Shown here: positions 1-64,000 of the stretch, piece by piece | Position numbering within the stretch: the first letter of the stretch is position 1 | How the letters are laid out: the number at the start of each line of letters is the position of its first letter | From: Nitrosomonas sp. JL21 | GTDB taxonomy: Bacteria > Pseudomonadota > Gammaproteobacteria > Burkholderiales > Nitrosomonadaceae | Assembly (NCBI RefSeq): GCF_009833095.1 | Contig: NZ_QRCB01000011.1 | Coordinates: forward strand, 1 to 64,000 | DNA length: 64,000 bases | Reading direction: 5' to 3' | The notes under the pieces: model-generated | Seen by the model: only the letters and a program-made list of their open reading frames with translations | What the model was told of the DNA's origin: nothing | Database searches by the model: none | Position numbers and translations under genes: made by a program

Positions 1-1
1 C

Positions 2-109
2 CTGCCGATTCATCCGGAAATGGTGACGGGGGTGCTGGTGCCGGTCGTGATTTGGATCGTATGGCGCACGACGCGCCGGATTCATGATAAGTTTTTTAAG
101 GGGCATTAA
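2..109 (+). CDS. C-terminal end of a small membrane protein (partial)
   Basis: An open frame enters from the left edge and stops at TAA 107-109, giving about 35 residues. It has one hydrophobic run (VTGVLVPVVIWIVW) followed by a basic tail (RTTRRIHDKFFKGH), the arrangement of a single-pass inner-membrane protein with a positive cytoplasmic end. The other frames here close quickly or look non-coding. Together with the two small membrane proteins on the opposite strand just downstream, it could be a holin or other phage lysis-cassette remnant, but this is inference. The N-terminus lies outside the window, so the family cannot be named. Confidence 0.4.
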   Translation: MPIHPEMVTGVLVPVVIWIVWRTTRRIHDKFFKGH

Positions 110-121
110 GCGTGTAAATGC

Positions 122-322
122 TCAGGACGCATCATTAGGGATCGATAACAGGGTAGCGCCGATGATGACGATGAGCTGAAGAGCGATGAGGCAAAACAAG
201 AATTGAGCATACTGCGCCGGCGAAATATGGAGGCGCTGAATGAAGAAGTCCCTGAAGCCGATTTGTACCAGCACCAGGGTGGTGGTAATCAAAAGGAAAA
301 TGGATAGGTTGTCTTCGCTCAT
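122..322 (-). CDS. Small two-span membrane protein, phage-relic type
   Basis: A 66-residue protein with two hydrophobic stretches (about residues 7-23 and 38-60) separated by a short polar loop containing FFIQRLHISPAQ. Its ATG overlaps the stop of the upstream 77-residue gene by four bases (ATGA at 319-322), so the two are probably translationally coupled. I do not recognise the family. Small coupled membrane proteins of this kind are common in prophage lysis cassettes and small genomic-island relics, and the upstream partner has a phage-type sequence. The function is unknown. Confidence 0.5.
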   Translation of the reverse strand: MSEDNLSIFLLITTTLVLVQIGFRDFFIQRLHISPAQYAQFLFCLIALQLIVIIGATLLSIPNDAS

Positions 323-552
323 GATGCCTGTTTCTCCTGATCCATTTTGTGCAAGCGGTTGAAGAAGCGCCGCACCAGATAACTTCGAGCAATCGACACA
401 GCAGTGAAGATCAAGCCGATCTGGAGATTCTGGCTGATGCTGACCTCGATGTCATACCACGGAAACACGACGATCTGGGTGGCCAGCGCGACGACGTAAC
501 CGATGATGACGTTTATCCAGGCTTCGAGCAGTGATTGCAGTCGGGTTTGCAT
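319..552 (-). CDS. DUF7220-like small membrane protein (phage-associated)
   Basis: A 77-residue protein with two membrane segments (about residues 13-30 and 45-58), the motifs NVIIGYVVALATQIVVFPWY and SIARSYLVRRFFNRLH, and a basic end. This pattern (N-x-x-x-GY near the start, FPW/Y in the middle, ARSY-x-x-RRFFN near the end) matches the small proteins catalogued as DUF7220, found mostly in phages and prophages; the match is from memory. It is translationally coupled to the next gene (122-322). No strong ribosome-binding site is visible upstream. It suggests that the left edge of the window is the end of a prophage or its remnant. Confidence 0.55.
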   Translation of the reverse strand: MQTRLQSLLEAWINVIIGYVVALATQIVVFPWYDIEVSISQNLQIGLIFTAVSIARSYLVRRFFNRLHKMDQEKQAS

Positions 553-703
553 ACAGGCAATAGTTTGTGTTCATGGACGGGACGCGGTGATAAGAACTGC
601 GCTATCGCCGAACTCCCACTACGAGCTGATCTTCAAGAATTTCCAGCGGTGTTGGCAATTCCAAGCGGGCGGTAGTGTTTTTATTCAAGCGCCGGTATTT
701 GCA

Positions 704-856
704 TTATTTCTCAGTCAGGAACATCATGGCCGCCACGAAAGAAACCAGCAAGCCCAGCAATACGAACGCCAGCACAGCGCCTTCGCCAGTGTTCAGAAAA
801 TAGACATACAATATCAGAGAAAAAGCCAGCGAACCCAGCATCGTAATTTTTTTCAT
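704..856 (-). CDS. Small hydrophobic protein
   Basis: About 50 residues starting MKKITMLGSLAF, with two hydrophobic segments joined by a short NTGEGA turn. The start at 856 is chosen because a purine-rich AAGGATGGAGAG lies just upstream and because MKK is a typical start for a membrane or exported peptide; a longer reading from 901 adds residues with no membrane character. I do not recognise the family. It lies between the phage-like pair (122-552) and the large secreted protein gene, with no operon link to either. Confidence 0.45.
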   Translation of the reverse strand: MKKITMLGSLAFSLILYVYFLNTGEGAVLAFVLLGLLVSFVAAMMFLTEK

Positions 857-989
857 ACTCTCCATCCTTCTGAATATCATAACTGCTCGAGTCAATATCA
901 TGGCTGACCGTCACGCTTCAGCCCATCATGCCTTATCTTAATCCTATAACGCGGCGTAGCGCAGGATTATTTTTTCTGGCTAGCAAGGT

Positions 990-2783
990 TCATTGCGCGG
1001 GACGGCGCATTTCCTGGAACCACGTGCGGTATTGCATCATTTTTGAGCGTTGTTCCATCGGCGCATGACGACGGCAGGTCGCATATTCTTCGCTATCCGG
1101 TTGTGCACCCCAGCGCTTTTCGACGCAATCATTCGGGTTATATGCCATTTCATAGGCGGATTGACGTGCCAATACCTCAGCTATGGAAAGTTCCTGCTGA
1201 CTGCCATCCGAGCGGGTGTAGCGGATTTTCTGCTGATGAGTGCGTTGCGCGTGGTATTGCTCAATGTCGGTTTTGACGGCTTGCGGCGCCTTGCCATGCA
1301 TCAGGAATAAATCGGGATACCGCACGACTTTGTCGGGCAATCCGTTCAGTACATGCATCGCGATGAGCAGGCGCATATCGCGCGACGGTGTCGAATAATC
1401 TTCCCACGGGCCAACGGTTTGGAATATTGCTGTGCCACGCGGCATGGGTATGACGCTGCGCGGATTCTTGCGGAAATGGGCTTCGGCGTTGTCGATCGAC
1501 GTGACACGCGTCTCGATTTGCTCGACCAATGCTGAAAACATCGCATCATACGCTTGTTTCGGCTCAAGGCCGTCGGGATTGATGAGCTTCGTAAGCTTGG
1601 CGTAAAAGTCATCCGGAGCCATCTGCTGCTGTTCCAGCGAGAATGGAATGAATTCGGACTGATCGGTCAGTTCAGCATTCGACAACATGTTCCACTGGTT
1701 TTGAGCAGTCGAGATCAGCGGGCGAAAAGCCTTGAAACCCGCGCCTGCGCTGTTAGTTTGGGCGAACAATAGTGTGCCTTCCCATACTCGCTTGCGGGTG
1801 ATGGTGTTATCCGGTTGAGCGTCAGCCGCCCACAGCATGCCGGCATGCTTCGCTGTCTGAGGCACCCATTCGACGAGCACCAGAATATGCCCATACGGAT
1901 CAGCAAAGATGGTTCCCGGCCTGAGCGCATCGCGGCGCAGCGGAACGGGGTACCAATCGGTCGATTCATCGTCAAGCCTGGTGCGGGCAGAACCGGAATG
2001 TACGGTATTGACTAGTTTTCGGCTGAATTGCGTGAAACTGACCGGTGTGCCGGTAGTTCGGGTGAATTCCGTCATGAGGGTAGGCGAACTGCATCGCGGC
2101 GGCGCATTGCCCGAGCCGCGCCCACAAGCGTGAAAAGCAAAGGGCAAGCCCATTTTCCAAGCGAAATAGCTTCGCAGGATATAAGGTAAATCGGCGCAAT
2201 CCGGTGTCATGGGCAGAGCGGCATCTTCGTTGAGACCCAGGTAGTTGTGCAGGAAATTATGGTCAGTGTTGCGCAGCAGAGGTTCGAGCGAAGGAAAACT
2301 GAGATTTTCAGGAAATGGTGCGGCAAACAATGCTTCGATCCAGGCCGAATACAAGGCTTCGGTAATCTGATTCCATTCGTTGATTTTGGGCTGGGCAGGC
2401 GATTTGCCAATGCCGAGTGTAGAGCACGCGATCAATTTGCCATCGCTCTGAGTTTCGATGCGATACTGTCCGGCATCGAGGTGTTCTAACGTGGCGTTGA
2501 TGCTCCATGGCGGGCCGCCGCGGCGGCTGGATTGCACAGGTATCCGATTGCCTCCGCTATCGATGACGGTCAATTCCGACAATGCATGGCTGGTCGATAC
2601 GACCATGACGCGGACTGGTTTGCCTGCGTCCGGATGCTTCGGCGAAACCCACAGTTGGGCTGCGCCATGATCGGTGCATGGAGTGGTCTCAGCCAATGCC
2701 GGTGACATCGCGAGCCCAGCCAGAAAAAGAATGCTGATGTGATTCAGGAAGCGCCCGGTCAAATCCAGAAAATGTTTTCGCAT
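990..2783 (-). CDS. Large secreted protein with possible papain-like (NlpC/transglutaminase) core
   Basis: 597 residues with a Sec signal peptide (basic MRKHFLDLTGRFLNH, hydrophobic core, cleavage near ALA-E at about residue 31). The N-terminal part of the mature protein (about 40-120) looks like a beta-sandwich. The centre contains TPDCADLPYILRSYFAWKMG and, about 100 residues later, PGTIFADPYGHILVLVEW. A Cys at the start of a helix followed by a Gly-His-x-x on a strand is the layout of NlpC/P60, CHAP and transglutaminase-like hydrolases, so a cell-wall or protein hydrolase is possible. This is an inference, and the C-terminal 200 residues, rich in charged segments, have no recognised fold. 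AAGGAG precedes the ATG. It is monocistronic, with the divergent flhDC region upstream. Confidence 0.6.
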   Translation of the reverse strand: MRKHFLDLTGRFLNHISILFLAGLAMSPALAETTPCTDHGAAQLWVSPKHPDAGKPVRVMVVSTSHALSELTVIDSGGNRIPVQSSRRGGPPWSINATLEHLDAGQYRIETQSDGKLIACSTLGIGKSPAQPKINEWNQITEALYSAWIEALFAAPFPENLSFPSLEPLLRNTDHNFLHNYLGLNEDAALPMTPDCADLPYILRSYFAWKMGLPFAFHACGRGSGNAPPRCSSPTLMTEFTRTTGTPVSFTQFSRKLVNTVHSGSARTRLDDESTDWYPVPLRRDALRPGTIFADPYGHILVLVEWVPQTAKHAGMLWAADAQPDNTITRKRVWEGTLLFAQTNSAGAGFKAFRPLISTAQNQWNMLSNAELTDQSEFIPFSLEQQQMAPDDFYAKLTKLINPDGLEPKQAYDAMFSALVEQIETRVTSIDNAEAHFRKNPRSVIPMPRGTAIFQTVGPWEDYSTPSRDMRLLIAMHVLNGLPDKVVRYPDLFLMHGKAPQAVKTDIEQYHAQRTHQQKIRYTRSDGSQQELSIAEVLARQSAYEMAYNPNDCVEKRWGAQPDSEEYATCRRHAPMEQRSKMMQYRTWFQEMRRPAQ

Positions 2784-3245
2784 GGTATTCTCCTTCAGCG
2801 CAATTGTAGGGAATGGGTGATCAAAAGACTACAAATTGCCTAACTGAGTAAAGACAGGTCATGAACCTCCGGTGCGAGCTCAGCATCCACCCTGGTTGAG
2901 AAGCGTACCATTCCAATCTTTGAGCACGAACGTATCATGAAATGTATCATAAATTTAAAGAATTCCGGGTGAGTGCCGATGTCATGCATCAGTCATCAAT
3001 AGAAACAGTCGCACGGCATCATGGCTGCAAGCGATGCATTCAAAGTTGCCCAAGCCGGCCTGATTCGGTGAGCATCCCCGGCTATCGCGCCAGCGCCATC
3101 GATCGGTTGTCAGGCAAATTCCTACATTCTGATAAGAAGATTACCTAGCATTGTTTAGGTTAACTTCCATTTACTTCCACCCCGGCATGATTGAAAATCT
3201 CTCCATACGATCTTGTGAGTTTATTAATCTTAAAGGAGTAAAAAA
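2784..3245. promoter_or_regulatory. Divergent intergenic region upstream of flhDC
   Basis: About 460 bases without a convincing gene. The part nearest flhD holds an inverted repeat ACCTA/TAGGT (3143-3160) and, directly after it, a direct repeat of ACTTCCA at 3163-3169 and 3173-3179, one helical turn apart. They are candidate operator sites for flhDC, which is usually controlled by many inputs. A strong ribosome-binding site (AAAGGAG) precedes flhD. No clear -35/-10 pair can be assigned by eye. Confidence 0.35.
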
Positions 3246-3563
3246 ATGGAAGCAGATCAACTTCTTGATGAAATCAGAGATATTAACTTAGCCTATTTGT
3301 TATTGGCCAAACAGATGCTGCGGGAAGATAGAGTATCCGCCATGTACCGTTTGGGTATCAACCAGGATATCGCCGAAATATTGGACAAATTGACTTCGGC
3401 GCAACTCGTCAAAATGGCGGCTTCCAATATGCTGCTCTGCCGTTTTCGTTTTGATGATCGCCTGATTGCGCAGATGCTGTCGAATGATACTCGCGAGCAG
3501 TCCGTGACCAAGTCGCATGCGGCCATTTTGATGGCAGGCAAGCCAGCAGAAGCGATTGTCTGA
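3246..3563 (+). CDS. flhD: Flagellar transcriptional regulator FlhD
   Basis: 105 residues, the normal FlhD length. The characteristic start (LLDEIRDINLAYLLLAKQML) and the following helix (REDRVSAMYRLGI) form the dimer interface; the middle LTSAQLVKMAASNMLLCRFR is the conserved FlhD core. FlhD binds FlhC in a D4C2 complex that activates class II flagellar promoters with sigma-70. AAAGGAG lies eight bases upstream of the ATG. flhC follows after 26 bases on the same strand, so the two are co-transcribed. No other flagellar genes lie in the window, so the regulon is elsewhere on the chromosome. Identity is clear from sequence and from the flhC partner. Confidence 0.95.
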   Translation: MEADQLLDEIRDINLAYLLLAKQMLREDRVSAMYRLGINQDIAEILDKLTSAQLVKMAASNMLLCRFRFDDRLIAQMLSNDTREQSVTKSHAAILMAGKPAEAIV

Positions 3564-3589
3564 TCAATTAATCATGAAGGGGCAGGAGC

Positions 3590-4129
3590 ATGCGTAACCG
3601 GAGCATTCTAACCGAGGCCAAACAAATCCAGCTTGCAACCGAGTTGATCAGCTTGGGCGCTCGCTTGCAAGTGTTGGAAATGAATACCGATCTGAGCCGC
3701 GAACGGCTGGTCAAGTTGTACAAGGAAATCAGGGGAGTCTCTCCTCCGAAGGGCATGCTGCCGTATTCCGAGGATTGGTTCATGAGCTGGCAACCCAACA
3801 TGCATTCATCCTTGTTCATCAACATTTACAACTTCGTGCTCAAGAATACCGGTGTCGAGGGCATCGATGCGCTGATCAAGAGCTACCGGTTATATATGGA
3901 ACACATCAAAGTGCATAGCCTGGAAAAAGTTCTGAGCCTGACGCGGGCCTGGACGTTGATACGATTCGTGGACAGCGGTGTATTGTGCATCGCGCCTTGC
4001 GTCAGTTGCCGCGGCAATTTTATCGTGCATTCGCTGGAGATCCATTCCAATCATGTCTGCGGCCTATGCAACATTCCTTCTCGGGCAGGAAAAACCAAGA
4101 AAGCCGCTGCAATTGCCGGTTTTCATTAA
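3590..4129 (+). CDS. flhC: Flagellar transcriptional regulator FlhC
   Basis: 179 residues. The four zinc-binding cysteines occur as C137-x2-C140 and C157-x2-C160, the same numbers as in E. coli FlhC. The N-terminal half (LATELISLGARLQVLE, then LVKLYKEIRGVSPPKG) is the DNA- and FlhD-contacting region of the family. With FlhD it forms the master activator of flagellar biosynthesis. GGGGCAGGAG precedes the ATG. Its stop lies 37 bases from the end of the convergent aminotransferase gene. There is no sign of truncation or loss of a key residue. Confidence 0.95.
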   Translation: MRNRSILTEAKQIQLATELISLGARLQVLEMNTDLSRERLVKLYKEIRGVSPPKGMLPYSEDWFMSWQPNMHSSLFINIYNFVLKNTGVEGIDALIKSYRLYMEHIKVHSLEKVLSLTRAWTLIRFVDSGVLCIAPCVSCRGNFIVHSLEIHSNHVCGLCNIPSRAGKTKKAAAIAGFH

Positions 4130-4166
4130 AAGCACCTAGGAATAAGAATAAGGAATCGGTTACTGA

Positions 4167-5360
4167 TTATTTGAGTAAACGCTTAATCCGATCCAACGCT
4201 TGCCGAAGATTCTCCATGGACGTGGCGAACGACAAGCGCATGTATCCCTCGCATCCAAAAGCAGAGCCCGGAACAACGGCCACACCGGCACTTTCCAGCA
4301 AATATTCACTGAATGCAATGTCATTCGGTGCCGCGATCAAGTTCTTCTTATACAGATCATCCATTGCCTGACGTACGTCGGCAAACGCATAAAAAGCCCC
4401 CTCGGACGATAAGCAACGAATTCCATGAATCTGGTTCAATTGTTCCGTCACAAAAAGATTGCGTTCCTTGAACGCGGAAACCATCGGCGTGATGCAGGAC
4501 TGATCCGCGTTGAGCGCTACCTCGGCGGCGGCCTGTGAAATTGAGCTTGGATTCGATGTGCTTTGGGATTGAACATTTTCCATTGCCGTGATGATGTGAG
4601 CAGGGCCGCCGCAATAGCCGATTCGCCAGCCCGTCATCGAATACGCTTTGGAGACGCCATTCAGAACCACGGTTTGCGGCAATAGATCGGGGCAGGCGTT
4701 GACGATGTTGCAGAATTTCTGATCCGACAGCAGGATGTGTTCATACATGTCATCGGTGGCGATCAGAATCTGCGGGTGTTTGCGCAACACCGCACCCAGG
4801 GCCTTGAGCTCATCCATGCTGTATACCCCGCCGGATGGATTGCTCGGGCTGTTGATCACGAACATTTTGGTTTTGGGTGTGATGGCGGCTTCCAGTTGCT
4901 CGGCGGAAATTTTGAAATTCTGTTCTATGCCCGAAGGGATGAACACCGGCTTGCCTTCGGCGATGAGCACGATATCGGGATACGAAACCCAGTAGGGCGC
5001 CGGAATGATCACTTCATCGCCGGGATTGATGAGCGACAGTGTCAGATTGAAGAAACTCTGCTTCCCTCCGCACGAGACGAGAATTTGTTTGGCTTCAAAA
5101 TCAAAGTTGTTTTCGCGTTTGAATTTGGCCACGATGGCATTTTTCAGGCCAGGCGTTCCGCCCACCGCGGTATATTTGGTCAAACCTTTGTTGATCGCGG
5201 CGATGGCGGCATCTTTGATGTGCTGCGGCGTATCGAAGTCGGGTTCGCCGGCGCCCAAGCCAATGATATCCTTTCCTTCCGCCTTCAATTTGGCGGCCCG
5301 GGCAGTTACCGCAAGGGTGGGAGAGGGTTTGATGCTTTGAACGCGGTTTGAAAGTTCCAC
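4167..5360 (-). CDS. Pyridoxal-phosphate aspartate aminotransferase (class I, Ib type)
   Basis: 397 residues, full length for the bacterial Ib subgroup of aspartate/prephenate aminotransferases. Visible features: the N-terminal GLGAGEPDFDTP motif, YTAVGGTPGLKNAI, the SNPSG segment (172-177 region), the PLP Schiff-base lysine K238 in NGVSKAYSMTGWRIGY, the phosphate-binding arginine R246, and the C-terminal MRLSFATS stretch. It transfers an amino group between aspartate and 2-oxoglutarate, and in some members also prephenate. The gene is a single transcription unit, divergent from uvrB with about 80 bases between starts. Substrate preference cannot be told from sequence by eye, so no symbol is given (aatA/aspC are both used). 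Confidence 0.9.
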   Translation of the reverse strand: MELSNRVQSIKPSPTLAVTARAAKLKAEGKDIIGLGAGEPDFDTPQHIKDAAIAAINKGLTKYTAVGGTPGLKNAIVAKFKRENNFDFEAKQILVSCGGKQSFFNLTLSLINPGDEVIIPAPYWVSYPDIVLIAEGKPVFIPSGIEQNFKISAEQLEAAITPKTKMFVINSPSNPSGGVYSMDELKALGAVLRKHPQILIATDDMYEHILLSDQKFCNIVNACPDLLPQTVVLNGVSKAYSMTGWRIGYCGGPAHIITAMENVQSQSTSNPSSISQAAAEVALNADQSCITPMVSAFKERNLFVTEQLNQIHGIRCLSSEGAFYAFADVRQAMDDLYKKNLIAAPNDIAFSEYLLESAGVAVVPGSAFGCEGYMRLSFATSMENLRQALDRIKRLLK

Positions 5361-5438
5361 AAAAATCCTCGCACTAAAATGAGTAGATCAGCATGTTAAA
5401 ATGACACCAAGAAGAAATTCTATCGTGGAATTATACTC

Positions 5439-7469
5439 GTGATCATAACCTTCCCCAAGAGTCCGTTCAAATTACATCAAGCGTTCGAACCAGCGGGCGA
5501 CCAGCCCGTTGCAATCGCACAATTAATCGAAGGTATCGACGACGGCCTTGCCTTTCAGACTTTACTGGGTGTTACCGGCTCCGGCAAAACCTATACGATT
5601 GCCAATATGGTCGCCCGAACCGGACGCCCGGCCATTCTGCTGGCGCCGAACAAAACCCTGGCGGCTCAGTTGTATGCTGAGATGCGGGAGTTCTTCCCTG
5701 AGAATGCCGTGGAATACTTCGTGTCCTATTACGATTATTATCAACCCGAAGCCTACGTGCCGTCGCGCGATCTATTCATCGAAAAGGATTCCAGCATCAA
5801 TGAGCACATCGAGCAAATGCGCTTGTCGGCGACCAAGTCGCTGCTGGAACGCGATGATGCGATCATCGTCGCGACGGTATCGTGCATTTACGGTATCGGC
5901 GATCCGGTGGATTATCACGGCATGATTCTGCATCTGCGGCAGGGTGAAAACACCACGCAGCGCGACATCATCAAGCGTTTGACGGAAATGCAATACGATC
6001 GCAACGAATTGGAATTCAAGCGCGGCGTGTTCCGGGTGCGCGGTGACGTGGTCGACGTATTTCCGGCGGAAAGCTCGGAAGCGGCCGTGCGCGTGTCGTT
6101 GTTCGATGATCAAGTCGATAGCATGGCGCTGTTTGATCCGTTGACTGGCCGCGTGTTGCAAAAATTATCCCGCTATACGGTCTATCCTTCCAGTCATTAC
6201 GTGACGCCCCGCAGCACCACATTGCGTGCGATGGAAACCATCAAGGCGGAATTGCGCGAGCGATTGGAGTATTTTTATCAGGAGAACCGGTTGGTTGAGG
6301 CGCAGCGCCTGGAACAGCGCACGCGGTTCGATCTGGAGATGCTGAATGAACTGGGCTTCTGCAAGGGCATTGAAAACTATTCACGCCACCTGTCCGGGAA
6401 GAAACCCGGCGAGCCGCCGCCGACTCTGCTGGATTATTTGCCGGGCAATGCGCTCATGATCATCGATGAAAGCCACGTCACTGTGCCGCAGATTGGCGGA
6501 ATGTATAAGGGAGACCGCTCGCGCAAGGAAAATCTGGTGAATTACGGTTTCCGCCTGCCGTCGGCGCTGGATAACCGGCCTTTGAGATTCGAGGAATTCG
6601 AGAAACGCATGCCGCAGACGGTTTTTGTATCCGCTACGCCGGCCGATTATGAAAAGAACCATAGCGGCCAGGTCGTGGAGCAAGTGGTACGGCCGACCGG
6701 CCTGGTCGATCCTATCATTGAAGTGCGCCCAGTAGCCACTCAGGTGGATGATTTGATGTCCGAAGTCAACTTACGTACAGCCAAGAATGAGCGCGTGTTG
6801 GTCACGACGTTGACGAAACGGATGGCGGAGGATCTGACCGATTATTTTTCTGAACACGGTATCAAAGTGCGCTATCTGCATTCCGATATCGATACGGTCG
6901 AGCGCGTCGAGATCATCCGTGACTTGCGCCTCGGCCAATTCGATGTGCTGGTCGGCATCAATTTACTGCGCGAAGGGCTGGATATTCCGGAGGTTTCGCT
7001 GGTCGCGATCCTCGACGCCGACAAGGAAGGGTTTCTGCGTTCGGAGCGCTCGCTGATTCAGACCATAGGCCGCGCTGCCCGGCATATCCATGGTACGGCC
7101 ATTCTGTACGCCGACACCATCACCAAATCCATGCGCGTGGCGATCGATGAGACCAACCGGCGGCGCGACAAGCAAATGCAGCATAATCTGAAAAACAACA
7201 TCACGCCTCGCTCAGTGCACAAGCGTATCAAGGATCTGATCGATGGCGTCTACAATTATGAATCCGCACAGCAGGACTTCAAAGCGGCGCAGGTGCAGGC
7301 ACGCTATGATGCGATGAGCGAAACGCAGTTGACCAAAGAAATTCAGCGGGTCGAGAAAAAAATGCTCAGCGCCGCCAAGAATCTCGAATTTGAAGAGGCT
7401 GCAAAATACCGCGATGAACTGAAAAGCCTCAAGAATAAGCTGCTGATCGGCTTTACCGATGTGACATAG
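5439..7469 (+). CDS. uvrB: UvrABC excinuclease subunit UvrB
   Basis: 676 residues. UvrB loads onto damaged DNA with UvrA, verifies the lesion and recruits UvrC. Seen here: Walker A GVTGSGKT (44-51), the damage-probing beta-hairpin beginning [12 protein letters not shown] (97-108), the DESH helicase box, helicase motifs near the C-terminal half ([13 protein letters not shown] and QTIGRAARH), and the C-terminal UVR coiled-coil motif (about 630-670) that contacts UvrC. The start is GTG at 5439, since the protein begins with the expected family N-terminus and the upstream sequence has no in-frame alternative. I see no obvious LexA-type operator in the 80 bases upstream. Confidence 0.97.
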
Positions 7470-7572
7470 AAAACCTCGAAAAACTGCTCTGTTCTTACTT
7501 TTTTCACTATACAAGAAGCTGTAACCGCGCAACAAGCTCGATATCTCAATACTGACCACAGTAGCCGATTCA

Positions 7573-7863
7573 TCAAAAATTTCCCCTCTGTAGGCAGGAG
7601 TACATGAATGCTCGTCCTGCTAAGGCACAGCGATCATTTTTCTCTGATGGCTGGTACCTATGATCTGTTGCGCAGCCGATTAAACCGAAATTAACGATGA
7701 CGATGATAAAAATCTTCGTGAATGAATTGATTTTGTAATTGGCGTTTGATGCATTTCCAGACAGCAGTTTTGCATTTCGAGTACCAGGTACAGCTGCCAT
7801 GGATGACGTTGGCATGAATTGGAGCAGTGGTTGCCCCCATATTTTCGATATCGATTTCATCAT
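7573..7863 (-). CDS. Possible small lipoprotein (weak)
   Basis: The last 45 residues of this 96-residue frame read like a lipoprotein: a hydrophobic run IFIIVIVNFGLIGC ending in a lipobox-like LIGC, then a short polar tail with two further cysteines. The part before the hydrophobic run is long and not signal-like, and no good start codon or ribosome-binding site lies close to it, so the true start is unknown. It may be a degraded gene. It occupies the long gap between uvrB and the cytochrome gene, which otherwise shows no gene. Confidence 0.25.
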   Translation of the reverse strand: MMKSISKIWGQPLLQFMPTSSMAAVPGTRNAKLLSGNASNANYKINSFTKIFIIVIVNFGLIGCATDHRYQPSEKNDRCALAGRAFMYSCLQRGNF

Positions 7864-8011
7864 TAGCTTCGCGCACTATTCAAACAAGCTTCTGATTCTG
7901 TAATGAGCGCCTAGTTCACTGAATACCTTGATGCGTTAGTATTCCTCATCTTCCATTCACTAAATGCTCGATAAGCTCGTGTTGAGTGATTTTCATAAAC
8001 TATCCACACGA

Positions 8012-8082
8012 CTTGTAAACGGCTTGTAAATGGGTTGCTCTAAAATGAATTGAAGAGTAAAACTTAATCTGATCTTATCAGA
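8012..8082. promoter_or_regulatory. Candidate operators upstream of the phenol-oxidation cassette
   Basis: Two copies of CTTGTAAA (8012-8019 and 8023-8030) lie exactly one helical turn apart. They are followed by TAAAAT, a possible -10 element, and then by a perfect inverted repeat TCTGAT-CTT-ATCAGA (8068-8082). This ends about 65 bases before the cytochrome start. The spacing suits binding of a dimeric activator upstream of the cassette promoter. No regulator gene for the cassette is adjacent. No sigma-54 (GG-N10-GC) element was found by eye. Confidence 0.4.
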
Positions 8083-8146
8083 CATGATGATGAAAACTTA
8101 AGAGTGTCATCGTCTTTAATGCACTGAAATTCTTCGGAGGATCAGC

Positions 8147-8482
8147 ATGAAAGAAATAATAAGAAATCTAATTGTTGTATTCGGCTTCATGCCGATCATT
8201 ATTTTCCTCGCAACAACTTGGGTGTGGGCAGCTCAAGAAGATAATTCTGCTTCTAGTCATAGATGGAAAGATGGGGCTGAAATTTATACCAAAATCTGCG
8301 CGTATTGTCATGATGCGCAGGTCGCTCCGCCAATTCGCAATCGGAAACTTCCTTTAGACTATATCCGTAACATTGTTCGCAACGGAAACCGCGCGATGCC
8401 TGCCTTTCGCCCTTCTGAGATTAATGATGAATCGCTGACCAAACTGGCGGAGTTTATTTCACATCAATCATCTCAGCATTAA
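8147..8482 (+). CDS. pchC: Periplasmic cytochrome c subunit of 4-cresol dehydrogenase type
   Basis: 111 residues with a Sec signal peptide (hydrophobic core, cleavage near VWA-A at 28), leaving a very small mature cytochrome of about 83 residues, as in the Pseudomonas p-cresol methylhydroxylase cytochrome. The single heme site is C51-A-Y-C54-H55; M84 (NRAMPAF) is the likely sixth ligand. It would accept electrons one at a time from the flavoprotein encoded at 9425 and pass them to the respiratory chain. GGAGG lies upstream of the ATG. It is the first gene of the cassette and is followed after 15 bases by the Tat-signal protein. The cytochrome could alternatively serve a eugenol- or vanillyl-alcohol-type hydroxylase; the protein family is the same. 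Confidence 0.75.
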   Translation: MKEIIRNLIVVFGFMPIIIFLATTWVWAAQEDNSASSHRWKDGAEIYTKICAYCHDAQVAPPIRNRKLPLDYIRNIVRNGNRAMPAFRPSEINDESLTKLAEFISHQSSQH

Positions 8483-8497
8483 AGGAGGCTGCATATA

Positions 8498-9412
8498 ATG
8501 GATGAAACACGGCGTAACCTCATTAAAGGTATGCTCAGCGGCGGAACGTTGTTGGCTCTGGGGATCCCTGGCATAACCCAAGCAGCTTCAGCTACTCCGA
8601 TCCTCCCCGACAATGCGCGGAATTGTCATTTACTGCTGGGCAACACGCTGATCGGCGAAGCATTCGCCACCGGCGCGCGAGCGGCTTGTGCTCATTGCGG
8701 CCACCCCGGTCAAGATGAACTCGCTACATTCCAACTTGGGGACGAGTTGTTGATCAATCCTCGGCGCATTGCCGATTTTTTGGCGCGATCGCATCACATG
8801 CGTTGGGTTGCCGTCATGGACTACGCGCATGCAGCGATTTTCACGGAACTTGTGCGCAATGCTGACGGACACTTGCTGGCCTTGGGCTCGCACACATCAA
8901 TATCGAATGCTGATGCTGCGTTATCGCTACGGCATAGATGGGCGACGGCATCGCCGGTCTACAGTGCGGGGGGATTGCTGGCGTCCACGCTGATTCAAAA
9001 CAGGCGCAGTTTTTCGATTGTGGAAAATTTCCTGAAGGCACCCTTTCATGACACCGGACTGATGGAAGCATCGTTACCGCAATTTTCTTCGTATAGCTCG
9101 GCTGATCAGCCTGCAACTCATTTACATTGCGCCGGAGTGCCTCTGCCAGAAGCCAGTCAATTAGTTGGCTGGGAAACATCAGTAAGCTGGGATTCTTTAG
9201 CGCCTCAATCGACTGCCTCTGTTATTGAACATCCGCAATTCGGAAATTGGATCGAAATGACGGGTTATGCAGTGGTGGCGGCTGCGTTAGGAGTAGGCAT
9301 ACACCAAGAAGCTTGTTCCCAGCGCGCCTACGTGCACCGGCCGGGTAACCGCAATCTGGATCATGATGGATTAGCGGGAGAACAGTTTGTTTCATTCGTC
9401 ATCGACGTGTAG
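8498..9412 (+). CDS. Tat-exported protein of the phenol-oxidation cassette (PchX-like)
   Basis: 304 residues. The N-terminus TRRNLIKG followed by a hydrophobic run and a TQA-A cleavage site is a near-consensus twin-arginine signal, so the protein should be exported folded. The rest has no fold I can name; it contains CAHCGH and looks soluble. In Pseudomonas a poorly characterised gene, pchX, accompanies the flavoprotein pchF; position (directly before the flavoprotein gene, between it and the cytochrome) suggests this is its counterpart, which is inference. It has AAAGGAGG upstream and ends 12 bases before the flavoprotein start. One plausible role is chaperone and export partner for the flavoprotein, which itself has no signal. 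Confidence 0.6.
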   Translation: MDETRRNLIKGMLSGGTLLALGIPGITQAASATPILPDNARNCHLLLGNTLIGEAFATGARAACAHCGHPGQDELATFQLGDELLINPRRIADFLARSHHMRWVAVMDYAHAAIFTELVRNADGHLLALGSHTSISNADAALSLRHRWATASPVYSAGGLLASTLIQNRRSFSIVENFLKAPFHDTGLMEASLPQFSSYSSADQPATHLHCAGVPLPEASQLVGWETSVSWDSLAPQSTASVIEHPQFGNWIEMTGYAVVAAALGVGIHQEACSQRAYVHRPGNRNLDHDGLAGEQFVSFVIDV

Positions 9413-9424
9413 GGAGAACACAGC

Positions 9425-10969
9425 ATGGCCAGTAAATATATCGCATTACCCAAGGGTGTTTCAGAAAAGGATTTTGATGCAGCCATCAATAATTTTCGTA
9501 AAGTACTGAGCGACGATGCCGTGCTCACCAGCGCAGAGCAGCTTGCGCCATACATCAAGACCATGATGCCGGTTGCTGACGCTGAGCACACACCGTCAGC
9601 GGCGTTGCTCGCGACCACCGTCGAACAGATCCAGCAAATTGTAGCGATTTGCAATCAATACAAAGTGCCGATCTGGATGATTTCCACAGGTAAGAATCTG
9701 GGTTATGGCTCGGCTGCGCCAGCAGAGCGCGGTCAAGTGGTGCTTGATCTGAAGCGCATGAACCGCATCCTCGAAGTGGATAAGGATTTGGCTTTTGCGT
9801 TGGTTGAACCGGGCGTCACTTATCAGCAGCTCTACGATTATATTAAAGAGCACAAACTTGGATTATGGTTATCCATGCCTGCGCCTTCAGCCATTGCCGG
9901 GCCGGTGGGCAATACGCTGGATCGGGGTGTCGGTTATACGCCATATGGAGAGCATTTCTTGTTCGCCTGTGGCATGGAAGTGGTGTTGGCCAATGGCGAG
10001 GTATTGCGCACAGGCATGGGTTCGATGCCGAATTCCAATACTTGGCAGGTTTTCAAATGGGGGTATGGCCCATATTTGGATGGCATTTTCACGCAGTCCA
10101 ACTATGGCATCGTCACTAAATTCGGTTTTTGGTTGATGCCTGAACCGCCGGCGTTTAAGCCGTTCGTTATCCAATATCAGCACGAAGAGGACATCGTTGA
10201 AATTGTCGAAACGATTCGGCCTCTGCGCATCAGTGGGGTCATTCCCAATGCCGTGGTGATTGCCCACGCGCTGTACGAGGCACCGGTAAAAGCCAAGCGG
10301 AGCGATTATGTATCCGGACCAGGCTCAATTCCAGATGAAGCGGTCGATCGAATCATGAAAGACCATAAACTGGGAATCTGGAATGTTTATGCGGCGCTCT
10401 ATGGCACGCAAGAACAGATCGATGTGAACTGGAACATCGTGACGCAGGCGTTCGGCAAGTCCGGCAAGGCAAAAATCCTGACGGAACAGGAAGCGGCGGA
10501 TGATCCCGCTTTTGTGTATCGCGCCAAGCTCATGCGCGGAGAAATGACGCTGACGGAATTTTCGCTTTATAACTGGCGAGGAGGTGGCGGATCGATGTGG
10601 TTCGCGCCGGTTTCGCAAGCTCGGGGTAGTGAAACCCTCAAACAAATGGCGCTGACCAAACAAATTCTTGCGAAATACGGGCTGGATTATTCCGGTGAAT
10701 TCATCGTCGGCATGCGCGATATGCATCATATCGTCGATGTACTATACGACAAGACCGATCCCGAGCAAACCAAAGCGGCTTATCAGTGCTTCGATGAATT
10801 GCTGACCGAATTCTCTGCGCGGGGATATGGAACGTATCGCGTCAATACGGCCTTCATGGATAAAGTTGCTGAAACCTATGGCCCGGTGCAGCGGAAAGTG
10901 CACAAGACGCTCAAGAAAGCGCTGGATCCCAACGGTATTATCGCACCTGGAAAGTCAGGCATTCGTTAG
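9425..10969 (+). CDS. pchF: 4-cresol dehydrogenase-type flavoprotein (VAO family, PchF/eugenol hydroxylase)
   Basis: 514 residues, VAO/PCMH family: FAD-binding domain (about 50-240) with STGKNLGYG, then the substrate domain. Compared with remembered Pseudomonas PchF numbering (offset about two), the active site is kept: Y94, E378, Y382 (the tyrosine that covalently binds FAD), W392, E425, D438, and Y471-R472, which hold the phenol. Differences: K510 where PchF has Arg512, Y422 for Phe424, I436 for Met438, so the substrate may differ. It should oxidise a para-alkylphenol to a 4-hydroxybenzyl alcohol and then the aldehyde, handing electrons to the cytochrome at 8147. No signal peptide is present. 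GGGAGAA precedes the ATG. Eugenol or vanillyl alcohol are alternative substrates. Confidence 0.85.
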   Translation: MASKYIALPKGVSEKDFDAAINNFRKVLSDDAVLTSAEQLAPYIKTMMPVADAEHTPSAALLATTVEQIQQIVAICNQYKVPIWMISTGKNLGYGSAAPAERGQVVLDLKRMNRILEVDKDLAFALVEPGVTYQQLYDYIKEHKLGLWLSMPAPSAIAGPVGNTLDRGVGYTPYGEHFLFACGMEVVLANGEVLRTGMGSMPNSNTWQVFKWGYGPYLDGIFTQSNYGIVTKFGFWLMPEPPAFKPFVIQYQHEEDIVEIVETIRPLRISGVIPNAVVIAHALYEAPVKAKRSDYVSGPGSIPDEAVDRIMKDHKLGIWNVYAALYGTQEQIDVNWNIVTQAFGKSGKAKILTEQEAADDPAFVYRAKLMRGEMTLTEFSLYNWRGGGGSMWFAPVSQARGSETLKQMALTKQILAKYGLDYSGEFIVGMRDMHHIVDVLYDKTDPEQTKAAYQCFDELLTEFSARGYGTYRVNTAFMDKVAETYGPVQRKVHKTLKKALDPNGIIAPGKSGIR

Positions 10970-10977
10970 GTAAATGC

Positions 10978-11003
10978 ACTCATGATTTCTTGAGTTATTT
11001 TTT
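10978..11003 (+). terminator. Weak hairpin with T tract between flavoprotein and alcohol dehydrogenase genes
   Basis: ACTCA (10978-10982) pairs with TGAGT (10991-10995) across an eight-base loop and is followed by TATTTTTT. The five-pair stem is weak, so it may only lower expression of the two downstream dehydrogenase genes relative to the first three. Confidence 0.3.
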
Positions 11004-11047
11004 GGATTTTGGAAGACAGCCCTATTTAATAAAGCGGAGACGAAAAG

Positions 11048-12160
11048 ATGTTAAAAATCAAAGCAGCCGTCATTCGTCAAAAAGGCGGGCCTTTTCAAAT
11101 TGAAGACCTGATTCAAGAAGATCCCCGTCCTGATGAAGTACGTGTCCGCATTGTTGCGGCGGGAATGTGCCATACCGATATGGTGGCGCGAGATCAATTG
11201 TATGATGTGCCTCTGCCGGTGATACTGGGACATGAAGGTTCAGGGATAGTCGAACGCATCGGCAGCGCTGTCAAAAAAGTCGCAGTTGGCGATCATGTCG
11301 TGCTGACTTTCATGTGGTGCGGGCATTGCAAATCGTGTTTACAGGGGAATTTCACTTACTGCGAGCATTTTTACCCGTTGAATTTCGGTGGCGCGCGTGA
11401 AGATGGCAGTGTGGCGACCCATCCTGACAACGGTACGCAAGAACCGATTCACGATCATTTCTTTGGGCAATCGTCCTTTGGCACCTTTGCGCTGGTACAC
11501 GAGCGTAATGTCATCAAAGTACCCAACGATGCGCCCCTGGAACTGCTTGGACCGCTGGGTTGTGGCATTCAGACTGGCGCAGGAGCGGTCATGAATGCGC
11601 TGAAAGTCACCCCTGGTAGCAGCTTTGCCGCTTTCGGCGGCGGCGCGGTGGGACTCAGCGCGGTAATGGCAGCCCGCGCTGCCGGCGCTACGACGATCAT
11701 TTCGGCGGATGTGGTTCCTGCGCGCCTGGCGCTGGCGATGGAACTCGGAGCCACGCACACCATCAACAGCCGCGAAGCCGATCCGGTCGAAGTGGTTCGT
11801 AAAATTACTGGCGGTGGGGCGGATTTTACGCTGGAATCGAGCGGACACCCGGTCGTATTGCGTCAAGCCATCGATGCGCTTGCAATTCGAGGAACGTGCG
11901 GCATCGTCGGCGCGCCGGCGTTGGGCACCGAAGCCAGCTTCGATGTGAATGGCGTGATGACAACGGGAAAACGCATCATCGGCATCGTCGAAGGCGATAG
12001 TAAACCGGATCTTTTCATTCCGGTGCTGGTTGAACTTTATCAACAAGGGAAATTTCCTTTCGACCGGCTGGTAAAATTTTATTCTCTCGACCAGATCAAT
12101 CAAGCTGCTGAAGATAGCGAGAAGGGCGTTACGATCAAACCGATTATCCAGTTAGAATAA
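11048..12160 (+). CDS. Zinc-dependent aryl-alcohol dehydrogenase
   Basis: 370 residues, zinc medium-chain dehydrogenase of the aryl/benzyl alcohol subgroup (XylB-like). Catalytic zinc ligands C41, H62 (GHEGSG) and C172 ([13 protein letters not shown]); structural zinc cysteines C91, C94, C97 and C105; Rossmann glycines GGGAVGLSA at about 197-205, followed by a D at the end of the second strand that favours NAD. The C-terminal stretch (TIKPIIQLE) is typical of the subgroup. It would oxidise 4-hydroxybenzyl alcohol (or a related aryl alcohol) to the aldehyde. A GCGGAGA ribosome-binding site precedes the start. It lies between the flavoprotein and aldehyde dehydrogenase genes, consistent with consecutive steps. 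Confidence 0.85.
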
Positions 12161-12227
12161 AAAATTCATCAATGTTTCGTCAGACAACGGCAACGAAATT
12201 TGGATAACCAAACACGAACAATACATT

Positions 12228-13730
12228 ATGGAAAATAACAAAGAAACTCCCTCCGTCTATTCGAACTTCGATCGATTACCGATCAATGGTCAATGGCGGC
12301 ACGGCAAAGGCGCCAAAGTTTTGCGGAACCTGAATCCCTATGACGGTGGTACGCTGGTCGAGATCCCTCATGCCAATCGCGATGATATGGACGAAGCCTA
12401 TCGCGGAGCTGCCCAGTCGCAACAAGGTTGGTCGGCCTTGATGCCGGGTGAGCGCGCAGCCGTCATGCGCCGCGCCGCGCAAATCATGGAAGAACGCCGT
12501 GAAGAAATCGTATCCTGGATCATTCGTGAGTCTGGCGGCACACGAATCAAGGCAAATCTGGAATGGCATGCCGTCCATGGCGTGCTTTTGGAAGCGGCCA
12601 CATTGCCCTATTTAGTAGAAGGCCGTATTCTGCCAGCCGACATTCCCAGCAAGGAAAGCCGCATGTATCGTAAACCGGTCGGCGTGGTCGGCGTGATCAG
12701 TCCGTGGAATTGGCCATTCCAACTCACGGCTCGTTCCGCCGCGCCGGCACTCGCCGTCGGTAACGCTGTGGTAGTGAAGCCCGCCAGCGATACGCCTGTG
12801 ACAGGAGGGCTGCTGTTTGCGAAAATTCTTGAAGAGGCGGAATTGCCTCCAGGTGTGCTCAGCGTGATCGTCGGTGCAGGTAGCGAAATCGGCGATGCAT
12901 TTGTCACTCATCCAATTCCCCGCGTCATCTCATTTACCGGCTCGACGCCGGTGGGCCGGAATATTGCCAAACTGGCTGCCGAAAGTCCCATGCTGAAACG
13001 GCTGGAATTGGAGCTGGGCGGCAATAGCCCGTTCGTGGTGCTGGATGACGCCGATCTGGAGCGCGCAGTGGAGGCTGCGGTATTCGGCAAATTCCTGCAC
13101 CAGGGACAGACCTGCATGAGCATCAACCGCATCATCGTCGACAAACAACTTCATGATGATTTTGTGCAACGTTTTGCGGAGCGCGTCCGGCAATTAAAAG
13201 CGGGCGATCCCGACGCACCCGATACACTAATCGGTCCGATTATCAATGAAAGTCAATTGAAGGGCTTGCAGCAACGGATTCGGCATGCCGTTTCAGCCGG
13301 CGCAAAGCAAGTCATCGGCGGAGAAGCGATTGGCTCGGTGTTGCCGCCCCATGTATTCGATCACGTGACGAATCAGATGGTTCTGGCTCAAACGGAATCG
13401 TTTGGGCCGATCGTGCCCATCCTTCGTGCGGGCAATGAAGCTGAGGCGCTGACTATCGCCAATGACACCGATCTTGGGCTGGCTGCCGCAGTGTTTACGC
13501 AAGATGTGGAACGCGGCCTTCGGTTCGCGCAACGGCTCGAAGCGGGTATGGTGCATATCAATGATCAGCCGGTCAACGATTTGCCTTACAATCCCTTTGG
13601 CGGCGAAAAAAATTCAGGTATTGGTCGTTTCAATGGCGTTTGGGGCGTGGCAGCATTTACGACTGATCAATGGGTCAGCATACAGCATATGCCTCGTCAT
13701 TATCCCTTCGATGCCCGGAAGATCCCATAA
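12228..13730 (+). CDS. Aromatic aldehyde dehydrogenase (benzaldehyde/vanillin type)
   Basis: 500 residues, ALDH superfamily. Seen: SPWNWPF with N161, K184 in [18 protein letters not shown], the general-base E262 in LELGGNSP, the nucleophile C296 in GQTCMS, and the C-terminal [13 protein letters not shown]. Aromatic-aldehyde dehydrogenases of the vanillin/benzaldehyde type share this pattern. In the cassette it would convert 4-hydroxybenzaldehyde (or a substituted analogue) to the acid with NAD or NADP. The gap to the alcohol dehydrogenase is 67 bases. The ring-cleavage enzymes that would follow (pobA, pca genes) are not in the window. Confidence 0.85.
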
Positions 13731-13776
13731 TCGAAAGAAGCGCTGACTGATATTCAAGACATCACAAATAGAGAAG

Positions 13777-14814
13777 CTAAGGTTTAATACCGGTAACAAT
13801 ACTGTGATAGCCAAATGCTTTATGAATTTGAATGTCTTCAAATCCGACTTCATCCAGCATCCTGGTCAATTCTCGGCCGGAATACATTTTCCCTTCCGTC
13901 CATCCCATCATCACCATGCTGAATCCGGCCATGGCAAACGGGCCGGTTTTGTCGTCGTTGTAAAGCATTTCGTGAACTACGATTCGCCCACCCGGTTCTA
14001 GGCTATTGAAGCTCTTAGCCGTCAAGAAATGACATCTGTCGGGCATCCAGTCATGATACATATTTGAGAAAAAATGGAGATCAGCAGCCGGCCAATGATC
14101 CTGCCAAATGTTCGCGGCGTGTGTTTTAACGCGATCTTGCATCTTATACTGAGCAATATAGGTTTCAGCCACTTCGCATACCTGAGGAAAATCCATTGTT
14201 AGCGCAAGCTTCAAGTTTGGCAATTTAATTGCTGCTCCAATTGAATGCGCACCAGAGCCGCCTCCAATATCAAGCATGATCCGGTGCCTGGAGAAATCCA
14301 TGATAGTCGGCCACACCAATGCGGAAGTAATACTAATACTATGCATTCCTGCTGTGAAACGCTGCAATAATACGATCTGTTCTTCATGGGTTTTGAACAG
14401 ATTATTGCCACCATACACTTGGGGCTTATCAGTGACAATGGCTTGTTCTAGGCTTGCAATCGAAGATACTTGATAATTATCCATCATCATATCCCAGAAA
14501 AATCCAAAATAATTGGGACTGCTCTCAAGTAGATAGGCTTCAGTGACTGGCGTTAGGCTGTAGTGTTCCTCATGGAGAGACAGAAATCCCAGTGAGGTCG
14601 CTGTCGTCAATATCGCTTCAACTGGGCGCGGTTTAAGATTAAGCGCTTCACAGATTTCCAATAATGTGCAGCTTTTCTGAGCCAGAGCGGAGAAAATCTT
14701 GAGCCGATGCGCTAGAAGCAGCGCAGGATAACCATAAATCGCAAAGATTACATCCCATACCGGGCGATCGTCTACCTGCGGTATCTGAATATCGGAAAAT
14801 TTGTCTTGTGCCAT
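13777..14814 (-). CDS. SAM-dependent O-methyltransferase (plant/hydroxyneurosporene type)
   Basis: 345 residues of the class with an N-terminal winged-helix dimerisation domain (about 20-100; the run from LLEICEALNLKPRPVEAIL is typical) and a C-terminal Rossmann methyltransferase (PF00891). SAM-binding motif LDIGGGSGAH at 181-190, an acidic end of the second strand (LTMDFPQV), and the catalytic-region NMYHDW at 251-256. Such enzymes methylate hydroxyl groups on aromatic or polyketide substrates. It converges with the aldehyde dehydrogenase gene (46 bases apart) and lies before an SRPBCC protein gene on the same strand. The sequence is visibly more AT-rich than the housekeeping genes around it. 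The substrate is unknown. Confidence 0.75.
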   Translation of the reverse strand: MAQDKFSDIQIPQVDDRPVWDVIFAIYGYPALLLAHRLKIFSALAQKSCTLLEICEALNLKPRPVEAILTTATSLGFLSLHEEHYSLTPVTEAYLLESSPNYFGFFWDMMMDNYQVSSIASLEQAIVTDKPQVYGGNNLFKTHEEQIVLLQRFTAGMHSISITSALVWPTIMDFSRHRIMLDIGGGSGAHSIGAAIKLPNLKLALTMDFPQVCEVAETYIAQYKMQDRVKTHAANIWQDHWPAADLHFFSNMYHDWMPDRCHFLTAKSFNSLEPGGRIVVHEMLYNDDKTGPFAMAGFSMVMMGWTEGKMYSGRELTRMLDEVGFEDIQIHKAFGYHSIVTGIKP

Positions 14815-14948
14815 ATATTCCTTGTATTGATAAATTTTTCGAATTAATTTATGGATTGGTCACAGTGATATGTTTAAGTCAATCACGACTGGATTTCTTT
14901 TTTAGTTATAAACCGTTGAATTTGTGCAATTGCGTACAACAACTCATA

Positions 14949-15452
14949 TTAGTTGTTGCACTTCACTTTCTCGGCTTCGGCCAACTGCTTAATATTCTGA
15001 ACCGTCTTGGACACCCCTTCCTTGATGGAAGCACGAACCAGCGCTTCAAAAGGACGCATTACTACCAATAACTCCAGTAACTCAAACGTAAATGTTAATT
15101 TTGTCGAGTTCTCAAGATGGTTAGCTTGCAATTCATAAGAACAACGATAAGGATCGGAGATACCAGTAAATGTTAACCGCTCTTCAGGTATAAAGTCGGA
15201 TATTTTGAAACGGGACTCTGAACGGCGTCCCTGATCAAGGCGTACTTGCCGCCCGATTGTTCCTAATTGCACCGGGCCAGGCGTAATTTTCTCAAGCTCT
15301 TTCACTTCCGGAGACCATTGAGGATAATTCTGAAAGAGATTCTCTCCGATAAATTGAAATAGCTCACTGGCAGAGCATTTCACAATTGTTGATGCACTGC
15401 CTATAACAGGTTCGGTAGAACCTAGATTCAACATGGAACCTAAATTAAACAT
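14949..15452 (-). CDS. SRPBCC (polyketide cyclase-like) protein
   Basis: 167 residues without a signal peptide. The start (SASTIVKCSASELFQFI...NYPQWSPEVKELEKI) and the pattern of strands ending in a long C-terminal helix (MRPFEALVRASIKEGVSKTV) fit the START/SRPBCC hydrophobic-pocket fold, used by polyketide cyclases and lipid- or aromatic-binding proteins. No catalytic residue can be assigned. It is transcribed toward the O-methyltransferase, 134 bases away, so the two may form an operon and act on the same hydrophobic molecule; this is inference from position. The gene is AT-rich and poor in strong ribosome-binding sites. Confidence 0.6.
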   Translation of the reverse strand: MFNLGSMLNLGSTEPVIGSASTIVKCSASELFQFIGENLFQNYPQWSPEVKELEKITPGPVQLGTIGRQVRLDQGRRSESRFKISDFIPEERLTFTGISDPYRCSYELQANHLENSTKLTFTFELLELLVVMRPFEALVRASIKEGVSKTVQNIKQLAEAEKVKCNN

Positions 15453-15779
15453 AGTCGTGATTGCCTCTTTTGTCAGACTAATTTAATAGTTGGACGTTTA
15501 AAACTCAATCTTATTCCAATCAATGGATGAATAGTAATCTAATATTGGATTGGTTTCTGTTCAAGGTTTCCGTAAAAAAACCTCTGCGCTTTCTCTTCCT
15601 ATGAACGGTGAGATCTGAATTCGTGAGACCCTGTCAGTCCTTGAGGATTTTTTGATTAAGGTTTCGGAGAATCTGCAAGTAAGACGACTTTTTTTCTAAC
15701 GGTTAACTTATCATCAGGTCTTTAAGCACTTAGTGTGCAACAGGTGAGCGCGGGTATTTTGTGAAGCTTTGCAAATTCA
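15453..15779. other. AT-rich intergenic region
   Basis: About 330 bases without a gene. It must contain the promoter for the SRPBCC-methyltransferase pair. A short inverted repeat AGGTTT/AAACCT (15564-15583) and a CCAATC/GATTGG pair (15516-15553) are visible. Neither is followed by a T tract. Confidence 0.3.
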
Positions 15780-16124
15780 TTATTTCTTGATTTCAGTCGA
15801 GGTGACGAAAATGAGGGTACTGAACGTGCGGTTCAGTGTTTTGCTGGTGAAGTTCGTCATGACCATGTTTTCTACAAAGCGGATATGGTCGCCATCATTG
15901 ACTGGGGTGGTCGGTGCCGCGATCCAGAATTTATTTCCGCCGTTGTCCAGTTCCATATAGGTGTAACCGGCAGCATCCATATGAGAAACGACGATGCCCT
16001 CGTTATCGGGCAATTTGGCGGCTTGGCTTGCCTTGGACGATTCCTGGACAGGGGCTGAAGCGTGGGCGATGGTGAATGATAGGCACCCTGTTAGCAGGAT
16101 GGCGAAGAAAGCAGAAATTTTCAT
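15780..16124 (-). CDS. NrfJ-like periplasmic protein
   Basis: 114 residues with a signal peptide (MKISAFFAILLTGCLSFTIAHA, cleavage near AHA-S; the internal TGC is not a good lipobox). The mature part has the run GIVVSHMDAAGYTYMELDNG, then KFWIAAPTTPVNDGD and NMVMTNFTSKTLNRTF. This is the signature of small periplasmic beta-barrel proteins annotated as NrfJ-related, often near multiheme cytochrome genes. Their function is not established. Here the neighbours are an rRNA methyltransferase and an SRPBCC gene, which gives no clue. The family assignment rests on remembered sequence pattern. Confidence 0.55.
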   Translation of the reverse strand: MKISAFFAILLTGCLSFTIAHASAPVQESSKASQAAKLPDNEGIVVSHMDAAGYTYMELDNGGNKFWIAAPTTPVNDGDHIRFVENMVMTNFTSKTLNRTFSTLIFVTSTEIKK

Positions 16125-16280
16125 AAAGGCTCCAAAGTTGCGGTTTGATCGGGTGCGGTATCATACACCGCTGCATAATTTTGTTCCATGACCAGGAGAA
16201 AACTCGGGGAAAGCTCTGCGCTAGGTCATGCGGCAATGTAATAACGCTCAGGAGGGCATTCATTATTTGAATCGTACTTT

Positions 16281-17096
16281 TCAGATCTTGCCTGAAGCAG
16301 CATTCGTGCTGTCTTGCCGCACTTTTTCGAAAAAACAGATGGCGGCCGCCGCAGCGGCGTTCAATGATTCAGTATTGCCGGGCATGTGAATGGCGATATT
16401 TTCATCGCAGGCACTGATGATTTCTTTCGAGAGGCCGGCGCCTTCGTTTCCGAAAACAAAAGCAATGGAGCCGGCGAGCGAGATTTCGAATAAGTTCTTG
16501 CTGGCCTGGATCGATGTGGCAATGACGGTGCCGGGAAATTGCGCGGCAATGCTCTGCAGATCGCTGTTCTCGTGAATGCGCAGAAAGAAATGAGCGCCCA
16601 TCGCAGCGCGCAGGGTTTTCGGTGACCAGGCATCAGCGCATTGAGGGGATAAATAAATGTCCCTGACATTTGCCGCCGCTGCCGACCGCAAGATCGAACC
16701 CAGATTGCCAGGATCTTGAATGGCTTCCAATAAAACGCTGAAGGTTTCTCTTTTGTTGTTGACGTCAGGCGCCAGGTCGGGGATTGCAATGAGCGCGAGT
16801 ATGCCGGTGGGGGTTTTCACCGGCGAGATTTCCTGGAACAGGGCATTGCTGATGACGATGACTTTCGCCAGCGCACCGCCGAACAGCATGCTGATGAATC
16901 GTTTGTTGGCCGTATCATCGATGTAGGATTGACTGACAACCAGATGCTTCGGTGTTCCCAGTACCGAACTGTAAATCTGGATCAGATGGATGCCATCCAA
17001 TACTGTGAGATTCGCTTTCTTGCGGTACTGTGAGGATTTCTCCAGCTTGATCAATTGCTTGATCAAAGGATGTTGACGCGAGGTGATCACTGGCAT
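16281..17096 (-). CDS. TrmH/SpoU-family RNA 2'-O-methyltransferase
   Basis: 271 residues. Motif 1 DPGNLGSILRSAAAANV, motif 2 FVFGNEGAGLS and motif 3 MPGNTESLNAAAAAAI are all present and form the trefoil-knot SAM site of SPOUT enzymes. The N-terminal part (SRQHPLIKQLIKLEKSSQYRKK...LDGIHLI) is the substrate-binding L30e-like domain found in RlmB and other rRNA 2'-O-methyltransferases. It modifies rRNA or tRNA, but the target base cannot be read from sequence. The gene lies 46 bases downstream of hisD on the same strand and is probably the last gene of that unit. Confidence 0.85.
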   Translation of the reverse strand: MPVITSRQHPLIKQLIKLEKSSQYRKKANLTVLDGIHLIQIYSSVLGTPKHLVVSQSYIDDTANKRFISMLFGGALAKVIVISNALFQEISPVKTPTGILALIAIPDLAPDVNNKRETFSVLLEAIQDPGNLGSILRSAAAANVRDIYLSPQCADAWSPKTLRAAMGAHFFLRIHENSDLQSIAAQFPGTVIATSIQASKNLFEISLAGSIAFVFGNEGAGLSKEIISACDENIAIHMPGNTESLNAAAAAAICFFEKVRQDSTNAASGKI

Positions 17097-17142
17097 GATA
17101 GCGTTCCGCGCCTATCGCTCAGCAATGGCCGAGATAATGAGG

Positions 17143-18447
17143 CTACCGGTGTTTATACCGATACTCTGCAGATAGTGCATGCGCTTGCAAGCCTTCGCCA
17201 TAAGCCAGTGTTGATGCGATTTCACCCAATTTTGCAGCGCCTTGCTGCGAAACCTGAATCAGACTGCTGCGTTTTTGAAAATCGTAGACGCCCAGTGGCG
17301 AAGAAAACCGTGCGGTGCGCGAGGTCGGCAGGACATGATTCGGGCCGGCGCAATAATCGCCCAGCGCTTCGCAGGCATTGCGGCCCAGAAAAATGGCACC
17401 GGCATGCCGGATCGCGTTGACCCAGTGTTCCGGTTGCTCGACGGAGAGTTCCAAATGTTCGGGAGCGATCGTGTTGGCGATTTCGCATGCTTCATCCAGG
17501 CTTCTGACCTGGATCAACGCGCCGCGGTTTTCGAGTGAAGCACGAATGACATTTTGCCGAGGTAGTTTCGCGAGCAGACGCTGTATGCTTTCCGTCACCT
17601 GATCCAGAAATTGCGCATCCGGCGATAACAGAATGGCTTGCGCAAGTTCATCGTGCTCAGCCTGGGAAAACATATCCATCGCGATCCAATCCGGATTCGT
17701 GTGACCATCGCAAATGATCAGGATTTCCGAAGGACCGGCCACCATATCAATGCCGACTATGCCGAAAACTCGCCGTTTTGCGGCCGCTACATAGGCATTG
17801 CCGGGGCCCACGATCTTGTCCACCTGCGGTATGGATTCCGTGCCATAGGCAAGGGCCCCGACAGCCTGGGCGCCGCCGATGGTGAATACGCGATCGACTT
17901 TACTGATCGCTGCCGCCGCCAGAACCAGGTCGTTTCGTTCGCCATTCGGGGTCGGAACGACCATGATCAATTCCTGGACACCGGCTACTTTGGCAGGAAT
18001 GGCGTTCATCAGCACGGATGAAGGATAGGACGCCTTACCGCCGGGAACATAGAGGCCCACCCGATCCAAGGGTGTGACTTTCTGGCCCAATAGCGTGTCA
18101 TCCGCATCGGTGTATTGCCAGGAATTCAATGATTGCTTTTCATGGTAGTTGCGCACGCGGTCGGCCGCCTGCTCCAGAGCTGTGCGTTGATTGGGCGGCA
18201 AGTTATCGAGCGAGTGCTGCAATTGCTGCGGCGTCAGTGCCAGCTCGGCCGCAGAGCTGACCGTCAGCCGGTCAAACTGACGGGTATAGTCAAGCAGCGC
18301 CGCATCTTTACGTGCGCGGACATCCGCCAGGATGCGGGCCACGGTTGCGTCAACCGCATCATCCTGCGCACTTTCAAATGCCAATAACGCGTCAAGCTGG
18401 GCCTTGAAGCCAGGATTTGCTGAGTTTAAACGTTTGATGTTGATCAT
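17143..18447 (-). CDS. hisD: Histidinol dehydrogenase
   Basis: 434 residues from the ATG at 18447 (MINIKRLNS), which matches the usual HisD length; an upstream ATG at 18525 would add 26 atypical residues. Seen: the zinc-binding and catalytic region around [11 protein letters not shown] and [16 protein letters not shown], the NAD-binding [11 protein letters not shown] region, and the C-terminal [16 protein letters not shown]. It oxidises histidinol to histidine in two NAD-dependent steps. hisG is the next gene upstream on the same strand, and the RNA methyltransferase follows. The remaining his genes are not in the window. Confidence 0.95.
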
Positions 18448-18632
18448 GGGTTCAGTTGAAGTTTTGAATGAAAGCGCCGGTCGATTTTTGGAGTAAAGTG
18501 CTGACAAACGGTCACGCTTGGCCATGCCACATTGGCATCCGGTTCAACACGTTCGTCGATACTTTCTGAACTGTGCGTATTGAACCGGATCTCGTCTTGC
18601 CTGGCCATCACGCTCTCGTTTTTTGGATTTCC

Positions 18633-19277
18633 TCAGCGCGGGATGGCTTCGGAAAAAGCGTTCAGAACCGGCTGGATGATGTCCCTCTTGAGTTTCAGCG
18701 CAGCTTGATTGATGATCAACCGCGCCGAAATCGGCATGATTTCCTCGACCGCCACCAGCCGGTTGGCTTTCAGGGTATTACCGCTGGAAACGAGATCGAC
18801 GATGGCATCCGCCAGTCCGACCAGCGGTGCCAGTTCCATCGAGCCGTACAGCTTGATCAGGTCGACATGAACGCCTTTTTGAGCAAAATGCTCGCGGGCG
18901 GTTTGCACATACTTGGTGGCGATGCGCAATCGCGCACCCTGGCGGACTGCGGAATCATAATCAAAGCCTTCGGGTACCGCCACCATCATCCTGCAACGCG
19001 CGATATTGAGATCCAGCGGTTGATATAGCCCTGCGCCGCCGTGTTCGAGCAGCACATCCTTGCCGGCAATGCCCAGATCGGCTGCACCATATTGCACATA
19101 CGTGGGTACATCGGACGCGCGCACGATGATGAGGTGAACATTGGCCTGATTGGTGTCGAGAATCAATTTGCGCGAGGATTCCGGATCATCCAGCGCAACG
19201 ATGCCGGCTGCTTTCAGTAACGGAGCGGTATCTTCGAAAATTCGCCCTTTTGACAGGGCGATGGTAATGTCAGTCAT
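18633..19277 (-). CDS. hisG: ATP phosphoribosyltransferase, short form
   Basis: 214 residues, the short HisG form that lacks the C-terminal regulatory domain. It begins [16 protein letters not shown], contains the [15 protein letters not shown] motif and the PRPP/ATP-binding region [16 protein letters not shown]. This enzyme makes phosphoribosyl-ATP, the committed step of histidine synthesis. Short HisG needs the partner HisZ for activity and feedback control; hisZ is not in the window. The ATG lies only 11 bases after the sodB stop, so the two genes are almost certainly co-transcribed. hisD follows downstream. Confidence 0.95.
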
Positions 19278-19288
19278 CGATCGAAAAT

Positions 19289-19930
19289 TTATCCCAGATT
19301 AGCCGCGGCGAAATCCCAGTTGATCAATTTGTCGAGTATGGTGTTGACATAATCGGCACGTCGATTTTGATAATCCAGGTAGTAGGCGTGTTCCCATACA
19401 TCGATGGTCAACAATGGTCGGACATTTTTGGTTAGCGGGGTTTCGGCATTGCCGGTTTTCACAACCGCGACCTTGTCGCCATCGGCGACGAGCCAGGCCC
19501 AGCCACTGCCAAATTGTGTCAGCGCCGCTTGAGCAAATTCTTTTTTGCAGGCGTCCAAACTGCCAAACGCAGCATCGATTTTTTGTTTGAGTGCGCCGGA
19601 AGGTTCGCCGCCGCCATTCGGTTTCAGGCTATGCCAATAGAACATATGATTCCAGACTTGGGCGGCATTATTGAAAATGGCTGCCTTATCGGCCTGGCCG
19701 GCCGTGGCCTTGATGATGTGCTCGAGCGATTGACCTGCCAGGTCGCTATTGGCCAGCAGATTGTTCAGATTGTCGACATAGGTTTTGTGGTGCTTGCCGT
19801 AATGGAAACTCAGCGTATTGGCGGTGATCACCGGTTCCAGTGCAGTATTGGCGTAAGGCAGCGGAGCGAGAATATATTGCGAGCCTGATTGAGCGGCCTT
19901 TGAAAAATTATCAAGATTGCAATTTGACAT
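19289..19930 (-). CDS. sodB: Iron superoxide dismutase
   Basis: 213 residues. Metal ligands by alignment with E. coli SodB: H43 ([12 protein letters not shown]), H95 (WNHMFYWHS), D177 and H181 ([12 protein letters not shown]). Q91 in [10 protein letters not shown] is the active-site glutamine that in iron enzymes sits on this helix, supporting Fe rather than Mn. It removes superoxide in the cytoplasm and has no signal peptide, though about 17 extra residues precede the family start ([17 protein letters not shown]). AAGGAGAA upstream supports the chosen ATG. It is the first of a probable sodB-hisG-hisD unit. Confidence 0.93.
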
Positions 19931-20019
19931 GATGTTCTCCTTAATTAAAATTGTTTGGATAAATGCGAGGTGACATTCAATTCTATGTCAATCGATGTCC
20001 GTCCGGGTCTTGAATGAAA

Positions 20020-20472
20020 TTATTTGGGTTTGACGGATTGCTGGGTATTGCGGTCGGTCTCAGTCGTAAAGGTAATTTTATTGTATCCTGCCAGGCGAGC
20101 GGCTTCCATGATCGTGATGACGGATTGGTGAGCGGCTTTGGCATCGGCGTTGATGATGATGAACGGATCCGTCAGATTTTCGGCTGCCGATCGAAGCGCA
20201 TCCCGCAAGGCTTCGATGCTGGAGGACTGGATCGGCGTCAGATTGATGGTATAGTCCCCGCCAGCGCTGACGGTAATATCGATGCTGCCGGGTTTCTGGG
20301 TATTTTTATCGACTTCTTCCCCACTGGCTTGCGGCAGGTTGATTTCGAGCTCGGCAAATTTTGAATAAGTCGTCGTGACCACCAAAAAAATCAATATGAC
20401 GAGCAATACATCGATCATCGGAACCAGATTGATTTCCGGTTCGTCATTTTGTTTACCTCGTTGAAAATTCAT
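20020..20472 (-). CDS. exbD: ExbD/TolR-family protein, unpartnered
   Basis: 150 residues from the ATG at 20472 (MNFQRGKQNDEPEINLVPMID); a longer reading from 20502 adds ten unrelated residues. One membrane segment (about 21-35) carries the functional aspartate D21 in PMIDVLLVILIFL, and the periplasmic domain follows (INLPQASGEEVDK). ExbD works with ExbB to harvest proton motive force for TonB; TolR does the same with TolQ. No exbB or tolQ gene is adjacent: the neighbour upstream is divergent purE, and downstream is sodB. It is either an orphan or partnered by a distant gene. Confidence 0.85.
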   Translation of the reverse strand: MNFQRGKQNDEPEINLVPMIDVLLVILIFLVVTTTYSKFAELEINLPQASGEEVDKNTQKPGSIDITVSAGGDYTINLTPIQSSSIEALRDALRSAAENLTDPFIIINADAKAAHQSVITIMEAARLAGYNKITFTTETDRNTQQSVKPK

Positions 20473-20713
20473 AACACGTATCGCTATTCCAAGAAATATC
20501 AATGAAAGAAATTCGCGCTATTGAAAACGCCGGTCATTTCACAAGCGCAATGCCGAGTGCCCGTTAGTATAATACGATCGATGAGGATTATTATTAAAAC
20601 CTGACGAAAAAATAATACAATTATTGCACAGCCTTATAGAATACCCGGCACGCGCCGCAGGGCGGAATCATTGCCGGCGCTCGCCTTGACAAACTCTGAA
20701 GAATTGGACTCGA

Positions 20714-21202
20714 ATGATTAAACCATTGATTAGCGTAGTAATGGGCAGCAAAAGTGACTGGGATGTGATGCAGCATGCAGTGGCGATCCTGGATGAATTC
20801 TCGATTGCTTACGAAACCAAGGTGGTTTCAGCGCATCGTACGCCTGATCTGATGTTTCAATTTGCCGAAGAGGCCAAGCCGCGCGGCATCAAATGCATCA
20901 TCGCCGGTGCCGGCGGGGCGGCGCATTTGCCGGGGATGATGGCCGCGAAAACGACGGTGCCGGTGCTTGGGGTTCCGGTCAACTCCAAACATCTGCAAGG
21001 GCTGGATTCATTGCTGTCCATCGTACAGATGCCGAAGGGAATCCCGGTCGCCACCTTTGCCATCGGGGAAGCGGGCGCAGCCAATGCCGGACTGTTTGCA
21101 GTGGAACTGCTGGCGATCAGTAACAGTGAATTGAGCGCGCAGCTTGACGAATACCGGAAAAAACAAACCGAAGCGGTGCTGTCTGCTGAGTTACCGGCAT
21201 AA
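20714..21202 (+). CDS. purE: N5-carboxyaminoimidazole ribonucleotide mutase
   Basis: 162 residues, class I PurE. Motifs [20 protein letters not shown] and [13 protein letters not shown] are present, including the catalytic S-A-H-R segment and the phosphate-binding glycines. It rearranges N5-CAIR to CAIR in purine synthesis. Its TAA stop shares one base with the ATG of purK (TAATG), giving tight coupling to the enzyme that makes its substrate. The 240-base region upstream is divergent with exbD. Confidence 0.97.
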
Positions 21203-22344
21203 TGCCTGTAATCCCTGTAATGCCTGGAGCGATGCTCGGCGTTCTCGGAGGCGGCCAGCTTGGGCGCATGTTTACCGCGGCCGCTCAGCAAATGGGGTAT
21301 CAGGTCACGGTACTGGATCCAGCCGCGGATAGTCCCGCCGGACGAAGCGCCGATCGCTTGGTTTGTGCGGATTATAGCGATCAGGCGGCGCTCGGAAAGC
21401 TCGGCGAAGAATGTGCGGCCATTACCACCGAGTTTGAAAACATTCCTGCCGAATCACTACGGCAATTAAGCGAACGCTGCGTGGTCAGGCCGGATTCGCA
21501 CAGCGTGGCGATTGCCCAGGATCGGGTGCTGGAGAAGCAATTCCTGCGCGATAACGGTTTTGCCGTTGCGCCATTTGCGGTCATCCAGCAGCCATCCGAT
21601 CAAGCCGATCAGGCGATTGCTCATTTACTGCCGGGCATATTGAAGGTCAGCCAGTTCGGCTATGATGGCAAAGGTCAGAAATCAGTGAGTCATCAGGCAG
21701 ATTTGACGGCTGCCTATGCGCAGTTGAATCATTCGGTCTGTGTGCTGGAGAAATTCATGCCGTTGCAGTGCGAAATCTCCGTGGTTGTGGCGCGCGGCAG
21801 TGATGGTGAAATCAAGACCTTTCCCGTTGCCGAGAATCAACATGTCAATGGCATTCTGGACATCAGCATCGTGCCGGCGCGAATTCCGCTGGCTTTGGCG
21901 CAGCAGGCTCAGGCTGTCGCTTGCCGGGTGGCTGAACGGTTGGATTACCAGGGCGTGCTCTGCGTCGAGTTTTTCGTCGTGCAGGACGATCAGCTCCTGG
22001 TGAATGAAATTGCTCCCCGGCCGCACAATAGCGGTCATTATTCGATCGACGCCTGCGTCACATCGCAGTTTGAGCAGCAAGTTCGTGCGTTGTGTAGTCT
22101 GCCGCTCGGAGCCACTACGCAGCACAGTGCCGCGGTGATGGTCAACCTGCTCGGCGATCTGTGGCAATACGGCACGCCTGACTGGAGCGTGGTTTTGCAA
22201 CATCCCACCGCGAAACTGCATCTCTACGGCAAAAGCGACGCGCGGCCAGGCCGCAAAATGGGACATTTCACGGTACTCGGCGCTGACGTTGATGAAGCGC
22301 TGCAGCAGGCCATTCATATCAAACAACAGCTTCAATGCGATTGA
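21202..22344 (+). CDS. purK: N5-carboxyaminoimidazole ribonucleotide synthetase
   Basis: 380 residues, ATP-grasp superfamily. The N-terminal [12 protein letters not shown] dinucleotide-like loop, the [13 protein letters not shown] motif, the ATP-grasp lobes around [12 protein letters not shown] and the metal-site [18 protein letters not shown] are all present. It adds bicarbonate to AIR using ATP, making N5-CAIR for PurE. The extra short N-terminal run ([11 protein letters not shown]) before the family core is normal length variation; M11 is an alternative start. The stop lies 11 bases before the favoured purC start. Confidence 0.96.
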
Positions 22345-22355
22345 TTACAAAAACT

Positions 22356-23243
22356 ATGACCTCTTCATCCGCGCTATTCGAAACCACCATCAAAAGCTTG
22401 CCATTTGTCCATCGCGGCAAAGTTCGCGATATTTATGCGGTCGATGCCGATCAATTGCTGATCGTGCAGACCGACCGACTGTCGGCATTCGATGTGATCC
22501 TGCCGACTGCAGTGCCTGCCAAAGGAAAAATCCTCACGGCGCTGTCGCAGTTCTGGTTTGACAAGCTTGCGCACGTCATGCCAAATCACCTGACCGGCAT
22601 AGCGCCCGAGTTGGTCGTGGCCGCTGACGAGCGCGGTCAAGTTCAAGACCGTGCCTTTGTGGTCCAGCGGCTGAAACCACTGCCGATCGAAGTGATCGTG
22701 CGCGGCTATGTGATCGGCTCGGGATGGAACGATTATCAACGAACTGGCGCGATTTGCGGCATTCCACTGCCGCCAGGGCTGAAGCTGGCGGAACGATTAC
22801 CTGGCGGCGCGATCTTCACGCCGTCGACCAAGGCTCCAGCCGGCCAGCACGATGAAAATATCTCGCTCGCGGACGTGGAAAAGCAACTCGGCAAGGATTT
22901 GACCGCGAAAGTCAGCCAAAAAGCTATCCAGCTTTATACCGAGGCTGCCGATTACGCCCTGTCGCGCGGTATCATCATTGCCGACACCAAGTTTGAATTC
23001 GGCTTGGATGACACAGGCGAACTGTACTTGATCGACGAAGTACTGACGCCGGATTCATCGCGCTTCTGGCCGGCAGACCGCTATCAACCGGACCAGAATC
23101 CGCCGAGCTTCGATAAGCAGTTCGTGCGCGATTGGCTCGAGCAGCAGGACTGGAACAAAAAAGCACCCGCTCCTGAGTTGCCGCAGGACGTTTTACGCCA
23201 AACCGTGGAGAAATATCAGGAAGCACTGCGGTTGCTGACGTAA
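22356..23243 (+). CDS. purC: Phosphoribosylaminoimidazole-succinocarboxamide synthase
   Basis: 295 residues from the ATG at 22356 ([14 protein letters not shown]), which fits the family N-terminus; an upstream ATG at 22335 overlaps purK and adds seven residues. Seen: [18 protein letters not shown] (here [12 protein letters not shown]), the signature [16 protein letters not shown] and [11 protein letters not shown]. It is the longer bacterial/yeast-like type. It joins aspartate to CAIR in purine synthesis. With purE and purK it forms a three-gene purine unit, not adjacent to other pur genes in the window. Confidence 0.95.
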
Positions 23244-23423
23244 AAAATATCCCTGTATTTCATAAGTATTTGACTTAATTCATTATCTCTTAATAGAAAT
23301 TTCGAAGTAATCAGCAACTGTGTTGCTGTGTGATGAATTATCCAATTGTTTGATCATTCGCAACAAACCCTGCGATAGGTTCTGTTATGTTCGAGCATCA
23401 ACGCTGCGTCACAGGAGGATGCT

Positions 23424-23990
23424 ATGCATACAGTTCAACGCCAGCTTCATACCGACCATTACCATCTGCAACGGTTATTGAATTGCCTGAGTCATGAAAT
23501 CGAGTGCTATGAATATAACAGTCACGAGAATGCCGATCTGACCGTGATATTGAGCGCATTGGATTATGTTCATGATTACCCGGATAAATGGCACCATCCT
23601 GCGGAAGATGTGATTTTCAGCAAGCTCGAACAGAAGGGTGTCAAGGAGTGTCCATTGATTGAGCAGCTCAAATCCGAGCATCGGCAAATCATCCAAGCCA
23701 CGCATACCATTTATGAATTATTCAACATGGCGGCGGAAGATTGCATCGTGCCGGCCAATCAGTTGCTGGAGACGACCCGTCATTACATCGCGTTGCAGAA
23801 GCAGCATATACACAAGGAAAATGAATACATTTATCCGCTGATGAACAAGGTATTTTCCGATCAGGAATGGGATGCGATTGAAAAAGCCGTGAAGATCCGG
23901 AACGATCCATTGTTCGCCCATCAGTCCAAAAAAGAATACGAACTGCTGTATCACTACATTTTCGATCTGGAAGCCCATAAAAACCACTGA
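23424..23990 (+). CDS. Hemerythrin HHE-domain protein
   Basis: 188 residues of helical character without a signal peptide. The N-terminal LHTDHYHLQRLLNCL, the DKWHHPAEDVIF segment, SEHRQI and HIHKENEYIYPL carry histidines and acidic residues in the spacing of a di-iron hemerythrin (HHE) domain. Bacterial cytoplasmic HHE proteins bind oxygen or NO, or take part in iron-sulfur repair. The closest relatives I recall are annotated simply as hemerythrin domain proteins. AGGAGG precedes the ATG. It is a single-gene unit between purC and the RNase T2 gene. Confidence 0.8.
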   Translation: MHTVQRQLHTDHYHLQRLLNCLSHEIECYEYNSHENADLTVILSALDYVHDYPDKWHHPAEDVIFSKLEQKGVKECPLIEQLKSEHRQIIQATHTIYELFNMAAEDCIVPANQLLETTRHYIALQKQHIHKENEYIYPLMNKVFSDQEWDAIEKAVKIRNDPLFAHQSKKEYELLYHYIFDLEAHKNH

Positions 23991-24222
23991 GGGTTCAGAA
24001 TCGCAAGTACTGTGGCTGCAAACCGTGACGGAAGCGGTGATTTTTGCACTGCAAGGCTGCGGAGCCGGCATCCCTGACTGGATCCATTGCCCTGGTCACA
24101 TTGAATTTTCTTCCTCACTGATGTGAGACGCGACGCAAGAGGTTCACGGCAGCTTTATCGATGACGTTCAATAATGATAAGCTGCCAGCCTATCATGTAG
24201 TACCCATCGCCGGAGGAAATCA

Positions 24223-25218
24223 ATGTCGTACTCAAAAGAATTGTTTGTTCGTCATGTCGTCATGATCGTGTTGACAGTCTGCTGCGCCCCTTCGCTATGG
24301 GCTGCCAAAGCGACAGGTGTTTTTTCTGCACAGCAGGTATGCCCTGCCTATGTTTCAAAAAATAACCTCACCAATCCGGACAACGCGCAGATTCAGGCGG
24401 GAAGCGATTACACCGTTCTTGAAGCGAATCGGCCCAATCAACCGGATTGGTACCGTGTCATCGTATCCTCAGCCCAGCCTCGGGAACGCTGGGTCAGCGC
24501 CGATTGCGGTCAAGTGAAATTAACCCAACCGGATACGAATGGCAATGCGCAATGCGGGGTTGCCGGGCAAGCGGATAGTTTCGTGCTGGCGCTGTCCTGG
24601 CAGCCGGCTTTTTGTGAAACAAAACCGGATAAAGCGGAGTGTGCAATTACTGATCCGCAGGTCTATCAGGCGAGGCACTTCACGTTGCACGGCTTGTGGC
24701 CCAACAAGCGAACTTGCGGCATACAGTATGGTTTCTGCGGTGACGTCAAAGCCCAGAAGCAGAATTTCTGCGATTATCCGCAGCTTTCATTAACTCCCGC
24801 TTCACGCGCGGCGTTGGCCGAGGTCATGCCGAGTGTGACGGCCGGTTCCTGTCTCGAGCGGCACGAATGGCATAAGCATGGCACGTGCCAATCCGGCTCG
24901 ATGGATGATTATTTCGACTTGGCGGTGGATTTGATACGTCAGTTCAACGATGCCGGTATGGCCTACTTCATGAACCGCCGGATCGGCCAGGATGTGCGTA
25001 CCGCTGATTTTCTCGAACGCGCTGCCGCTGTGCTGGGGTCATCCGTGCGCGACCGTATCAAATTGACCTGCCAACAAGGCATGCTGGTGGAGGTTCAATT
25101 GAATTTGAATGCCGATCTAAGCCGCGGCGGCGATCTCGAAAAGTTGATCGTGAATGCACCGGTACAAGGAAATTCCAATTGCGGCGAAACCTTCCGCGTC
25201 GATGCGATTGGCCAATGA
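24223..25218 (+). CDS. Secreted RNase T2-family ribonuclease with N-terminal SH3-like segment
   Basis: 331 residues. Signal peptide to about SLWA-AKA (27). Residues 33-100 (CPAYVSKNNLT...DYTVLEANRPNQPDWYRVIV...RWVSADCG) look like an SH3-like or wall-binding module. Residues 118-330 are the RNase T2 domain: CAS I FTLHGLWPN with H156 and CAS II HEWHKHGTC with E215, K218 and H219. Paired cysteines suit disulfides in the periplasm or outside. It cleaves RNA through 2',3'-cyclic phosphates without base preference. GGAGG precedes the start. The added N-terminal module is less usual. Confidence 0.85.
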   Translation: MSYSKELFVRHVVMIVLTVCCAPSLWAAKATGVFSAQQVCPAYVSKNNLTNPDNAQIQAGSDYTVLEANRPNQPDWYRVIVSSAQPRERWVSADCGQVKLTQPDTNGNAQCGVAGQADSFVLALSWQPAFCETKPDKAECAITDPQVYQARHFTLHGLWPNKRTCGIQYGFCGDVKAQKQNFCDYPQLSLTPASRAALAEVMPSVTAGSCLERHEWHKHGTCQSGSMDDYFDLAVDLIRQFNDAGMAYFMNRRIGQDVRTADFLERAAAVLGSSVRDRIKLTCQQGMLVEVQLNLNADLSRGGDLEKLIVNAPVQGNSNCGETFRVDAIGQ

Positions 25219-25289
25219 AATGAATACAGATGGGATAAAAAATTTTAAATCGCAAGGTTAAGGCAGAGGTGATGATCATGCTCAACCTG

Positions 25290-25919
25290 TCATGCCGGCA
25301 GTGCGAGATCAAGCTTGATCCCATACCGCACGGTTTGGTCAGTCTGTGTTTCGGCATTTTCGATCAGCACAGCCATGCAGGTGGTAATTTGATTAGAAAG
25401 TTGATGATCTTTCAAGAGCTTGCGAAAACGCTGCGCTTGATCATACGATAAATAGCCCACGGTATGTTCGCCAATATCGACGCGGATGACGTTGTCGTCG
25501 TATGGATTATCATTGACCGGCTCAAGCAGCGCCAGAAAAAAACGCCTTTTCGTGCCGGTGGAATCCGGATTGACGGGATTTTCCTGCGCCAATTGCTGGA
25601 TTTCTTGTTGATAAGGAACCGCCGAGATGGTTACAGCATACTGTTTTGATTCCGGCCAGGCGTAATAGATCTTGGGGGTGGGTGAAGCGTTGTGGCTTGT
25701 TGAATTCGGGGTATCCTGGGCAGCGATTTTATGTCGGTTGGTATACAGAATGATCGCGCAAATCAGTGTTGCTGGCAGAATATGCGATTTGTCGGTGGCG
25801 GCACCTATCATTAACCCTAAAAATAATGCCAAGCCCAAAATCGGCCCCACGCCGATTTCCGGTTTTTCTTTACCGGAAGAGTCAGGCGCGGTGGGTGGCT
25901 GAGAGGATGACTCTTTCAT
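25290..25919 (-). CDS. Membrane-anchored HIRAN-like domain protein
   Basis: 209 residues. A proline/serine-rich N-terminus is followed by two membrane segments (about 24-42 and 46-60, TM1 GPILGLALFLGLMIG), then a linker and a soluble C-terminal domain. In that domain, LLEPVNDNPYDDNVIRVDIGEHTVGYLS and DQAQRFRKLL resemble the HIRAN domain (E-x-N-P-Y-D-x-N-A-I-x-V ... VGYLS), usually a DNA-end binding module of helicase-like proteins. A HIRAN domain tied to the membrane by a two-span anchor is unusual. It starts five bases after the glutathione peroxidase stop and is probably co-transcribed with it. Confidence 0.6.
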   Translation of the reverse strand: MKESSSQPPTAPDSSGKEKPEIGVGPILGLALFLGLMIGAATDKSHILPATLICAIILYTNRHKIAAQDTPNSTSHNASPTPKIYYAWPESKQYAVTISAVPYQQEIQQLAQENPVNPDSTGTKRRFFLALLEPVNDNPYDDNVIRVDIGEHTVGYLSYDQAQRFRKLLKDHQLSNQITTCMAVLIENAETQTDQTVRYGIKLDLALPA

Positions 25920-25924
25920 TGGGT

Positions 25925-26464
25925 TTATTGCTGTAATGCCTTTTCGATCGCGGTGATTACCATCGGATCAGATGGCTTGGTATGCGGCGTAAAAAAAGTG
26001 ATGTACTTGCCGTCGCGCCCAATCAAGTATTTTTGGAAATTCCAGGTCGGAAAAGTACCCGACAATTCGGCTAACTGTGCATAGAAAGGATGCGCGTGCT
26101 CTTTTTTCACCGGCGTTTTCTCGAACATCGGGAATTTGACGTCATAGGTGAGCCGGCAGAAATCCTGAATTTCTGCTTCGGTTCCGGGTTCCTGGCCCAT
26201 GAAATCGTTCGACGGAAAACCGAGCACCACCAATCCTTGAGATTGATATTTTTCGAATAACTGCTCCAGTCCTTCGTATTGCGGCGTATAGCCGCATTTG
26301 CTGGCGGTGTTGACCACCAGCACAACTTTGCCGGCGTAGGCCTGGCACAGATTGACCATTTCCTCAGCCGCGAGTTTGCGGAAATTCTGGTCGAGCAACG
26401 AACTGTTGCACGCAAACACGGGAGTGGCCAGTAAGGCGATGATCATTATCAGTAGGATGCGCAT
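25925..26464 (-). CDS. Periplasmic glutathione peroxidase-family protein
   Basis: 179 residues with a signal peptide (MRILLIMIIALLATPVFA), so it is exported. The peroxidatic cysteine is C57 (NTASKCGYTPQYEGL), and W141-N142 (PTWNFQKYLI) complete the active-site frame. At the position of the catalytic glutamine in the common FPCNQFGGQEPG motif there is D87 (FPSNDFMGQEPG), a variation I also associate with some bacterial members. It should reduce peroxides, probably with a thioredoxin-type donor. The following HIRAN-domain gene is five bases downstream. Confidence 0.85.
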   Translation of the reverse strand: MRILLIMIIALLATPVFACNSSLLDQNFRKLAAEEMVNLCQAYAGKVVLVVNTASKCGYTPQYEGLEQLFEKYQSQGLVVLGFPSNDFMGQEPGTEAEIQDFCRLTYDVKFPMFEKTPVKKEHAHPFYAQLAELSGTFPTWNFQKYLIGRDGKYITFFTPHTKPSDPMVITAIEKALQQ

Positions 26465-26787
26465 CGATAACTCCTGAATTGATGGATTGATTGGGTGGGA
26501 AAACGTCGGGTAAATATTCTATCCCACTTCGTGTGTATTTTTGTGCGTGAACCGGGCAATAAGTTTCATTGAAGCAAGCTTAACTTCGGCAATAATGTCA
26601 AAGTAGCGGATCGAATCAGATGCGAAACTGCCGGGTCAGCTAAAATCGCTGAAAAATTTAAATTTTTAAGGCACTGCGTTGCTTTGATCCAGCGCATCGA
26701 ATCTTTACCATAGCGTCATTTCTTGTACACTATGCCCGCGCTGAAGGTATCATTTAGCGCGATTCGTTTTCATTAAAGGGGAAATTT
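26465..26787. promoter_or_regulatory. Divergent intergenic region, peroxidase and permease
   Basis: About 320 bases serving divergent promoters. It contains a 16-base perfect AT palindrome, AAAAATTT/AAATTTTT (26652-26667), and TTGTAC (26724) with TATCAT (26749) at a long 19-base spacing before the permease. AAAGGGG precedes the permease start. No gene is seen. Confidence 0.3.
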
Positions 26788-28338
26788 ATGATCTTCTGGC
26801 GCGTGAAATCGCTGGATGCCATCCTGGCTACCGCTGAAAAGAAAAGCTTGCACCGATCCTTGGGTGTATGGCAACTGACGCTGCTGGGAATTGGTGCGAT
26901 CATTGGCACCGGTATTTTCGTGCTGACGGCTGAAGCCGCGCAGAAAGCGGGGCCTGGAATGATGGTGTCGTTCGTGATCGCCAGTTTCGTGTGCACGGTA
27001 GCGGCGCTGTGTTATTCCGAATTATCGTCGATGGTGCCGGTTTCCGGATCGGCGTACACCTATTCGTATGCGGTGCTCGGCGAATTGGTCGCCTGGCTGG
27101 TCGGCTGGGCGCTGATGCTTGAATATTCAGTCGCGGCGAGCGCCGTGGCCGTTGGTTGGTCGGGTTATTTCGTCGGCCTGCTGGATCATTCGATGGGAAT
27201 CAAATTGCCGTTCGGCTTGGTCAATGGCCCGTTTGCGGGCGGCATCATCAACTTGCCGGCGGTGTTCATCTGCCTGCTGGTGATTGCCTTGCTGGTCATC
27301 GGCACGCGGGAAAGTGCACGTTTCAACGCGGTGCTGGTAGCGATCAAGATTATGGCGTTGACGTTGTTCATCGCGTTGACGCTGCCTGTCATCAACCTCG
27401 ACAATTTCGAACCGTTCCTGCCATTGGGTGAAACCGGTGTGATTGCGGCTGCATCGTCGATTTTCTTTGCTTATGTCGGATTCGATGCCGTTTCGACGGC
27501 GGCGGAAGAAACCAAGAATCCGCAGCGTAACGTCCCACTCGGATTGATCAGCTCGCTCGCGATTTGCACGGTGTTTTATCTGTTGATTTCGATGGGCGCA
27601 ATCGGCGCAATCGGGGCGCAACCGGTGCTGGATGCAAGCGGTCGGAATCTGGTTCCCGGATCGCTGGCGCTGGCCGAGCACTGCCAGTCGCTGATGGCGG
27701 TGGGCCAACAACCGCTGGTTTGTTCGCGCGAAGCATTGGCGCTGGTGTTGCGCGAAATCGGCTGGGAAAAAATCGGCAATCTGCTCGGTCTCACGGCCTT
27801 CCTGGCATTGCCATCCGTGATTCTGATGATGCTGTTCGGGCAGACCCGCATATTTTTCGTGATGTCGCGCGATGGCCTTTTGCCGGAGGTGCTGAGCCGG
27901 ATTCATCCGCGCTTCAAGACGCCGCACATCGTTACGTATGTGACCGGGCTGGGCGTCACGTTGGCGGCGGCCTTTCTGCCGGTCGGCAAATTGGCAGACA
28001 TTTCCAATTCCGGTACGCTGTTCGCGTTCATGGTGGTCGCCTGCGCGGTGATGATTCTGCGCGTGAAGGACAGGCAACGCGAACGGCCATTCCGGGCGCC
28101 GATCATCTGGCTGGTGGGGCCGCTTGCGGTCATGGGTTGCATCATGCTGTTCCTGTTTCTACCCGCGGACGCCAAGCTGGTGTTCCCGATCTGGTCAGGG
28201 ATAGGATTGATGTTTTATTTTCTCTATGGTTACCGCAAAAGTCATGTCGCCCTCGGTATCGATACGCCCAGCGGTGGCGAGGATGTGATCAGTCCGGTTC
28301 GACCGTTGGTCAATCAGGATCGCGAGGGCAGGCAGTAA
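26788..28338 (+). CDS. APC-family amino acid permease (cationic amino acid transporter type)
   Basis: 516 residues, mostly hydrophobic with about 12 to 14 membrane segments. It begins with a short basic stretch and the family motif GIGAIIGTGIFVLTAEAA, followed by GPGMMVSFVIASF and CYSELSSMVPVSGSAYTY; PQRNVPLGLI and FFAYVGFDAVSTAAEETKNP are further signature stretches of the cationic amino acid transporter branch. It imports or exchanges amino acids at the inner membrane. There is an unusual loop of about 50 residues (SLALAEHCQSLMAVGQQPL) between membrane segments, as also occurs in related proteins. Single-gene unit with its own promoter. Substrate unknown. Confidence 0.88.
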   Translation: MIFWRVKSLDAILATAEKKSLHRSLGVWQLTLLGIGAIIGTGIFVLTAEAAQKAGPGMMVSFVIASFVCTVAALCYSELSSMVPVSGSAYTYSYAVLGELVAWLVGWALMLEYSVAASAVAVGWSGYFVGLLDHSMGIKLPFGLVNGPFAGGIINLPAVFICLLVIALLVIGTRESARFNAVLVAIKIMALTLFIALTLPVINLDNFEPFLPLGETGVIAAASSIFFAYVGFDAVSTAAEETKNPQRNVPLGLISSLAICTVFYLLISMGAIGAIGAQPVLDASGRNLVPGSLALAEHCQSLMAVGQQPLVCSREALALVLREIGWEKIGNLLGLTAFLALPSVILMMLFGQTRIFFVMSRDGLLPEVLSRIHPRFKTPHIVTYVTGLGVTLAAAFLPVGKLADISNSGTLFAFMVVACAVMILRVKDRQRERPFRAPIIWLVGPLAVMGCIMLFLFLPADAKLVFPIWSGIGLMFYFLYGYRKSHVALGIDTPSGGEDVISPVRPLVNQDREGRQ

Positions 28339-28416
28339 ATCACCGGGGAAACATTGAACAAGCGCGCAGATTTTTCAAGGTTTTTCGTGGACAGCAACCA
28401 AGAATTGTAAGAGCGC

Positions 28417-31068
28417 TCATGGGCGCGCAGCAGCCGGGACGCGCAATAACGCCGGCAATATCACCAACGTGCAGATCAGTGTGAACGTCAGCCCGACCGT
28501 CAGCATGATGCCCATGCTCGAGGTTCCCTGGTGCGATGAGAACATCAGGCTGGCGAAATCGACCAGCGCAGTCAGTGCGCTGAAAAAAATCGCCCGCGCC
28601 GTGCTGGTGTGAATCAGAATTTCGCTGACCAATTCGTTGTTCAGGCTGCGATACACCATGTGCAAGCTGCTGTCGATGCCCAGACCCAGCAACAACGGCA
28701 ATGCGATGATATTGGCGAAATTGAAGGGCACATCCAGCAGCACCGTGAATGCGGCGGTGAACAAACTGGACAGCAGCAGCGGCAATAACACCAGCAGCGC
28801 GTATTTCACGCTACGTAACAGGATCAGCAGGATCGCCACGACGCCGACCAATGCCAGCAAGAACGCCTGAATGAACGCCTGCACGACGGCTTCGCCCGCC
28901 TCCAGGCTGATGACCGGAGTGCCGATCGCATGCGGCGCTATGGTTTGCACGGCATGCACGAAGCGTCGCAATGCCGAGTTGTCATTCAGATCCTCAGCCG
29001 GATAGACTGCCAGGCGGTATTCGCCTTTTTCGCTATACCAGCGACGACTCAGTGCGAGCGGAAGATCGTCCTGCTCGAACGCAACCGCTTCCGTGGCGGT
29101 ATGCAAGCTTTGCAGCGCCAATGGCAATGTCGTCAGCAGGTCCTGCTCGACGGAACGCAACAGCGCGGCTTGTTCGCTGGCGCTCAAGCGATCGAGCCGC
29201 GCGATCAATTCACTCAGCGCCGCCTGCAATTGCCGCGCCGTGTCCGCGGTCGCATGTGTCGGATGATCGCGGGTGAAGCGATCCAATGCCGTGGTCAGCG
29301 CATCCAATGCGTGGCGTTGCTTTGCCTGCATCGCGTCATCATCGATAGCGCGGTTTGGAGCCTGCATCGACGGTGGAATCGATCCGATCGTCAGCGTCAT
29401 TTCACTGATCAACGCAAGTTTTTCCTCTTGTCCACTTGGCACGAAATCAAGAATACTGGCCACCCGGTCGACTTCCGGCAGCTTGGCCAGCCGCTGCGCC
29501 AATTGCTCTGCCTCGGTTCGATCCTGAGCCAATACCGAGACATACCACGGTGAAAGATCGGGTTCCGTCAGCAATTCGCGAAACGTCTGTACGGCGCCGC
29601 CTTTCTGATCCTGCATGTTGAGCAGGTTGTAATCGAAGCGGACTTGCGGCATCAGCGTCAGCGCGGCAATGGTGGCCGCAAAAGTGATGGCATACGTCAA
29701 TCGGTGCCATTTCAGCGAGAATTCAAGGACTTTTCCGACGGAACTCTTTCTGGTCGACTTTTGCGCATCTTTCTGCGGTAAATAGCGCAGCAGCGCCGGG
29801 CCGATCGTGAGCGTGACCAACAGGCTGATGATCATGCCGGTGCCCGAGATGATGCCCAGTTCCGCCACGCCGCTGTAATCGGTCGGCATGAAAGCATAAA
29901 AACCGATCGCATTGGTGATGGTGCACGCAGTCAGCGCAGCACCCGCGTCGCCGCCGGAGATGTGAATGGCGTCGGTCGGCGGCAGGCCGTTTTCCAGGAC
30001 TTCGCGGTAGCGCAGCAGGAAATGGATCGCGAAATCAGCCCCGAGGCCGATATATAGCACTGCGAACGCGATCGAAATCAGATTCAGATGGCCGACCGCG
30101 GCAGTGGCGAATGCGGCGGTGAGAAGCAAGCCCATCAACAGGCAGATCAGTACATTCAGGATCAATCCGCCGGTACGCATCGCGAAGTACAGCACGACGC
30201 CCACCAAGACGAAAGTGATGATCCCGGCATATTCCATGCCGCTCAATGAGCTAGCGAGTTCTTCATCGGCCAATGCAGCTTCGCCGGTGATGCGCAATTG
30301 CACCGGCCCGTCTGCGGTGATGCCGATGCTTTCTGCGGCCTGGTACAAGGCTTTGATGGATTGTTCGCCGGGCAGCAGTTGGGTGAAATCCAGCTTGGGT
30401 TTTACAATGATCAGTTCCTGATAGGTACTTTTCTGGGTCTCACCGCCAAACAGCGTTTGCCACGACAATGCCCGCGCTGAACCGTTTAGGCGCGCATCCA
30501 GCGTCGTGCTGACTTCGCCGAGCACGGGCCGCAACTCCATGCTGCGCCCTTTCTGCAATTCCTCCACTGCCGTGGTCAGAATATCTGCAAAAGACGCCAA
30601 TGTCGGGTCGCGAGTGATGCGTGCGATCAAGGGCTGCGCAGCGGCCACGCTATCGGTGATGCGCTCGAGCTCGGGGACACTCTGATAGAGCAAGCCATTG
30701 CGCGCGGTAAAATCATCTACCCGCGGAGGATAGACATCGTAAAAATGCGCGCTGTCCTGTTTCAATCGCGCGGCCAGCCGCTGCGTTGCCGAGCGGGCTT
30801 GTTCCGGCGTCGGCGCATTCAGGACCACCAGCAGCGTATCGATATCCTGCGGGAAGGTTTCGTTATAGTGTTTCAGGTTGACGCGGAAGGGCAATTCCTC
30901 CGACAGCATCTCGGCGGTATCGGTGTTCATGCCCAGGTTCTGTACGACATACCAGCCGCAGGCGACGGCGGTCAGCAAGGCCGCCAGCAGAACCCATGCG
31001 GCTTGCCGGTAGGCAATGTCGGTCCAGTGGGCAAAGATGTCGTGAATACGGCTGGATGAAGCTTGCAT
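28417..31068 (-). CDS. hpnN: RND/MMPL-family transporter, HpnN-like hopanoid exporter
   Basis: 883 residues with the two-fold RND layout: a first membrane segment (about 20-42), a large periplasmic domain (to about 260), five membrane segments with GLGADFAIHFLLRYREVLENG, a second periplasmic domain (about 470-710) and a final membrane bundle with GLGIDSSLHMVYRSL. Both repeated GLG-x-D motifs, which carry the proton-relay aspartates, are present. The length and the start (NLGMNTDTAEMLSEELPFR) fit HpnN, which moves hopanoids to the outer membrane. No other hpn gene is near, so the identification rests on the sequence pattern. dedA lies 93 bases upstream on the same strand. Confidence 0.75.
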   Translation of the reverse strand: MQASSSRIHDIFAHWTDIAYRQAAWVLLAALLTAVACGWYVVQNLGMNTDTAEMLSEELPFRVNLKHYNETFPQDIDTLLVVLNAPTPEQARSATQRLAARLKQDSAHFYDVYPPRVDDFTARNGLLYQSVPELERITDSVAAAQPLIARITRDPTLASFADILTTAVEELQKGRSMELRPVLGEVSTTLDARLNGSARALSWQTLFGGETQKSTYQELIIVKPKLDFTQLLPGEQSIKALYQAAESIGITADGPVQLRITGEAALADEELASSLSGMEYAGIITFVLVGVVLYFAMRTGGLILNVLICLLMGLLLTAAFATAAVGHLNLISIAFAVLYIGLGADFAIHFLLRYREVLENGLPPTDAIHISGGDAGAALTACTITNAIGFYAFMPTDYSGVAELGIISGTGMIISLLVTLTIGPALLRYLPQKDAQKSTRKSSVGKVLEFSLKWHRLTYAITFAATIAALTLMPQVRFDYNLLNMQDQKGGAVQTFRELLTEPDLSPWYVSVLAQDRTEAEQLAQRLAKLPEVDRVASILDFVPSGQEEKLALISEMTLTIGSIPPSMQAPNRAIDDDAMQAKQRHALDALTTALDRFTRDHPTHATADTARQLQAALSELIARLDRLSASEQAALLRSVEQDLLTTLPLALQSLHTATEAVAFEQDDLPLALSRRWYSEKGEYRLAVYPAEDLNDNSALRRFVHAVQTIAPHAIGTPVISLEAGEAVVQAFIQAFLLALVGVVAILLILLRSVKYALLVLLPLLLSSLFTAAFTVLLDVPFNFANIIALPLLLGLGIDSSLHMVYRSLNNELVSEILIHTSTARAIFFSALTALVDFASLMFSSHQGTSSMGIMLTVGLTFTLICTLVILPALLRVPAAARP

Positions 31069-31160
31069 GAGTGCGGTTATCCTTCAGGTAGAAATCGGAA
31101 TGATGGGTTGGTCATCGTAGGCATCGGCAGCCGGAATTCTTCATTCATGCGCTCATGCCG

Positions 31161-31793
31161 TCATTTCTTGTTGCGATGCTTGAGATATTCGATCACCGGC
31201 GGTGTGATCGATAGAATGATGATCGCCAGGATGACGAGCTTGAAATTCTGTTGAATGAACGGCAGTTGACCGAAATAAAATCCGGCATACACGAACGTGC
31301 CAACCCATAGCACTGCTCCGACGATGTTATAGGTGATGAAGGTTTTGTAAGGCATCGTGCCGATTCCGGCGACAAAGGGCGCAAACGTGCGGATGATCGG
31401 TATGAAACGCGCAATGATGATCGTTTTGGCGCCATATTTGACGTAGAACGCGTGCGTCCGGTCGAGATATTCACGCTTGAAGAAACGCGACTCTTGCGAA
31501 GTGAACACCCTGGGCCCAACTTTCTTGCCTATCCAATAATTGACACTGTCGCCAATGATGCCGGCGATGCACAATCCGATAAACAGCATATGCGGGCTGA
31601 GCTGGGAATTTTCGAGCGACGCCAGTGAGCCGGCCGCGAATAATAACGAATCGCCGGGCAGTAGCGGCAATATTACCAGTCCGGTTTCACAAAAGACGAT
31701 CAGAAACAGGATGCCATAGATCCATAGCCCATATTCCGAGGCGAGTTCCTGCAGGTGAATGTCGATGTGGAGAATGAAATCAATGAGAAACAT
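31161..31793 (-). CDS. DedA-family membrane protein
   Basis: 210 residues with several membrane segments. The motifs FCETGLVILPLLPGDSLLFAAG, GDSVNYWIGKKVGPRVF, and ARFIPIIRTFAPFVAGIG are typical of DedA/SNARE-associated proteins (YohD/YqjA group), whose members are thought to move lipid carriers across the inner membrane. The glutamate and arginine of the conserved segment are present. It is upstream of the hpnN-like gene with 93 bases between. It may share its transcript, but there is no direct evidence. Confidence 0.88.
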   Translation of the reverse strand: MFLIDFILHIDIHLQELASEYGLWIYGILFLIVFCETGLVILPLLPGDSLLFAAGSLASLENSQLSPHMLFIGLCIAGIIGDSVNYWIGKKVGPRVFTSQESRFFKREYLDRTHAFYVKYGAKTIIIARFIPIIRTFAPFVAGIGTMPYKTFITYNIVGAVLWVGTFVYAGFYFGQLPFIQQNFKLVILAIIILSITPPVIEYLKHRNKK

Positions 31794-32190
31794 GGGCTTA
31801 TCGGAAATCGTGCAGCAGATTCAAACATCTGCCCCAACAGTTAATGATTGTGGAATTTGGCAAGGCCCGTATTATGCAGGAACTTTTCCGAAAGCTCTAG
31901 GGAAGCTCCGATTAATTGACCGCATGAGCGAGTCGCCTCGTTGCACGGCATTTGTTCTCTTGGCTATCGTGTTGAATTGTCTCGGTTGTTGCGTTTCACG
32001 CGTCTTCACGTCATCTCATGCGCCGTACGTTTATTAAAGCGTGCAAGCTAGGTTTTCTTGTTGGGCTTGTGGTTGACCGCGCTGAATCCTTACCGGATCA
32101 ATAGCAGCGGTGCGATAATAGCGTTTTATAGGGGTCAAAGGCAGCAATTGTGCTGAAAATTGGCCATTGATTGTTTTTATTTAGGACATC
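31794..32190. other. Intergenic region without a gene
   Basis: About 400 bases between divergent dedA and the Nudix gene. One frame (31759-32037) is open for 92 codons but overlaps the dedA start and has no ribosome-binding site or recognisable sequence. I see no strong repeat or hairpin. It presumably holds the two promoters. Confidence 0.4.
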
Positions 32191-32646
32191 ATGATCTGGA
32201 AACCCAACGTGACGGTGGCTGCTGTAATTGAGCAGAATGGTAAATATTTATTGGTCGAGGAAGAGCCGGAAATAGGCGCGGGTTTGTTTCTGAATCAGCC
32301 GGCAGGCCATCTCGATCCGGGAGAATCGATCATACACGGCGCGATTCGCGAAACCCTCGAGGAAACGGCCTACACCTTCGTGCCGGAGCATCTGCTGGGC
32401 ATTTATCAATGGTATTCCCGCCGCATGGATACCACCTATCTGCGATTTGCATTCTGCGGCCGGGTGACCGATCACGATCCTGAGCGGGTATTGGATCAAG
32501 GCATTCTGCGAGCCGATTGGTTCAGTATCGACGAGATTGCGCAAGCAGAGCAGCGCCACCGCAGCCCCTTGGTGATGCAGTGCATTCGCGACCATATCGC
32601 GGGAAATCGCTATCCCTTGGCGTTATTGACTCACTATGACGCTTGA
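32191..32646 (+). CDS. nudJ: Nudix hydrolase, NudJ-like
   Basis: 151 residues. The complete Nudix box G-x5-E-x7-R-E-x2-E-E occurs at 39-58 (G39, E45, R53, E54, E57, E58). The N-terminal [21 protein letters not shown] and the C-terminal [14 protein letters not shown] fit NudJ (YmfB), a phosphatase acting on thiamin pyrophosphate and nucleoside di/triphosphates. In many proteobacteria nudJ lies immediately before mnmA, as here: the two genes overlap by 11 bases. This synteny is the main support for NudJ over other Nudix hydrolases. Confidence 0.85.
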
Positions 32647-33730
32647 CGCGATGAAAAACAAACGGGTGGTGGTCGGCATGTCCGGCGGCGTGGATTCATC
32701 GGTCGCTGCGTATTTGCTGAAGCAGCAGGGATACGACGTTGTCGGTTTGTTCATGAAAAACTGGGAAGACGATGATACCGATGAATATTGTTCTTCCCGC
32801 CAGGATTTTCTGGATGCGGTATCGGTTGCGGATGTCATCGATATTCCCATTGAAGTCGTGAATTTCTCGACGGAATACAAAGACCGCGTCTTTTCGCATT
32901 TTCTGGCCGAATACCAGGCCGGACGCACACCCAATCCCGATGTGCTGTGCAATGCGGAAATCAAGTTCAAGGCATTTCTGGAACATGCCCATACGCTTGG
33001 CGCCGACCATATCGCCACCGGCCATTACGCCCAAGTGCGAAAAGTGGGCGACACGTTTCAGCTGCTGAAAGGGGAAGACGGCAACAAGGACCAGAGCTAT
33101 TTTTTATACCGACTGAATCAAGCACAGCTGGCCACCACGTTATTTCCGGTCGGGCATTTATACAAGCGCGACGTTCGCAGAATCGCCGAGGAATTGAAAC
33201 TGCCGAATTTCTCGAAAAAAGACAGCACCGGCATCTGTTTTATTGGCGAGCGGCCGTTCCGCGAATTCCTGAATCGCTATCTGCCGCATCAGCCGGGTGA
33301 GATTCAGACACCGGACGGCAAAGTCGTGGGCAAGCATCTCGGACTGATGTACTACACCATCGGGCAACGGCAGGGTTTGGGAATCGGCGGCACGCGCGAG
33401 GGCAGCGATGAGCCGTGGTTTGTTTTCGGCAAGGATATGGCGAGAAATGTGCTGATCGTAGTCCAGGGGCATGATCATCCGAGTTTGTTCCAGCCGGCAT
33501 TGAAAGCCGCCGACCTGACTTGGATCAGCGGCAAACAGCCGCACTGCAATTGGGTTTACGCCGCAAAAACGCGCTACCGCCAGGTGGATGCGCCGTGCGC
33601 GATTGCGCGTTTTACCGAAGATTACTGCGAAGTCGATTTTGCGCAGGATCAGTGGGCGGTGACGCCCGGGCAGTCGGTCGTCATTTATGAAAGCAAAGTA
33701 TGTCTGGGTGGTGGCGTGATCGTGGAATGA
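32636..33730 (+). CDS. mnmA: tRNA-uridine 2-sulfurtransferase MnmA
   Basis: 364 residues. PP-loop [15 protein letters not shown] (14-28) binds ATP; catalytic cysteines are C105 ([13 protein letters not shown]) and C201 ([13 protein letters not shown]). The family motif [10 protein letters not shown] is present. It thiolates uridine 34 of tRNA for Lys, Glu and Gln. The start at 32636 overlaps nudJ; M6 (MKNKR, 32651) is an equally likely start. A protein of this length is complete. It follows nudJ as in other proteobacteria. Confidence 0.95.
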
Positions 33731-33782
33731 TCGGTGATGCCGCCAAGACAGTGAGAATTTCGATCAGCCGTGAGGAATAGTT

Positions 33783-34223
33783 GTGGCAGAAGACCCCGAT
33801 CCCCCCGATCCTTATGATCTCGATCGTTTCGTCCAAGCGCAGGCGCATGACTTTGAGCTTGCCTTGGCTGAGATTGCGCAGGGGCAAAAGCGCTCGCATT
33901 GGATGTGGTATATCTTTCCCCAATTTGCCGGGCTTGGTTTGAGCTCGATGTCGCGGCGCTATGCGATCGAGAGCATCGCGGAAGCGCATGCGTATTTAAA
34001 CCACCGATTGCTTGGCCCGAGGCTTGTGCAGTGCTTCGAGACGCTGCTGACGATCAACGACCGAACAGCCCATGAGATTTTTGGTTCACCGGATGATCTG
34101 AAGCTGAAATCCTCTGCGACATTATTCGCCAGCGTGACGCCTCCGGGTTCAGTATTCGAACGCGTGCTCGACCGGTATTTCCACGGTGAACGTGACTTGA
34201 AAACCTTGGATTTGATCCGTTAG
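33783..34223 (+). CDS. DUF1810-family protein
   Basis: 146 residues, starting with GTG at 33783. Features: DPYDLDRFVQAQAHDFELALAEI, QKRSHWMWYIFPQFAGLG and SMSRRYAIESIAEAHAYL, which together define the DUF1810 family of small cytoplasmic proteins of unknown function. The conserved WMWYIFPQ segment is intact. It lies 52 bases downstream of mnmA on the same strand and may be read with it. Confidence 0.88.
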   Translation: MAEDPDPPDPYDLDRFVQAQAHDFELALAEIAQGQKRSHWMWYIFPQFAGLGLSSMSRRYAIESIAEAHAYLNHRLLGPRLVQCFETLLTINDRTAHEIFGSPDDLKLKSSATLFASVTPPGSVFERVLDRYFHGERDLKTLDLIR

Positions 34224-34278
34224 TATTCCCGCGCTCAAGAACCGTAACTTATTATTTCCAGAACTTCTTCAGCGGGAG

Positions 34279-34728
34279 TCACCGCACCGCATGACCCATG
34301 ACTTTGATAATCGTCCAGTCAAAGTCATGAATATGACTATCCTCGTTCGCCAGCGGCATCGATAACGCGCCTTTGGATAGCGGCGGTATTTCCAGGTTGA
34401 TCTGATGCACTTTGGGTTCGTGCGACATCGTTGCGTGCATGTCGCCGTGATGGTGGCCGTGGATCGGCGTCATGCTGACGATCAGTTGCGCGACCTGGTA
34501 ATTGTCGTTGCCATTGTAGACCGTGCCGCTGAAAATTCCCCAGCCGAAGCCTGCGGTGATGTCCAGTTTCTCGACGGCGTCTTTCGGCAATTCGATCAAC
34601 TCGGAAGATGAGCAGCACGTTGCCGCCGCAGAAGCTTCGGCCGATACTGCCGTTGCCGGAGAAACGATCAGCAGGATTGAAAATAAGCAGGTAAAAATCA
34701 GTGTCGTCAATTGAAGCAGATTAATCAT
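34279..34728 (-). CDS. Periplasmic protein, histidine-rich, unknown
   Basis: 149 residues from the ATG at 34728 (MINLLQLTTLIF), preferred over 34806 because AAGGA lies upstream and the N-terminus is then a normal signal peptide (cleavage near VSA-E). The mature protein contains CCSSSELIELPKDAVEKLD, then a segment GFGWGIFSGTVYNGNDNYQVAQL and a histidine cluster (PIHGHHHGDMH). The layout resembles small periplasmic domains that bind metal or copper, but I do not recognise a family. It converges with the DUF1810 gene and is a single-gene unit. Confidence 0.5.
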   Translation of the reverse strand: MINLLQLTTLIFTCLFSILLIVSPATAVSAEASAAATCCSSSELIELPKDAVEKLDITAGFGWGIFSGTVYNGNDNYQVAQLIVSMTPIHGHHHGDMHATMSHEPKVHQINLEIPPLSKGALSMPLANEDSHIHDFDWTIIKVMGHAVR

Positions 34729-34937
34729 GGGTTGTCCTTGCAGCCAGGAAAATAAATCGAAATCGTGCCGGATTATAAATCCATTCATCAGGCTCAGGTT
34801 TGGCAATATGAATCTAATTGGAAGCTCATGATTAATGATGTGGCGATAAAGGTATTGCTGGCGCTGGTTACACCATTTTTAGTTGTAAAAATCTCATCAT
34901 TGCTTTGCAAAGTCCTAACCTCGACTCTCCAGAATAA

Positions 34938-35219
34938 ATGGTGGCTGATAGGTTAATCAAAGGCGGAGAGTTCCATGTTTTAAATCAATCAAGTCGCAGG
35001 ATGCCGCCGTCCGCAACAACTTCTCGATATCAAAAAAATCAGCTTGAAGCTTTTATTAAGGCACTGAAAACAAAGCTACTGGACAGAAAAAGCGGATTCG
35101 GTAAGGAGTATTTAAAGCTACTGGTGAATGAGAGCCGCATCAAAGACAATCAAATAGAGATAACCGGCAGCTATTCTGCGCTTGCTCACCTGTGGAAGAA
35201 ACAAAAAGCACTCTCTTGA
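34938..35219 (+). pseudogene. C-terminal remnant of a serine site-specific recombinase
   Basis: Reading from about 34999, the last 70 residues (LEAFIKALKTKLLDRKSGFG, then KEYLKLLVNE and IEITGSYSALAHLW) are the C-terminal helix-and-strand end of phage/integron-type serine recombinases, whose full length is usually 400-550 residues. The catalytic N-terminal resolvase domain and the zinc ribbon are absent; the sequence upstream does not continue the protein. I therefore call it a decayed fragment, not a functional gene. It marks this AT-rich stretch as the trace of a former mobile element, beside tRNA-Asn at 36812. Confidence 0.6.
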
Positions 35220-36020
35220 GTGCTCAGTTTTGTACTGAATTGGTTCACCAAAATGGATAAATCTAGGCAGTGGTTTATCACGGTTTCTGTTTGATATTTT
35301 GATAAAGATATTTAGTCGACCCAGAATCAATCTGGGCCATAGATATCCAAACCTAATTCAATACCGCACTGTCCGAGAGCAGACAATGTTCTAGGCGATA
35401 ATGATAAGCCTTCATTACTACTTCCCATAAATAATCCACAAAATATATCTACTTCAAATCGCATAAACGCACCTTTTGATTTTCCCCGTCCAAGTAACAC
35501 GGGGCTACAAATACATGGATTCTAAGATAGCAGATAGCAGTTTTTCAATAATTTTTCTGTAAGAAAAATCACATCAACAATTAAGCTCAATTCACCTTTT
35601 TCAAAGTCTATACCGGGCTGTCCTCTGGTGAATGCAGAGTTTGGTTTTTGCTAATCGGCAATCGTCGCAGCGACGCGACCTTGGAGCGGAGCGTGCGCAC
35701 GAGTGCCTTTGTAGGATAGCGCGGTGTAATTCAGTAAACACAACATTTTCAGAAACTGTCACAGAACACGTCCTGCTTCTCTAGATCGGAGCTGTGTCAT
35801 TATGCCAATTTTCTTTGTGATATCAGTACTATAGATGTAGATATTTGGTTGATAGTTGTTAACATTTTTTGGATAGCGTTTATTATCACATTTAGATGAC
35901 ATTGATTCGAAACCATTTACTGTAGGTATTCTAGCGCACAGACTATTATTAAATTTTTAATCATCATTTCCTTTGAAATGTTGATGGATTTATCTTGCTA
36001 TTAATCTTTAGGAGAATGAG
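35220..36020. other. AT-rich intergenic stretch with several perfect hairpins
   Basis: About 800 bases with no gene. It is AT-rich except for a GC-rich island at 35660-35730. Perfect inverted repeats: CCCAGA/TCTGGG (35320-35336), CCCCGT/ACGGGG (35484-35504), ATTTTTCT/AGAAAAAT (35551-35569, three-base loop) and CGTCGC/GCGACG (35663-35675, one-base loop). None is followed by a convincing T tract in the + direction. It may be the core of a decayed mobile element, or hold small RNAs. The 3' part is the promoter region for the gene at 36021. Confidence 0.35.
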
Positions 36021-36476
36021 ATGACTAATGAAAAAAGTATTGATGTATTAAATGATTTAATCGAAACTTCTCGCGATGGTGTTGAAGGTTTCAGAAAATG
36101 TGCAGAGGATTCCCATGATCCAACATTGAGAATGTACTTTGAAGACCGTTCAAAGAGTTGTGATGAGGCAATTCGATCTTTGAGTGAAGAGGTAAGAAAA
36201 TTAGGAGGTGAACCAGCTACAGGTGGATCGACTACAGGTGCTTTACATAGAATGTGGATTGATTTTCGTACTGCAATTACTAACAAAGATAATCTTGCTG
36301 TATTGGAAGAATGTGAAAGGGCTGAAGATATTGCGCTTGAAGCATATGAAGACGCTTTGAAAGAAGAACTGTCTGATAATCTTCGATCTTTGATTACTCA
36401 GCAGTTAGATGGAGTAAGAAGAAATCATGATCGTGTTCACCAACTTAGAGATGAGGCAGAGGCTAATCCTTCTTAG
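36021..36476 (+). CDS. PA2169-family four-helix-bundle protein (DUF2383)
   Basis: 151 residues, helical, acidic and without a signal peptide. It begins NEKSIDVLNDLIETSRDGVEGF and contains two further long amphipathic helices (HRMWIDFRTAITNKDNLAVLE and ELSDNLRSLITQQLDGVRRNHDRVHQL), the layout of the PA2169/DUF2383 ferritin-like family, associated with stress response. Function is not known. The codons are strongly AT-rich at third positions compared with neighbouring genes, which suggests recent acquisition. TTAGGAGAATGAG precedes the ATG. Confidence 0.75.
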   Translation: MTNEKSIDVLNDLIETSRDGVEGFRKCAEDSHDPTLRMYFEDRSKSCDEAIRSLSEEVRKLGGEPATGGSTTGALHRMWIDFRTAITNKDNLAVLEECERAEDIALEAYEDALKEELSDNLRSLITQQLDGVRRNHDRVHQLRDEAEANPS

Positions 36477-36614
36477 TTTTCAATAATCAATTTGTCCAAT
36501 CTCGTCAGAAAATTATCTCAAAAATAAAGGCATATTGCCCTGACGGGTCATGCTGTCTTCGTCGGTTTTCCAATCTTCGTTGAATTCCAAACCAACTATA
36601 TTCAGGAGAATGAG

Positions 36615-36683
36615 ATGGATAATGAAAGCAAGCTTATCGGTGGAGTAGGGGAGTGGGAGAAGAGTGCAAAGGTTAATCAATAA
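36615..36683 (+). CDS. 22-codon micro-ORF with a duplicated leader
   Basis: A short frame encodes MDNESKLIGGVGEWEKSAKV plus two residues, ending TAA. It is preceded by TTCAGGAGAATGAG, almost the same leader as the one before the DUF2383 gene (TTTAGGAGAATGAG at 36007-36020). The repeated leader implies a duplication of the gene start; the frame may be the truncated end of a second copy of a related stress gene, or a real small peptide. The peptide itself is unrecognised. Confidence 0.3.
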   Translation: MDNESKLIGGVGEWEKSAKVNQ

Positions 36684-36811
36684 GCGCAATAACGAGATTT
36701 TGTTATTAAAATCCTAAAATAGTCTGGGCTGATATTGTGAATTATTATTTGATGGAAAATTAAAATTGCGGAACAGAATTAATTAATATTTCTTGTAAGT
36801 TCCTGATTATG

Positions 36812-36887
36812 TGGCTCCCCGACCAGGGCTCGAACCTGGGACCTGCGGATTAACAGTCCGTCGCTCTACCGACTGAGCTATCGGGGA
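36812..36887 (-). tRNA. tRNA-Asn (GUU)
   Basis: On the minus strand the 76 bases fold as a normal tRNA: acceptor stem TCCCCGA/TCGGGGA at 36881-36887 and near 36816-36822, discriminator G, encoded CCA (36812-36814), D-arm GCTCAGTCGGTAGAGC, anticodon stem-loop CGGACTGTTAATCCG with anticodon GTT, and T-arm around GGTTCGAGCC. The anticodon decodes Asn (AAC/AAU). Its 3' end faces the AT-rich region with the recombinase remnant, the usual side for element insertion at a tRNA gene. Confidence 0.95.
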
Positions 36888-37046
36888 AAATGGTGAGTTG
36901 CGCATGTTAACGTTTTGAGCCTTTTTGGTCAACTGTCGTGTGGCTGTAGCGCAATAAATCTCTTACCCGGATTCTGAACCTCAATCGGAATCAGGTAATG
37001 ATGCGATGCTATGGGAGATTGTCCGTTGTTTCCCATGCCAGAGGGA

Positions 37047-38438
37047 TCACACGGGAACCATGAGCGTAAAGCGCGTGGGATTCTTGCGCTGTATGGTCAG
37101 CTCAGCGGAGATCTGCTCACTCAGGAGCGTCACCAATTGCAGTCCCAGGGTTGAGGTATTATCGATATCCAATTCCTCCGGGAGACCTCTGCCATCGTCG
37201 CTGACGATCACTTGTAAGCGATGGTTGTCGAGATATTTGAGCGCGATATGAATATGTCCCCGATGGTTCAGAGCAAATGCATATTTCATGGCATTGGTGC
37301 ACAATTCATTGAGGATCAATCCCAGCGGAATGCTGATATTGATCGGGAGCAGAACGTGATCAGCGTCGATGACAATATGGATGTTCGACGTATTCAAGGC
37401 ATAGGAAGCTGAAAGATTGCTGACCAGGCTTTCAGTGACGGCGCTGAAATCGACGCGTGAAAAATCGGTCGATTCATACAGGATTTGATGAATCATGGCC
37501 ATCGATTTGACTCTATTCTGGCTTTCTTTCAGAATTCCAATGGCGGCGCCGTTCATCGATCTGTCGGATTGCATACCCAGCAGGCTGTCGATGATTTGCA
37601 GGTTATTTTTGACGCGATGATGAATTTCGGACAATAGCAGATCTTTTTCTTTGAGGGCGGCCTTCAACTGTTCTTCCTGATGCTTCCGTTCCGTGATGTC
37701 GATCACCGAAGCCAGAATCATCTGGCCCTGCGGCGTTTGGATCGGATTCAGGCCGACTTCAACCGGAAATTCCAGGCCGTTTTTGTGCAATCCGAACAAA
37801 TCTCTTCCATGACCCATGGCGCGCGCGCTCGGTTGTTCGAGATAATTTTTTCTCAGTTGCGGATGATGACGGCGATGCGTTTGCGGTATCAGCATTTCGA
37901 TCGAGTGATTCATCAATTCGTTGCGGGCATAGCCGAATAATGTTTCGGTTGTCGTATTCACCATCACGATGATGCCATTGCGATCGGACATGATCATGCC
38001 GTTGGGCGATGCTTCCACGGCAAGTCGCAGCATATTTTCGGCAAAATTGCGGTCGCTGATATCGACGATGGCTGCGAGCACATAGATGCCATATTGCGTT
38101 TCGATCGGATTGAGGCCCACTTCGATCGGAAATTCCTTGCCATTTTTATGCAAACCGTACACGTCCTTTCCATGACCCATCGGACGGGATGTCGATTCTC
38201 CGATATAAGCCTGGCGGTATTCCGGATGTTTTTGACGGAACCGCTCGGGTAATAGGATTTCAAGAGGATGACCGAGAAGTTCGTGTCGATCGTAACCGAA
38301 CAGCTTCTCCGTCATGGAATTCGCCATCACGATCTTGCCTTCACTACCCATCATTACCATGCCGCTCGGCGACGCTTCGACAGCGAGATGCATCATTTCA
38401 TTGGTATTGCCGAAATTTTTCAAATGGGCGAAGGGCAT
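37047..38438 (-). CDS. Tandem-PAS HisKA_2/HWE-type sensor histidine kinase
   Basis: 463 residues without membrane segments. Two PAS domains (about 15-130 and 137-252) are clear repeats of each other: both contain LAVEASP-x-GM, LFGY-x-R/N-EL and MGHG-x-D-x-x-GLHKNG-x-EFP. Then HisKA_2 with EIHHRVKNNLQ (H273/H274 is the phosphoacceptor) and a HATPase domain with N-box NELCTNAMKYAF and DDGRGLP. It is a cytoplasmic kinase, sensing through the PAS pair. It overlaps closely with the upstream REC-GGDEF-EAL gene (15 bases apart), so it likely phosphorylates that REC domain. Confidence 0.88.
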   Translation of the reverse strand: MPFAHLKNFGNTNEMMHLAVEASPSGMVMMGSEGKIVMANSMTEKLFGYDRHELLGHPLEILLPERFRQKHPEYRQAYIGESTSRPMGHGKDVYGLHKNGKEFPIEVGLNPIETQYGIYVLAAIVDISDRNFAENMLRLAVEASPNGMIMSDRNGIIVMVNTTTETLFGYARNELMNHSIEMLIPQTHRRHHPQLRKNYLEQPSARAMGHGRDLFGLHKNGLEFPVEVGLNPIQTPQGQMILASVIDITERKHQEEQLKAALKEKDLLLSEIHHRVKNNLQIIDSLLGMQSDRSMNGAAIGILKESQNRVKSMAMIHQILYESTDFSRVDFSAVTESLVSNLSASYALNTSNIHIVIDADHVLLPINISIPLGLILNELCTNAMKYAFALNHRGHIHIALKYLDNHRLQVIVSDDGRGLPEELDIDNTSTLGLQLVTLLSEQISAELTIQRKNPTRFTLMVPV

Positions 38439-38453
38439 GGTGACGGCGTGGCT

Positions 38454-40886
38454 TCAGGTGTTTGGGCGAATAGGCGAATTTTTGATCAACCCGGGGATGT
38501 ATTCCGGCGCTACCGGTTTGCTGAGCAGATAGCCTTGCAATTCGTTACAACCCAGTTCAGTCAAAAAAGCGATTTGTTCCTGTGCCTCGATGCCTTCGGC
38601 AATCACCTGCAATCCAAGCTTCTGCGCCAGCACCATAATGGCGGCGGCAATGGCGCAGTCATTGTCGTCTTCAGGAATGCCCTTGACGAAACTTTGATCG
38701 ATTTTCAATCGATGGATCGGAAGATTTTTTAGCGAGCTCAGGCATGAATAACCGGTGCCAAAATCATCTATGGAGATGGAAAGGCCCAGATTCTCCAATT
38801 GCTCCAGGCAATTGATGTAGATTAATTCATCCTGCAGGCAGGATTCAGTGACTTCCAATTCCAGCAAATGAGCCGGAAGTGCGTATTGATACAGGAGCTT
38901 GGCAATAAAATTGTGGAAATTCTTGTCCGCGAGCTGCCGTATCGAAATATTGACGGCGATTCGTAAATCGCTCAGCCCGTTCGCGTGCCATTGGCTGAGT
39001 TGCTTGCAGGCTTCGGTCAGCACCCAATTTCCGATCTCGATGATCAGCCGGCTCGTTTCGGCGACCGGAATGATGTCGATCGGGAGTAACAATCCCTTAG
39101 TCGGATGCTGCCAGCGAATCAGCGCTTCGACCCCCGTGATGCGCTTTTCGGTCGGAGAGAACTGGGGCTGGTAGAACAACATGAACTGTTGCTTTGCCAA
39201 GGCGTGGTGAAGTTCCTGCTCCCGGGTCAGATGATGTGCGGCTTTCTGGGTCAATGCGGAGTGATAGAAGGCATAGTTATTCCTGCCTTTGTTCTTTGCC
39301 TCATACATCGCAGTATCCGCCATCTGCAGTAGTTCCTCCGGATGAGCGGAATGATCCGGGTAAGCACTGATGCCAATGCTACATGACGGAATGATTTCCA
39401 TATTTTCAACGATGACCGGCATGGCCAGGCTTTCCAATATTTTTTCCGCCACTCTGATCAAAGCGTCATTCGATTCGGCGCGGCTCACGATCACGATGAA
39501 TTCGTCTCCACCGAGCCTTCCCAGCGTGTCGCACTGGCGCAATACCGACAGCATGCGGTGCGACACGAAGCATAATAGCGTGTCGCCGCTGTTGTGCCCC
39601 AAGGTATCGTTGATGCGCTTGAAGTTATCCAAATCGATGAATAGCACGCCCAGCATCGAAGATTCGCGTATCGCGACCGCCAATGCCTGCTTGAGGCGAT
39701 CCATGATCAGCATGCGGTTCGGCAGATTGGTCAAACTGTCATAGTAAGCGATATGCGAGAGTTGCTCGGTCGTTTCGCGGATGACCGTGATATCCGATAT
39801 CATTACGACAAACTGTTGAGTCGTGCCTGCGTCAGAATGAATGAGGCCGATGTTCAGCCAGGCATAGAGGCTGTCCATATTCTTCTTGAGCACACTGACT
39901 TCACCTTGCCATTGACCATTCTGATGGCATGCAAGCCAGATCTTGTTATACATATCCTCACCCAGTGAGAATCGGTTCAAGAACGGCAATTCCTTGTTGA
40001 TGAGGTCGTGGTGCTCAAAACCGGTCATGCTGAAGAAAGCGTTATTGGCACGATCGAAACGTTTGTCTTCATTCAGAATGATGATGCCTTCCGCAGCACA
40101 TTCGAACACTGTTGCCGCCTGTGCCAGTTTGTTTCGTGCTGAGCGGCTTTCGGTCGTGTTTTGCAGTATACCGACAATCTGAGGTTGGTCGGCTGCCGCG
40201 TCACTGAAGGATTTACCGTATAGTTTGTACCAAACGGGAGTTTCACTGCCGCAGTCGACTTGGAATTCCAGATCGGCGGTCTTTCCTTTGCTGCTGCGCA
40301 GTCGATCAATGAATTGCGCGAGTTTGTGTTTGTCGTCATCATGCATGGCAGTCATAACACTGTTCCAGTCCGGCAACGGCAAAGCCCCGCCATGCGGAGT
40401 TTTATTCAAGATGATGTCTTGTGAATCCGCCGCCATTTCCCAGGTTCCCAGATTCGCGGCTTCCAGAGCCAGACGAAAATGCTGTTCGTTCTTTTTGAGC
40501 ACGATGTCGCATTCAAAACGCTCCAGGCTCACCTGAATGATGATATGGAGTTCCCGGTCCGAAAATGGCTTCAATAAATAGCCATACGGTTTGGTGGTCT
40601 TGGCGCGGGCAAGCGTCTTTTCTTCCGAAAATGCAGTCAGATAAACGATCGGGATATGATGGGTTTTTTGCAGCAGAGCAACGACTTCGATACCATCCAT
40701 GCTGCCTTGAATATGAATATCCATCAGTACGAGGCTGGGGACTTCCTGGTTGATCAGTGCCAGCACTTTATCGCTATTGGCCGCGGTTCCCGTAATATGA
40801 TAGCCCAGCTTGGTCAGTCGCCTTTTCAGATCGAGGGCGACGATCGTTTCGTCTTCTACGATGAGTATTTTGATGGGTTCGTTCAT
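38454..40886 (-). CDS. REC-PAS-PAS-GGDEF-EAL cyclic-di-GMP enzyme
   Basis: 810 residues from the ATG at 40886 (MNEPIKILIVEDE), chosen because GGAAGGAAA lies upstream and the REC domain starts there. REC domain with phospho-acceptor D56 (LVLMDIHIQ) and lysine in TTKPYGYLLKPFS; two PAS-like regions (about 120-260 and 265-385); GGDEF domain with intact GGDEF at 459-463; EAL domain with EAL at 587-589, DDFGTGYS and K/E residues present. Both synthetic and phosphodiesterase sites look intact, so it could make or break cyclic-di-GMP. Paired with the kinase at 37047. The output target is unknown. Confidence 0.9.
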   Translation of the reverse strand: MNEPIKILIVEDETIVALDLKRRLTKLGYHITGTAANSDKVLALINQEVPSLVLMDIHIQGSMDGIEVVALLQKTHHIPIVYLTAFSEEKTLARAKTTKPYGYLLKPFSDRELHIIIQVSLERFECDIVLKKNEQHFRLALEAANLGTWEMAADSQDIILNKTPHGGALPLPDWNSVMTAMHDDDKHKLAQFIDRLRSSKGKTADLEFQVDCGSETPVWYKLYGKSFSDAAADQPQIVGILQNTTESRSARNKLAQAATVFECAAEGIIILNEDKRFDRANNAFFSMTGFEHHDLINKELPFLNRFSLGEDMYNKIWLACHQNGQWQGEVSVLKKNMDSLYAWLNIGLIHSDAGTTQQFVVMISDITVIRETTEQLSHIAYYDSLTNLPNRMLIMDRLKQALAVAIRESSMLGVLFIDLDNFKRINDTLGHNSGDTLLCFVSHRMLSVLRQCDTLGRLGGDEFIVIVSRAESNDALIRVAEKILESLAMPVIVENMEIIPSCSIGISAYPDHSAHPEELLQMADTAMYEAKNKGRNNYAFYHSALTQKAAHHLTREQELHHALAKQQFMLFYQPQFSPTEKRITGVEALIRWQHPTKGLLLPIDIIPVAETSRLIIEIGNWVLTEACKQLSQWHANGLSDLRIAVNISIRQLADKNFHNFIAKLLYQYALPAHLLELEVTESCLQDELIYINCLEQLENLGLSISIDDFGTGYSCLSSLKNLPIHRLKIDQSFVKGIPEDDNDCAIAAAIMVLAQKLGLQVIAEGIEAQEQIAFLTELGCNELQGYLLSKPVAPEYIPGLIKNSPIRPNT

Positions 40887-41252
40887 CAGGTTTCCTTCCT
40901 CTGAAAGCGTATGGAATGAATGAGCAATTTTTTCAGGGATAGACATTCATGGCTCCGGGACGAGGAAGCAGCGCGTGGATGGGGTGATATGATGATTTGA
41001 CATTTCAATATCCTCACTCTCTTTGCGGTAACCCACTATGGAAGTGACTGCAAAATAACATAAAAATGGAATGCGATAACATCAGCAATGTCTGACATCT
41101 ATATCGGAAGAATTATCTTGAAGAAATTCAGAAAATTTAATGCTTATAGCCGGATTTCAAGCGAAAATGGCGGAGAAAGTGCTGTCACGATCCGTACAGT
41201 GTCATTGATCTGCTACGGTTACTGAGGGTGAGCAGAATGGATGGGCAGGGTT
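40887..41252. promoter_or_regulatory. Divergent intergenic region upstream of alkB
   Basis: About 365 bases between the divergent cyclic-di-GMP gene and alkB. It must hold both promoters. I see no distinctive repeat and no clear Ada-box by eye. Confidence 0.3.
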
Positions 41253-41924
41253 ATGAGTTTGTTTGAAGACGACGCATTATTTCAAGGGCAGCAACAGCAG
41301 AAATTATGCACGGGCGCATTCGTGTTGCGAGGCTTTGCATTTGCTCAAGCAATGGCGCTGCATGAGGCAGTGAGCCGGATGACGGTGCGAGCGCCATTCC
41401 GGAATATGGTTACGCCGGGAGGTTTTTGCATGTCGGTCGCGATGACGAATTGCGGTTCCTATGGCTGGATTTCGGATTCCATAGGTTATCGCTATGACGC
41501 CATCGATCCGCAGAGTGGTCAGCCCTGGCCCAGAATGCCTGAAATTTTTATGGCATTGGCGCAGAGTGCCGCGGCAGCGACAGGATTTCAGAAGTATGTT
41601 CCCGATGCCTGCCTGATCAATCGGTATGATCCTGGAACCCGACTATCCATGCACCAGGATATGGATGAGCACGATAAAGAAGCGCCCATCGTTTCGGTCT
41701 CCTTGGGAATTCCAGCGGTTTTCCTGTGGGGTGGCATGCGGCGTCAGGATGAACACATCCGGATACCTTTATTTCATGGCGATGTCGTGGTCTGGGGCGG
41801 GCCGGCGAGATTTCGCTATCATGGCGTATTGCCTATTAAAGAGGAATGTCATACATTAACCGGCAGGTGTCGTATCAATCTGACGTTTCGCAAGGTTATG
41901 GATGATTCTCAGGGCAGCGGATGA
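41253..41924 (+). CDS. alkB: AlkB alpha-ketoglutarate-dependent DNA repair dioxygenase
   Basis: 223 residues from the ATG at 41253 (MSLFEDDALF), aligned with the E. coli AlkB start; another ATG 12 bases upstream is possible. Iron ligands are H134 and D136 (SMHQDMDEHD) and H190 (RYHGVLPI); 2-oxoglutarate is held by R207 (RINLTFR) and R213. The NRYDPGTRLSMHQD motif and GGFCMSVAMTNCG are characteristic of bacterial AlkB. It removes methyl groups from 1-methyladenine and 3-methylcytosine. No ada gene is adjacent. It is followed by the efflux genes after 109 bases. Confidence 0.93.
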   Translation: MSLFEDDALFQGQQQQKLCTGAFVLRGFAFAQAMALHEAVSRMTVRAPFRNMVTPGGFCMSVAMTNCGSYGWISDSIGYRYDAIDPQSGQPWPRMPEIFMALAQSAAAATGFQKYVPDACLINRYDPGTRLSMHQDMDEHDKEAPIVSVSLGIPAVFLWGGMRRQDEHIRIPLFHGDVVVWGGPARFRYHGVLPIKEECHTLTGRCRINLTFRKVMDDSQGSG

Positions 41925-42033
41925 CAAGAATAAGCTAGGTTGCTGGGAACCAATACGTCGGTACGGCTTCAGACAACATTGTGTTCCTGTGAATTTCCGT
42001 TTTTTTCATGATGTGTAATAAGGATAGGGCGTA

Positions 42034-43572
42034 ATGCCAGCGTCGATTTTTTCTCATTGGGTACGATGGATAAGCTGGATTTCTGTGGCTGGGCGTTTGA
42101 AACGCAGCCCGATCTTTTGTGCTTGGCTGGTGCTTTCATGGAAACAAACGGTTACTGGCATCAACGCTCTGTGCCCGGTCTTACCCATTCTCCGCCTGCG
42201 CTTGGCGGGTCTATTGCTGATTTCTTTGGCCGCAGGTTGTGCGATGGGTCCGGATTTTGTTCGGCCACAGATCGAAACCGCCGAGAAGTTCCGCGTTGTC
42301 AGTGAAGCCGAGGGAGACTCGATTGCTAATCTGCCGTGGTGGGCGCTGTTCCAGGATGAAGAATTGCAACGGCTGATTACCCAGGCGCTCGTCGAAAACA
42401 AGAATCTCAAGCAAGCAGTCGCCAGCGTGGAAGAATTTCAAGCGCGCTCACGCACGGCCTGGATGGATTTTGCTCCAAACATGGACATCAGTGCCAATGC
42501 GCCGGCATTTGGCACACTGGGCGGGTTTCTGCGCCCCGGCTTCGCAACCCCCTTTAATTATTTCGGCCAAACCACATTGAACTGGGAAATCGATATCTGG
42601 GGCAGGATTCGCCGCTCTACTGAAGCCGCAAGGGCTGACCTGATGGCGCAGGAAGAAAACCGGCGGGCGGTCATTCTGACGCTGATCAGCGCTGTGGCGC
42701 AGTCGTATTTCGATCTCTTGCAGTTTGATTTTCAGCTCGATATTGCGCATCGTGCTCTGTCCTCATGGGAAGAATCGGTGCGTATTTCGCGCGCGCAGTT
42801 GCAGGCTGGGATCATTTCGCGTTTGGATCTGGATCAGTTCGAAGCCGAGCGCGCCAATGCGTCTGCCCGTGTTGCTGAGCTGCAACGGCAAGTGACACAG
42901 AAGGAAAACGAATTGAGCGTTCTAGTGGGCAAGAATCCGACTGCCATTGTGCGCGGACGGTTGCTCACGGAACAATTGAACATGGTGGAAGTGCCGGCGG
43001 GTTTGCCGTCCGAACTGTTGCAACGCCGCCCGGATATCCTGCAAGCCGAGCAAGCGCTGGCAGCGGCGACCGCGCGCATCGGCATGGCTAAGGCTGCGCG
43101 GTTTCCGAAATTATCATTGACCGGTTTTCTCGGTGTCGCCAGTCCGGCGCTATCGAATCTGCTGTTGTCCGGCAGTGAATTCGGCGTGGGCGGGCTTGGG
43201 TTGGCTGGGCCATTGCTGAACGCGCAAAGCCTGGGATTTGAACAGCGGGCGGCGGAGGCACAGGCCCGGCAGGCGCTGGCGCAGTATGAACAGACGATAT
43301 TGGTGGCATTCAAGGAAGTGGACGATGCACTGATCGCCATTCATACCGCCAATGAACAACTCAAGGCGCAGCAGCAACAGGTTGATGCATTGCATTCGGC
43401 GCTGCATGTCGCCGATCTTCGCTACCGCGGTGGAATTACCAGTTATGTCGATGTTCTGCTCGCGAAACGCACGCTGTTCGATGCGGAGTTTTCATTGACG
43501 GCGATGCGCCGCTTTCATCTGGTGTCGATCATTCAGCTGTATAAAGCACTGGGTGGAGGCTGGGCATCGTGA
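42034..43572 (+). CDS. NodT-family outer-membrane efflux lipoprotein
   Basis: 512 residues as read, but the true start is uncertain. The lipobox LAAGC (C69) directly follows a hydrophobic stretch, which places the mature N-terminus at C69; the 48 residues before the hydrophobic run are unusually long, so a later non-ATG start is possible. The mature protein (MGPDFVRPQIETAEKF, WWALFQDEELQRLI) is typical of TolC-like outer-membrane channels with two OEP repeats (about 120-300 and 310-500). It is the exit duct for the RND pump at 45530. It leads the four-gene efflux set. Confidence 0.88.
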   Translation: MPASIFSHWVRWISWISVAGRLKRSPIFCAWLVLSWKQTVTGINALCPVLPILRLRLAGLLLISLAAGCAMGPDFVRPQIETAEKFRVVSEAEGDSIANLPWWALFQDEELQRLITQALVENKNLKQAVASVEEFQARSRTAWMDFAPNMDISANAPAFGTLGGFLRPGFATPFNYFGQTTLNWEIDIWGRIRRSTEAARADLMAQEENRRAVILTLISAVAQSYFDLLQFDFQLDIAHRALSSWEESVRISRAQLQAGIISRLDLDQFEAERANASARVAELQRQVTQKENELSVLVGKNPTAIVRGRLLTEQLNMVEVPAGLPSELLQRRPDILQAEQALAAATARIGMAKAARFPKLSLTGFLGVASPALSNLLLSGSEFGVGGLGLAGPLLNAQSLGFEQRAAEAQARQALAQYEQTILVAFKEVDDALIAIHTANEQLKAQQQQVDALHSALHVADLRYRGGITSYVDVLLAKRTLFDAEFSLTAMRRFHLVSIIQLYKALGGGWAS

Positions 43573-43715
43573 TGGCCATATACAACGAGACGATTGTAGC
43601 AGGTAACGAGCGATGGTCAGCAGGCATGGCGAAATTGGCCGAAAGAGCGCAGTAGTTTTTCAGATTCCTTTAACGATAACAGCATATACGAACATAATTC
43701 GTACAGGAGAATATT

Positions 43716-44267
43716 GTGAGTCATTATAAGATTGCGACGATCATTGGAAGTCTTCGCAAGGATTCGTTCAACCGGAAACTTGCCGATGCCATCGTGAAAC
43801 TGGCTCCGGCCGAATTTTCATTTAAGCTGATTCCGATCGATGATCTGCCTCTTTATAACCAGGATGACGATACCAACCAGACCGAACCGGTGAAACGTTT
43901 CAAGGCGGAAATCCTGAAATCGAACGGCTTGTTGTTTGTGACTCCGGAATACAATCGCTCCATCCCAGGTGTGCTCAAGAACGCGATCGATCATGCCTCG
44001 AGACCGTACGGTCAAAGCGTTTGGGCGGGTAAACCTGCCGGTATTCTGGGTGTCTCGATCGGCGCGAGCGGAACGGCAATGGCTCAGCAGCATTTGCGCA
44101 ATGTACTGGCGTATCTGGATGTGCCGACGCTGGGTCAGCCCGAAGCATTCATCCAGGTCAAAGAAGGGTTGTTCGATGACAATGGCAATATTGGACCGGC
44201 CAGCAAGAACTTTTTGCAGAACTGGATGGATCGCTATGTTGCGTGGGTGGATCGACATGGATGCTAA
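43716..44267 (+). CDS. NADPH-dependent FMN reductase (ChrR-like)
   Basis: 183 residues from GTG 43716, with ACAGGAGA upstream. The motifs GSLRKDSFNRKLADA (phosphate loop), TPEYNRSIPGVLKNAIDHASRP and KPAGILGVSIGASG define the flavodoxin-like NADPH-FMN reductase family; the ChrR/YieF branch reduces quinones and chromate. It sits between the outer-membrane channel and the periplasmic adaptor genes of the RND efflux set, so it is likely to be co-expressed with the pump. This is an uncommon place for such an enzyme. The physiological substrate is unknown. Confidence 0.88.
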   Translation: MSHYKIATIIGSLRKDSFNRKLADAIVKLAPAEFSFKLIPIDDLPLYNQDDDTNQTEPVKRFKAEILKSNGLLFVTPEYNRSIPGVLKNAIDHASRPYGQSVWAGKPAGILGVSIGASGTAMAQQHLRNVLAYLDVPTLGQPEAFIQVKEGLFDDNGNIGPASKNFLQNWMDRYVAWVDRHGC

Positions 44268-44309
44268 TGCTTTGAATGTTGCGTATTCTCAGCGGAATCT
44301 GCAGGCTGA

Positions 44310-45533
44310 ATGATGACTAGGGCACATTTTTTAGGACGTCCTACCGGACATATGAGCCGATGCGCGGCTGCCTTCTGTGTGGTAATGGTTGTTGTCATGC
44401 TTGGCGGTTGTGCGGATAAGGGGTCCGAGCAAGCCGCACCGCCGTTACCGCAAGTGGACGTCATCACGGTGGCTACCCAAGCGATCCAGGATGAACCGGA
44501 GTTCATCGGCCAGACCGAAGCATTCCGTCCGGTTGAGATTCGCTCGCAAGTCAGCGGTATCATCAAGAAAGTGTATTTTACCGAAGGTCGCAACGTCAAA
44601 AAGGGCGACCGGCTTTATTTGATCGATCCGGTACCGTTCAATGCCGTTTATTTGAGCACCAAAGCCAGGGTCGCGCAGGCCCAGGCGCGCCTCACTCAGG
44701 CAAAACTCGATTTGTCGCGCGTCAAACCGTTACTGGAACAGCAGGCAGTCAGTAAAAAGGATGTCGATGATGCGCAGGCTGAGTTCCTCGGCGCCAAAGC
44801 CATGCTCGAGGCGGCGCAGAATGATGTGATCAAGGCGAAATTTGACCTGGATAATACCGTTATCACAGCGCCCGTGAAGGGCCGTATCGGCCGTAGTCAT
44901 TTTTATGAAGGGCGGTTGATTTCGGCGCAAACTGCGTTGCTGGCTACGATCGATCAACTCGATCCGATGTACGTCAATGTCAGCGTTCCCGAAAGCTACC
45001 TGCTGCGCCGCCGCCGCGAATTGGCGGAACAGAAGGTGCAACGGCCGGATATTTTCCAGTTGAGGGGTATGATGACTTTTTCGGATGGCAGTGTGTATCC
45101 GGAGGAAGGTGTGCTGGATTTTGCCGACGTGGCGTTACGCCCGGAAACCGGCACCCTGCAGGGGCGGTTTGTGTTTCCGAATCCCGAGGGCAATTTGGCG
45201 CCGGGGCATTCGTATTTTTATCCCGGCCAGTTTGTCAAAATTCGCATCAAAGGTTATGTCCGCACCGATGCCATCCTGATTCCGCAGCGTGCCGTGCAAC
45301 AGGGCCCGAGTGGATCGTTCGTGTATGTCATCAATCAGGAGGAGAAAGCCGAGTTACGCCCTATCCGCGCCAGTGCATGGCGGAGCAAGGATTGGCTGAT
45401 CGAAGAGGGGTTGCGTCCGGGCGACAGAGTCGTCGTGGAAGGGTTCTTCCGCATCCTGCCGGGCGCGGAAGTCCGGGCTGTTGCCGCAGCGCCGTCACAT
45501 TCTGAAAAACCTACGGTGCAAAGCCAGCCATGA
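44310..45533 (+). CDS. RND efflux periplasmic adaptor (AcrA/MexA type)
   Basis: 407 residues. Lipobox LGGC (C34) at the end of a hydrophobic run; M15 is a possible later start. The mature protein has the half-motif EIRSQVSGIIKKVYFTEGRNVKKGD, a coiled-coil hairpin (about 105-170), the second lipoyl half TAPVKGRIGRSHFYEGRLI and beta-barrel and membrane-proximal domains. It links the inner-membrane pump to the outer channel. The stop overlaps the next start by four bases (ATGA at 45530-45533). No repressor of the AcrR kind is adjacent. Confidence 0.92.
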   Translation: MMTRAHFLGRPTGHMSRCAAAFCVVMVVVMLGGCADKGSEQAAPPLPQVDVITVATQAIQDEPEFIGQTEAFRPVEIRSQVSGIIKKVYFTEGRNVKKGDRLYLIDPVPFNAVYLSTKARVAQAQARLTQAKLDLSRVKPLLEQQAVSKKDVDDAQAEFLGAKAMLEAAQNDVIKAKFDLDNTVITAPVKGRIGRSHFYEGRLISAQTALLATIDQLDPMYVNVSVPESYLLRRRRELAEQKVQRPDIFQLRGMMTFSDGSVYPEEGVLDFADVALRPETGTLQGRFVFPNPEGNLAPGHSYFYPGQFVKIRIKGYVRTDAILIPQRAVQQGPSGSFVYVINQEEKAELRPIRASAWRSKDWLIEEGLRPGDRVVVEGFFRILPGAEVRAVAAAPSHSEKPTVQSQP

Positions 45534-48500
45534 CCTCGCATTTCTTTATCGACCGGCCGATTTTTGCGTCAGTGCTTTCGATGATCATTGTGGTGCTTGG
45601 CCTTGTGGCGCTGCAGAAATTACCGATTGCGCAATTCCCGCAAATCACGCCGCCGATGGTGCAGATCGACGCCGATTATCCCGGTGCGAGTGCAGAGGTT
45701 GTGGCGGAAGCCGTGGCGCGCCCGATCGAAGTGCAATTGCCCGGCATCGACAACCTGCTGTACTACGAATCCACCAGCACCAACGACGGCCATATGACGA
45801 TGAAGCTGACGTTCGAGATCGGAACCGATGTGGACATCGCGCAAGTGCAGACGCAGAACCGGCAACGGCTGGCCGAACCGCAACTGCCGGACGAGGTTGT
45901 TCGCCAGGGTATTACCGTCAAAAAGACATCGCCGGATTTATTGGCGGTGGTGGCGTTGAGCTCGACCGATCCCAAGCATGATACGGTTTTCCTGTCAAAT
46001 TACGCACTATTGCGTATCTTGGATAATGTCAAGCGATTACCCGGCGTCGGCGATGCAATCATTTTCGGCGGGCAGAATTATTCGATGCGGTTAATTCTCG
46101 ATCCGGTGCGCATGGCGCAATTGAATGTCACACCGAGCGAGATTGCCGCGGTCGTGCGCGAGCAGAACCGTGATTTCCCAGCCGGCCGGATCGGCCGCGA
46201 ACCGACGCCGAAGGGTACCGAATTGACCATTCCGGTCATTACTCATGGCCGCATGAGCGAAGTGAAGGAATTCGAGGACATGATCATCCGTGCGTATCCG
46301 GATGGCGCGATGGTGCGCATGCGCGATGTCGCTCGCGTCGAATTGGGGGCGCAATCGTATGACTTGCAAGGGCGATGGAACGGCAAACCGAACACTTTCT
46401 TGTTGACATTTCTGGCTCCCGGCGCCAATGCGCTCGAGACTGTCCGGCAAGTCCGCCAGGAAATGGATACGCTCTCAAGAACGTTTCCCGCCGGGGTTTC
46501 TTTTGATATTCCGTACGATACGACGACCTTCATCGATGTGTCGATCCGTGAAGTGGTCAAGACGCTCGGTGAGGCGATGCTGCTGGTCATTCTGGTGGTT
46601 TTCCTGTTTCTGCAAAGTTGGCGCGCAACGCTGATTCCTGCCATTGCTGTGCCGATTTCGCTGATCGGAACGCTTGCCGGTATGGATGCATTGGGATTTT
46701 CGATCAACACGCTGACGCTGTTCGGCATGGTGCTGGCGATCGGTATTGTCGTGGACGATGCCATCGTGGTGGTCGAGAATGTCGAGCGCCACATGACGCA
46801 AGACGGCTTGGCGCCGGTCGATGCGGCCAAGAAAGCGATGAGCGAAGTGACCGGACCGGTGATTGCGATCGTATTGGTACTGGCCGCGGTGTTTGTGCCG
46901 GTTGCTTTTCTGGGCGGCATTACCGGGGAATTGTATAAGCAGTTTGCGATTACCATTGCTTTGTCGGTGGCGATTTCCGGCTTTGTCGCATTGACGCTGA
47001 GTCCAGCCTTGTGCGCTCTGATTCTGAAGCCGGGACATGGCGCACCCCGTGGGTTCTGGAAATTATTCAACCGCTGGTTCGATTGGACGCAAGCCCGCTA
47101 TGTCGGCACGGTCGGCATCGTGATCAAGCGATCGATATTTGCGCTGGCTATTTTTGCCTGCCTGCTCGTAGCCATTGCCGGTCTGTTCAGGATGATTCCC
47201 GGCAGTTTTCTGCCGGAAGAGGATCAAGGCTATTTCATTACCGTGGTGCAGTTGCCCGATGGCGCTTCGATGCCACGGACCATCGAGGTCCTGAAAAAAA
47301 TCGAAAGTTATTTTCAGTCCATTCCAGCAGTGCATTCAACGGATGCCATGGCGGGTCAAAATTTTGTGTTTAGCACGCGTGGAACCAACCAGGCCACCAT
47401 GTTCATTCCATTGCATCACTGGGATGAGCGCCCGGATCCTGCCCAGCAAGTGCCTGGTTTGATCGGCGCTGCTTTTCAGGAATTCGCGAAAATACCGGAA
47501 GCGTTGATTCTGGCTTTCAATGCGCCATCGATCAGCGGGTTGGGATCGACCGGCGGGTTCTCGGCGCAATTGCAGGATCCGAGTGGCGGTGACTTTGCGG
47601 CATTCGCCGCGGTAGCGCAGGAATTCATTTCTAAAGCGACGGAGCATCCGGCGATTGCGGTGGCTGCGACCAATTTCCGGCTCAGTGCGCCCAGGCTCTA
47701 TGCGAAGGTCGACCGGGAGCGAGCCAAAGCCCTGGGCGTACCGATTTCCGAGGTGTTCGACACAATGCAGGCGTATTTTGGCAATATGTATATCAATGAT
47801 TTCGTTAAATTTGGTCGTATCTATCGAGTCCAGACCGAAGCACTACCGGAATACCGATCGAATCCGGACGACATCAGCAAAATTTATGTCCGTGCAAGAT
47901 CTGGTGAGACTCAGACCATGATTCCGTTGAATTCTGTGGTTACCACCGAATTCAACAGCGGCCCTGATCCAGTGACGCATTTCAATGGCTACAATTCGGC
48001 GTTGGTATTGGGAAGTGCCGCACCCGGATATAGCTCCGGCCAAGCGCTCGAAGCGCTGCAGCAAGTGGCTGACGAAGTCTTGACGCCGCGCGGATATTCC
48101 ATCGATTGGAGCGGAATTTCGTTGCAGGAGCGCAAGGCCAGCGGACAATCGATCTTTGTTTTCGCCTTTGCGCTGTTGATGGTTTTTTTGGTGCTGGCGG
48201 CGTTGTATGAGAGCTGGTCTATTCCGTTTGCGGTGATTCTTGCAATCCCCTTCGGTATTCTGGGCGCATTCGTGGCGATTTGGCTCCGCGAAATGACCAA
48301 TGATATTTATTTTCAGATCGGATTGGTGACATTGATCGGGTTGGCAGCCAAGAATGCGATTCTGATTGTCGAGTTTGCCAACCAACGGGTCAGCGCCGGT
48401 ATGCCGCTGGTTGATGCGGCGTTGGATGCTGCGCGGTTGCGCTTTCGGCCCATCATCATGACATCGATGGCCTTCATTCTGGGGGTTTTACCACTCGTGA

Positions 48501-48646
48501 TGGCGACCGGCGCAGGCGCGGCCAGCCGTAATTCAATCGGAACCGGTGTGTTCGGAGGAATGCTGGCGGCGACTTTTCTGGCTATTTTCTTCGTGCCGCT
48601 ATTTTTTGTGTTGATCGGAAAAATCGCCCGGCGCGCGAAGCGTTAG
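45530..48646 (+). CDS. RND multidrug efflux pump (HAE1/AcrB type)
   Basis: 1038 residues, standard length. Proton-relay residues D409 and D410 (GIVVDDAIVVVENVERHM) and K941 (GLAAKNAILIVEFA) are intact. The start MTSHFFIDRPIFASVLSMII and the two large periplasmic loops fit hydrophobic/amphiphilic efflux pumps, as opposed to heavy-metal pumps (the D-D pair and not the metal-pump signature). It exports drugs or hydrophobic toxicants together with the adaptor encoded immediately upstream. It converges with the response-regulator gene downstream. Confidence 0.94.
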   Translation: MTSHFFIDRPIFASVLSMIIVVLGLVALQKLPIAQFPQITPPMVQIDADYPGASAEVVAEAVARPIEVQLPGIDNLLYYESTSTNDGHMTMKLTFEIGTDVDIAQVQTQNRQRLAEPQLPDEVVRQGITVKKTSPDLLAVVALSSTDPKHDTVFLSNYALLRILDNVKRLPGVGDAIIFGGQNYSMRLILDPVRMAQLNVTPSEIAAVVREQNRDFPAGRIGREPTPKGTELTIPVITHGRMSEVKEFEDMIIRAYPDGAMVRMRDVARVELGAQSYDLQGRWNGKPNTFLLTFLAPGANALETVRQVRQEMDTLSRTFPAGVSFDIPYDTTTFIDVSIREVVKTLGEAMLLVILVVFLFLQSWRATLIPAIAVPISLIGTLAGMDALGFSINTLTLFGMVLAIGIVVDDAIVVVENVERHMTQDGLAPVDAAKKAMSEVTGPVIAIVLVLAAVFVPVAFLGGITGELYKQFAITIALSVAISGFVALTLSPALCALILKPGHGAPRGFWKLFNRWFDWTQARYVGTVGIVIKRSIFALAIFACLLVAIAGLFRMIPGSFLPEEDQGYFITVVQLPDGASMPRTIEVLKKIESYFQSIPAVHSTDAMAGQNFVFSTRGTNQATMFIPLHHWDERPDPAQQVPGLIGAAFQEFAKIPEALILAFNAPSISGLGSTGGFSAQLQDPSGGDFAAFAAVAQEFISKATEHPAIAVAATNFRLSAPRLYAKVDRERAKALGVPISEVFDTMQAYFGNMYINDFVKFGRIYRVQTEALPEYRSNPDDISKIYVRARSGETQTMIPLNSVVTTEFNSGPDPVTHFNGYNSALVLGSAAPGYSSGQALEALQQVADEVLTPRGYSIDWSGISLQERKASGQSIFVFAFALLMVFLVLAALYESWSIPFAVILAIPFGILGAFVAIWLREMTNDIYFQIGLVTLIGLAAKNAILIVEFANQRVSAGMPLVDAALDAARLRFRPIIMTSMAFILGVLPLVMATGAGAASRNSIGTGVFGGMLAATFLAIFFVPLFFVLIGKIARRAKR

Positions 48647-48749
48647 CACTGCATGTTTCGTGCTGGATGAGGGGAGATGCCTAAAGATTTTCGGAGTGTT
48701 CGCGATGACCAGAAGGGGCAAGAAGTGCAAAGAACACCTAGTCTCCCTC

Positions 48750-49358
48750 TCAGTTTGCCGCGCGGACGATACGGGCGAGGTCGAGTAAATTACTGGCGCC
48801 GGTTTTGAGCATGATCTTGGATTTGTGGATTTCGACGGTGCGGTAACTGATGCCCAGGTAGGAGGCAATTTCCTTATTGGAACGCCCTTCGACAGCCAGA
48901 ATCATGACCTCTCGCTCACGCTCGGTCAGTTTGGCCAGGCAGGCAATGGCATCCTGGTTGTAGACCAGATCCTCAACCCGTTTTTCCGCTTCGATGAAAG
49001 CAGCTCGCACGCAGATCAAAAGCTTCTCCCGGATCACCGGCTTGGTGAGGAAATCAACCGCGCCAGCCTTCATCGCCCTCACGCTCATTGGAATATCGCC
49101 ATGCCCGGTCAGAAAAATCACCGGCAATACGATATTGCGCTGCGATAATTCTTCTTGCAGTTGCAATCCATCCATATCGGGCATTTTGACATCGATCAGG
49201 ATGCAACCGAAAAAATCCGGCCGGTAAGCGTCCAGGAAAGCTCTGGCGTTTTCAAAGGCGCGAACGCGAATCTGCGCCTGTTCGATCATCAGTGTGAGCG
49301 AATCGCGCACGGCAGCGTCGTCATCGACGATATAAACGATGGGTTCGCGACTTTTCAT
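48750..49358 (-). CDS. FixJ/NarL-type response regulator
   Basis: 202 residues: REC domain (about 6-120) with phospho-acceptor D56 (CILIDVKMPDMDG) and a LuxR-type helix-turn-helix (about 140-195; TEREREVMILAVEGRSNKEI, SYRTVEIHKSKIMLK). The REC-LuxR arrangement with a short linker fits the FixJ/TodT/StyR group. The gene overlaps the upstream kinase gene by four bases and is its cognate regulator. The genes transcribed in the other direction (secreted protein, sbtA, sbtB) begin 0.3 kb from the kinase start, and are the nearest plausible targets. Confidence 0.92.
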   Translation of the reverse strand: MKSREPIVYIVDDDAAVRDSLTLMIEQAQIRVRAFENARAFLDAYRPDFFGCILIDVKMPDMDGLQLQEELSQRNIVLPVIFLTGHGDIPMSVRAMKAGAVDFLTKPVIREKLLICVRAAFIEAEKRVEDLVYNQDAIACLAKLTEREREVMILAVEGRSNKEIASYLGISYRTVEIHKSKIMLKTGASNLLDLARIVRAAN

Positions 49359-50851
49359 GGTGCAAACGGTAACGAAAAATGAAATTTTGCGCCCTGGCCT
49401 GCGTCCGGATCAATCCAAAGCTGGCCGCCATTGGCTTCGATTAGAGCGCGGCTGATATCGAGACCCATGCCGATGCCGGTGGTTTTGGTCGTGAAAAAAG
49501 GCTCGAAGATGCGCTTGGCGATTGCGCGATCCACGCCCGGCCCGTTATCTTGCACGACGACCACCGCCATTTTTTTTCCTGCCATGATATGCCGGGTGGT
49601 GGTGATCGTTAACGTGGGAGCGTCCGATCCTGACATTGCCTCGACGGCATTGCGAAATAGGTTGACCAGGACTTTCTGCACCTGAATGCGATTGCACTGT
49701 ACAGGCGGCAAGTGCTGTTTCAGATGCAACACCAGGTCGAACCACCGGTCATCGTCGGTATACATATTATTCAACGCATCATGAATCAGGTCATTGAGAT
49801 TGATCTGCTCGGTGATCAGTTCACCCTTCTGCAGGAAGGCGAGCAATTCATGCAGGCTTCGGCCTGCGCGCTGCGCTTGTTCCACACAACCTTGCAGCGC
49901 ATTTTTCAAATTGTCCGAATTGAGAACATCATTGTTCAGGGCTTGCAATACCACTTCGCCGTACGCCGAAATCGCAGTCAGCGGTTGATTGAGTTCATGC
50001 GCGATCGCGGAAGCCGTTCGTTCCGCAACCTGCTGCTTGATCATGATTTCCGCTTCCTTGCGCTGCTTGTATTGCTTTTTCTGAAAATCTTTCTGCTCGG
50101 TAATGTCGCGTGTGACGCCGATCAGCCGATTCGCCTGTCCAGCTTCGAAATACACTTGGCCGCGCGCAAATATCCAGCGCTCAAGACCGTTGTTCGGATC
50201 GACGATGCGGTATTCCGCTTTGAATTCGCCATTGGTGGTTGGATCCATGGCTTTGTCGATCGCAGTTTGTCTGGCGGCACGATCTTCCGGATGGATGGCC
50301 GCTACGAATTCTTCGTAATTAACGGTTTTTTCCGAATGCTTGCCCCACAGAATGCGCATTTGCTCGTCCCAGTACACGATATTCCGTTTGAAGTCATAGT
50401 CGAAAATACCGAGTCCTGCTGCCTGCTTGGCCAATCGCAAACGTTCTTCGCTGGCCCGCAGCGCTTCCTGGGCATCCAGGCGCCGGTTGGCGATGTTGAA
50501 CGTGATCAGCACATGTAACTGGTGGGGCATGTTGATAGGGCTGAGACTGATATCCAACAGCATTTCTCTGCCATTGCGGTTCATGGCCACCAATTCATTG
50601 CCCGCTCCCATCGAACATTTGATCGGCCGGGTAAAGAAGAACTCTTGCTGATAGCGGTACTGTTTCCGATAGCGGGGCACGATCAGCATTTCAAGCGTCA
50701 GATCGCTCAACTCGTCGGCAGTATAACCGAACAGTTGCTCCGCGGCTGAATTGACTATTTCGATCCGGCCGGCATCGTCGGTCAACATCATCGCGTCTGC
50801 GCTGGCGTCGAATATCGCCTGGAAACTCAAGTTTTTGAGTGTGTCGATCAA
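49355..50851 (-). CDS. FixL-like PAS sensor histidine kinase
   Basis: 498 residues, cytoplasmic (no clear membrane segments). Two PAS-like domains: about 10-125 (AIFDASADAMMLTDDAGRIE) and 135-255 (AKQAAGLGIFDYDFKRNIVY, with a PAC segment ending ITEQKD). HisKA with H285 in AIAHELNQPLTAISAYGE, typical of the FixL/DctB class, then HATPase with DNGPGVDRAIAKRIFEPF and GIGMGLDISRALIE. No heme-binding FixL histidine could be assigned by eye, so the signal is unknown. It lies upstream of the FixJ-like gene with a four-base overlap. Confidence 0.9.
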   Translation of the reverse strand: MIDTLKNLSFQAIFDASADAMMLTDDAGRIEIVNSAAEQLFGYTADELSDLTLEMLIVPRYRKQYRYQQEFFFTRPIKCSMGAGNELVAMNRNGREMLLDISLSPINMPHQLHVLITFNIANRRLDAQEALRASEERLRLAKQAAGLGIFDYDFKRNIVYWDEQMRILWGKHSEKTVNYEEFVAAIHPEDRAARQTAIDKAMDPTTNGEFKAEYRIVDPNNGLERWIFARGQVYFEAGQANRLIGVTRDITEQKDFQKKQYKQRKEAEIMIKQQVAERTASAIAHELNQPLTAISAYGEVVLQALNNDVLNSDNLKNALQGCVEQAQRAGRSLHELLAFLQKGELITEQINLNDLIHDALNNMYTDDDRWFDLVLHLKQHLPPVQCNRIQVQKVLVNLFRNAVEAMSGSDAPTLTITTTRHIMAGKKMAVVVVQDNGPGVDRAIAKRIFEPFFTTKTTGIGMGLDISRALIEANGGQLWIDPDAGQGAKFHFSLPFAP

Positions 50852-50893
50852 AATATCTCCCTTTCTCTGAGCTTGGATTGAGATGCCGGTAAA

Positions 50894-50973
50894 GCTTACG
50901 ACAAAACGTAAGCAATTTCCATAAACTCATTGATCCATAAGTGTTTGCCCTTACGTGCTAGCACTAATATTAG
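50894..50973. promoter_or_regulatory. Palindromes between the FixLJ-like genes and the sbt operon
   Basis: A perfect inverted repeat GCTTACG-ACAAAA-CGTAAGC (50894-50913), a further CTTACG half-site at about 50949-50954, and a perfect CTAATATTAG palindrome (50964-50973) lie 40-120 bases upstream of the kinase start and about 190 bases before the secreted protein gene. They are candidate sites for the FixJ-like regulator, which could thereby control both divergent operons. The rest of the 308-base region holds no gene. Confidence 0.4.
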
Positions 50974-51159
50974 CGCCTGTCATTCTCTTGTAGCATTCAC
51001 AAAGGTCAGAAATCAACCATTCTTGCTCATAAATTCTTCACGAATGTCAAGCATATATGAGCAGGAAAAAAGAAAAGTTACTCATCGTCATGAATGACTA
51101 TCTTTTCTGGGATTTGTTCTCGCGGCGTCAAGTTAACGTTTAACCGACTGGAGACTGCA

Positions 51160-51540
51160 ATGAAAAACAGACTAATCGCTGATGCATTGATTGTGATTGT
51201 TCTTTCTATGCTACCGAATAGCCTAATGGCAGCCGATGCTTCTGCCAATCGACCGGCAGAGCAGAAATCGTCTCTTGAACGTACGTGCGAGCAACCCGCA
51301 CAACTGATTCCTATGCTGATGGGGCACACCAACCTGGCGCAATTTGCTTCATTGGGTCTGCAATTTCCCGAAGAAACGCTCGATCCGGTCAAAAAGGATC
51401 GAGTCATTCAAATTCGTGAAACACAGCAACCTTTAAAGCTCAACGTTCCTTGTTTGCTTAACCACAGTGAGGTGAAGTACGACGGCATGCACAGGATAAC
51501 GCCATGTCGTCCGGCAGGACAGCGTTTCATGAGCATATGA
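51160..51540 (+). CDS. Small secreted protein upstream of sbtA
   Basis: 126 residues from the ATG at 51160 (MKNRLIADALIVIVL; GGAGACTGCA upstream). It has a signal peptide ending near SLMA-A (24). The mature protein is small, with three cysteines (ERTCEQPAQLIP, NVPCLLNHS and TPCRPAG). I do not recognise the family. It lies 49 bases before sbtA on the same strand and may belong to the bicarbonate transporter unit. Its role there is unknown. Confidence 0.55.
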   Translation: MKNRLIADALIVIVLSMLPNSLMAADASANRPAEQKSSLERTCEQPAQLIPMLMGHTNLAQFASLGLQFPEETLDPVKKDRVIQIRETQQPLKLNVPCLLNHSEVKYDGMHRITPCRPAGQRFMSI

Positions 51541-51589
51541 CCATCGGGTTTTTCTTGTTAATTTAATTTTGCGTATAAGGAGTATCACT

Positions 51590-52612
51590 ATGTCAATCTC
51601 CAGTCTTCTCGTACCGGCGATATTGTTCTTTGCGTTGGGTATGTTTGCTTGTCTCATCAAATCGGATCTCAAATTTCCGCCAGACATGCACAAAATGATC
51701 GTGATCTATTTGCTGATCGGTATTGGGCTGCATGGCGGCAAGGAACTTGCCGGATCCAATATGGCGGATGCTCTACCCGCGGTATGGGCTGCGCTTGCAT
51801 TTGGATGCGGACTTCCTATCATCGCGTATATCATCTTGCGATGGTTGGGGAAAATCGATCCACTCAATGCCGCAGCCATTTCCGCGCATTATGGCTCGGT
51901 GAGCGCAGGTACTTACATGACGGCAGTTGCTTTCCTGGCTGGTCTGGGCGTCACGTACGAAGCTTATCCCGTCATTATGCTGGCGATCATGGAATCTCCG
52001 GCGATCATGATCGGCTTGGTTCTGGCGGGGTATTCCCGTCGTATTCTGGGCGGTGCGGCCAAGAATGACAAAGGAATGATGAAGCATCTGGTCATCGATG
52101 CCTTTACCAACGGTAGTATTCTGTTGTTGTTCGGTGCAATGGCGATTGGCTGGATGGTTTCGGAACCCAGCTACAAAAAGATCGAGCCTTTCTTTGAACT
52201 GATTTTCATGGGTGCGCTGTGTATTTTCCTGTGTGATATGGGGATGGAAGCTGGCAAAAGATTATCTGAATTCAAGTCGGTGGGTGTTTTCCTGGTCAGC
52301 TTTGGCATTGCCATGCCCTTGATTGGTGCGGCAGTCGGTTTGTTCGTGGGTCATTTCCTGCTGGGTTATTCCGTAGGAGGCATCACGCTGGTGACTGTGT
52401 TGGCCGCGAGCTGCTCCTATATTGCGGTTCCCCCCGCAATGCGGCTGGCGGTTCCGGAAGCCAATCCGTCGTTTTATCTGACCTTGTCGCTCGGCGTTAC
52501 TTTCCCGTTCAATGTGGTGGTCGGTATTCCCAGCTATTATGCGGCAGCGCAGTATTTGCATGAAACTTATTATCCATGGGGTACGGTAGCGCAGGTCGCC
52601 CTAAATCAATGA
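51590..52612 (+). CDS. sbtA: Sodium-dependent bicarbonate permease SbtA
   Basis: 340 residues from the ATG at 51590 (ATAAGGAGT upstream); the longer reading from 51569 is not supported. About ten membrane segments in two inverted halves. The motifs HYGSVSAGTYMTAVAFL and ASCSYIAVPPAMRLAVPEANP are the discontinuous-helix regions that carry the bicarbonate and sodium sites in SbtA (PF05982). It imports bicarbonate at the inner membrane for carbon fixation. It is followed by the PII-like SbtB gene 52 bases later. This pairing is well known from cyanobacteria and also occurs in other autotrophs. Confidence 0.9.
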   Translation: MSISSLLVPAILFFALGMFACLIKSDLKFPPDMHKMIVIYLLIGIGLHGGKELAGSNMADALPAVWAALAFGCGLPIIAYIILRWLGKIDPLNAAAISAHYGSVSAGTYMTAVAFLAGLGVTYEAYPVIMLAIMESPAIMIGLVLAGYSRRILGGAAKNDKGMMKHLVIDAFTNGSILLLFGAMAIGWMVSEPSYKKIEPFFELIFMGALCIFLCDMGMEAGKRLSEFKSVGVFLVSFGIAMPLIGAAVGLFVGHFLLGYSVGGITLVTVLAASCSYIAVPPAMRLAVPEANPSFYLTLSLGVTFPFNVVVGIPSYYAAAQYLHETYYPWGTVAQVALNQ

Positions 52613-52664
52613 TGAATGACTGTTTTGATATTGAACTGAATCAATTTAACTTTTGGAGAGAATC

Positions 52665-52994
52665 ATGGCGCTAGAACCAGGAATGTTACTCAGAATGAAG
52701 CGAATAGACGTTGTCGTCACCGGGGAATCGCTCGAACATGTCATCAAAATGTTCAAAGATGCCCAGGTGCGTGGTTACACTGTTATTAAAGAAGCCGGTG
52801 GGCTGGGTTCAACCGGGGAACGCAATCCTGAAGATTATATTCTGCGGGAACCGAATGCGGTCATCGTGGTGGCCTGCGAAGAAACCCAGGCGGAAAAAAT
52901 TGTCAAAATCCTGCAACCCGAGTTGAAACGATTCGGCGGCATGTGCCTCGTCTCCGATTGTGAATGGGTGACAGGTCCGGCCGTGTCTTATTGA
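52665..52994 (+). CDS. sbtB: PII-like signalling protein SbtB
   Basis: 109 residues from the ATG at 52665 (TTTTGGAGAGAATC upstream). It has the small ferredoxin-like PII fold: strand MKRIDVVVTGESLEHVIKMFK, T-loop region (residues about 36-56, with GGLGSTGERNPED) and the last strand EWVTGPAVSY. It regulates SbtA by binding adenine nucleotides such as cAMP. The cyanobacterial C-terminal loop with a redox-active cysteine pair is absent. It closes the sbtA-sbtB unit; hairpins at 53065-53120 follow. Confidence 0.88.
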   Translation: MALEPGMLLRMKRIDVVVTGESLEHVIKMFKDAQVRGYTVIKEAGGLGSTGERNPEDYILREPNAVIVVACEETQAEKIVKILQPELKRFGGMCLVSDCEWVTGPAVSY

Positions 52995-53064
52995 CGATCC
53001 TTTGAGCTTCTGACAGCGCTGCGCATGCGGCGCAGTGGTTTTCGAAGTTTTCCTTACCTCCTCT

Positions 53065-53120
53065 CGACGATGTCATTCGTCGATCTCTGGCAACTCTCGG
53101 CTGATTCAGGCCGGGAGTTG
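53065..53120 (+). terminator. Tandem hairpins after sbtB
   Basis: First hairpin CGACGA/TCGTCG with a six-base loop (53065-53082); second, an 11-pair stem CAACTCTCGGC/GCCGGGAGTTG (one U-G pair) with an eight-base loop (53091-53120), followed by GTTTTG. The second is a good terminator candidate for the sbt unit; the first is a weaker companion. Confidence 0.55.
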
Positions 53121-53443
53121 GTTTTGCCAGCTCATTGCCTATTGATCCCATAACTGGGTGCTGCCTGACAGAAATTAAGAAATGAAGGTTGCGGCACAGT
53201 GCATTTTTGCTTCCCTCTGCACTCTCTCACCGGTCACCTTGAAGAGAGAAATTCCTTTCTGTGATTCTCGAGAAGTTGCCAGGAACCGGGTAGTGCCCGG
53301 CAGTACCCTGAAGTCACTAGGGGTTTGCGCTTAGGTATTCGCACGGATTTTTCTGACCTTCATTCACAAATAGAATTTGAGCAACTGTCGATCCACTGTG
53401 TTGATTTTTTAAATGTGAAGAATAGTACTGAAAGGAGAATAAA
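53121..53443. other. Intergenic region upstream of the porin gene
   Basis: About 320 bases without a gene. It contains GC-rich inverted-repeat-like sequence around 53280-53330 (GGGTAGTGCCCGGCAGTACCC) that could fold as a leader structure. AAAGGAGAA precedes the porin start. A promoter could not be assigned by eye. Confidence 0.3.
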
Positions 53444-54970
53444 ATGACATGGAAGCAAATTCAAATTACCTGTTGGACAGTATTTTTCATTATTGGGTGT
53501 TTCCTATGGAGTCCTCACCTCTTTGCTGCTGAAGCTGAAAAAACCCCGCCGGCTCAGAAAATTCCACCCGACCCATCGCAGAAATCGATCATCCTCCTGA
53601 ACAATAACACCGCAGCTAATGGGACAAATGGTGCCAATGGTACAAACGGTGAGTCGTTCAGTGCGCAGGAAACGGTTGGGCATACCCGCTTCGACTTCGA
53701 TCGGTTGACCGGATTGATGGAAAACCATAAAACGCCGCTTGCCGCACTGGCGCCGGATTGGCTCAATCTGGCGGTTGAGCATCGTACTCGTTATGACGTG
53801 TTCGACAATGGATTTACCCGGACTATTCCGGGTTTTAATGATCAGATCCACCAAAGAACGCGGTTTCTAATGGAAATTCAGAAAATCATCGATCCGCTGC
53901 GTTTTACCCTCGAAATCACCGATATCCGCGCGCCGCTCGCGAATTTCGGCCAAGATCATTCACCCGCATTTGCCAACCACTTTGATTTCACGCAACTGCA
54001 TCTTGATTTGATCACGAAAGATTTGTTGGGAACGGGTTATGCTGCAAAATTCGAAGTCGGGCGGCTGGTGATGGATTTCGGCGAAGCACGCTTGATCGGT
54101 GGTCATCGGTGGGGGCCATTTACGCCCACGTTTGATGGGATGCAATTAACCGTTGGCAATGACAAGGAAAAATGGGGGCTTCGGGTATTTGGCACCCGGC
54201 CCGTCAACCGGGAACCGACGCACCTGGATTGGAATACGCCGGAAACTTATTTTTCTGGCGCGCAAGTCACCAGCCGGCATTTGCCCTGGGCAAATGTCGA
54301 TGCCTATTTCTTTCAGTTGAATGAAGGAAATAAGCTCAGAAAACGAAATCTGTCGACGACAGGCTTCAGGTTATTTGCCAAGCCAACCGCAGGGAAAATG
54401 GATTATGAAATCGAATCGATGTATCAATTTGGCGATACTCAGGACACCAGTGTTTTCGCGCATCGGCATCATGGAGAAGTAGGCTATTCATTCAAGACGG
54501 CGATGCCTTTCCGGTTGATTTATCTGTTCGATTATTCTTCCGGCGACCGCGATCCAAATAAGAATTTCGATATTCTGTACGCGAAACGCCGGGTCGAATA
54601 TGGTCCCACCGGTATGTTCGGTCCATTTTTCCCATCCAATCTGTTTTCGCCTGTGGGCTTTCGTGCAACCTTCATCCCTACGCCCACCGTCAGGCTGATG
54701 ATGTCACATCGGGCCTATTGGCTGGCCAATAAACATGGCGCTTATGTCGGCAGCGGTTTGCAGGATCCGACGGGGCGCGCAGGCAGTTTCCTGGGTAATA
54801 TGCTGGATGTCAGCATCGGTTGGGATCCGCAGTGGAGTTTCTTGAAACGCGTCAGCTTCGATATTGGCTATAGCCATATCTTCAAGGGCGATTTCTTTGA
54901 AAAAGTGCCGCAAAGCCCGGGTATGGCCGATACCAATTATGGCTATACGATGGCAACCCTCAAATTCTAG
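53444..54970 (+). CDS. Outer-membrane beta-barrel protein, alginate-export-like
   Basis: 508 residues. Signal peptide with cleavage near LFA-A (28). A low-complexity stretch NGTNGANGTNGES (about 59-71) precedes the barrel. From about 85 on, alternating hydrophobic/polar strands end in a terminal aromatic residue (MATLKF), the outer-membrane signature. The repeats (RTRYDVFDNGF, FGTRPVNREPTH, and FDYSSGDRDPNKNFD) recall the alginate-export porin family (PF13372), found in many non-alginate organisms too. It probably admits small anionic solutes, which could include bicarbonate given the neighbour genes; this last point is speculation. Confidence 0.75.
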   Translation: MTWKQIQITCWTVFFIIGCFLWSPHLFAAEAEKTPPAQKIPPDPSQKSIILLNNNTAANGTNGANGTNGESFSAQETVGHTRFDFDRLTGLMENHKTPLAALAPDWLNLAVEHRTRYDVFDNGFTRTIPGFNDQIHQRTRFLMEIQKIIDPLRFTLEITDIRAPLANFGQDHSPAFANHFDFTQLHLDLITKDLLGTGYAAKFEVGRLVMDFGEARLIGGHRWGPFTPTFDGMQLTVGNDKEKWGLRVFGTRPVNREPTHLDWNTPETYFSGAQVTSRHLPWANVDAYFFQLNEGNKLRKRNLSTTGFRLFAKPTAGKMDYEIESMYQFGDTQDTSVFAHRHHGEVGYSFKTAMPFRLIYLFDYSSGDRDPNKNFDILYAKRRVEYGPTGMFGPFFPSNLFSPVGFRATFIPTPTVRLMMSHRAYWLANKHGAYVGSGLQDPTGRAGSFLGNMLDVSIGWDPQWSFLKRVSFDIGYSHIFKGDFFEKVPQSPGMADTNYGYTMATLKF

Positions 54971-55079
54971 CTGTGCATGTTCTCGCCATACTGAAGAATC
55001 GATCAGATGAACTTAGCGCATGATCCATGGCGAGTGATGTATGTCTTAATGCCTATGAGCATCGATAGGTTGATGCTCA

Positions 55080-56381
55080 TCAACCGACCGCTTGCCGGTA
55101 TGCTTTCAGGCAACGCTCGCGGGCATAGGCATGATCAATGATGGGAGCCGCATAAGTGAGGCTGTTCCACTCAGTGATCCAGGTATGGATGTAATGCAAA
55201 TTCTTGTCGAATTTCTGAACCTGCACGGTTGGATTGAAAATTCTGAAATAGGGCGCAGCGTCGACACCGCAACCGGCCGCCCATTGCCAATTGCCGACGT
55301 TGCTAGCCATGTCGTAGTCCAATAACTTCTTGGCAAAATACGCTTCTCCCCAACGCCAATCGATCAACAAATGCTTGCATAAGAAGCTGGCTGTGACCAT
55401 GCGTACCCGGTTGTGCATCCAACCGGTCGCATTGAGTTGGCGCATACCGGCGTCAACTAACGGATATCCCGTCGTTCCCTCGCACCAGCGCTGGAATTCG
55501 GCTTCATTGTTGCGCCACTGGATATCATCATAGCGCGGCTTGAAACTGCTGTGCCGGGTATGCGGAAAATGCCATAGAATCTGACTGAAAAAATCCCGCC
55601 AGATCAGTTCATTGCAGAAGATATCGCTATGCTCGAATGCCAGCCGGGCGATGTGCCGGATACTGACGGTGCCAAAACGCAGATGCGGACTTAGCAAGGA
55701 TGTGCCTGACAGTGCCGGGAAATCCCGTTGTTGCGCATAGTCTTGCAACAATTGCGGATTCAATTGAAAAGCCGGCGTCGTGATCGACGAACGGACAAAG
55801 CCCAGGCCGGATAAGGCAAGATTCGGAAAATCCAGGTCCTTGACCAGATTTGCAAGCTTGGACAAGGTCTGGTAAGGGGTGCAGGTCGCTGGGTTCTGCA
55901 TGGTTTTCCATTTACGCATGTAAGGGGTGAACACCATGTAGGGACGGCCATCCTCCTTGGTGATCTCGGCCTTTTCCGATACGACATGGTCTTTATAGGT
56001 ATTGAATGGCACTGATCGCGCGTGCAGCCAGCGCCGCACCTCTTCATCCCGGGCTTGTGCATCGGGTTCGTAGTCATGGTTTGCATACACCGCCCGAACG
56101 GGAAATTGCTGCAGGAGCTGTTTAAAAATATCCAGTGGCTTACCCTGATAGAGAGCAATTGAACTGCCATGGTGTTTTTCGAGTGTGGCGCGCAATTTCT
56201 GCAGTTGGTCGTGAATGAAAGTGACGCGCGCATCGTCCGGGGGCAAACCGGTCAAAATCGCCGGATCGAAAATGAAAATGGGCAGAACCGACGAGCCAGA
56301 CGCCAGCGCATGGGAAAGCCCCGCATTGTCCTCCAGGCGCAGGTCGCGCCGGAACCAGAAAATCGCAAGCGGTGCAGTCAT
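55080..56381 (-). CDS. phrB: Deoxyribodipyrimidine photolyase
   Basis: 433 residues from the ATG at 56381 (MTAPLAIFWFRRDLRLEDN); the reading from 56420 adds 13 residues and overlaps the next gene. The N-terminal antenna domain (about 1-130) and the FAD domain follow: TGYPLVDAGMRQLNATGWMH, NRVRMVTASFLCKHLLIDWR, GEAYF and DYDMASNVGNWQWAAG, the last with the FAD contacts and the tryptophans of the electron-transfer chain. It uses blue light to repair cyclobutane pyrimidine dimers. Class I CPD type is most likely by sequence pattern. It may be read with the epimerase remnant upstream. Confidence 0.93.
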   Translation of the reverse strand: MTAPLAIFWFRRDLRLEDNAGLSHALASGSSVLPIFIFDPAILTGLPPDDARVTFIHDQLQKLRATLEKHHGSSIALYQGKPLDIFKQLLQQFPVRAVYANHDYEPDAQARDEEVRRWLHARSVPFNTYKDHVVSEKAEITKEDGRPYMVFTPYMRKWKTMQNPATCTPYQTLSKLANLVKDLDFPNLALSGLGFVRSSITTPAFQLNPQLLQDYAQQRDFPALSGTSLLSPHLRFGTVSIRHIARLAFEHSDIFCNELIWRDFFSQILWHFPHTRHSSFKPRYDDIQWRNNEAEFQRWCEGTTGYPLVDAGMRQLNATGWMHNRVRMVTASFLCKHLLIDWRWGEAYFAKKLLDYDMASNVGNWQWAAGCGVDAAPYFRIFNPTVQVQKFDKNLHYIHTWITEWNSLTYAAPIIDHAYARERCLKAYRQAVG

Positions 56382-56406
56382 GGTGCTGAATGAATGCGGA
56401 TGCGGA

Positions 56407-56750
56407 TCATGACTTTGCAACGATATCCTGCAATGCGGCGCTGAGATGCGGAAAGGTAAACTGGAATTTCAATTCCTCAATCAATCGTTTTGGCGCGATG
56501 TGATAACTATTTAACGCCAGAGCCGCTGCTTCTCCCAATGCCAATTTCAGCATCATCGCGGGAACCGGAAGCAGGGCAGGGCGATGGAGTGCTTCGCCAA
56601 GCGCCGCGGTAAATTCCCGGTAGCGCACAGGATGTGGCGCGCGCGAGCGCCGTTGCGGCTGAGTACCTTGATGGCATGATGGTCGTGCTGCAGATGATGC
56701 AGCAGATGCCGCCCGATGAATCTCGTCGCTCCAGTGATGAGGATGTTCAT
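56407..56750 (-). pseudogene. YfcH-like NAD-dependent epimerase with a large internal deletion
   Basis: The N-terminal frame at 56750 begins MNILITGATRFIGRHLLHH, the Rossmann start of the SDR epimerase family (TIGR01777, YfcH-like), and runs about 40 residues to LSRNGARA. Another frame then gives the family C-terminus (YREFTAALGEALHRPALLP, ending in the DUF1731 helix KRLIEELKFQFTFPHLSAAL). The family is about 300 residues, so roughly 200 residues (about 600 bases) and the frame are missing. The junction lies near 56635-56650 in a GCGC-rich run. The remnant lies directly upstream of phrB and should have no activity. Confidence 0.75.
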
Positions 56751-56953
56751 GATCGCCTAATCATAAGCTGTAAGAAGTATCTGCAGAATACGCAAATTCG
56801 TGGATTTTTCCAGAGTTGCCGCAAAGCCATGAGCAACGGTTGCTCGCAGGCTGAAAATGATTGCCTGTGATTCCCTTGTGAATTGCATCTGCTATGAGTA
56901 TTTTTGTGGTCGATCGTTGAATTGCATGGGTAAGACCGCGCCGGGTTGACGTT

Positions 56954-58162
56954 TTATCCGTTCAGTAGACGCTTTCCATGGCCTTGCGCCAAATAAGCTT
57001 CCGATTGCATTTCCGTCAAGCGCGAAATCGTGCGTTCAAATTCAAACTGCACGTCTCCGCCGGCATACAGTGATTGAAGCGGCACGGTGGCCGAGCAGAG
57101 GAATTTGACGTGATATTCGTAAAAGGCATCGATCAGGTTGATGAAGCGCCTGGCTTCATCGTTGTTGTCGTGATTGAACTGCGGAATGGCTACCATGATC
57201 ACGGTGTGATAAGTTCGGGCAATGGCGAGATAATCAGCGCTTCCCAGCGGATTTGCGCACAGCCGTTTGAACGAAAACACCGCGACGCCGCGCGCGGCCT
57301 TGGGCACGAATAGCGTGCGGCCGTGGACGTGTAATTCTTCGCTCGGCACTTTAGCGCGGTCGGCGATGCTGCGATCCGTCAGGCGGAAAAAGGTCGCGGA
57401 CAATTGTGCAGTGGTTTCTTCATTCACCGGAAAATAATAGGTTTGCGCGCCTCGCAGACGGTTATAGCGATAATCGACCGGCCCTTGCAGCGGGATAATC
57501 TCCAACCGCTGCTTGATCTGCTCGATGAAAGGCAGAAAACGGTGCCGGTTCAGGCCGTGTTCGTAGAGAGCATCCGGCGGACGGTTGGACGTCGCCACCA
57601 GGATCACGCCGAGCGCGAATAATTCGTTGAAGAGCCTGGTGAGTACCATCGCATCGGCAATATCCGTAACCTGCAATTCGTCGAAACATAACAACGTCGT
57701 TTGCTTGCTGATCTGTTTCGCAATGATCGGAATGGGATCATCGCCGTGCGCACCATTACCACGTTGCTCACGCTGCAGTGCGGCAGTGTCGTGCCAGTCC
57801 TTGAGCCGGGCATGGATGTCCAGCATGAATTCATGAAAATGAATGCGCTGCTTGGCAGCTATCGGAGCAACCGAATAAAACAAATCCATCAGCATGGATT
57901 TGCCGCGACCTACACCGCCATATAAATAAACGCCTTTAGGGACATTGGCTTGGCTGCCTGACGAACGAACAAGCACCGAAGCCCATCGGGATATCAAACC
58001 TCGTTCTCTGTTGCCGGATGGCGTGTAATCGATCAATTCTCGATGCAGCCGTTCCAGCGCGGCGACAGCGCGGGCCTGGTCAGCGTCAGTGGTGAGCTCC
58101 CCCGCCTCGATCAATGCGTGGTATTCAGCGTCCGGATTCGACATCTGCACAGGTTGGTTCAT
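56954..58162 (-). CDS. zapE: Cell-division ATPase ZapE (AFG1-like)
   Basis: 402 residues, AAA+ ATPase of the LACE1/AFG1 family. Walker A GGVGRGKSMLMDLF (82-95), Walker B LLCFDELQVTDIADAM, and the sensor region ATSNRPPDALYEHGLNRHRFLPFI are intact. ZapE helps constrict the Z-ring during division, particularly at low oxygen, in E. coli. The N-terminal extension up to about residue 60 is within the family range. It follows ampG after six bases and belongs to the xthA-ampG-zapE unit. Confidence 0.93.
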   Translation of the reverse strand: MNQPVQMSNPDAEYHALIEAGELTTDADQARAVAALERLHRELIDYTPSGNRERGLISRWASVLVRSSGSQANVPKGVYLYGGVGRGKSMLMDLFYSVAPIAAKQRIHFHEFMLDIHARLKDWHDTAALQREQRGNGAHGDDPIPIIAKQISKQTTLLCFDELQVTDIADAMVLTRLFNELFALGVILVATSNRPPDALYEHGLNRHRFLPFIEQIKQRLEIIPLQGPVDYRYNRLRGAQTYYFPVNEETTAQLSATFFRLTDRSIADRAKVPSEELHVHGRTLFVPKAARGVAVFSFKRLCANPLGSADYLAIARTYHTVIMVAIPQFNHDNNDEARRFINLIDAFYEYHVKFLCSATVPLQSLYAGGDVQFEFERTISRLTEMQSEAYLAQGHGKRLLNG

Positions 58163-58168
58163 GCGCGA

Positions 58169-59554
58169 TCATCGTTTCTCATCGGGTGATCTGTCAAAAC
58201 TTGCTTGACCGGCCAGCCGCACCAATACCAGCACCGGCAATCCCAGCAACGCCGTGGTAATGAAAAAATTTTCGTAGCCATACGCATCGACGAATTGACC
58301 GCTGAAGCCGGCGATGAATTTGGGCAGCAGCAGCATAACCGAGCTGAATAACGCATACTGGGTGGCGGAATACGCGGAATTGGTCAAGCCGGACAGATAA
58401 GCGATGAATGCGCTCGAGGCAATGCCAGCCGACAGGTTGTCGGCGGAAATGGTGAATATCAGTCCACTGACATCATGACCGCGGCCCGCCAGCCACACGA
58501 ATAGCAAATTGGTCGTCGCCGATAATACCGCGCCGAGAAATAATGTGCGCATGATGCCGATTTTCAGCGTCAATACGCCGCCGAGGGCGGCACCGGCAAT
58601 CGTCATGATGACGCCATAGACTTTTGAGATGGTGGCGACTTCGTCCTTGCTGTAACCCATGTCGACATAAAAAGGATTGCTCATCACGCCCATGACGACA
58701 TCGGAGATGCGATAGAGCGCAATCAGCCCCAGAATCAGCAGTGCATGTCTGCCATGGCGCAAAATGAAATCCCGGAAAGGCGCGATCAGCGCGCCATATA
58801 GCCAGATCAACAAGTTTTTGATGCGCGGATGAAGGTCCCACGTCGCAATTGCTTGTTGCGCGATCGATTCATTGTCGGCGATTAAGTGGCGGTAGGGGAC
58901 ATCCGGTTCGCGGATGATTAGCGTCGTGATGATGCCCACAGCCATGCTACCAGCCATCACAAGATAGGCGAAACGCCACGGCAGATGTTCATAAGTGGCG
59001 GCCGAGGCATCAATGGCAGCAGCTATCCACAACACCCCGGCGGAGGCGAGGATCATCGCGATACGGTAACCAGCTTGATACGTGGCGGCCATCGCACCTT
59101 GCAATTCTACTGCGACCGCCTCGATGCGGTAAGCATCCAGCGCGATGTCCTGCGTGGCGGAAGCAAAAGCCACTGCAAGCGCGAAAAATACCAATTGCGC
59201 CAGATCCAAAACCGGATCCGTTAATGCCATCCCGACCAGTGCGGCGGCGATGATCATCTGCGATAAAAAAAGCCAGGCGCGGCGACGTCCCAACCAATCT
59301 GTCAGAAGCGGTAGCGGCAACCGGTCGACCAACGGCGACCAGAGCCATTTGATACTGTAAGCCAAGCCAATCCAACTGAGATGACCGATGGTCGTGCGGT
59401 CGATTCCTGCTTCACGCAACCAGAACGACAGCGTTCCCAAAATCAGCAGCAATGGCAATCCGGCAGAAAATCCGAGCGATAACATGCCCAGGACGCGCGG
59501 ATGGGTGTAGATGCGCATCGCGTGAATCCAACTGAGCAAGCGGGGGGATGTCAT
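58169..59554 (-). CDS. ampG: AmpG-like muropeptide permease (MFS)
   Basis: 461 residues with about 12 to 14 membrane segments. The N-terminal motif MLSLGFSAGLPLLLILGTLSFW, the run IKWLWSPLVDRLPLPLLTDWLGRRRAWL and FASATQDIALDAYRIE are AmpG signatures. It imports anhydromuropeptides from cell-wall turnover for recycling. The stop overlaps nothing, but the start overlaps xthA by four bases (ATGA at 59551-59554), so the genes are translationally coupled. The presence of wall genes nearby (61-63 kb) fits. Confidence 0.9.
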   Translation of the reverse strand: MTSPRLLSWIHAMRIYTHPRVLGMLSLGFSAGLPLLLILGTLSFWLREAGIDRTTIGHLSWIGLAYSIKWLWSPLVDRLPLPLLTDWLGRRRAWLFLSQMIIAAALVGMALTDPVLDLAQLVFFALAVAFASATQDIALDAYRIEAVAVELQGAMAATYQAGYRIAMILASAGVLWIAAAIDASAATYEHLPWRFAYLVMAGSMAVGIITTLIIREPDVPYRHLIADNESIAQQAIATWDLHPRIKNLLIWLYGALIAPFRDFILRHGRHALLILGLIALYRISDVVMGVMSNPFYVDMGYSKDEVATISKVYGVIMTIAGAALGGVLTLKIGIMRTLFLGAVLSATTNLLFVWLAGRGHDVSGLIFTISADNLSAGIASSAFIAYLSGLTNSAYSATQYALFSSVMLLLPKFIAGFSGQFVDAYGYENFFITTALLGLPVLVLVRLAGQASFDRSPDEKR

Positions 59555-60324
59555 AACGGATAATCGTAATTGATCAGCAATGGCGCATGATCGGAGAAAC
59601 GTTCGGCTTTATAAATCGAGGCGCTAAGTGCTGAATTTGCAATGATCGGCGTGGCCAGTTGATAATCGATCCGCCAGCCGACATTTTTTGCCCAGGCCTG
59701 GCCACGATTCGACCACCACGTGTATTGATCGGGCTCGGAATTCAATTGCCGGAATACATCGATAAAACCGATATCATCGAACACCGCTGAAAGCCAGGCG
59801 CGTTCTTCCGGCAGGAAGCCAGAATTCTTCTGGTTGGAACGCCAGTTTTTCAGATCGATTTCCTTGTGTGCGATATTCCAATCTCCGCATAAAATGATTT
59901 CCCGGCCGCTGGCTATCAGGTTTTTCAGAATGGGATAGAATTTTTCCATGAAAAAGAACTTGGCGATTTGACGGTGCTCGCCGCTGGATCCGGAGGGCAA
60001 GTAAAGGGAAATAATGCTCAGGTTGCCGAAATCCGCTTGAATGAAGCGGCCTTCAGCATCGATTTCCGGAATGCCGATGCCTTCGATGATCTTGTCGGGC
60101 TCTTTGCGCGAGTACAGGCCGACGCCGCTGTAGCCTTTTTGCACCGCGCAGTGGAAATATCCCTGGAAGTGATCGGGCTTCAGCATATCGGCGGAAAAGT
60201 CGCACAGTTGGGCTTTTAATTCCTGTACACAGACAATGTCGGCCGATTGCGCTGCCAGCCACGCAAAAAAGCCTTTTTTAGCGGCGGCGCGAATGCCATT
60301 CAGGTTAAGCGTTATAATTTGCAT
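59551..60324 (-). CDS. xthA: Exodeoxyribonuclease III
   Basis: 257 residues. Active-site residues of the AP endonuclease/EEP family: N8 (LNLNGIRA), the acidic QEL motif (VCVQELKAQ), CGDWNIAHKEIDLKN and WRIDYQLA, and the final SDHAPLLINY with the catalytic D-H pair. It cleaves abasic sites and degrades duplex DNA from 3' ends. It is the first gene of the minus-strand unit and lies 20 bases from the start of divergent pyrE, so the promoters must overlap. Confidence 0.95.
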   Translation of the reverse strand: MQIITLNLNGIRAAAKKGFFAWLAAQSADIVCVQELKAQLCDFSADMLKPDHFQGYFHCAVQKGYSGVGLYSRKEPDKIIEGIGIPEIDAEGRFIQADFGNLSIISLYLPSGSSGEHRQIAKFFFMEKFYPILKNLIASGREIILCGDWNIAHKEIDLKNWRSNQKNSGFLPEERAWLSAVFDDIGFIDVFRQLNSEPDQYTWWSNRGQAWAKNVGWRIDYQLATPIIANSALSASIYKAERFSDHAPLLINYDYPL

Positions 60325-60344
60325 ATTTTTTAGGATAGATCACA

Positions 60345-60989
60345 GTGGTGTCCGATTTTCGACAAGCTTTCATTCAATTCGCCATCGAGCGCCAGGTATT
60401 GTGCTTTGGCGAATTCAAAACCAAAGCGGGGCGCATGTCGCCGTATTTCTTCAACGCGGGTCTGTTCAATGATGGCGATTCATTGCGTAGACTCGGTCAA
60501 TTTTACGCCAAAGCCATCATTGCTGCAGGGCTTCAATTCGATATGCTATTTGGCCCTGCGTATAAGGGTATTCCGTTGGTCAGCGCGATCGCGATTGCGT
60601 TGGCAGAGATGGAACAGAACTTTCCTTTCAGTTTCAACCGCAAGGAAGCGAAGGATCATGGCGAAGGCGGCGTGCTGGTGGGGGCACTGATGCAGGGGCG
60701 GGTGCTGATCGTCGATGACGTCATTTCTGCCGGCACTTCAGTGCGAGAATCGGTCGATTTGATCAGATCTGCAGGTGCAACGCCGGGTGGGGTCGTGATC
60801 GCAGTCGATCGCATGGAGCGGGGCAGTGGTCAGCTATCGGCCGTACAGGAAGTGCAGCAGGTTCACGGCATGACTGTCACTTCGATCATCAACTTGAATG
60901 ACCTGGTCGAGTATTTGCATAGTCATCCGGAGCATGTGCAGCATCTGCATGCAGTGCAGCGGTATCGCGAACAGTATGGGGTAAGTTGA
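60345..60989 (+). CDS. pyrE: Orotate phosphoribosyltransferase
   Basis: 214 residues starting with GTG 60345 (a second GTG at 60348 is equally possible). FGPAYKGIPLVSAIA is the substrate-binding stretch and VLIVDDVISAGTSVRESV the PRPP motif. It joins orotate to PRPP to make orotidine monophosphate. The reading starts only 20 bases from xthA, transcribed in the opposite direction. TAGGATAG stands for a weak ribosome-binding site. Confidence 0.95.
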   Translation: MVSDFRQAFIQFAIERQVLCFGEFKTKAGRMSPYFFNAGLFNDGDSLRRLGQFYAKAIIAAGLQFDMLFGPAYKGIPLVSAIAIALAEMEQNFPFSFNRKEAKDHGEGGVLVGALMQGRVLIVDDVISAGTSVRESVDLIRSAGATPGGVVIAVDRMERGSGQLSAVQEVQQVHGMTVTSIINLNDLVEYLHSHPEHVQHLHAVQRYREQYGVS

Positions 60990-61277
60990 GCAAACCCCGG
61001 TTGACAGGTGCCGCAACCACAACTCAGTCAGCAGTCAGTCTGGAGAGCCTTGCGTGCAATTTCGATGTCAGGGTCTGTATCAATGAACGCATGCGCAAAC
61101 TCGATCCACAATGGGAGCCAGTTCGAAGCGGTAGTTCGGTGGAATTTCCGTGACCCGCAGCACTGCGCGGTGTGTGGTGCCATTGGATTTGATCAGAACT
61201 TCCGGCAGATGTAGGCGATCCAGTTCGAACCACCTTTGTCGGCAGCTGTTAGGCAGAGAAAACGCCGTCCCGTCCGA
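60990..61277. other. Intergenic region between pyrE and ycbK
   Basis: About 290 bases. On the minus strand a 60-codon stretch is open, in frame with the end of ycbK just beyond its stop, and ends at about 61083. It has no start codon and no recognisable family (VLIKSNGTTHRAVLRVTEIP). It may be the C-terminus of a decayed gene or a coincidence; I do not call it a gene. Confidence 0.3.
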
Positions 61278-61880
61278 TTAACCGCCCCAGAAGCGGAAGT
61301 TTCCGGTGTCCAGATGAACGAAATTCGAAGCCGGATAATAGCCCACTCCGCCTGCTTGCAATGACATGGCTACAGAACGCAGGTCGGATAGTCTACGTCC
61401 CGGCAAGCGGATGTCGATGGCTTTTCCGTGAGTATGCAGGCTGTTTTTGGCTACGCCGCCGCTTTGAGCGGCTAATTGAGCGTTGGTGGCAGGGGAGCGG
61501 TAGGCAGAAATGACGTGAAATTCGTGCTTGCTGCCCAGTTTGCTCTGCATGATGTACAGGATGTCAAATAAATCGGTATCGATTGCACATCGATCGCCAG
61601 TGCGGTGATCGCGCAGCACGTTGTTGATTTCCCGCAATGCACCGGAGATGTAGCGGCCATTCGCCCAATAAACTTGCCGGATTCGTTCACCGGTATGCAA
61701 GTTGAGGAAGCTGAGTTTCTTTTCGAAGGGACGTTTGGGGATGGCGGCGTGGGCGGATACTGCGAGGGGGAGCGTCAATAGGGTACAAGCGCTTAGTCCG
61801 GTTTTTAAGAATCGTCGTCGGCTATGCGCCGGCTCTGTGTTGGAAGGGTGCGTTGAATTCATCAACTTGTGTATCAGCAT
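61278..61880 (-). CDS. ycbK: Tat-exported DUF882/YcbK-like murein endopeptidase
   Basis: 200 residues from the ATG at 61880, preferred because AGGAG lies about ten bases upstream. The N-terminus HSRRRFLKTG followed by a hydrophobic run is a twin-arginine signal (cleavage near AHA-A). The C-terminal M15-like domain carries zinc ligands in SLHTHGKAIDIRLPG (H and D) and FVHLDTG (H), the motif of DUF882 (YcbK/MepK), which cuts 3-3 peptide cross-links in peptidoglycan. It lies 40 bases after the L,D-transpeptidase gene, as ycbB-ycbK in E. coli. Confidence 0.88.
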   Translation of the reverse strand: MLIHKLMNSTHPSNTEPAHSRRRFLKTGLSACTLLTLPLAVSAHAAIPKRPFEKKLSFLNLHTGERIRQVYWANGRYISGALREINNVLRDHRTGDRCAIDTDLFDILYIMQSKLGSKHEFHVISAYRSPATNAQLAAQSGGVAKNSLHTHGKAIDIRLPGRRLSDLRSVAMSLQAGGVGYYPASNFVHLDTGNFRFWGG

Positions 61881-61919
61881 CGTCGATTTTCTCCTGAAAA
61901 TTTTGTGAGCAGGTTGCGA

Positions 61920-63551
61920 TTACCAACCGGCATACTGTAAGGCCCGTAAATCTCGGCCATAAATATCCGGTGAAAAATGTACTTTCTCGTGCTCGTCGAC
62001 CCAGGCCGTAATATACACCAAGTAAATGGGTAATGGCTTACGTAAATGCATGGTTTTCGTTGCGCCGCTGTCGAAATGTTTAAGAAAGTCTTCCGACAGA
62101 GATTGCTCTCCCAGTGCGAAAGAGGCGAGTTCGAGCGGTTTTTCCAAGCGGATGCAACCCGAGCTGAATGTTCGAATATCTTTCTGGAACAGTGATTTGG
62201 ATGGTGTGTCGTGCAGATAGATATCGAATGAATTGGGAAACATGAATTTGATTCTGCCGAGTGCATTGTGCGCGCCGGGTTCTTGACGCAGCACGTAAGG
62301 AAATCCTTTTTTGAGCGCGTGCCAGTTGATCGTGCTGGGATCGATGGTTTCGTTGCGGCTGTGATTGGAAAAGATTTTGTAATTACCCGAGGCAAAAAAG
62401 GAAGGATCTTTCTGCTGTTTCGGCAACAGATCCTTGGTGGCGATGCTGGTGGGCACATTCCAATGGGGATTCAGGATCATGTGCGAAAGAGCGCCATTGA
62501 AGCTGGGTGTTGAGCGGTAATCCCGACCGACGATGATGCGCATACTGAGCGCATGCTCATTCTGCTCCACTGCTGTAAGTCTGAATCCGCTGGTATTCAC
62601 CATGAGATAGCGCTTTCCCAGATTTCTTGGGAGCCAGCGCAGGCGTTCCATGGCGATGCGCAGTTGACGAATTTTCCACGCCAGCGGAATATTCAGGGCA
62701 CGAATGGTATTTTTCCCAATGATGCCATCGGCATTCAAGCCATGCTGCGTCTGGAACGCTTTAATTGCAGCAACCAATTCGTCATCATACTGCCGACTTA
62801 CGTCCGAAGTAAGCTGGAATTCTGCAATGCTATCGATGGTATAAGCCTGCGCGATGCGTTGACGGATCAGCGGAATGATGTCATCTGCTGTGGATGGCCG
62901 AATGGATGGAGTTGTGGGGATATGAATCCAGGTTGGATGATCGATGATGTGCTGCCGATATCGCGCCAATGTCTGCTTCAATCGCTGATAACTCGGATTT
63001 TGCGGTGATAAGCCCTGCAATGATTTCAGTAATTTATTTGATTTCAGGGCTTCAAGCAGGAATGCCACCGCATCAAACGTGGGCTGAGAAATGTGCCAGT
63101 CGGGATCGGCAGCCGTTGCCGAAAGGCGTCCTCGCGATAAATCTTTCGCCAGCGTCAAGATGGCGTTCGAGGTGCGTAATTCCAGCTCAGCGGCAACCTC
63201 CGCCGATTGCTGTAATCCCTGCCGAAGGTGGCGTAACTGTTGCAGTTGATAATCCTGGCTGTCCAGTCCTTCAGTGTCGGCGGTTGCAATGAAATCTAAC
63301 GCTATGTCGAGAGATGGTAATTCTGCTGTTGCCGTCAACCAGATCGCTTGATACTGTCGCGCGGCATACAGTCGCTGTAGATCTTCAACGGCGGATTTCT
63401 TGAGGGCGAGCGAAGTAGCACTGGACAATCGCCGTTTGATATCCCCAGGCTCCAGCATCAGAGCCAGAGACAGGGAAGGGATGCTCAGTAAATACAGGCA
63501 ACTTAGCAACTGGAGAAAAATTACGATCGATGTGGAGTGATGGTTCGTCAC
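61920..63551 (-). CDS. ycbB: L,D-transpeptidase YcbB-like (LdtD type)
   Basis: 543 residues with an N-terminal hydrophobic signal/anchor (IVIFLQLLSCLYLLSIPSLSLA). A helical region follows, then a peptidoglycan-binding domain (DDELVAAIKAFQTQHGLNAD, GIIGKNTIRALNIPL) and the YkuD domain with ILNPHWNVPTSIATKDLLP and the catalytic cysteine in FSSGCIRLEKPLELA (the H-x-S-S-G-C-I-R type). It makes 3-3 cross-links in the cell wall. The neighbouring Tat endopeptidase breaks them, so the pair remodels the wall together. The start has no strong ribosome-binding site, so it is uncertain by a few residues. Confidence 0.9.
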   Translation of the reverse strand: MTNHHSTSIVIFLQLLSCLYLLSIPSLSLALMLEPGDIKRRLSSATSLALKKSAVEDLQRLYAARQYQAIWLTATAELPSLDIALDFIATADTEGLDSQDYQLQQLRHLRQGLQQSAEVAAELELRTSNAILTLAKDLSRGRLSATAADPDWHISQPTFDAVAFLLEALKSNKLLKSLQGLSPQNPSYQRLKQTLARYRQHIIDHPTWIHIPTTPSIRPSTADDIIPLIRQRIAQAYTIDSIAEFQLTSDVSRQYDDELVAAIKAFQTQHGLNADGIIGKNTIRALNIPLAWKIRQLRIAMERLRWLPRNLGKRYLMVNTSGFRLTAVEQNEHALSMRIIVGRDYRSTPSFNGALSHMILNPHWNVPTSIATKDLLPKQQKDPSFFASGNYKIFSNHSRNETIDPSTINWHALKKGFPYVLRQEPGAHNALGRIKFMFPNSFDIYLHDTPSKSLFQKDIRTFSSGCIRLEKPLELASFALGEQSLSEDFLKHFDSGATKTMHLRKPLPIYLVYITAWVDEHEKVHFSPDIYGRDLRALQYAGW

Positions 63552-63937
63552 GACGAGAATCCTTGCGATAACGGGTTTCTTCGAAAAGTAGCGGATTCTA
63601 CCATCAACACACTGTGGTGCTGTATGTACCTAAAAGCCAGAAATACCGGTCATTTCTGGATTTGCTGTGTTGTTTTTTGAATACAGTTGGGTATACACTG
63701 AAGCACTTCTTTGCATGATCAGGCGATGTTGAAGATTGACTTGAAATGCTCACTAACTATTTGTAAATCGATTTGTTTTGTCTGAATCCGGATTGCCTGA
63801 CAGCTTTCCCAAAGCTTTTATAAAGAAGATGTTGAGCAACGCATCGGGACATTTGACTAGCCGCTCGAGTTTACGTATATTTCACGCGAGGTTGGTAGCG
63901 ATATTCAAAAAAAACCGCTGAATCGAATAGGTGATCC
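63552..63937. promoter_or_regulatory. Divergent region between ycbB and the M18 aminopeptidase gene
   Basis: About 390 bases without a gene. It contains a perfect eight-base inverted repeat CCAGAAAT/ATTTCTGG (63637-63659, seven-base loop) and, after it, TTGTTT (63670) and TATACA (63692) separated by 16 bases, a candidate promoter for the rightward gene. The transcript leader would be about 240 bases. AGGTGATCC precedes the ATG. Confidence 0.35.
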
Positions 63938-64000
63938 ATGACAGCTCAACAGCATGTGCAGCATCTGCTCGATTTCATTGATGGAAGTCCCAGTCCCTGG
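63938..64000 (+). CDS. Start of an M18-family aminopeptidase (partial)
   Basis: The last 63 bases encode the start MTAQQHVQHLL-DFIDGSPSPW. The LLDFIDxSPSPWHAV opening is characteristic of the M18 metallo-aminopeptidases (aspartyl aminopeptidase type, ApeB/DNPEP). The rest of the gene lies beyond the window, so catalytic residues cannot be checked. AGGTG is the only ribosome-binding-like sequence. Confidence 0.75.
   Translation, partial: MTAQQHVQHLLDFIDGSPSPW

What the first reader, a model, noticed from the sequence alone, without database searches (positions are those of the whole stretch)
8147..13730. A complete p-cresol/4-alkylphenol oxidation cassette in an autotroph-like chromosome
Five same-strand genes give cytochrome, Tat protein, VAO-type flavoprotein, aryl-alcohol dehydrogenase and aldehyde dehydrogenase: a path from a para-alkylphenol to a 4-hydroxybenzoate-type acid. 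The flavoprotein keeps the active-site tyrosines, glutamates, aspartate and arginine of Pseudomonas p-cresol methylhydroxylase. The surrounding chromosome looks like that of a Nitrosomonas-like autotroph, in which aromatic catabolism would be unexpected. No ring-cleavage genes are present, so the product may be excreted, stored, used in a biosynthesis or only detoxified. Cytochrome-linked electrons from phenols could also feed the respiratory chain.
Basis: partly seen in the sequence, partly recalled or inferred. Interest (0 to 1): 0.75.

Follow-up and report, generated by a model that had tools for sequence, protein, structure and literature searches.

The report
Nitrifier-specific p-cresol oxidation gene cassette
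This ammonia-oxidising bacterium carries genes of the type that oxidise p-cresol-like phenols, and the key enzyme belongs to a branch found almost only in nitrifying bacteria of two phyla, which suggests nitrifiers passed it among themselves to handle phenols.

Summary
The cassette is real: pchC (cytochrome c), pchX (Tat protein), pchF (VAO-type flavoprotein), a benzyl-alcohol-type dehydrogenase and a 4-hydroxybenzaldehyde-type dehydrogenase at 8147-13730. PchF is 63% identical to Pseudomonas p-cresol methylhydroxylase (PCMH), keeps ten of eleven checked active-site positions (R512 is K, as in nearly all relatives), and its partners match the same pathway. The host is an ammonia oxidiser (Nitrosomonas; HAO found). 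The unexpected part is phylogenetic. All relatives of 76% identity or more form one clade (support 100/99) from Nitrosomonas, Nitrosospira/Nitrosovibrio, Ca. Nitrotoga and Nitrospira (another phylum); the next relatives are at most 73%. Nitrospira PchF is 80-88% identical where UvrB is 57-58%, so the genes moved between nitrifiers; two Gallionellaceae loci share only the ~4-kb pchC-X-F-adh block. The genome has a second, diverged cassette, flanked by WrbA and two ring-cleavage-type dioxygenases. Quinone/FMN reductases flank 24/41 clade loci versus 1/23 others. PobA and ThiH are absent and UbiC present: against growth through protocatechuate, endogenous p-cresol, or quinone-precursor supply. 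Most likely role: oxidising external para-alkylphenols to hydroxybenzoates, electrons passing to cytochrome c. Substrate and physiological role are not shown.

The parts
8147..8482 (+). pchC: periplasmic c-type cytochrome subunit (signal peptide, CAYCH, RAMPAF methionine)
   Evidence: ORF; Pfam Cytochrome_CBB3 6e-19; only PDB match 1dii_C PCMH cytochrome
8498..9412 (+). pchX: Tat-signal protein of unknown function, found between pchC and pchF in many PCMH loci; proposed export escort of PchF (inference)
   Evidence: No Pfam/NCBIfam/PHROG match; 41-member alignment with invariant RR, F56, R120, H132, H146, W251, S299; model pLDDT 81 without a clear PDB match
9425..10969 (+). pchF: VAO/PCMH-family flavoprotein, 514 aa
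   Evidence: 1dii_A 777 bits; 63% identity to P. putida PchF; catalytic residues kept; nitrifier clade 100/99
11048..12160 (+). adh: zinc aryl-alcohol (benzyl-alcohol-type) dehydrogenase
   Evidence: 5tnx 518 bits, 1f8f benzyl alcohol dehydrogenase 467 bits; nitrifier-locus clade
12228..13730 (+). aldh: 4-hydroxybenzaldehyde-type aldehyde dehydrogenase
   Evidence: 9jw2 4-hydroxybenzaldehyde dehydrogenase 663 bits
13777..14814 (-). O-methyltransferase (PF00891), convergent; found beside cassettes also in Nitrosomonas L043 and L052 and Nitrosospira L073; membership uncertain
14949..15452 (-). SRPBCC / Polyketide_cyc2 protein, travels with the O-methyltransferase in the same three other loci; membership uncertain

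Best explanation
A p-cresol-methylhydroxylase-type module. PchF, exported to the periplasm (probably with the Tat-signal protein PchX, since it has no signal of its own), oxidises a para-alkylphenol through a quinone methide and hydrates it to the 4-hydroxybenzylic alcohol and on to the aldehyde. Electrons leave through PchC to the periplasmic cytochrome c pool, which nitrifiers already use. ADH and ALDH interconvert and oxidise the products to a 4-hydroxybenzoate-type acid. The module was gained by and passed between nitrifiers and is most likely used to remove inhibitory external phenols (p-cresol, 4-ethylphenol and the like) and to gain a few extra electrons, not for carbon growth. Shown here: gene content, homology, residue conservation, clade, transfer, missing PobA and ThiH. 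Inferred: substrate, location of PchF, escort role of PchX, detoxification role.
For: All annotated enzymes have the matching p-cresol-pathway enzyme as best or near-best solved relative. Catalytic residues invariant in 41/41 clade members. One nitrifier clade, 100/99; the ADH tree agrees. PchF 80-88% in Nitrospira against UvrB 57-58%, and 91-93% in Nitrotoga against UvrB 76-77%. Quinone/FMN reductases beside the cassette in 9 of 9 genomes checked, where 2-5 such genes per genome give about 1-2% chance each, and in 24/41 clade loci against 1/23 others. LigB-type dioxygenase beside pchC in most Nitrosomonas copies. No PobA in 10 cassette genomes, with the control ringing. Strong purifying selection on PchF: dN 0.022 with dS about 1.1 between the genome's two copies.
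Against: No activity, expression or growth data. Purifying selection this strong could mean one specific substrate rather than assorted xenobiotics. Eight PchF positions are fixed in the nitrifier clade and never seen outside it; three of them (425, 432, 439) lie in the active-site stretch around E427-H436-D440, so the preferred substrate may differ from p-cresol. MHPP, one para-substituted phenol, was not measurably degraded by N. europaea and N. multiformis in short assays (PMC13056722), though whether those strains carry the cassette was not checked.
Confidence: 0.66

Rival explanations
1. The module makes a specific aromatic metabolite for the nitrifier itself (signal, pigment or protective phenolic), with O-methyltransferase, SRPBCC, dioxygenases or sulfotransferase as tailoring enzymes.
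For: Strong purifying selection on PchF and ADH; the O-methyltransferase and SRPBCC pair lies beside cassettes in Nitrosomonas (window, L043, L052) and Nitrosospira (L073); sulfotransferase and intradiol dioxygenase near copy 2.
Against: Tailoring genes differ from locus to locus (OMT/SRPBCC in 3 of 41 loci); presence is patchy within genera; no core biosynthetic gene seen nearby; the transferred core is the catabolic quartet.
Confidence: 0.15
2. It is a true carbon/energy pathway (mixotrophy): 4-hydroxybenzoate or a side product is ring-cleaved by the LigB-type or Tat intradiol dioxygenase.
For: LigB and intradiol genes flank 18 and 3 of 41 cassettes; copy 2 of this genome has both.
Against: No PobA in 10 cassette genomes; the LigB protein belongs to the 4,5-DOPA-dioxygenase group, a widespread enzyme not tied to 4-hydroxybenzoate; the N. 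europaea model states that it lacks enzymes to mineralise aromatics (PMC8853641).
Confidence: 0.12
3. It supplies 4-hydroxybenzoate for ubiquinone from p-cresol or tyrosine.
For: The end product would be 4-hydroxybenzoate.
Against: Chorismate lyase UbiC is in the genome; ThiH, a source of p-cresol, is absent; most family genomes lack the cassette.
Confidence: 0.02
4. Recent contamination or chance arrival of heterotroph genes with no role in nitrifiers.
For: Four Nitrosomonas genomes carry only the generic 66-67% type.
Against: Nitrifier clade found in many genomes including the finished N. defluvii chromosome FP929003, same gene order, saturated synonymous divergence under strong constraint.
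Confidence: 0.02

Closest known systems
p-Cresol methylhydroxylase (PchCF, 4-cresol dehydrogenase, Pseudomonas putida; PDB 1dii)
   Same: Flavoprotein 63% identical, small cytochrome c partner, catalytic residues, aldehyde dehydrogenase alongside
   Different: Separate nitrifier clade with eight clade-specific residues, longer PchX than in most other PCMH loci, a co-transferred aryl-alcohol dehydrogenase, quinone reductases nearby, autotrophic hosts without PobA
Halomonas-type PCMH loci (L094-L119)
   Same: pchC, pchF, aldh and adh within about 6 kb
   Different: PchF 66-68%, other gene order, intradiol-dioxygenase pair nearby, no quinone reductase
Vanillyl-alcohol oxidase / eugenol oxidase
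   Same: VAO-family sequence and active-site plan
   Different: Much lower scores (about 390-470 bits against 777); they are oxidases without a cytochrome subunit (general knowledge)
Benzyl alcohol dehydrogenase 1f8f and 4-hydroxybenzaldehyde dehydrogenase 9jw2
   Same: Closest or near-closest solved relatives of ADH and ALDH
   Different: Substrate specificity not tested here

Membership tests
p-cresol methylhydroxylase (PchCF) | VAO-family flavoprotein with the FAD-linking Tyr384 and active-site Tyr95/Glu380/Glu427/His436/Asp440/Tyr473/Arg474 | tested here: met
   All kept in window and all 41 clade members; residue roles from general knowledge of PCMH
p-cresol methylhydroxylase (PchCF) | Arg512 (present in P. 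putida PchF; not treated as family-defining) | tested here: not met
   Lys510 in the window; K also in 22 of 23 other PchF relatives compared, so it does not exclude membership
p-cresol methylhydroxylase (PchCF) | Dedicated small c-type cytochrome subunit encoded next to it | tested here: met
   pchC 8147-8482, only PDB match 1dii_C
p-cresol methylhydroxylase (PchCF) | Groups with PCMH rather than other VAO enzymes | tested here: met
   Tree; 1dii best PDB match by 200 bits
p-cresol methylhydroxylase (PchCF) | Oxidation of p-cresol with transfer of electrons to cytochrome c | not testable with these tools
   Needs an enzyme assay
p-cresol to 4-hydroxybenzoate pathway | 4-hydroxybenzaldehyde dehydrogenase | tested here: met
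   ALDH best solved match 9jw2; sequence level only
p-cresol catabolism via protocatechuate | 4-hydroxybenzoate 3-hydroxylase PobA in the genome | tested here: not met
   TIGR02360 not over cut-off in 10 cassette genomes, a control genome rings
Nitrifier-restricted PchF clade (proposed here) | All PchF of at least 76% identity come from ammonia or nitrite oxidisers | tested here: met
   nitrification inferred from genus, HAO or UvrB; one member (L058, Gallionellaceae bin) has no independent proof of nitrification
VAO / eugenol oxidase | Oxidase without cytochrome partner | tested here: not met
   Cytochrome partner gene present

The most novel reading that the evidence does not exclude
Nitrifiers of two phyla share, by repeated transfer among themselves, a dedicated phenol-oxidising flavocytochrome module tuned to a substrate other than p-cresol. 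It couples a phenolic that matters to nitrifiers in particular, such as a plant-made or neighbour-made nitrification inhibitor, to the periplasmic cytochrome c pool, with a flavodoxin-fold quinone reductase keeping the resulting quinones in check.
Probability: 0.25. Interest if true: 0.8.

Novelty: new variant of a known kind. Interest (0 to 1): 0.6.

Why it matters
The N. europaea metabolic model in PMC8853641 gives AMO as the key enzyme for all aromatic oxidation in this group. A dedicated cytochrome-linked enzyme, present in nitrite oxidisers that have no AMO, would give a different, testable route for p-cresol loss in nitrifying sludge (Silva et al. 2014, cited in PMC11761499) and perhaps for tolerance to phenolic nitrification inhibitors. 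Gene sharing between ammonia and nitrite oxidisers across phyla would also record their close physical partnership.

Tried and rejected
Ubiquinone-precursor role: UbiC present. Endogenous p-cresol from thiamine synthesis: ThiH absent in the own genome and not over cut-off in 11 others. Gene conversion as the reason for near-identical PchF copies: synonymous sites are strongly diverged in pchF too. Nitrotoga nested inside Nitrosomonas as proof of direction: the AU test does not force it (p 0.43), so only transfer, not its direction, is claimed. PchX as a dye-decolorizing peroxidase: E 0.07, chance level; as a periplasmic-binding-protein-like fold, including 4-hydroxybenzoate-binding proteins 4evq and 4evs: Z below 8, within the noise range the tool states, and no Foldseek match at E 0.001. 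Close relatives on plasmids: no PchX beyond a chance match, PchF at most 66%. Literature: no held paper links p-cresol methylhydroxylase to Nitrosomonas, and none found linked it to Nitrosospira, Nitrospira or Nitrotoga; most subscription papers are not held, including the N. defluvii genome paper. AMO (PF02461) was not found in the own draft genome, but HAO was, so a gap in the assembly is the likely cause.
Full report
Observation. The five genes are present as described. PchF matches the flavoprotein of Pseudomonas p-cresol methylhydroxylase with 777 bits over its full length, 200 bits more than any other solved VAO-family enzyme, and is 63% identical to it. The small cytochrome finds only the PCMH cytochrome in the PDB. 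The ALDH finds 4-hydroxybenzaldehyde dehydrogenase first and the ADH finds benzyl alcohol dehydrogenase second, after an unassigned zinc ADH. The residues that hold the flavin and the phenolate in PCMH are kept, except R512, which is Lys in almost all relatives. That is far beyond chance and supports PCMH-type chemistry.

Host. The window's genome belongs to a genus that holds N. europaea (its record L053 gives the same UvrB place as genome G014), and it encodes hydroxylamine oxidoreductase. AMO was not found in the draft. The host is therefore an ammonia oxidiser with, in all likelihood, a gap in the assembly.

Distribution. In the family, 44 of 125 genomes carry PchF of at least 84% identity: 27 of 85 in the window's genus and 17 of 23 in the Nitrosospira-type genus; four more carry only a 66-67% type. 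A scan of genomes of 84,980 species returned named sources: every relative of 80% or more is from Nitrosomonas, Nitrosospira, Nitrosovibrio, Ca. Nitrotoga or an unnamed Gallionellaceae bin, or Nitrospira including the finished N. defluvii chromosome; records with odd titles were resolved by UvrB and HAO (L043 and L061 are Nitrosomonas-like, L069 is Nitrospira-like). The next relatives reach at most 73% to any clade member compared (74% by tblastn for L079). Of 150 Gallionellaceae genomes only four have the clade type. Of 175 Nitrospiraceae, 14 have it, two of them broken or split, and a fifteenth shows only a 75% fragment; one of them has an AMO gene and so is probably comammox. Of 399 genomes across the order, only Nitrosomonas and one genome whose cassette lies at the same place as that of Nitrotoga MKT have it. 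The scan used exact peptide patterns, so a diverged non-nitrifier member could have been missed, but members above 80% should mostly not have been.

Tree and transfer. The nitrifier sequences form one clade with 100/99 support, and ADH gives the same grouping, apart from Nitrotoga fabula, whose ADH is of another kind. UvrB, as a yardstick, is 80-84% between the window and the Nitrosospira-type genus, 76-77% to Nitrotoga and 57-58% to Nitrospira, while PchF is 84-90%, 91-93% and 80-88%. Transfer between phyla is hence the simplest reading. Two Gallionellaceae loci share only a 4.0-kb block, pchC to adh, at 92% DNA identity, with unrelated flanks: the quartet is the mobile unit. An AU test does not force Nitrotoga inside Nitrosomonas, so direction and number of transfers stay open.

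Second cassette. The genome has a second copy (L021), PchF 96%, ADH 86%, but PchX and PchC only about 60%. Synonymous sites are strongly diverged in all four genes, so PchF is held by strong purifying selection (dN 0.022, dS 1.1), not by recent copying. This copy is flanked by WrbA, a LigB-type extradiol dioxygenase, a Tat intradiol dioxygenase, a sulfotransferase and a LysR regulator. The nearest relative of the window locus (L052) has the order uvrB, wrbA, ligB, pchC, pchX, pchF, adh, aldh, omt, srpbcc: the window locus is the same without wrbA and ligB.

Partners. A flavodoxin-fold NAD(P)H:quinone/FMN reductase (WrbA or two other PF03358 groups) lies within 6.5 kb of pchF in 24 of 41 clade loci and in 1 of 23 others, and that one is Nitrosomonas halophila, a nitrifier with the generic PchF. 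In nine genomes checked by domain search, all nine have such a gene near a cassette; with 2-5 such genes per genome the chance is about 1-2% each. The positions differ between lineages (before ligB, before pchC, between pchF and adh, after adh), so the pairing arose more than once. Loci are related, so the counts are not independent. This suggests that quinone-type products or flavin reduction matter wherever nitrifiers run this enzyme.

Mechanism. Shown: gene content, sequence relations, conserved residues, clade, transfer. From knowledge of PCMH: quinone-methide chemistry, water as oxygen source, electrons to cytochrome c, periplasmic location. Inferred: PchF has no signal peptide, PchX has an RR Tat signal and occurs between pchC and pchF in PCMH loci of many bacteria, so PchX may carry folded PchF across the membrane. 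Its model shows no clear match to a solved fold. The acid produced cannot go through PobA, is not needed for ubiquinone (UbiC present), and p-cresol is not made by ThiH in this genome. An external para-alkylphenol, oxidised for detoxification with a gain of electrons, fits best. A nitrifier-specific substrate is possible: eight PchF positions are fixed only in this clade, three of them near E427, H436 and D440; this was noticed after the fact and is a lead, not a test.

Novelty. The enzyme kind is known. No held paper was found that connects it with nitrifiers, and the N. europaea model ascribes aromatic oxidation to AMO (PMC8853641). A paper on plant-made inhibitors saw no degradation of one para-substituted phenol, MHPP, in short assays (PMC13056722), which counts mildly against the inhibitor-removal idea. 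The finding is a new, nitrifier-confined variant of a known enzyme module, with a clear set of experiments to test its role.

Noticed in passing
window 42034-48646: RND efflux operon (outer-membrane factor, PF03358 FMN/quinone reductase 43716-44267, membrane-fusion protein, AcrB-type pump). The reductase resembles the group beside the PCMH cassette in N. eutropha and Nitrotoga; in Nitrosospira briensis (L073) an RND pump lies directly downstream of the cassette.
   Followed up: partly
window 51569-52612: SbtA-type Na+-dependent bicarbonate transporter (Sbt_1, E 2e-107), fitting an autotroph.
   Followed up: partly
window 24223-25218: RNase T2 family protein with a signal-like start and about 100 extra N-terminal residues, not expected in a chemolithoautotroph.
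   Followed up: no
window 53444-54970: Alginate-export-type outer-membrane protein (Alginate_exp, E 3e-46); no alginate genes were looked for.
   Followed up: no
L098, L101, L117: A Nitrosomonas bin, N. eutropha BJ4 and N. halophila carry a separate, Pseudomonas-like PCMH operon (67%) instead of the nitrifier type: at least one further independent acquisition.
   Followed up: partly
L066 5083-8440: In N. defluvii a Rieske-FMN_red fusion protein and a FAD/NAD reductase lie upstream of the cassette, an unusual electron-transfer set.
   Followed up: no
window 8498-9412: PchX is a fast-evolving Tat protein family of PCMH operons with no Pfam entry; eight invariant residues including two histidines and a tryptophan.
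   Followed up: partly

Follow-up and report, generated by a model that had tools for sequence, protein, structure and literature searches.

Results

A FixJ-type two-component system appears to have been captured once within Nitrosomonas and now to control sbtAB together with a porin gene; we put the probability of this reading at roughly 0.75. The locus was analyzed in a 64,000-nucleotide stretch of Nitrosomonas sp. JL21 (the window), and its layout was confirmed in the genome: a sensor histidine kinase (HK) and a response regulator (RR) are divergent from an exported ORF, sbtA, sbtB and an outer-membrane porin (Table 1). Domains and gene order agreed with the earlier note, which had described a PAS-type kinase and FixJ-like regulator divergent from the exported ORF, sbtA and sbtB, and had correctly placed the 308-base shared region at 50852-51159.

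Table 1. Features of the sbt locus and the adjoining porin promoter (window coordinates)
Feature	Position	Strand	Remarks
FixJ-type RR	48750-49358	-	Response_reg + GerE (GerE/LuxR HTH); Asp56
HK	49355-50851	-	cytoplasmic; PAS 10-112, PAS_3 158-246, HisKA, HATPase_c
Conserved box AGCTTACGACAAAA	50893-50906		left arm of the repeat below; in 26/27 loci; presumed HK leader
Perfect GCTTACG-N6-CGTAAGC	50894-50913		repeat of the earlier note; not conserved as a repeat
Conserved compound element, 38 bp	50937-50974	+	sbt promoter; consensus ATAAGGGTTTGCMCTTACGTGTCAGCACGRATATTGCC
First dyad TAAGTGTTTGCCCTTA	50938-50953	+	centre about -57.5; shares 13/16 bases with the published FixJ site TAAGTAATTTCCCTTA
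Second, overlapping dyad TACGTGC..GCACTAA	50952-50967	+	centre about -43.5; read by eye
-10-like hexamer TAGCAT	50991-50996	+	exactly 54 bp from element start
Small exported ORF before sbtA	51160-51540	+	ATG start; signal-peptide-like N-terminus; fast-evolving
sbtA, Na+-dependent bicarbonate transporter family	51590-52612	+	ATG start; PF05982, E 1.8e-107
sbtB-like P-II protein	52665-52994	+	ATG start; PF00543; encoded beside sbtA
Second element copy CTAGGGGTTTGCGCTTAGGTATTCGCACGGATTTTTCT	53317-53354	+	before porin; score 31.8; pattern with 1 mismatch
-10-like TAGAAT	53371-53376	+	54 bp from porin element start
Outer-membrane porin-like protein	53444-54970	+	Alginate_exp, PF13372

The HK gene starts at a TTG codon with a GGGAGA ribosome site, and its stop codon is overlapped by the RR gene (ATGA). 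The HisKA domain carries AIAHELNQPL, and the phosphorylatable residues were invariant: His285 of HK in 58/58 homologues and the Asp of RR in 52/52. The best PDB matches of HK were FixL kinase chimaeras (chains of 4gcz and 8a3u, 156 and 147 bits), and those of RR were FixJ (5xso, 161.6 bits) followed by a "response regulatory protein" (1yio, 154.0 bits) that we take to be StyR. In SbtA the Sbt_1 domain (PF05982) spans the full length (positions 1-308 of 308), and Slr1512/SbtA (7cye) was matched with 111.5 bits; by homology the protein is predicted to transport bicarbonate. The P-II protein matched only 5d4n and 5d4l in the PDB, presumably CPII of Thiomonas.

Conservation of the gene arrangement

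SbtA of the same type (88-100% identity) was found in 29 of 85 genus genomes. HK lay divergent beside it in 28 of the 29, a count that includes loci cut by contig ends (just 48 residues of HK are visible in G030); the remaining genome, G061, has an HK gene interrupted by stops. In none of the four genomes with an SbtA at 73-77% identity did HK stand beside sbtA, and within the family the HK-RR system was found at E<=1e-75 in one genus only. Other Nitrosomonas sbtAB loci also adjoin two-component genes, an OmpR-type RR-HK pair upstream; this OmpR/HisKA pair is unrelated, co-oriented and downstream of a URO-D (hemE-like) gene. Carboxysome shell proteins (PF00936), present in 7/85 genus genomes, were found in 0/29 genomes with SbtA of this type and were absent from the window's own genome.

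A conserved element with fixed spacing at the sbt and porin promoters

The 38-bp element upstream of the sbt genes had a mean pairwise identity of 0.82, compared with 0.38 for 51004-51150. In 25/25 sbt promoters the distance from the start of the element to a TAnnnT hexamer was exactly 54 bp, and the sbt start site is predicted near 51003. In deep relatives the second dyad takes an ideal form, TACGTGT-N2-ACACGTA. The window's own element is atypical, with TAAGTG and CTAATATTAG, and in four loci (L088, L090, L095 and L097) CTACGT replaces ATAAGGG at the first half-site. GCACG-N4-TTGC within the element was also weighed as a sigma-54 site, since many relatives read AGCACGAATATTGC; TTAG at -12 in the window and the TAnnnT at +54 in 25/25 sbt promoters spoke against it, and it was dropped.

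A matrix built from HK-upstream sites, untrained on the porin promoter, gave the score of the porin copy in the window, which is among the weaker copies, and also recovered separate porin promoters. A -10-like hexamer was present at +54 in 27/28 porin promoters, and in the window the porin transcript is predicted to begin near 53383. Among 48 porin-bearing genomes the element was found in 29/30 of the captured clade vs. 0/18 of the others; the G017 porin promoter scored -3.5. Scanned with <=2 mismatches, the genome of the window had the pattern at the sbt and porin promoters only (control, 0), with neither fixK nor another Crp/Fnr gene among these sites, and at 3 mismatches two further sites appeared, as did two in the control. 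The pattern, partly defined from HK-upstream sites, occurred in 44/53 genomes with HK vs. 2/32 without it, counts that are not independent because the genus genomes share ancestry. In deep relatives the element accompanies HK to other neighbours (c5, CBS and porin).

The case for the two-component control of sbtAB that the earlier note had proposed now goes beyond gene order: the conserved divergence in 28/29 genomes, the conserved FixJ-type element at a constant distance from a -10 at both promoters, and the element-kinase co-occurrence all point to it. The operators named in that note were wrong, as set out below.

Likeness to FixJ sites and the identity of the regulator

In the available part of the published FixJ work, the site is TAAGTAATTTCCCTTA, footprints extend over (-69,-44) and (-57,-31), and the promoter has TAAG near -64 and CSNAATWT near -33 (PMC4999443). 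The sbt promoter has TAAG at about -65 and ANNAATAT ending at about -33, and the predicted distance of the element from the start site agrees with these footprints. As with FixJ at fixK, there is a 16-bp TAAG-N8-CTTA dyad (13/16 in the window), a pair of neighbouring sites lies near -57 and -44, and AATWT occurs near -33. Across loci, identity to the FixJ site was 10-13 of 16, and at several sbt loci the FixJ-site score did not exceed that of a chance match at another position within the 460 bp. A separate match at 50909-50924 (3 mismatches) was set aside, being unconserved in the sister genome.

The element might instead serve another regulator (e.g., a LysR, CbbR or Fnr relative), with HK-RR merely adjoining sbtAB. 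A LysR gene is indeed divergent from sbtA in G454, whose SbtA (58%) was the nearest found beyond the genus, and adjoining genes are often functionally unrelated; but the element agrees with FixJ in the form of its dyad, in spacing and in its predicted distance from the start site, as far as the available part of that source goes, and both the co-occurrence with the kinase and the way the element follows HK to new neighbours in deep relatives argue against this explanation, which we consider unlikely.

It is likewise unlikely that RR represses sbtAB by blocking the promoter, with the kinase relieving repression. A possible HK-RR promoter on the opposite strand, read by eye, overlaps the sbt element, and binding there would repress it; the available part of a study in R. 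palustris also reports repression of nif genes by unphosphorylated FixJ (PMC13327599). Against repression of sbtAB, promoters activated by FixJ and DevR share this layout, a proximal site over a poor -35 together with a -10 at fixed distance.

What the kinase may sense

The proximal haem His of FixL aligns with Tyr65 of HK, and the distal Arg with Asn85. Among 35 rows of the sbt/porin clade, the haem-His position held 32 Tyr, 2 Phe, 1 gap and 0 His. HK relatives at depth mostly retain His there and adjoin stress-type genes, some of them CBS, ribosome-hibernation, Hsp20 and nitroreductase genes, and may be linked to DosR-like or low-oxygen regulons. The first-PAS His of deep relatives was discarded as proof of haem, as PAS chain 10jx also has His there and the position held 5 Tyr vs. 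3 His in the CBS-linked HK group.

These residues bear on a true FixLJ oxygen switch, in which a PAS haem would lower RR phosphorylation with oxygen and sbtAB and the porin would rise as oxygen falls. The kinase core closest to FixL, the RR closest to FixJ, the FixJ-like site and spacing, and the His of many deep homologues, some beside the genes listed above, favour such a switch, but Tyr65/Asn85 in place of His/Arg and the lack of His throughout the clade make it quite improbable. Since the first PAS of the captured clade has Tyr/Phe for the FixL-type His, the input is probably some other cytoplasmic cue rather than haem-bound oxygen. The label "FixLJ-like" given earlier to the system is apt as far as kinase core, regulator and DNA site are concerned, and not for oxygen sensing, given the Tyr and Asn at the FixL haem positions. 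Control by carbon is suggested by the target genes.

Repeats in the shared region

The GCTTACG-N6-CGTAAGC repeat and the palindrome CTAATATTAG (50964-50973), singled out by the earlier note, are literally present, but neither is a conserved signal. The repeat has no second perfect copy in the window (with <=2 mismatches, 2 matches vs. 0.11 expected); it was perfect in 1/27 aligned sbt loci, and the sister genome (HK 91% identical) already lacks its right arm. The palindrome occurred in 3/27 rows, namely the window and the sister genome, counted twice. Both were rejected as operators because of this poor conservation. Although the repeat is perfect and rare and its left-arm box is strongly conserved (mean pairwise identity 0.90), its right arm is not (0.45), and an operator role for it is very hard to credit. 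The box AGCTTACGACAAAA itself is a possible autoregulatory site.

Discussion

In the model that we favour, capture of a FixJ-type system, HK would phosphorylate RR, and RR-P dimers would bind the compound element at a distal dyad near -57 and a proximal dyad near -43 that overlaps a poor -35. Bound RR-P would recruit RNA polymerase to the -10 at +54, in the manner of FixJ at fixK. The element at 50937 would switch on a small ORF-sbtA-sbtB transcript and the copy at 53317 the porin, giving an entry module for bicarbonate (or another anion). Because the element overlaps the possible opposite-strand HK-RR promoter, RR-P may regulate its own production as well. RR binding, activation rather than repression, and the promoter positions are predictions, as are bicarbonate as the substrate and the nature of the signal. 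The system's origin would lie in a single capture event in Nitrosomonas, the source being an older kinase-regulator pair adjoining stress-type genes.

The system resembles rhizobial FixL-FixJ in its PAS-PAS kinase, related HisKA/HATPase core and FixJ-type RR. Unlike FixL-FixJ, it lacks the haem His/Arg, and its putative targets are sbtAB and the porin, not fixK/nifA. Its RR is second closest in the PDB to 1yio, presumably StyR, and with StyS-StyR and TodS-TodT the system shares local operon control, the StyR site lying near -40 in the available part of the source. The latter pairs control aromatic catabolism, unlike this locus. The StyS and TodS kinases are larger multidomain proteins. As in cyanobacterial SbtA-SbtB, an SbtA family transporter is followed by a PII-like protein, but here a two-component system is proposed in place of LysR-type control, the P-II protein is closest in the PDB to 5d4n/5d4l rather than to the SbtB of cyanobacteria, and the genome is without carboxysome shell genes.

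More tentatively, and at slightly under even odds, a FixJ-type stress or oxygen regulator may have been captured by the bicarbonate-import module in one Nitrosomonas clade, with the sensor His changed to Tyr/Phe on the same branch as the target change, the operator copied to the porin promoter and LysR-type control of SbtA replaced. Carbon entry would then be tied to a new non-haem cytoplasmic signal in a carboxysome-less nitrifier.

The literature searched yielded no account of sbtA being under two-component control in a nitrifier; the available parts of a paper on oxygen limitation in N. europaea (PMC6967387) and of a proteomics paper on AOB (PMC5960693) contain nothing on sbtA or HK. If confirmed, this would be the first such control, as far as our literature search found. 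The analysis offers (i) a concrete operator, start site and two-gene-group regulon, all predicted, for inorganic-carbon import in ammonia oxidisers, the drivers of nitrification; and (ii) a natural series in which a single sensor-regulator pair altered both the residue at its sensing position and the genes it targets, with its DNA site still like that of the distant rhizobial FixJ.

Gene content of the sbt locus

Contig C11, which holds the window, is part of a 3.17-Mb genome, and relatives with names (uncultured Nitrosomonas KLAP95, L041; Nitrosomonas sp. Nm166, L042; a Nitrosomonas MAG, L043) assign it to Nitrosomonas. All genes listed by the earlier note were present with the expected domains, and its gene starts needed small corrections to the three ATG codons given in the table. 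SbtA matched the Sbt_1 family along its full length and also matched Synechocystis SbtA. In the PDB, the PII-like protein matched only 5d4n and 5d4l, which we take to be CPII of Thiomonas; nucleotide binding by CPII is bicarbonate-dependent. BMC shell proteins occur in 7 of the 85 genus genomes. No such protein was found in the genome of the window, nor in the 29 genomes with this SbtA, so a carboxysome-type concentrating mechanism is absent from them. The small ORF between the promoter and sbtA has a signal-peptide-like start and occurs in 24 of 27 sbt rows (45–126 aa, fast-evolving, with a GGAG-type site in front); it may encode an exported peptide or serve as a leader.

Features of the sbt locus (window positions)
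Feature	Position	Strand	Remark
FixJ-type regulator gene	48750-49358	-	
Kinase gene	49355-50851	-	
Earlier inverted repeat	50894-50913		GCTTACG-N6-CGTAAGC
38-bp element, sbt copy	50937-50974		
Exported ORF	51160-51540	+	start ATG 51160; plausible ribosome site upstream
sbtA	start ATG 51590	+	plausible ribosome site upstream
sbtB	start ATG 52665	+	plausible ribosome site upstream
38-bp element, porin copy	53317-53354		
Porin-like gene (Alginate_exp)	53444-54970	+	immediately 3′ of sbtB

A divergent kinase accompanies one SbtA type

This SbtA type (88–100% identity) was found in 29 of the 85 genus genomes. Gene order, read from fetched neighbourhoods (n = 60 loci), placed a divergent kinase beside sbtA in 28 of the 29, a count that includes loci reaching contig ends (e.g. 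G021, G080) and one genome, G030, with only the first 48 kinase residues visible. The kinase of genome G061 is disrupted by five stops; its locus (L131) retains the porin-promoter element despite them. At E ≤ 1e-75 the kinase occurred in 53 of 125 family genomes, all in this genus.

In the four genomes with SbtA at 73–77% identity (G002, G069, G070, G072) this kinase was not adjacent. An OmpR-type regulator and a HisKA kinase lie upstream and co-oriented in three of them, and likewise at a second SbtA (∼42% identical) in G003, G074 and G083, Pfam having been run on the G002 pair only. Other SbtA types of the genus (42–77% identity; L073, L185-L187, L194, L195, L249) stand behind a different two-component pair of HisKA/OmpR type, among them the second SbtA copy of the window's genome, on contig C7; a URO-D (hemE-like) gene adjoins several such loci. 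SbtA seems to have gained two-component partners more than once. Among 399 order genomes, the only non-genus SbtA above the cut-off (58%; G454, locus L248) is divergent from a LysR-type gene, the classical arrangement.

A conserved 38-bp element upstream of sbt and porin genes

The earlier note had singled out the perfect inverted repeat and a palindrome, CTAATATTAG. Across 27 aligned sbt loci (counting near-copies twice: L041/L074 and L042/L082) the former was intact in one and the latter present in three, and neither holds as a conserved signal. Mean pairwise identity in this alignment was 0.90 for the left-arm box of the repeat, 0.45 for its right arm and 0.82 for the 38-bp element (consensus ATAAGGGTTTGCMCTTACGTGTCAGCACGRATATTGCC). 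In deep relatives the element is two overlapping 7-2-7 dyads, recognised by eye (TAAGGGT-TA-ACCCTTA and TACGTGT-CA-A[CT]ACGTA).

We trained a matrix on 29 distinct sites upstream of the kinase, leaving the porin copies 3′ of sbtB out of the training set. It also detected the element ahead of the porin gene, both in the window and in relatives, mostly 83–90 bp before the start codon. In seven copies of the 58-row set the kinase is directly divergent from the porin, and both promoters are one region.

With ≤2 mismatches, the pattern TAAGGGNNNNCNCTTANGTNNNNNNACGNAT gave 82 matches in 46 of 85 genomes (reversed control, 19). Of the 53 kinase-bearing genomes 44 were matched, vs. 2 of the 32 others; these two are G061 (broken kinase) and G046 (weak match). 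The window's own genome was matched at the sbt and porin promoters only (control, 0), with two further matches at ≤3 mismatches (control, 2). Among 48 porin-bearing genomes (score cut-off 19, best porin per genome, G061 placed in the clade), the sbt/porin kinase clade had the element ahead of the porin in 29 of its 30 genomes vs. 0 of 18 others. The exception, G017, retains only a TAAGTGC-TT-GCACTTA dyad. Through common ancestry, neither these counts nor those for the pattern are independent.

Porin-linked kinase paralogues (∼61%; L100, L102-L105) carry an altered element, TTATGTGATTANTGNTACGTGCTTACGCGTATNTTGC, which suggests that the operator diverged together with the kinase. Deep relatives (L165, L167, L169, L170, L173, L174, L184) also have unlinked copies. 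These stand before Hsp20 genes, before a cold-shock gene, and before genes for a small protein of 84–87 aa and for what by eye resembles a MauG/peroxidase-like cytochrome.

Promoter geometry and the FixJ site

In 25 distinct sbt and 28 distinct porin promoters (site score >20), the offset of TAnnnT from the start of the element was exactly +54 in 25/25 and 27/28, respectively; the next best offset accounted for 6 and 2. With this hexamer at −12 to −7, transcription is predicted to start at ∼51003 (sbt) and ∼53383 (porin). On the predicted start, the dyads centre at ∼−57.5 and ∼−43.5, TAAG falls at ∼−65 and ANNAATAT ends at ∼−33. For FixJ at fixK, the published description is of a 16-bp site, TAAGTAATTTCCCTTA, with protection over (−69,−44) and (−57,−31), a TAAG element at ∼−64 and CSNAATWT at −33 (PMC4999443).

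The first dyad of the window, TAAGTGTTTGCCCTTA, is identical to that site as there published at 13 of 16 positions, and the remaining sbt loci at 10–13. At ≤3 mismatches the window held 2 matches vs. 0.29 expected; the other (50909-50924, 13/16) overlaps the right arm of the earlier repeat and is absent from the sister genome. By itself the 10–13 identity of the other loci is not striking; combined with the spacing, it is. A joint pattern of both published parts, composed knowing the element, had its sole perfect window match at 50938. The regulator would probably activate, not repress, its targets and may autoregulate the kinase–regulator pair.

Kinase sensing and history

The best solved relatives of the regulator were FixJ (5xso, 161.6 bits) and then 1yio (154.0 bits), presumably StyR; the kinase core was nearest to FixL. 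In the second of the alignments with 8js5, the first PAS domain has Tyr65 and Asn85 at what we take to be the proximal haem His and distal Arg of FixL. The kinase tree (58 rows; rows <450 aa excluded; midpoint root only) joined sbt- and porin-linked kinases in a single clade of 35 rows (support 100/100). Its members have 32 Tyr, 2 Phe, one gap and no His at the haem position. The nearest outgroups have His there, as do all 10 kinases linked to the small PAS-like protein c5 that have a residue at this position; the CBS-linked group has 5 Tyr and 3 His.

Neighbours of the CBS-linked group are CBS-domain, ribosome-hibernation/cold-shock, Hsp20 and nitroreductase genes. At L111, L113-L118 and L125 a deep kinase homologue is divergent from a CBS-domain gene, mostly also with an S30AE/cold-shock hibernation-like gene; Hsp20, nitroreductase and c5 genes lie near some. 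These loci look like a stress or low-oxygen regulon.

Literature searches found nothing on Nitrosomonas with SbtA and, judged by title and opening of the abstract, nothing relevant on Nitrosomonas and FixJ; among the matches listed, reports on sbtA with two-component or response regulators were mostly cyanobacterial by title. FixJ-type control is known; in a search mostly outside the subscription journals, we found no description of such control, exerted through a non-haem sensor, over sbtAB and a porin. In the simplest history of the kinase, sbtAB and the porin would have become targets once, of an older pair set among stress-type neighbours, and His would have been lost on the same branch.
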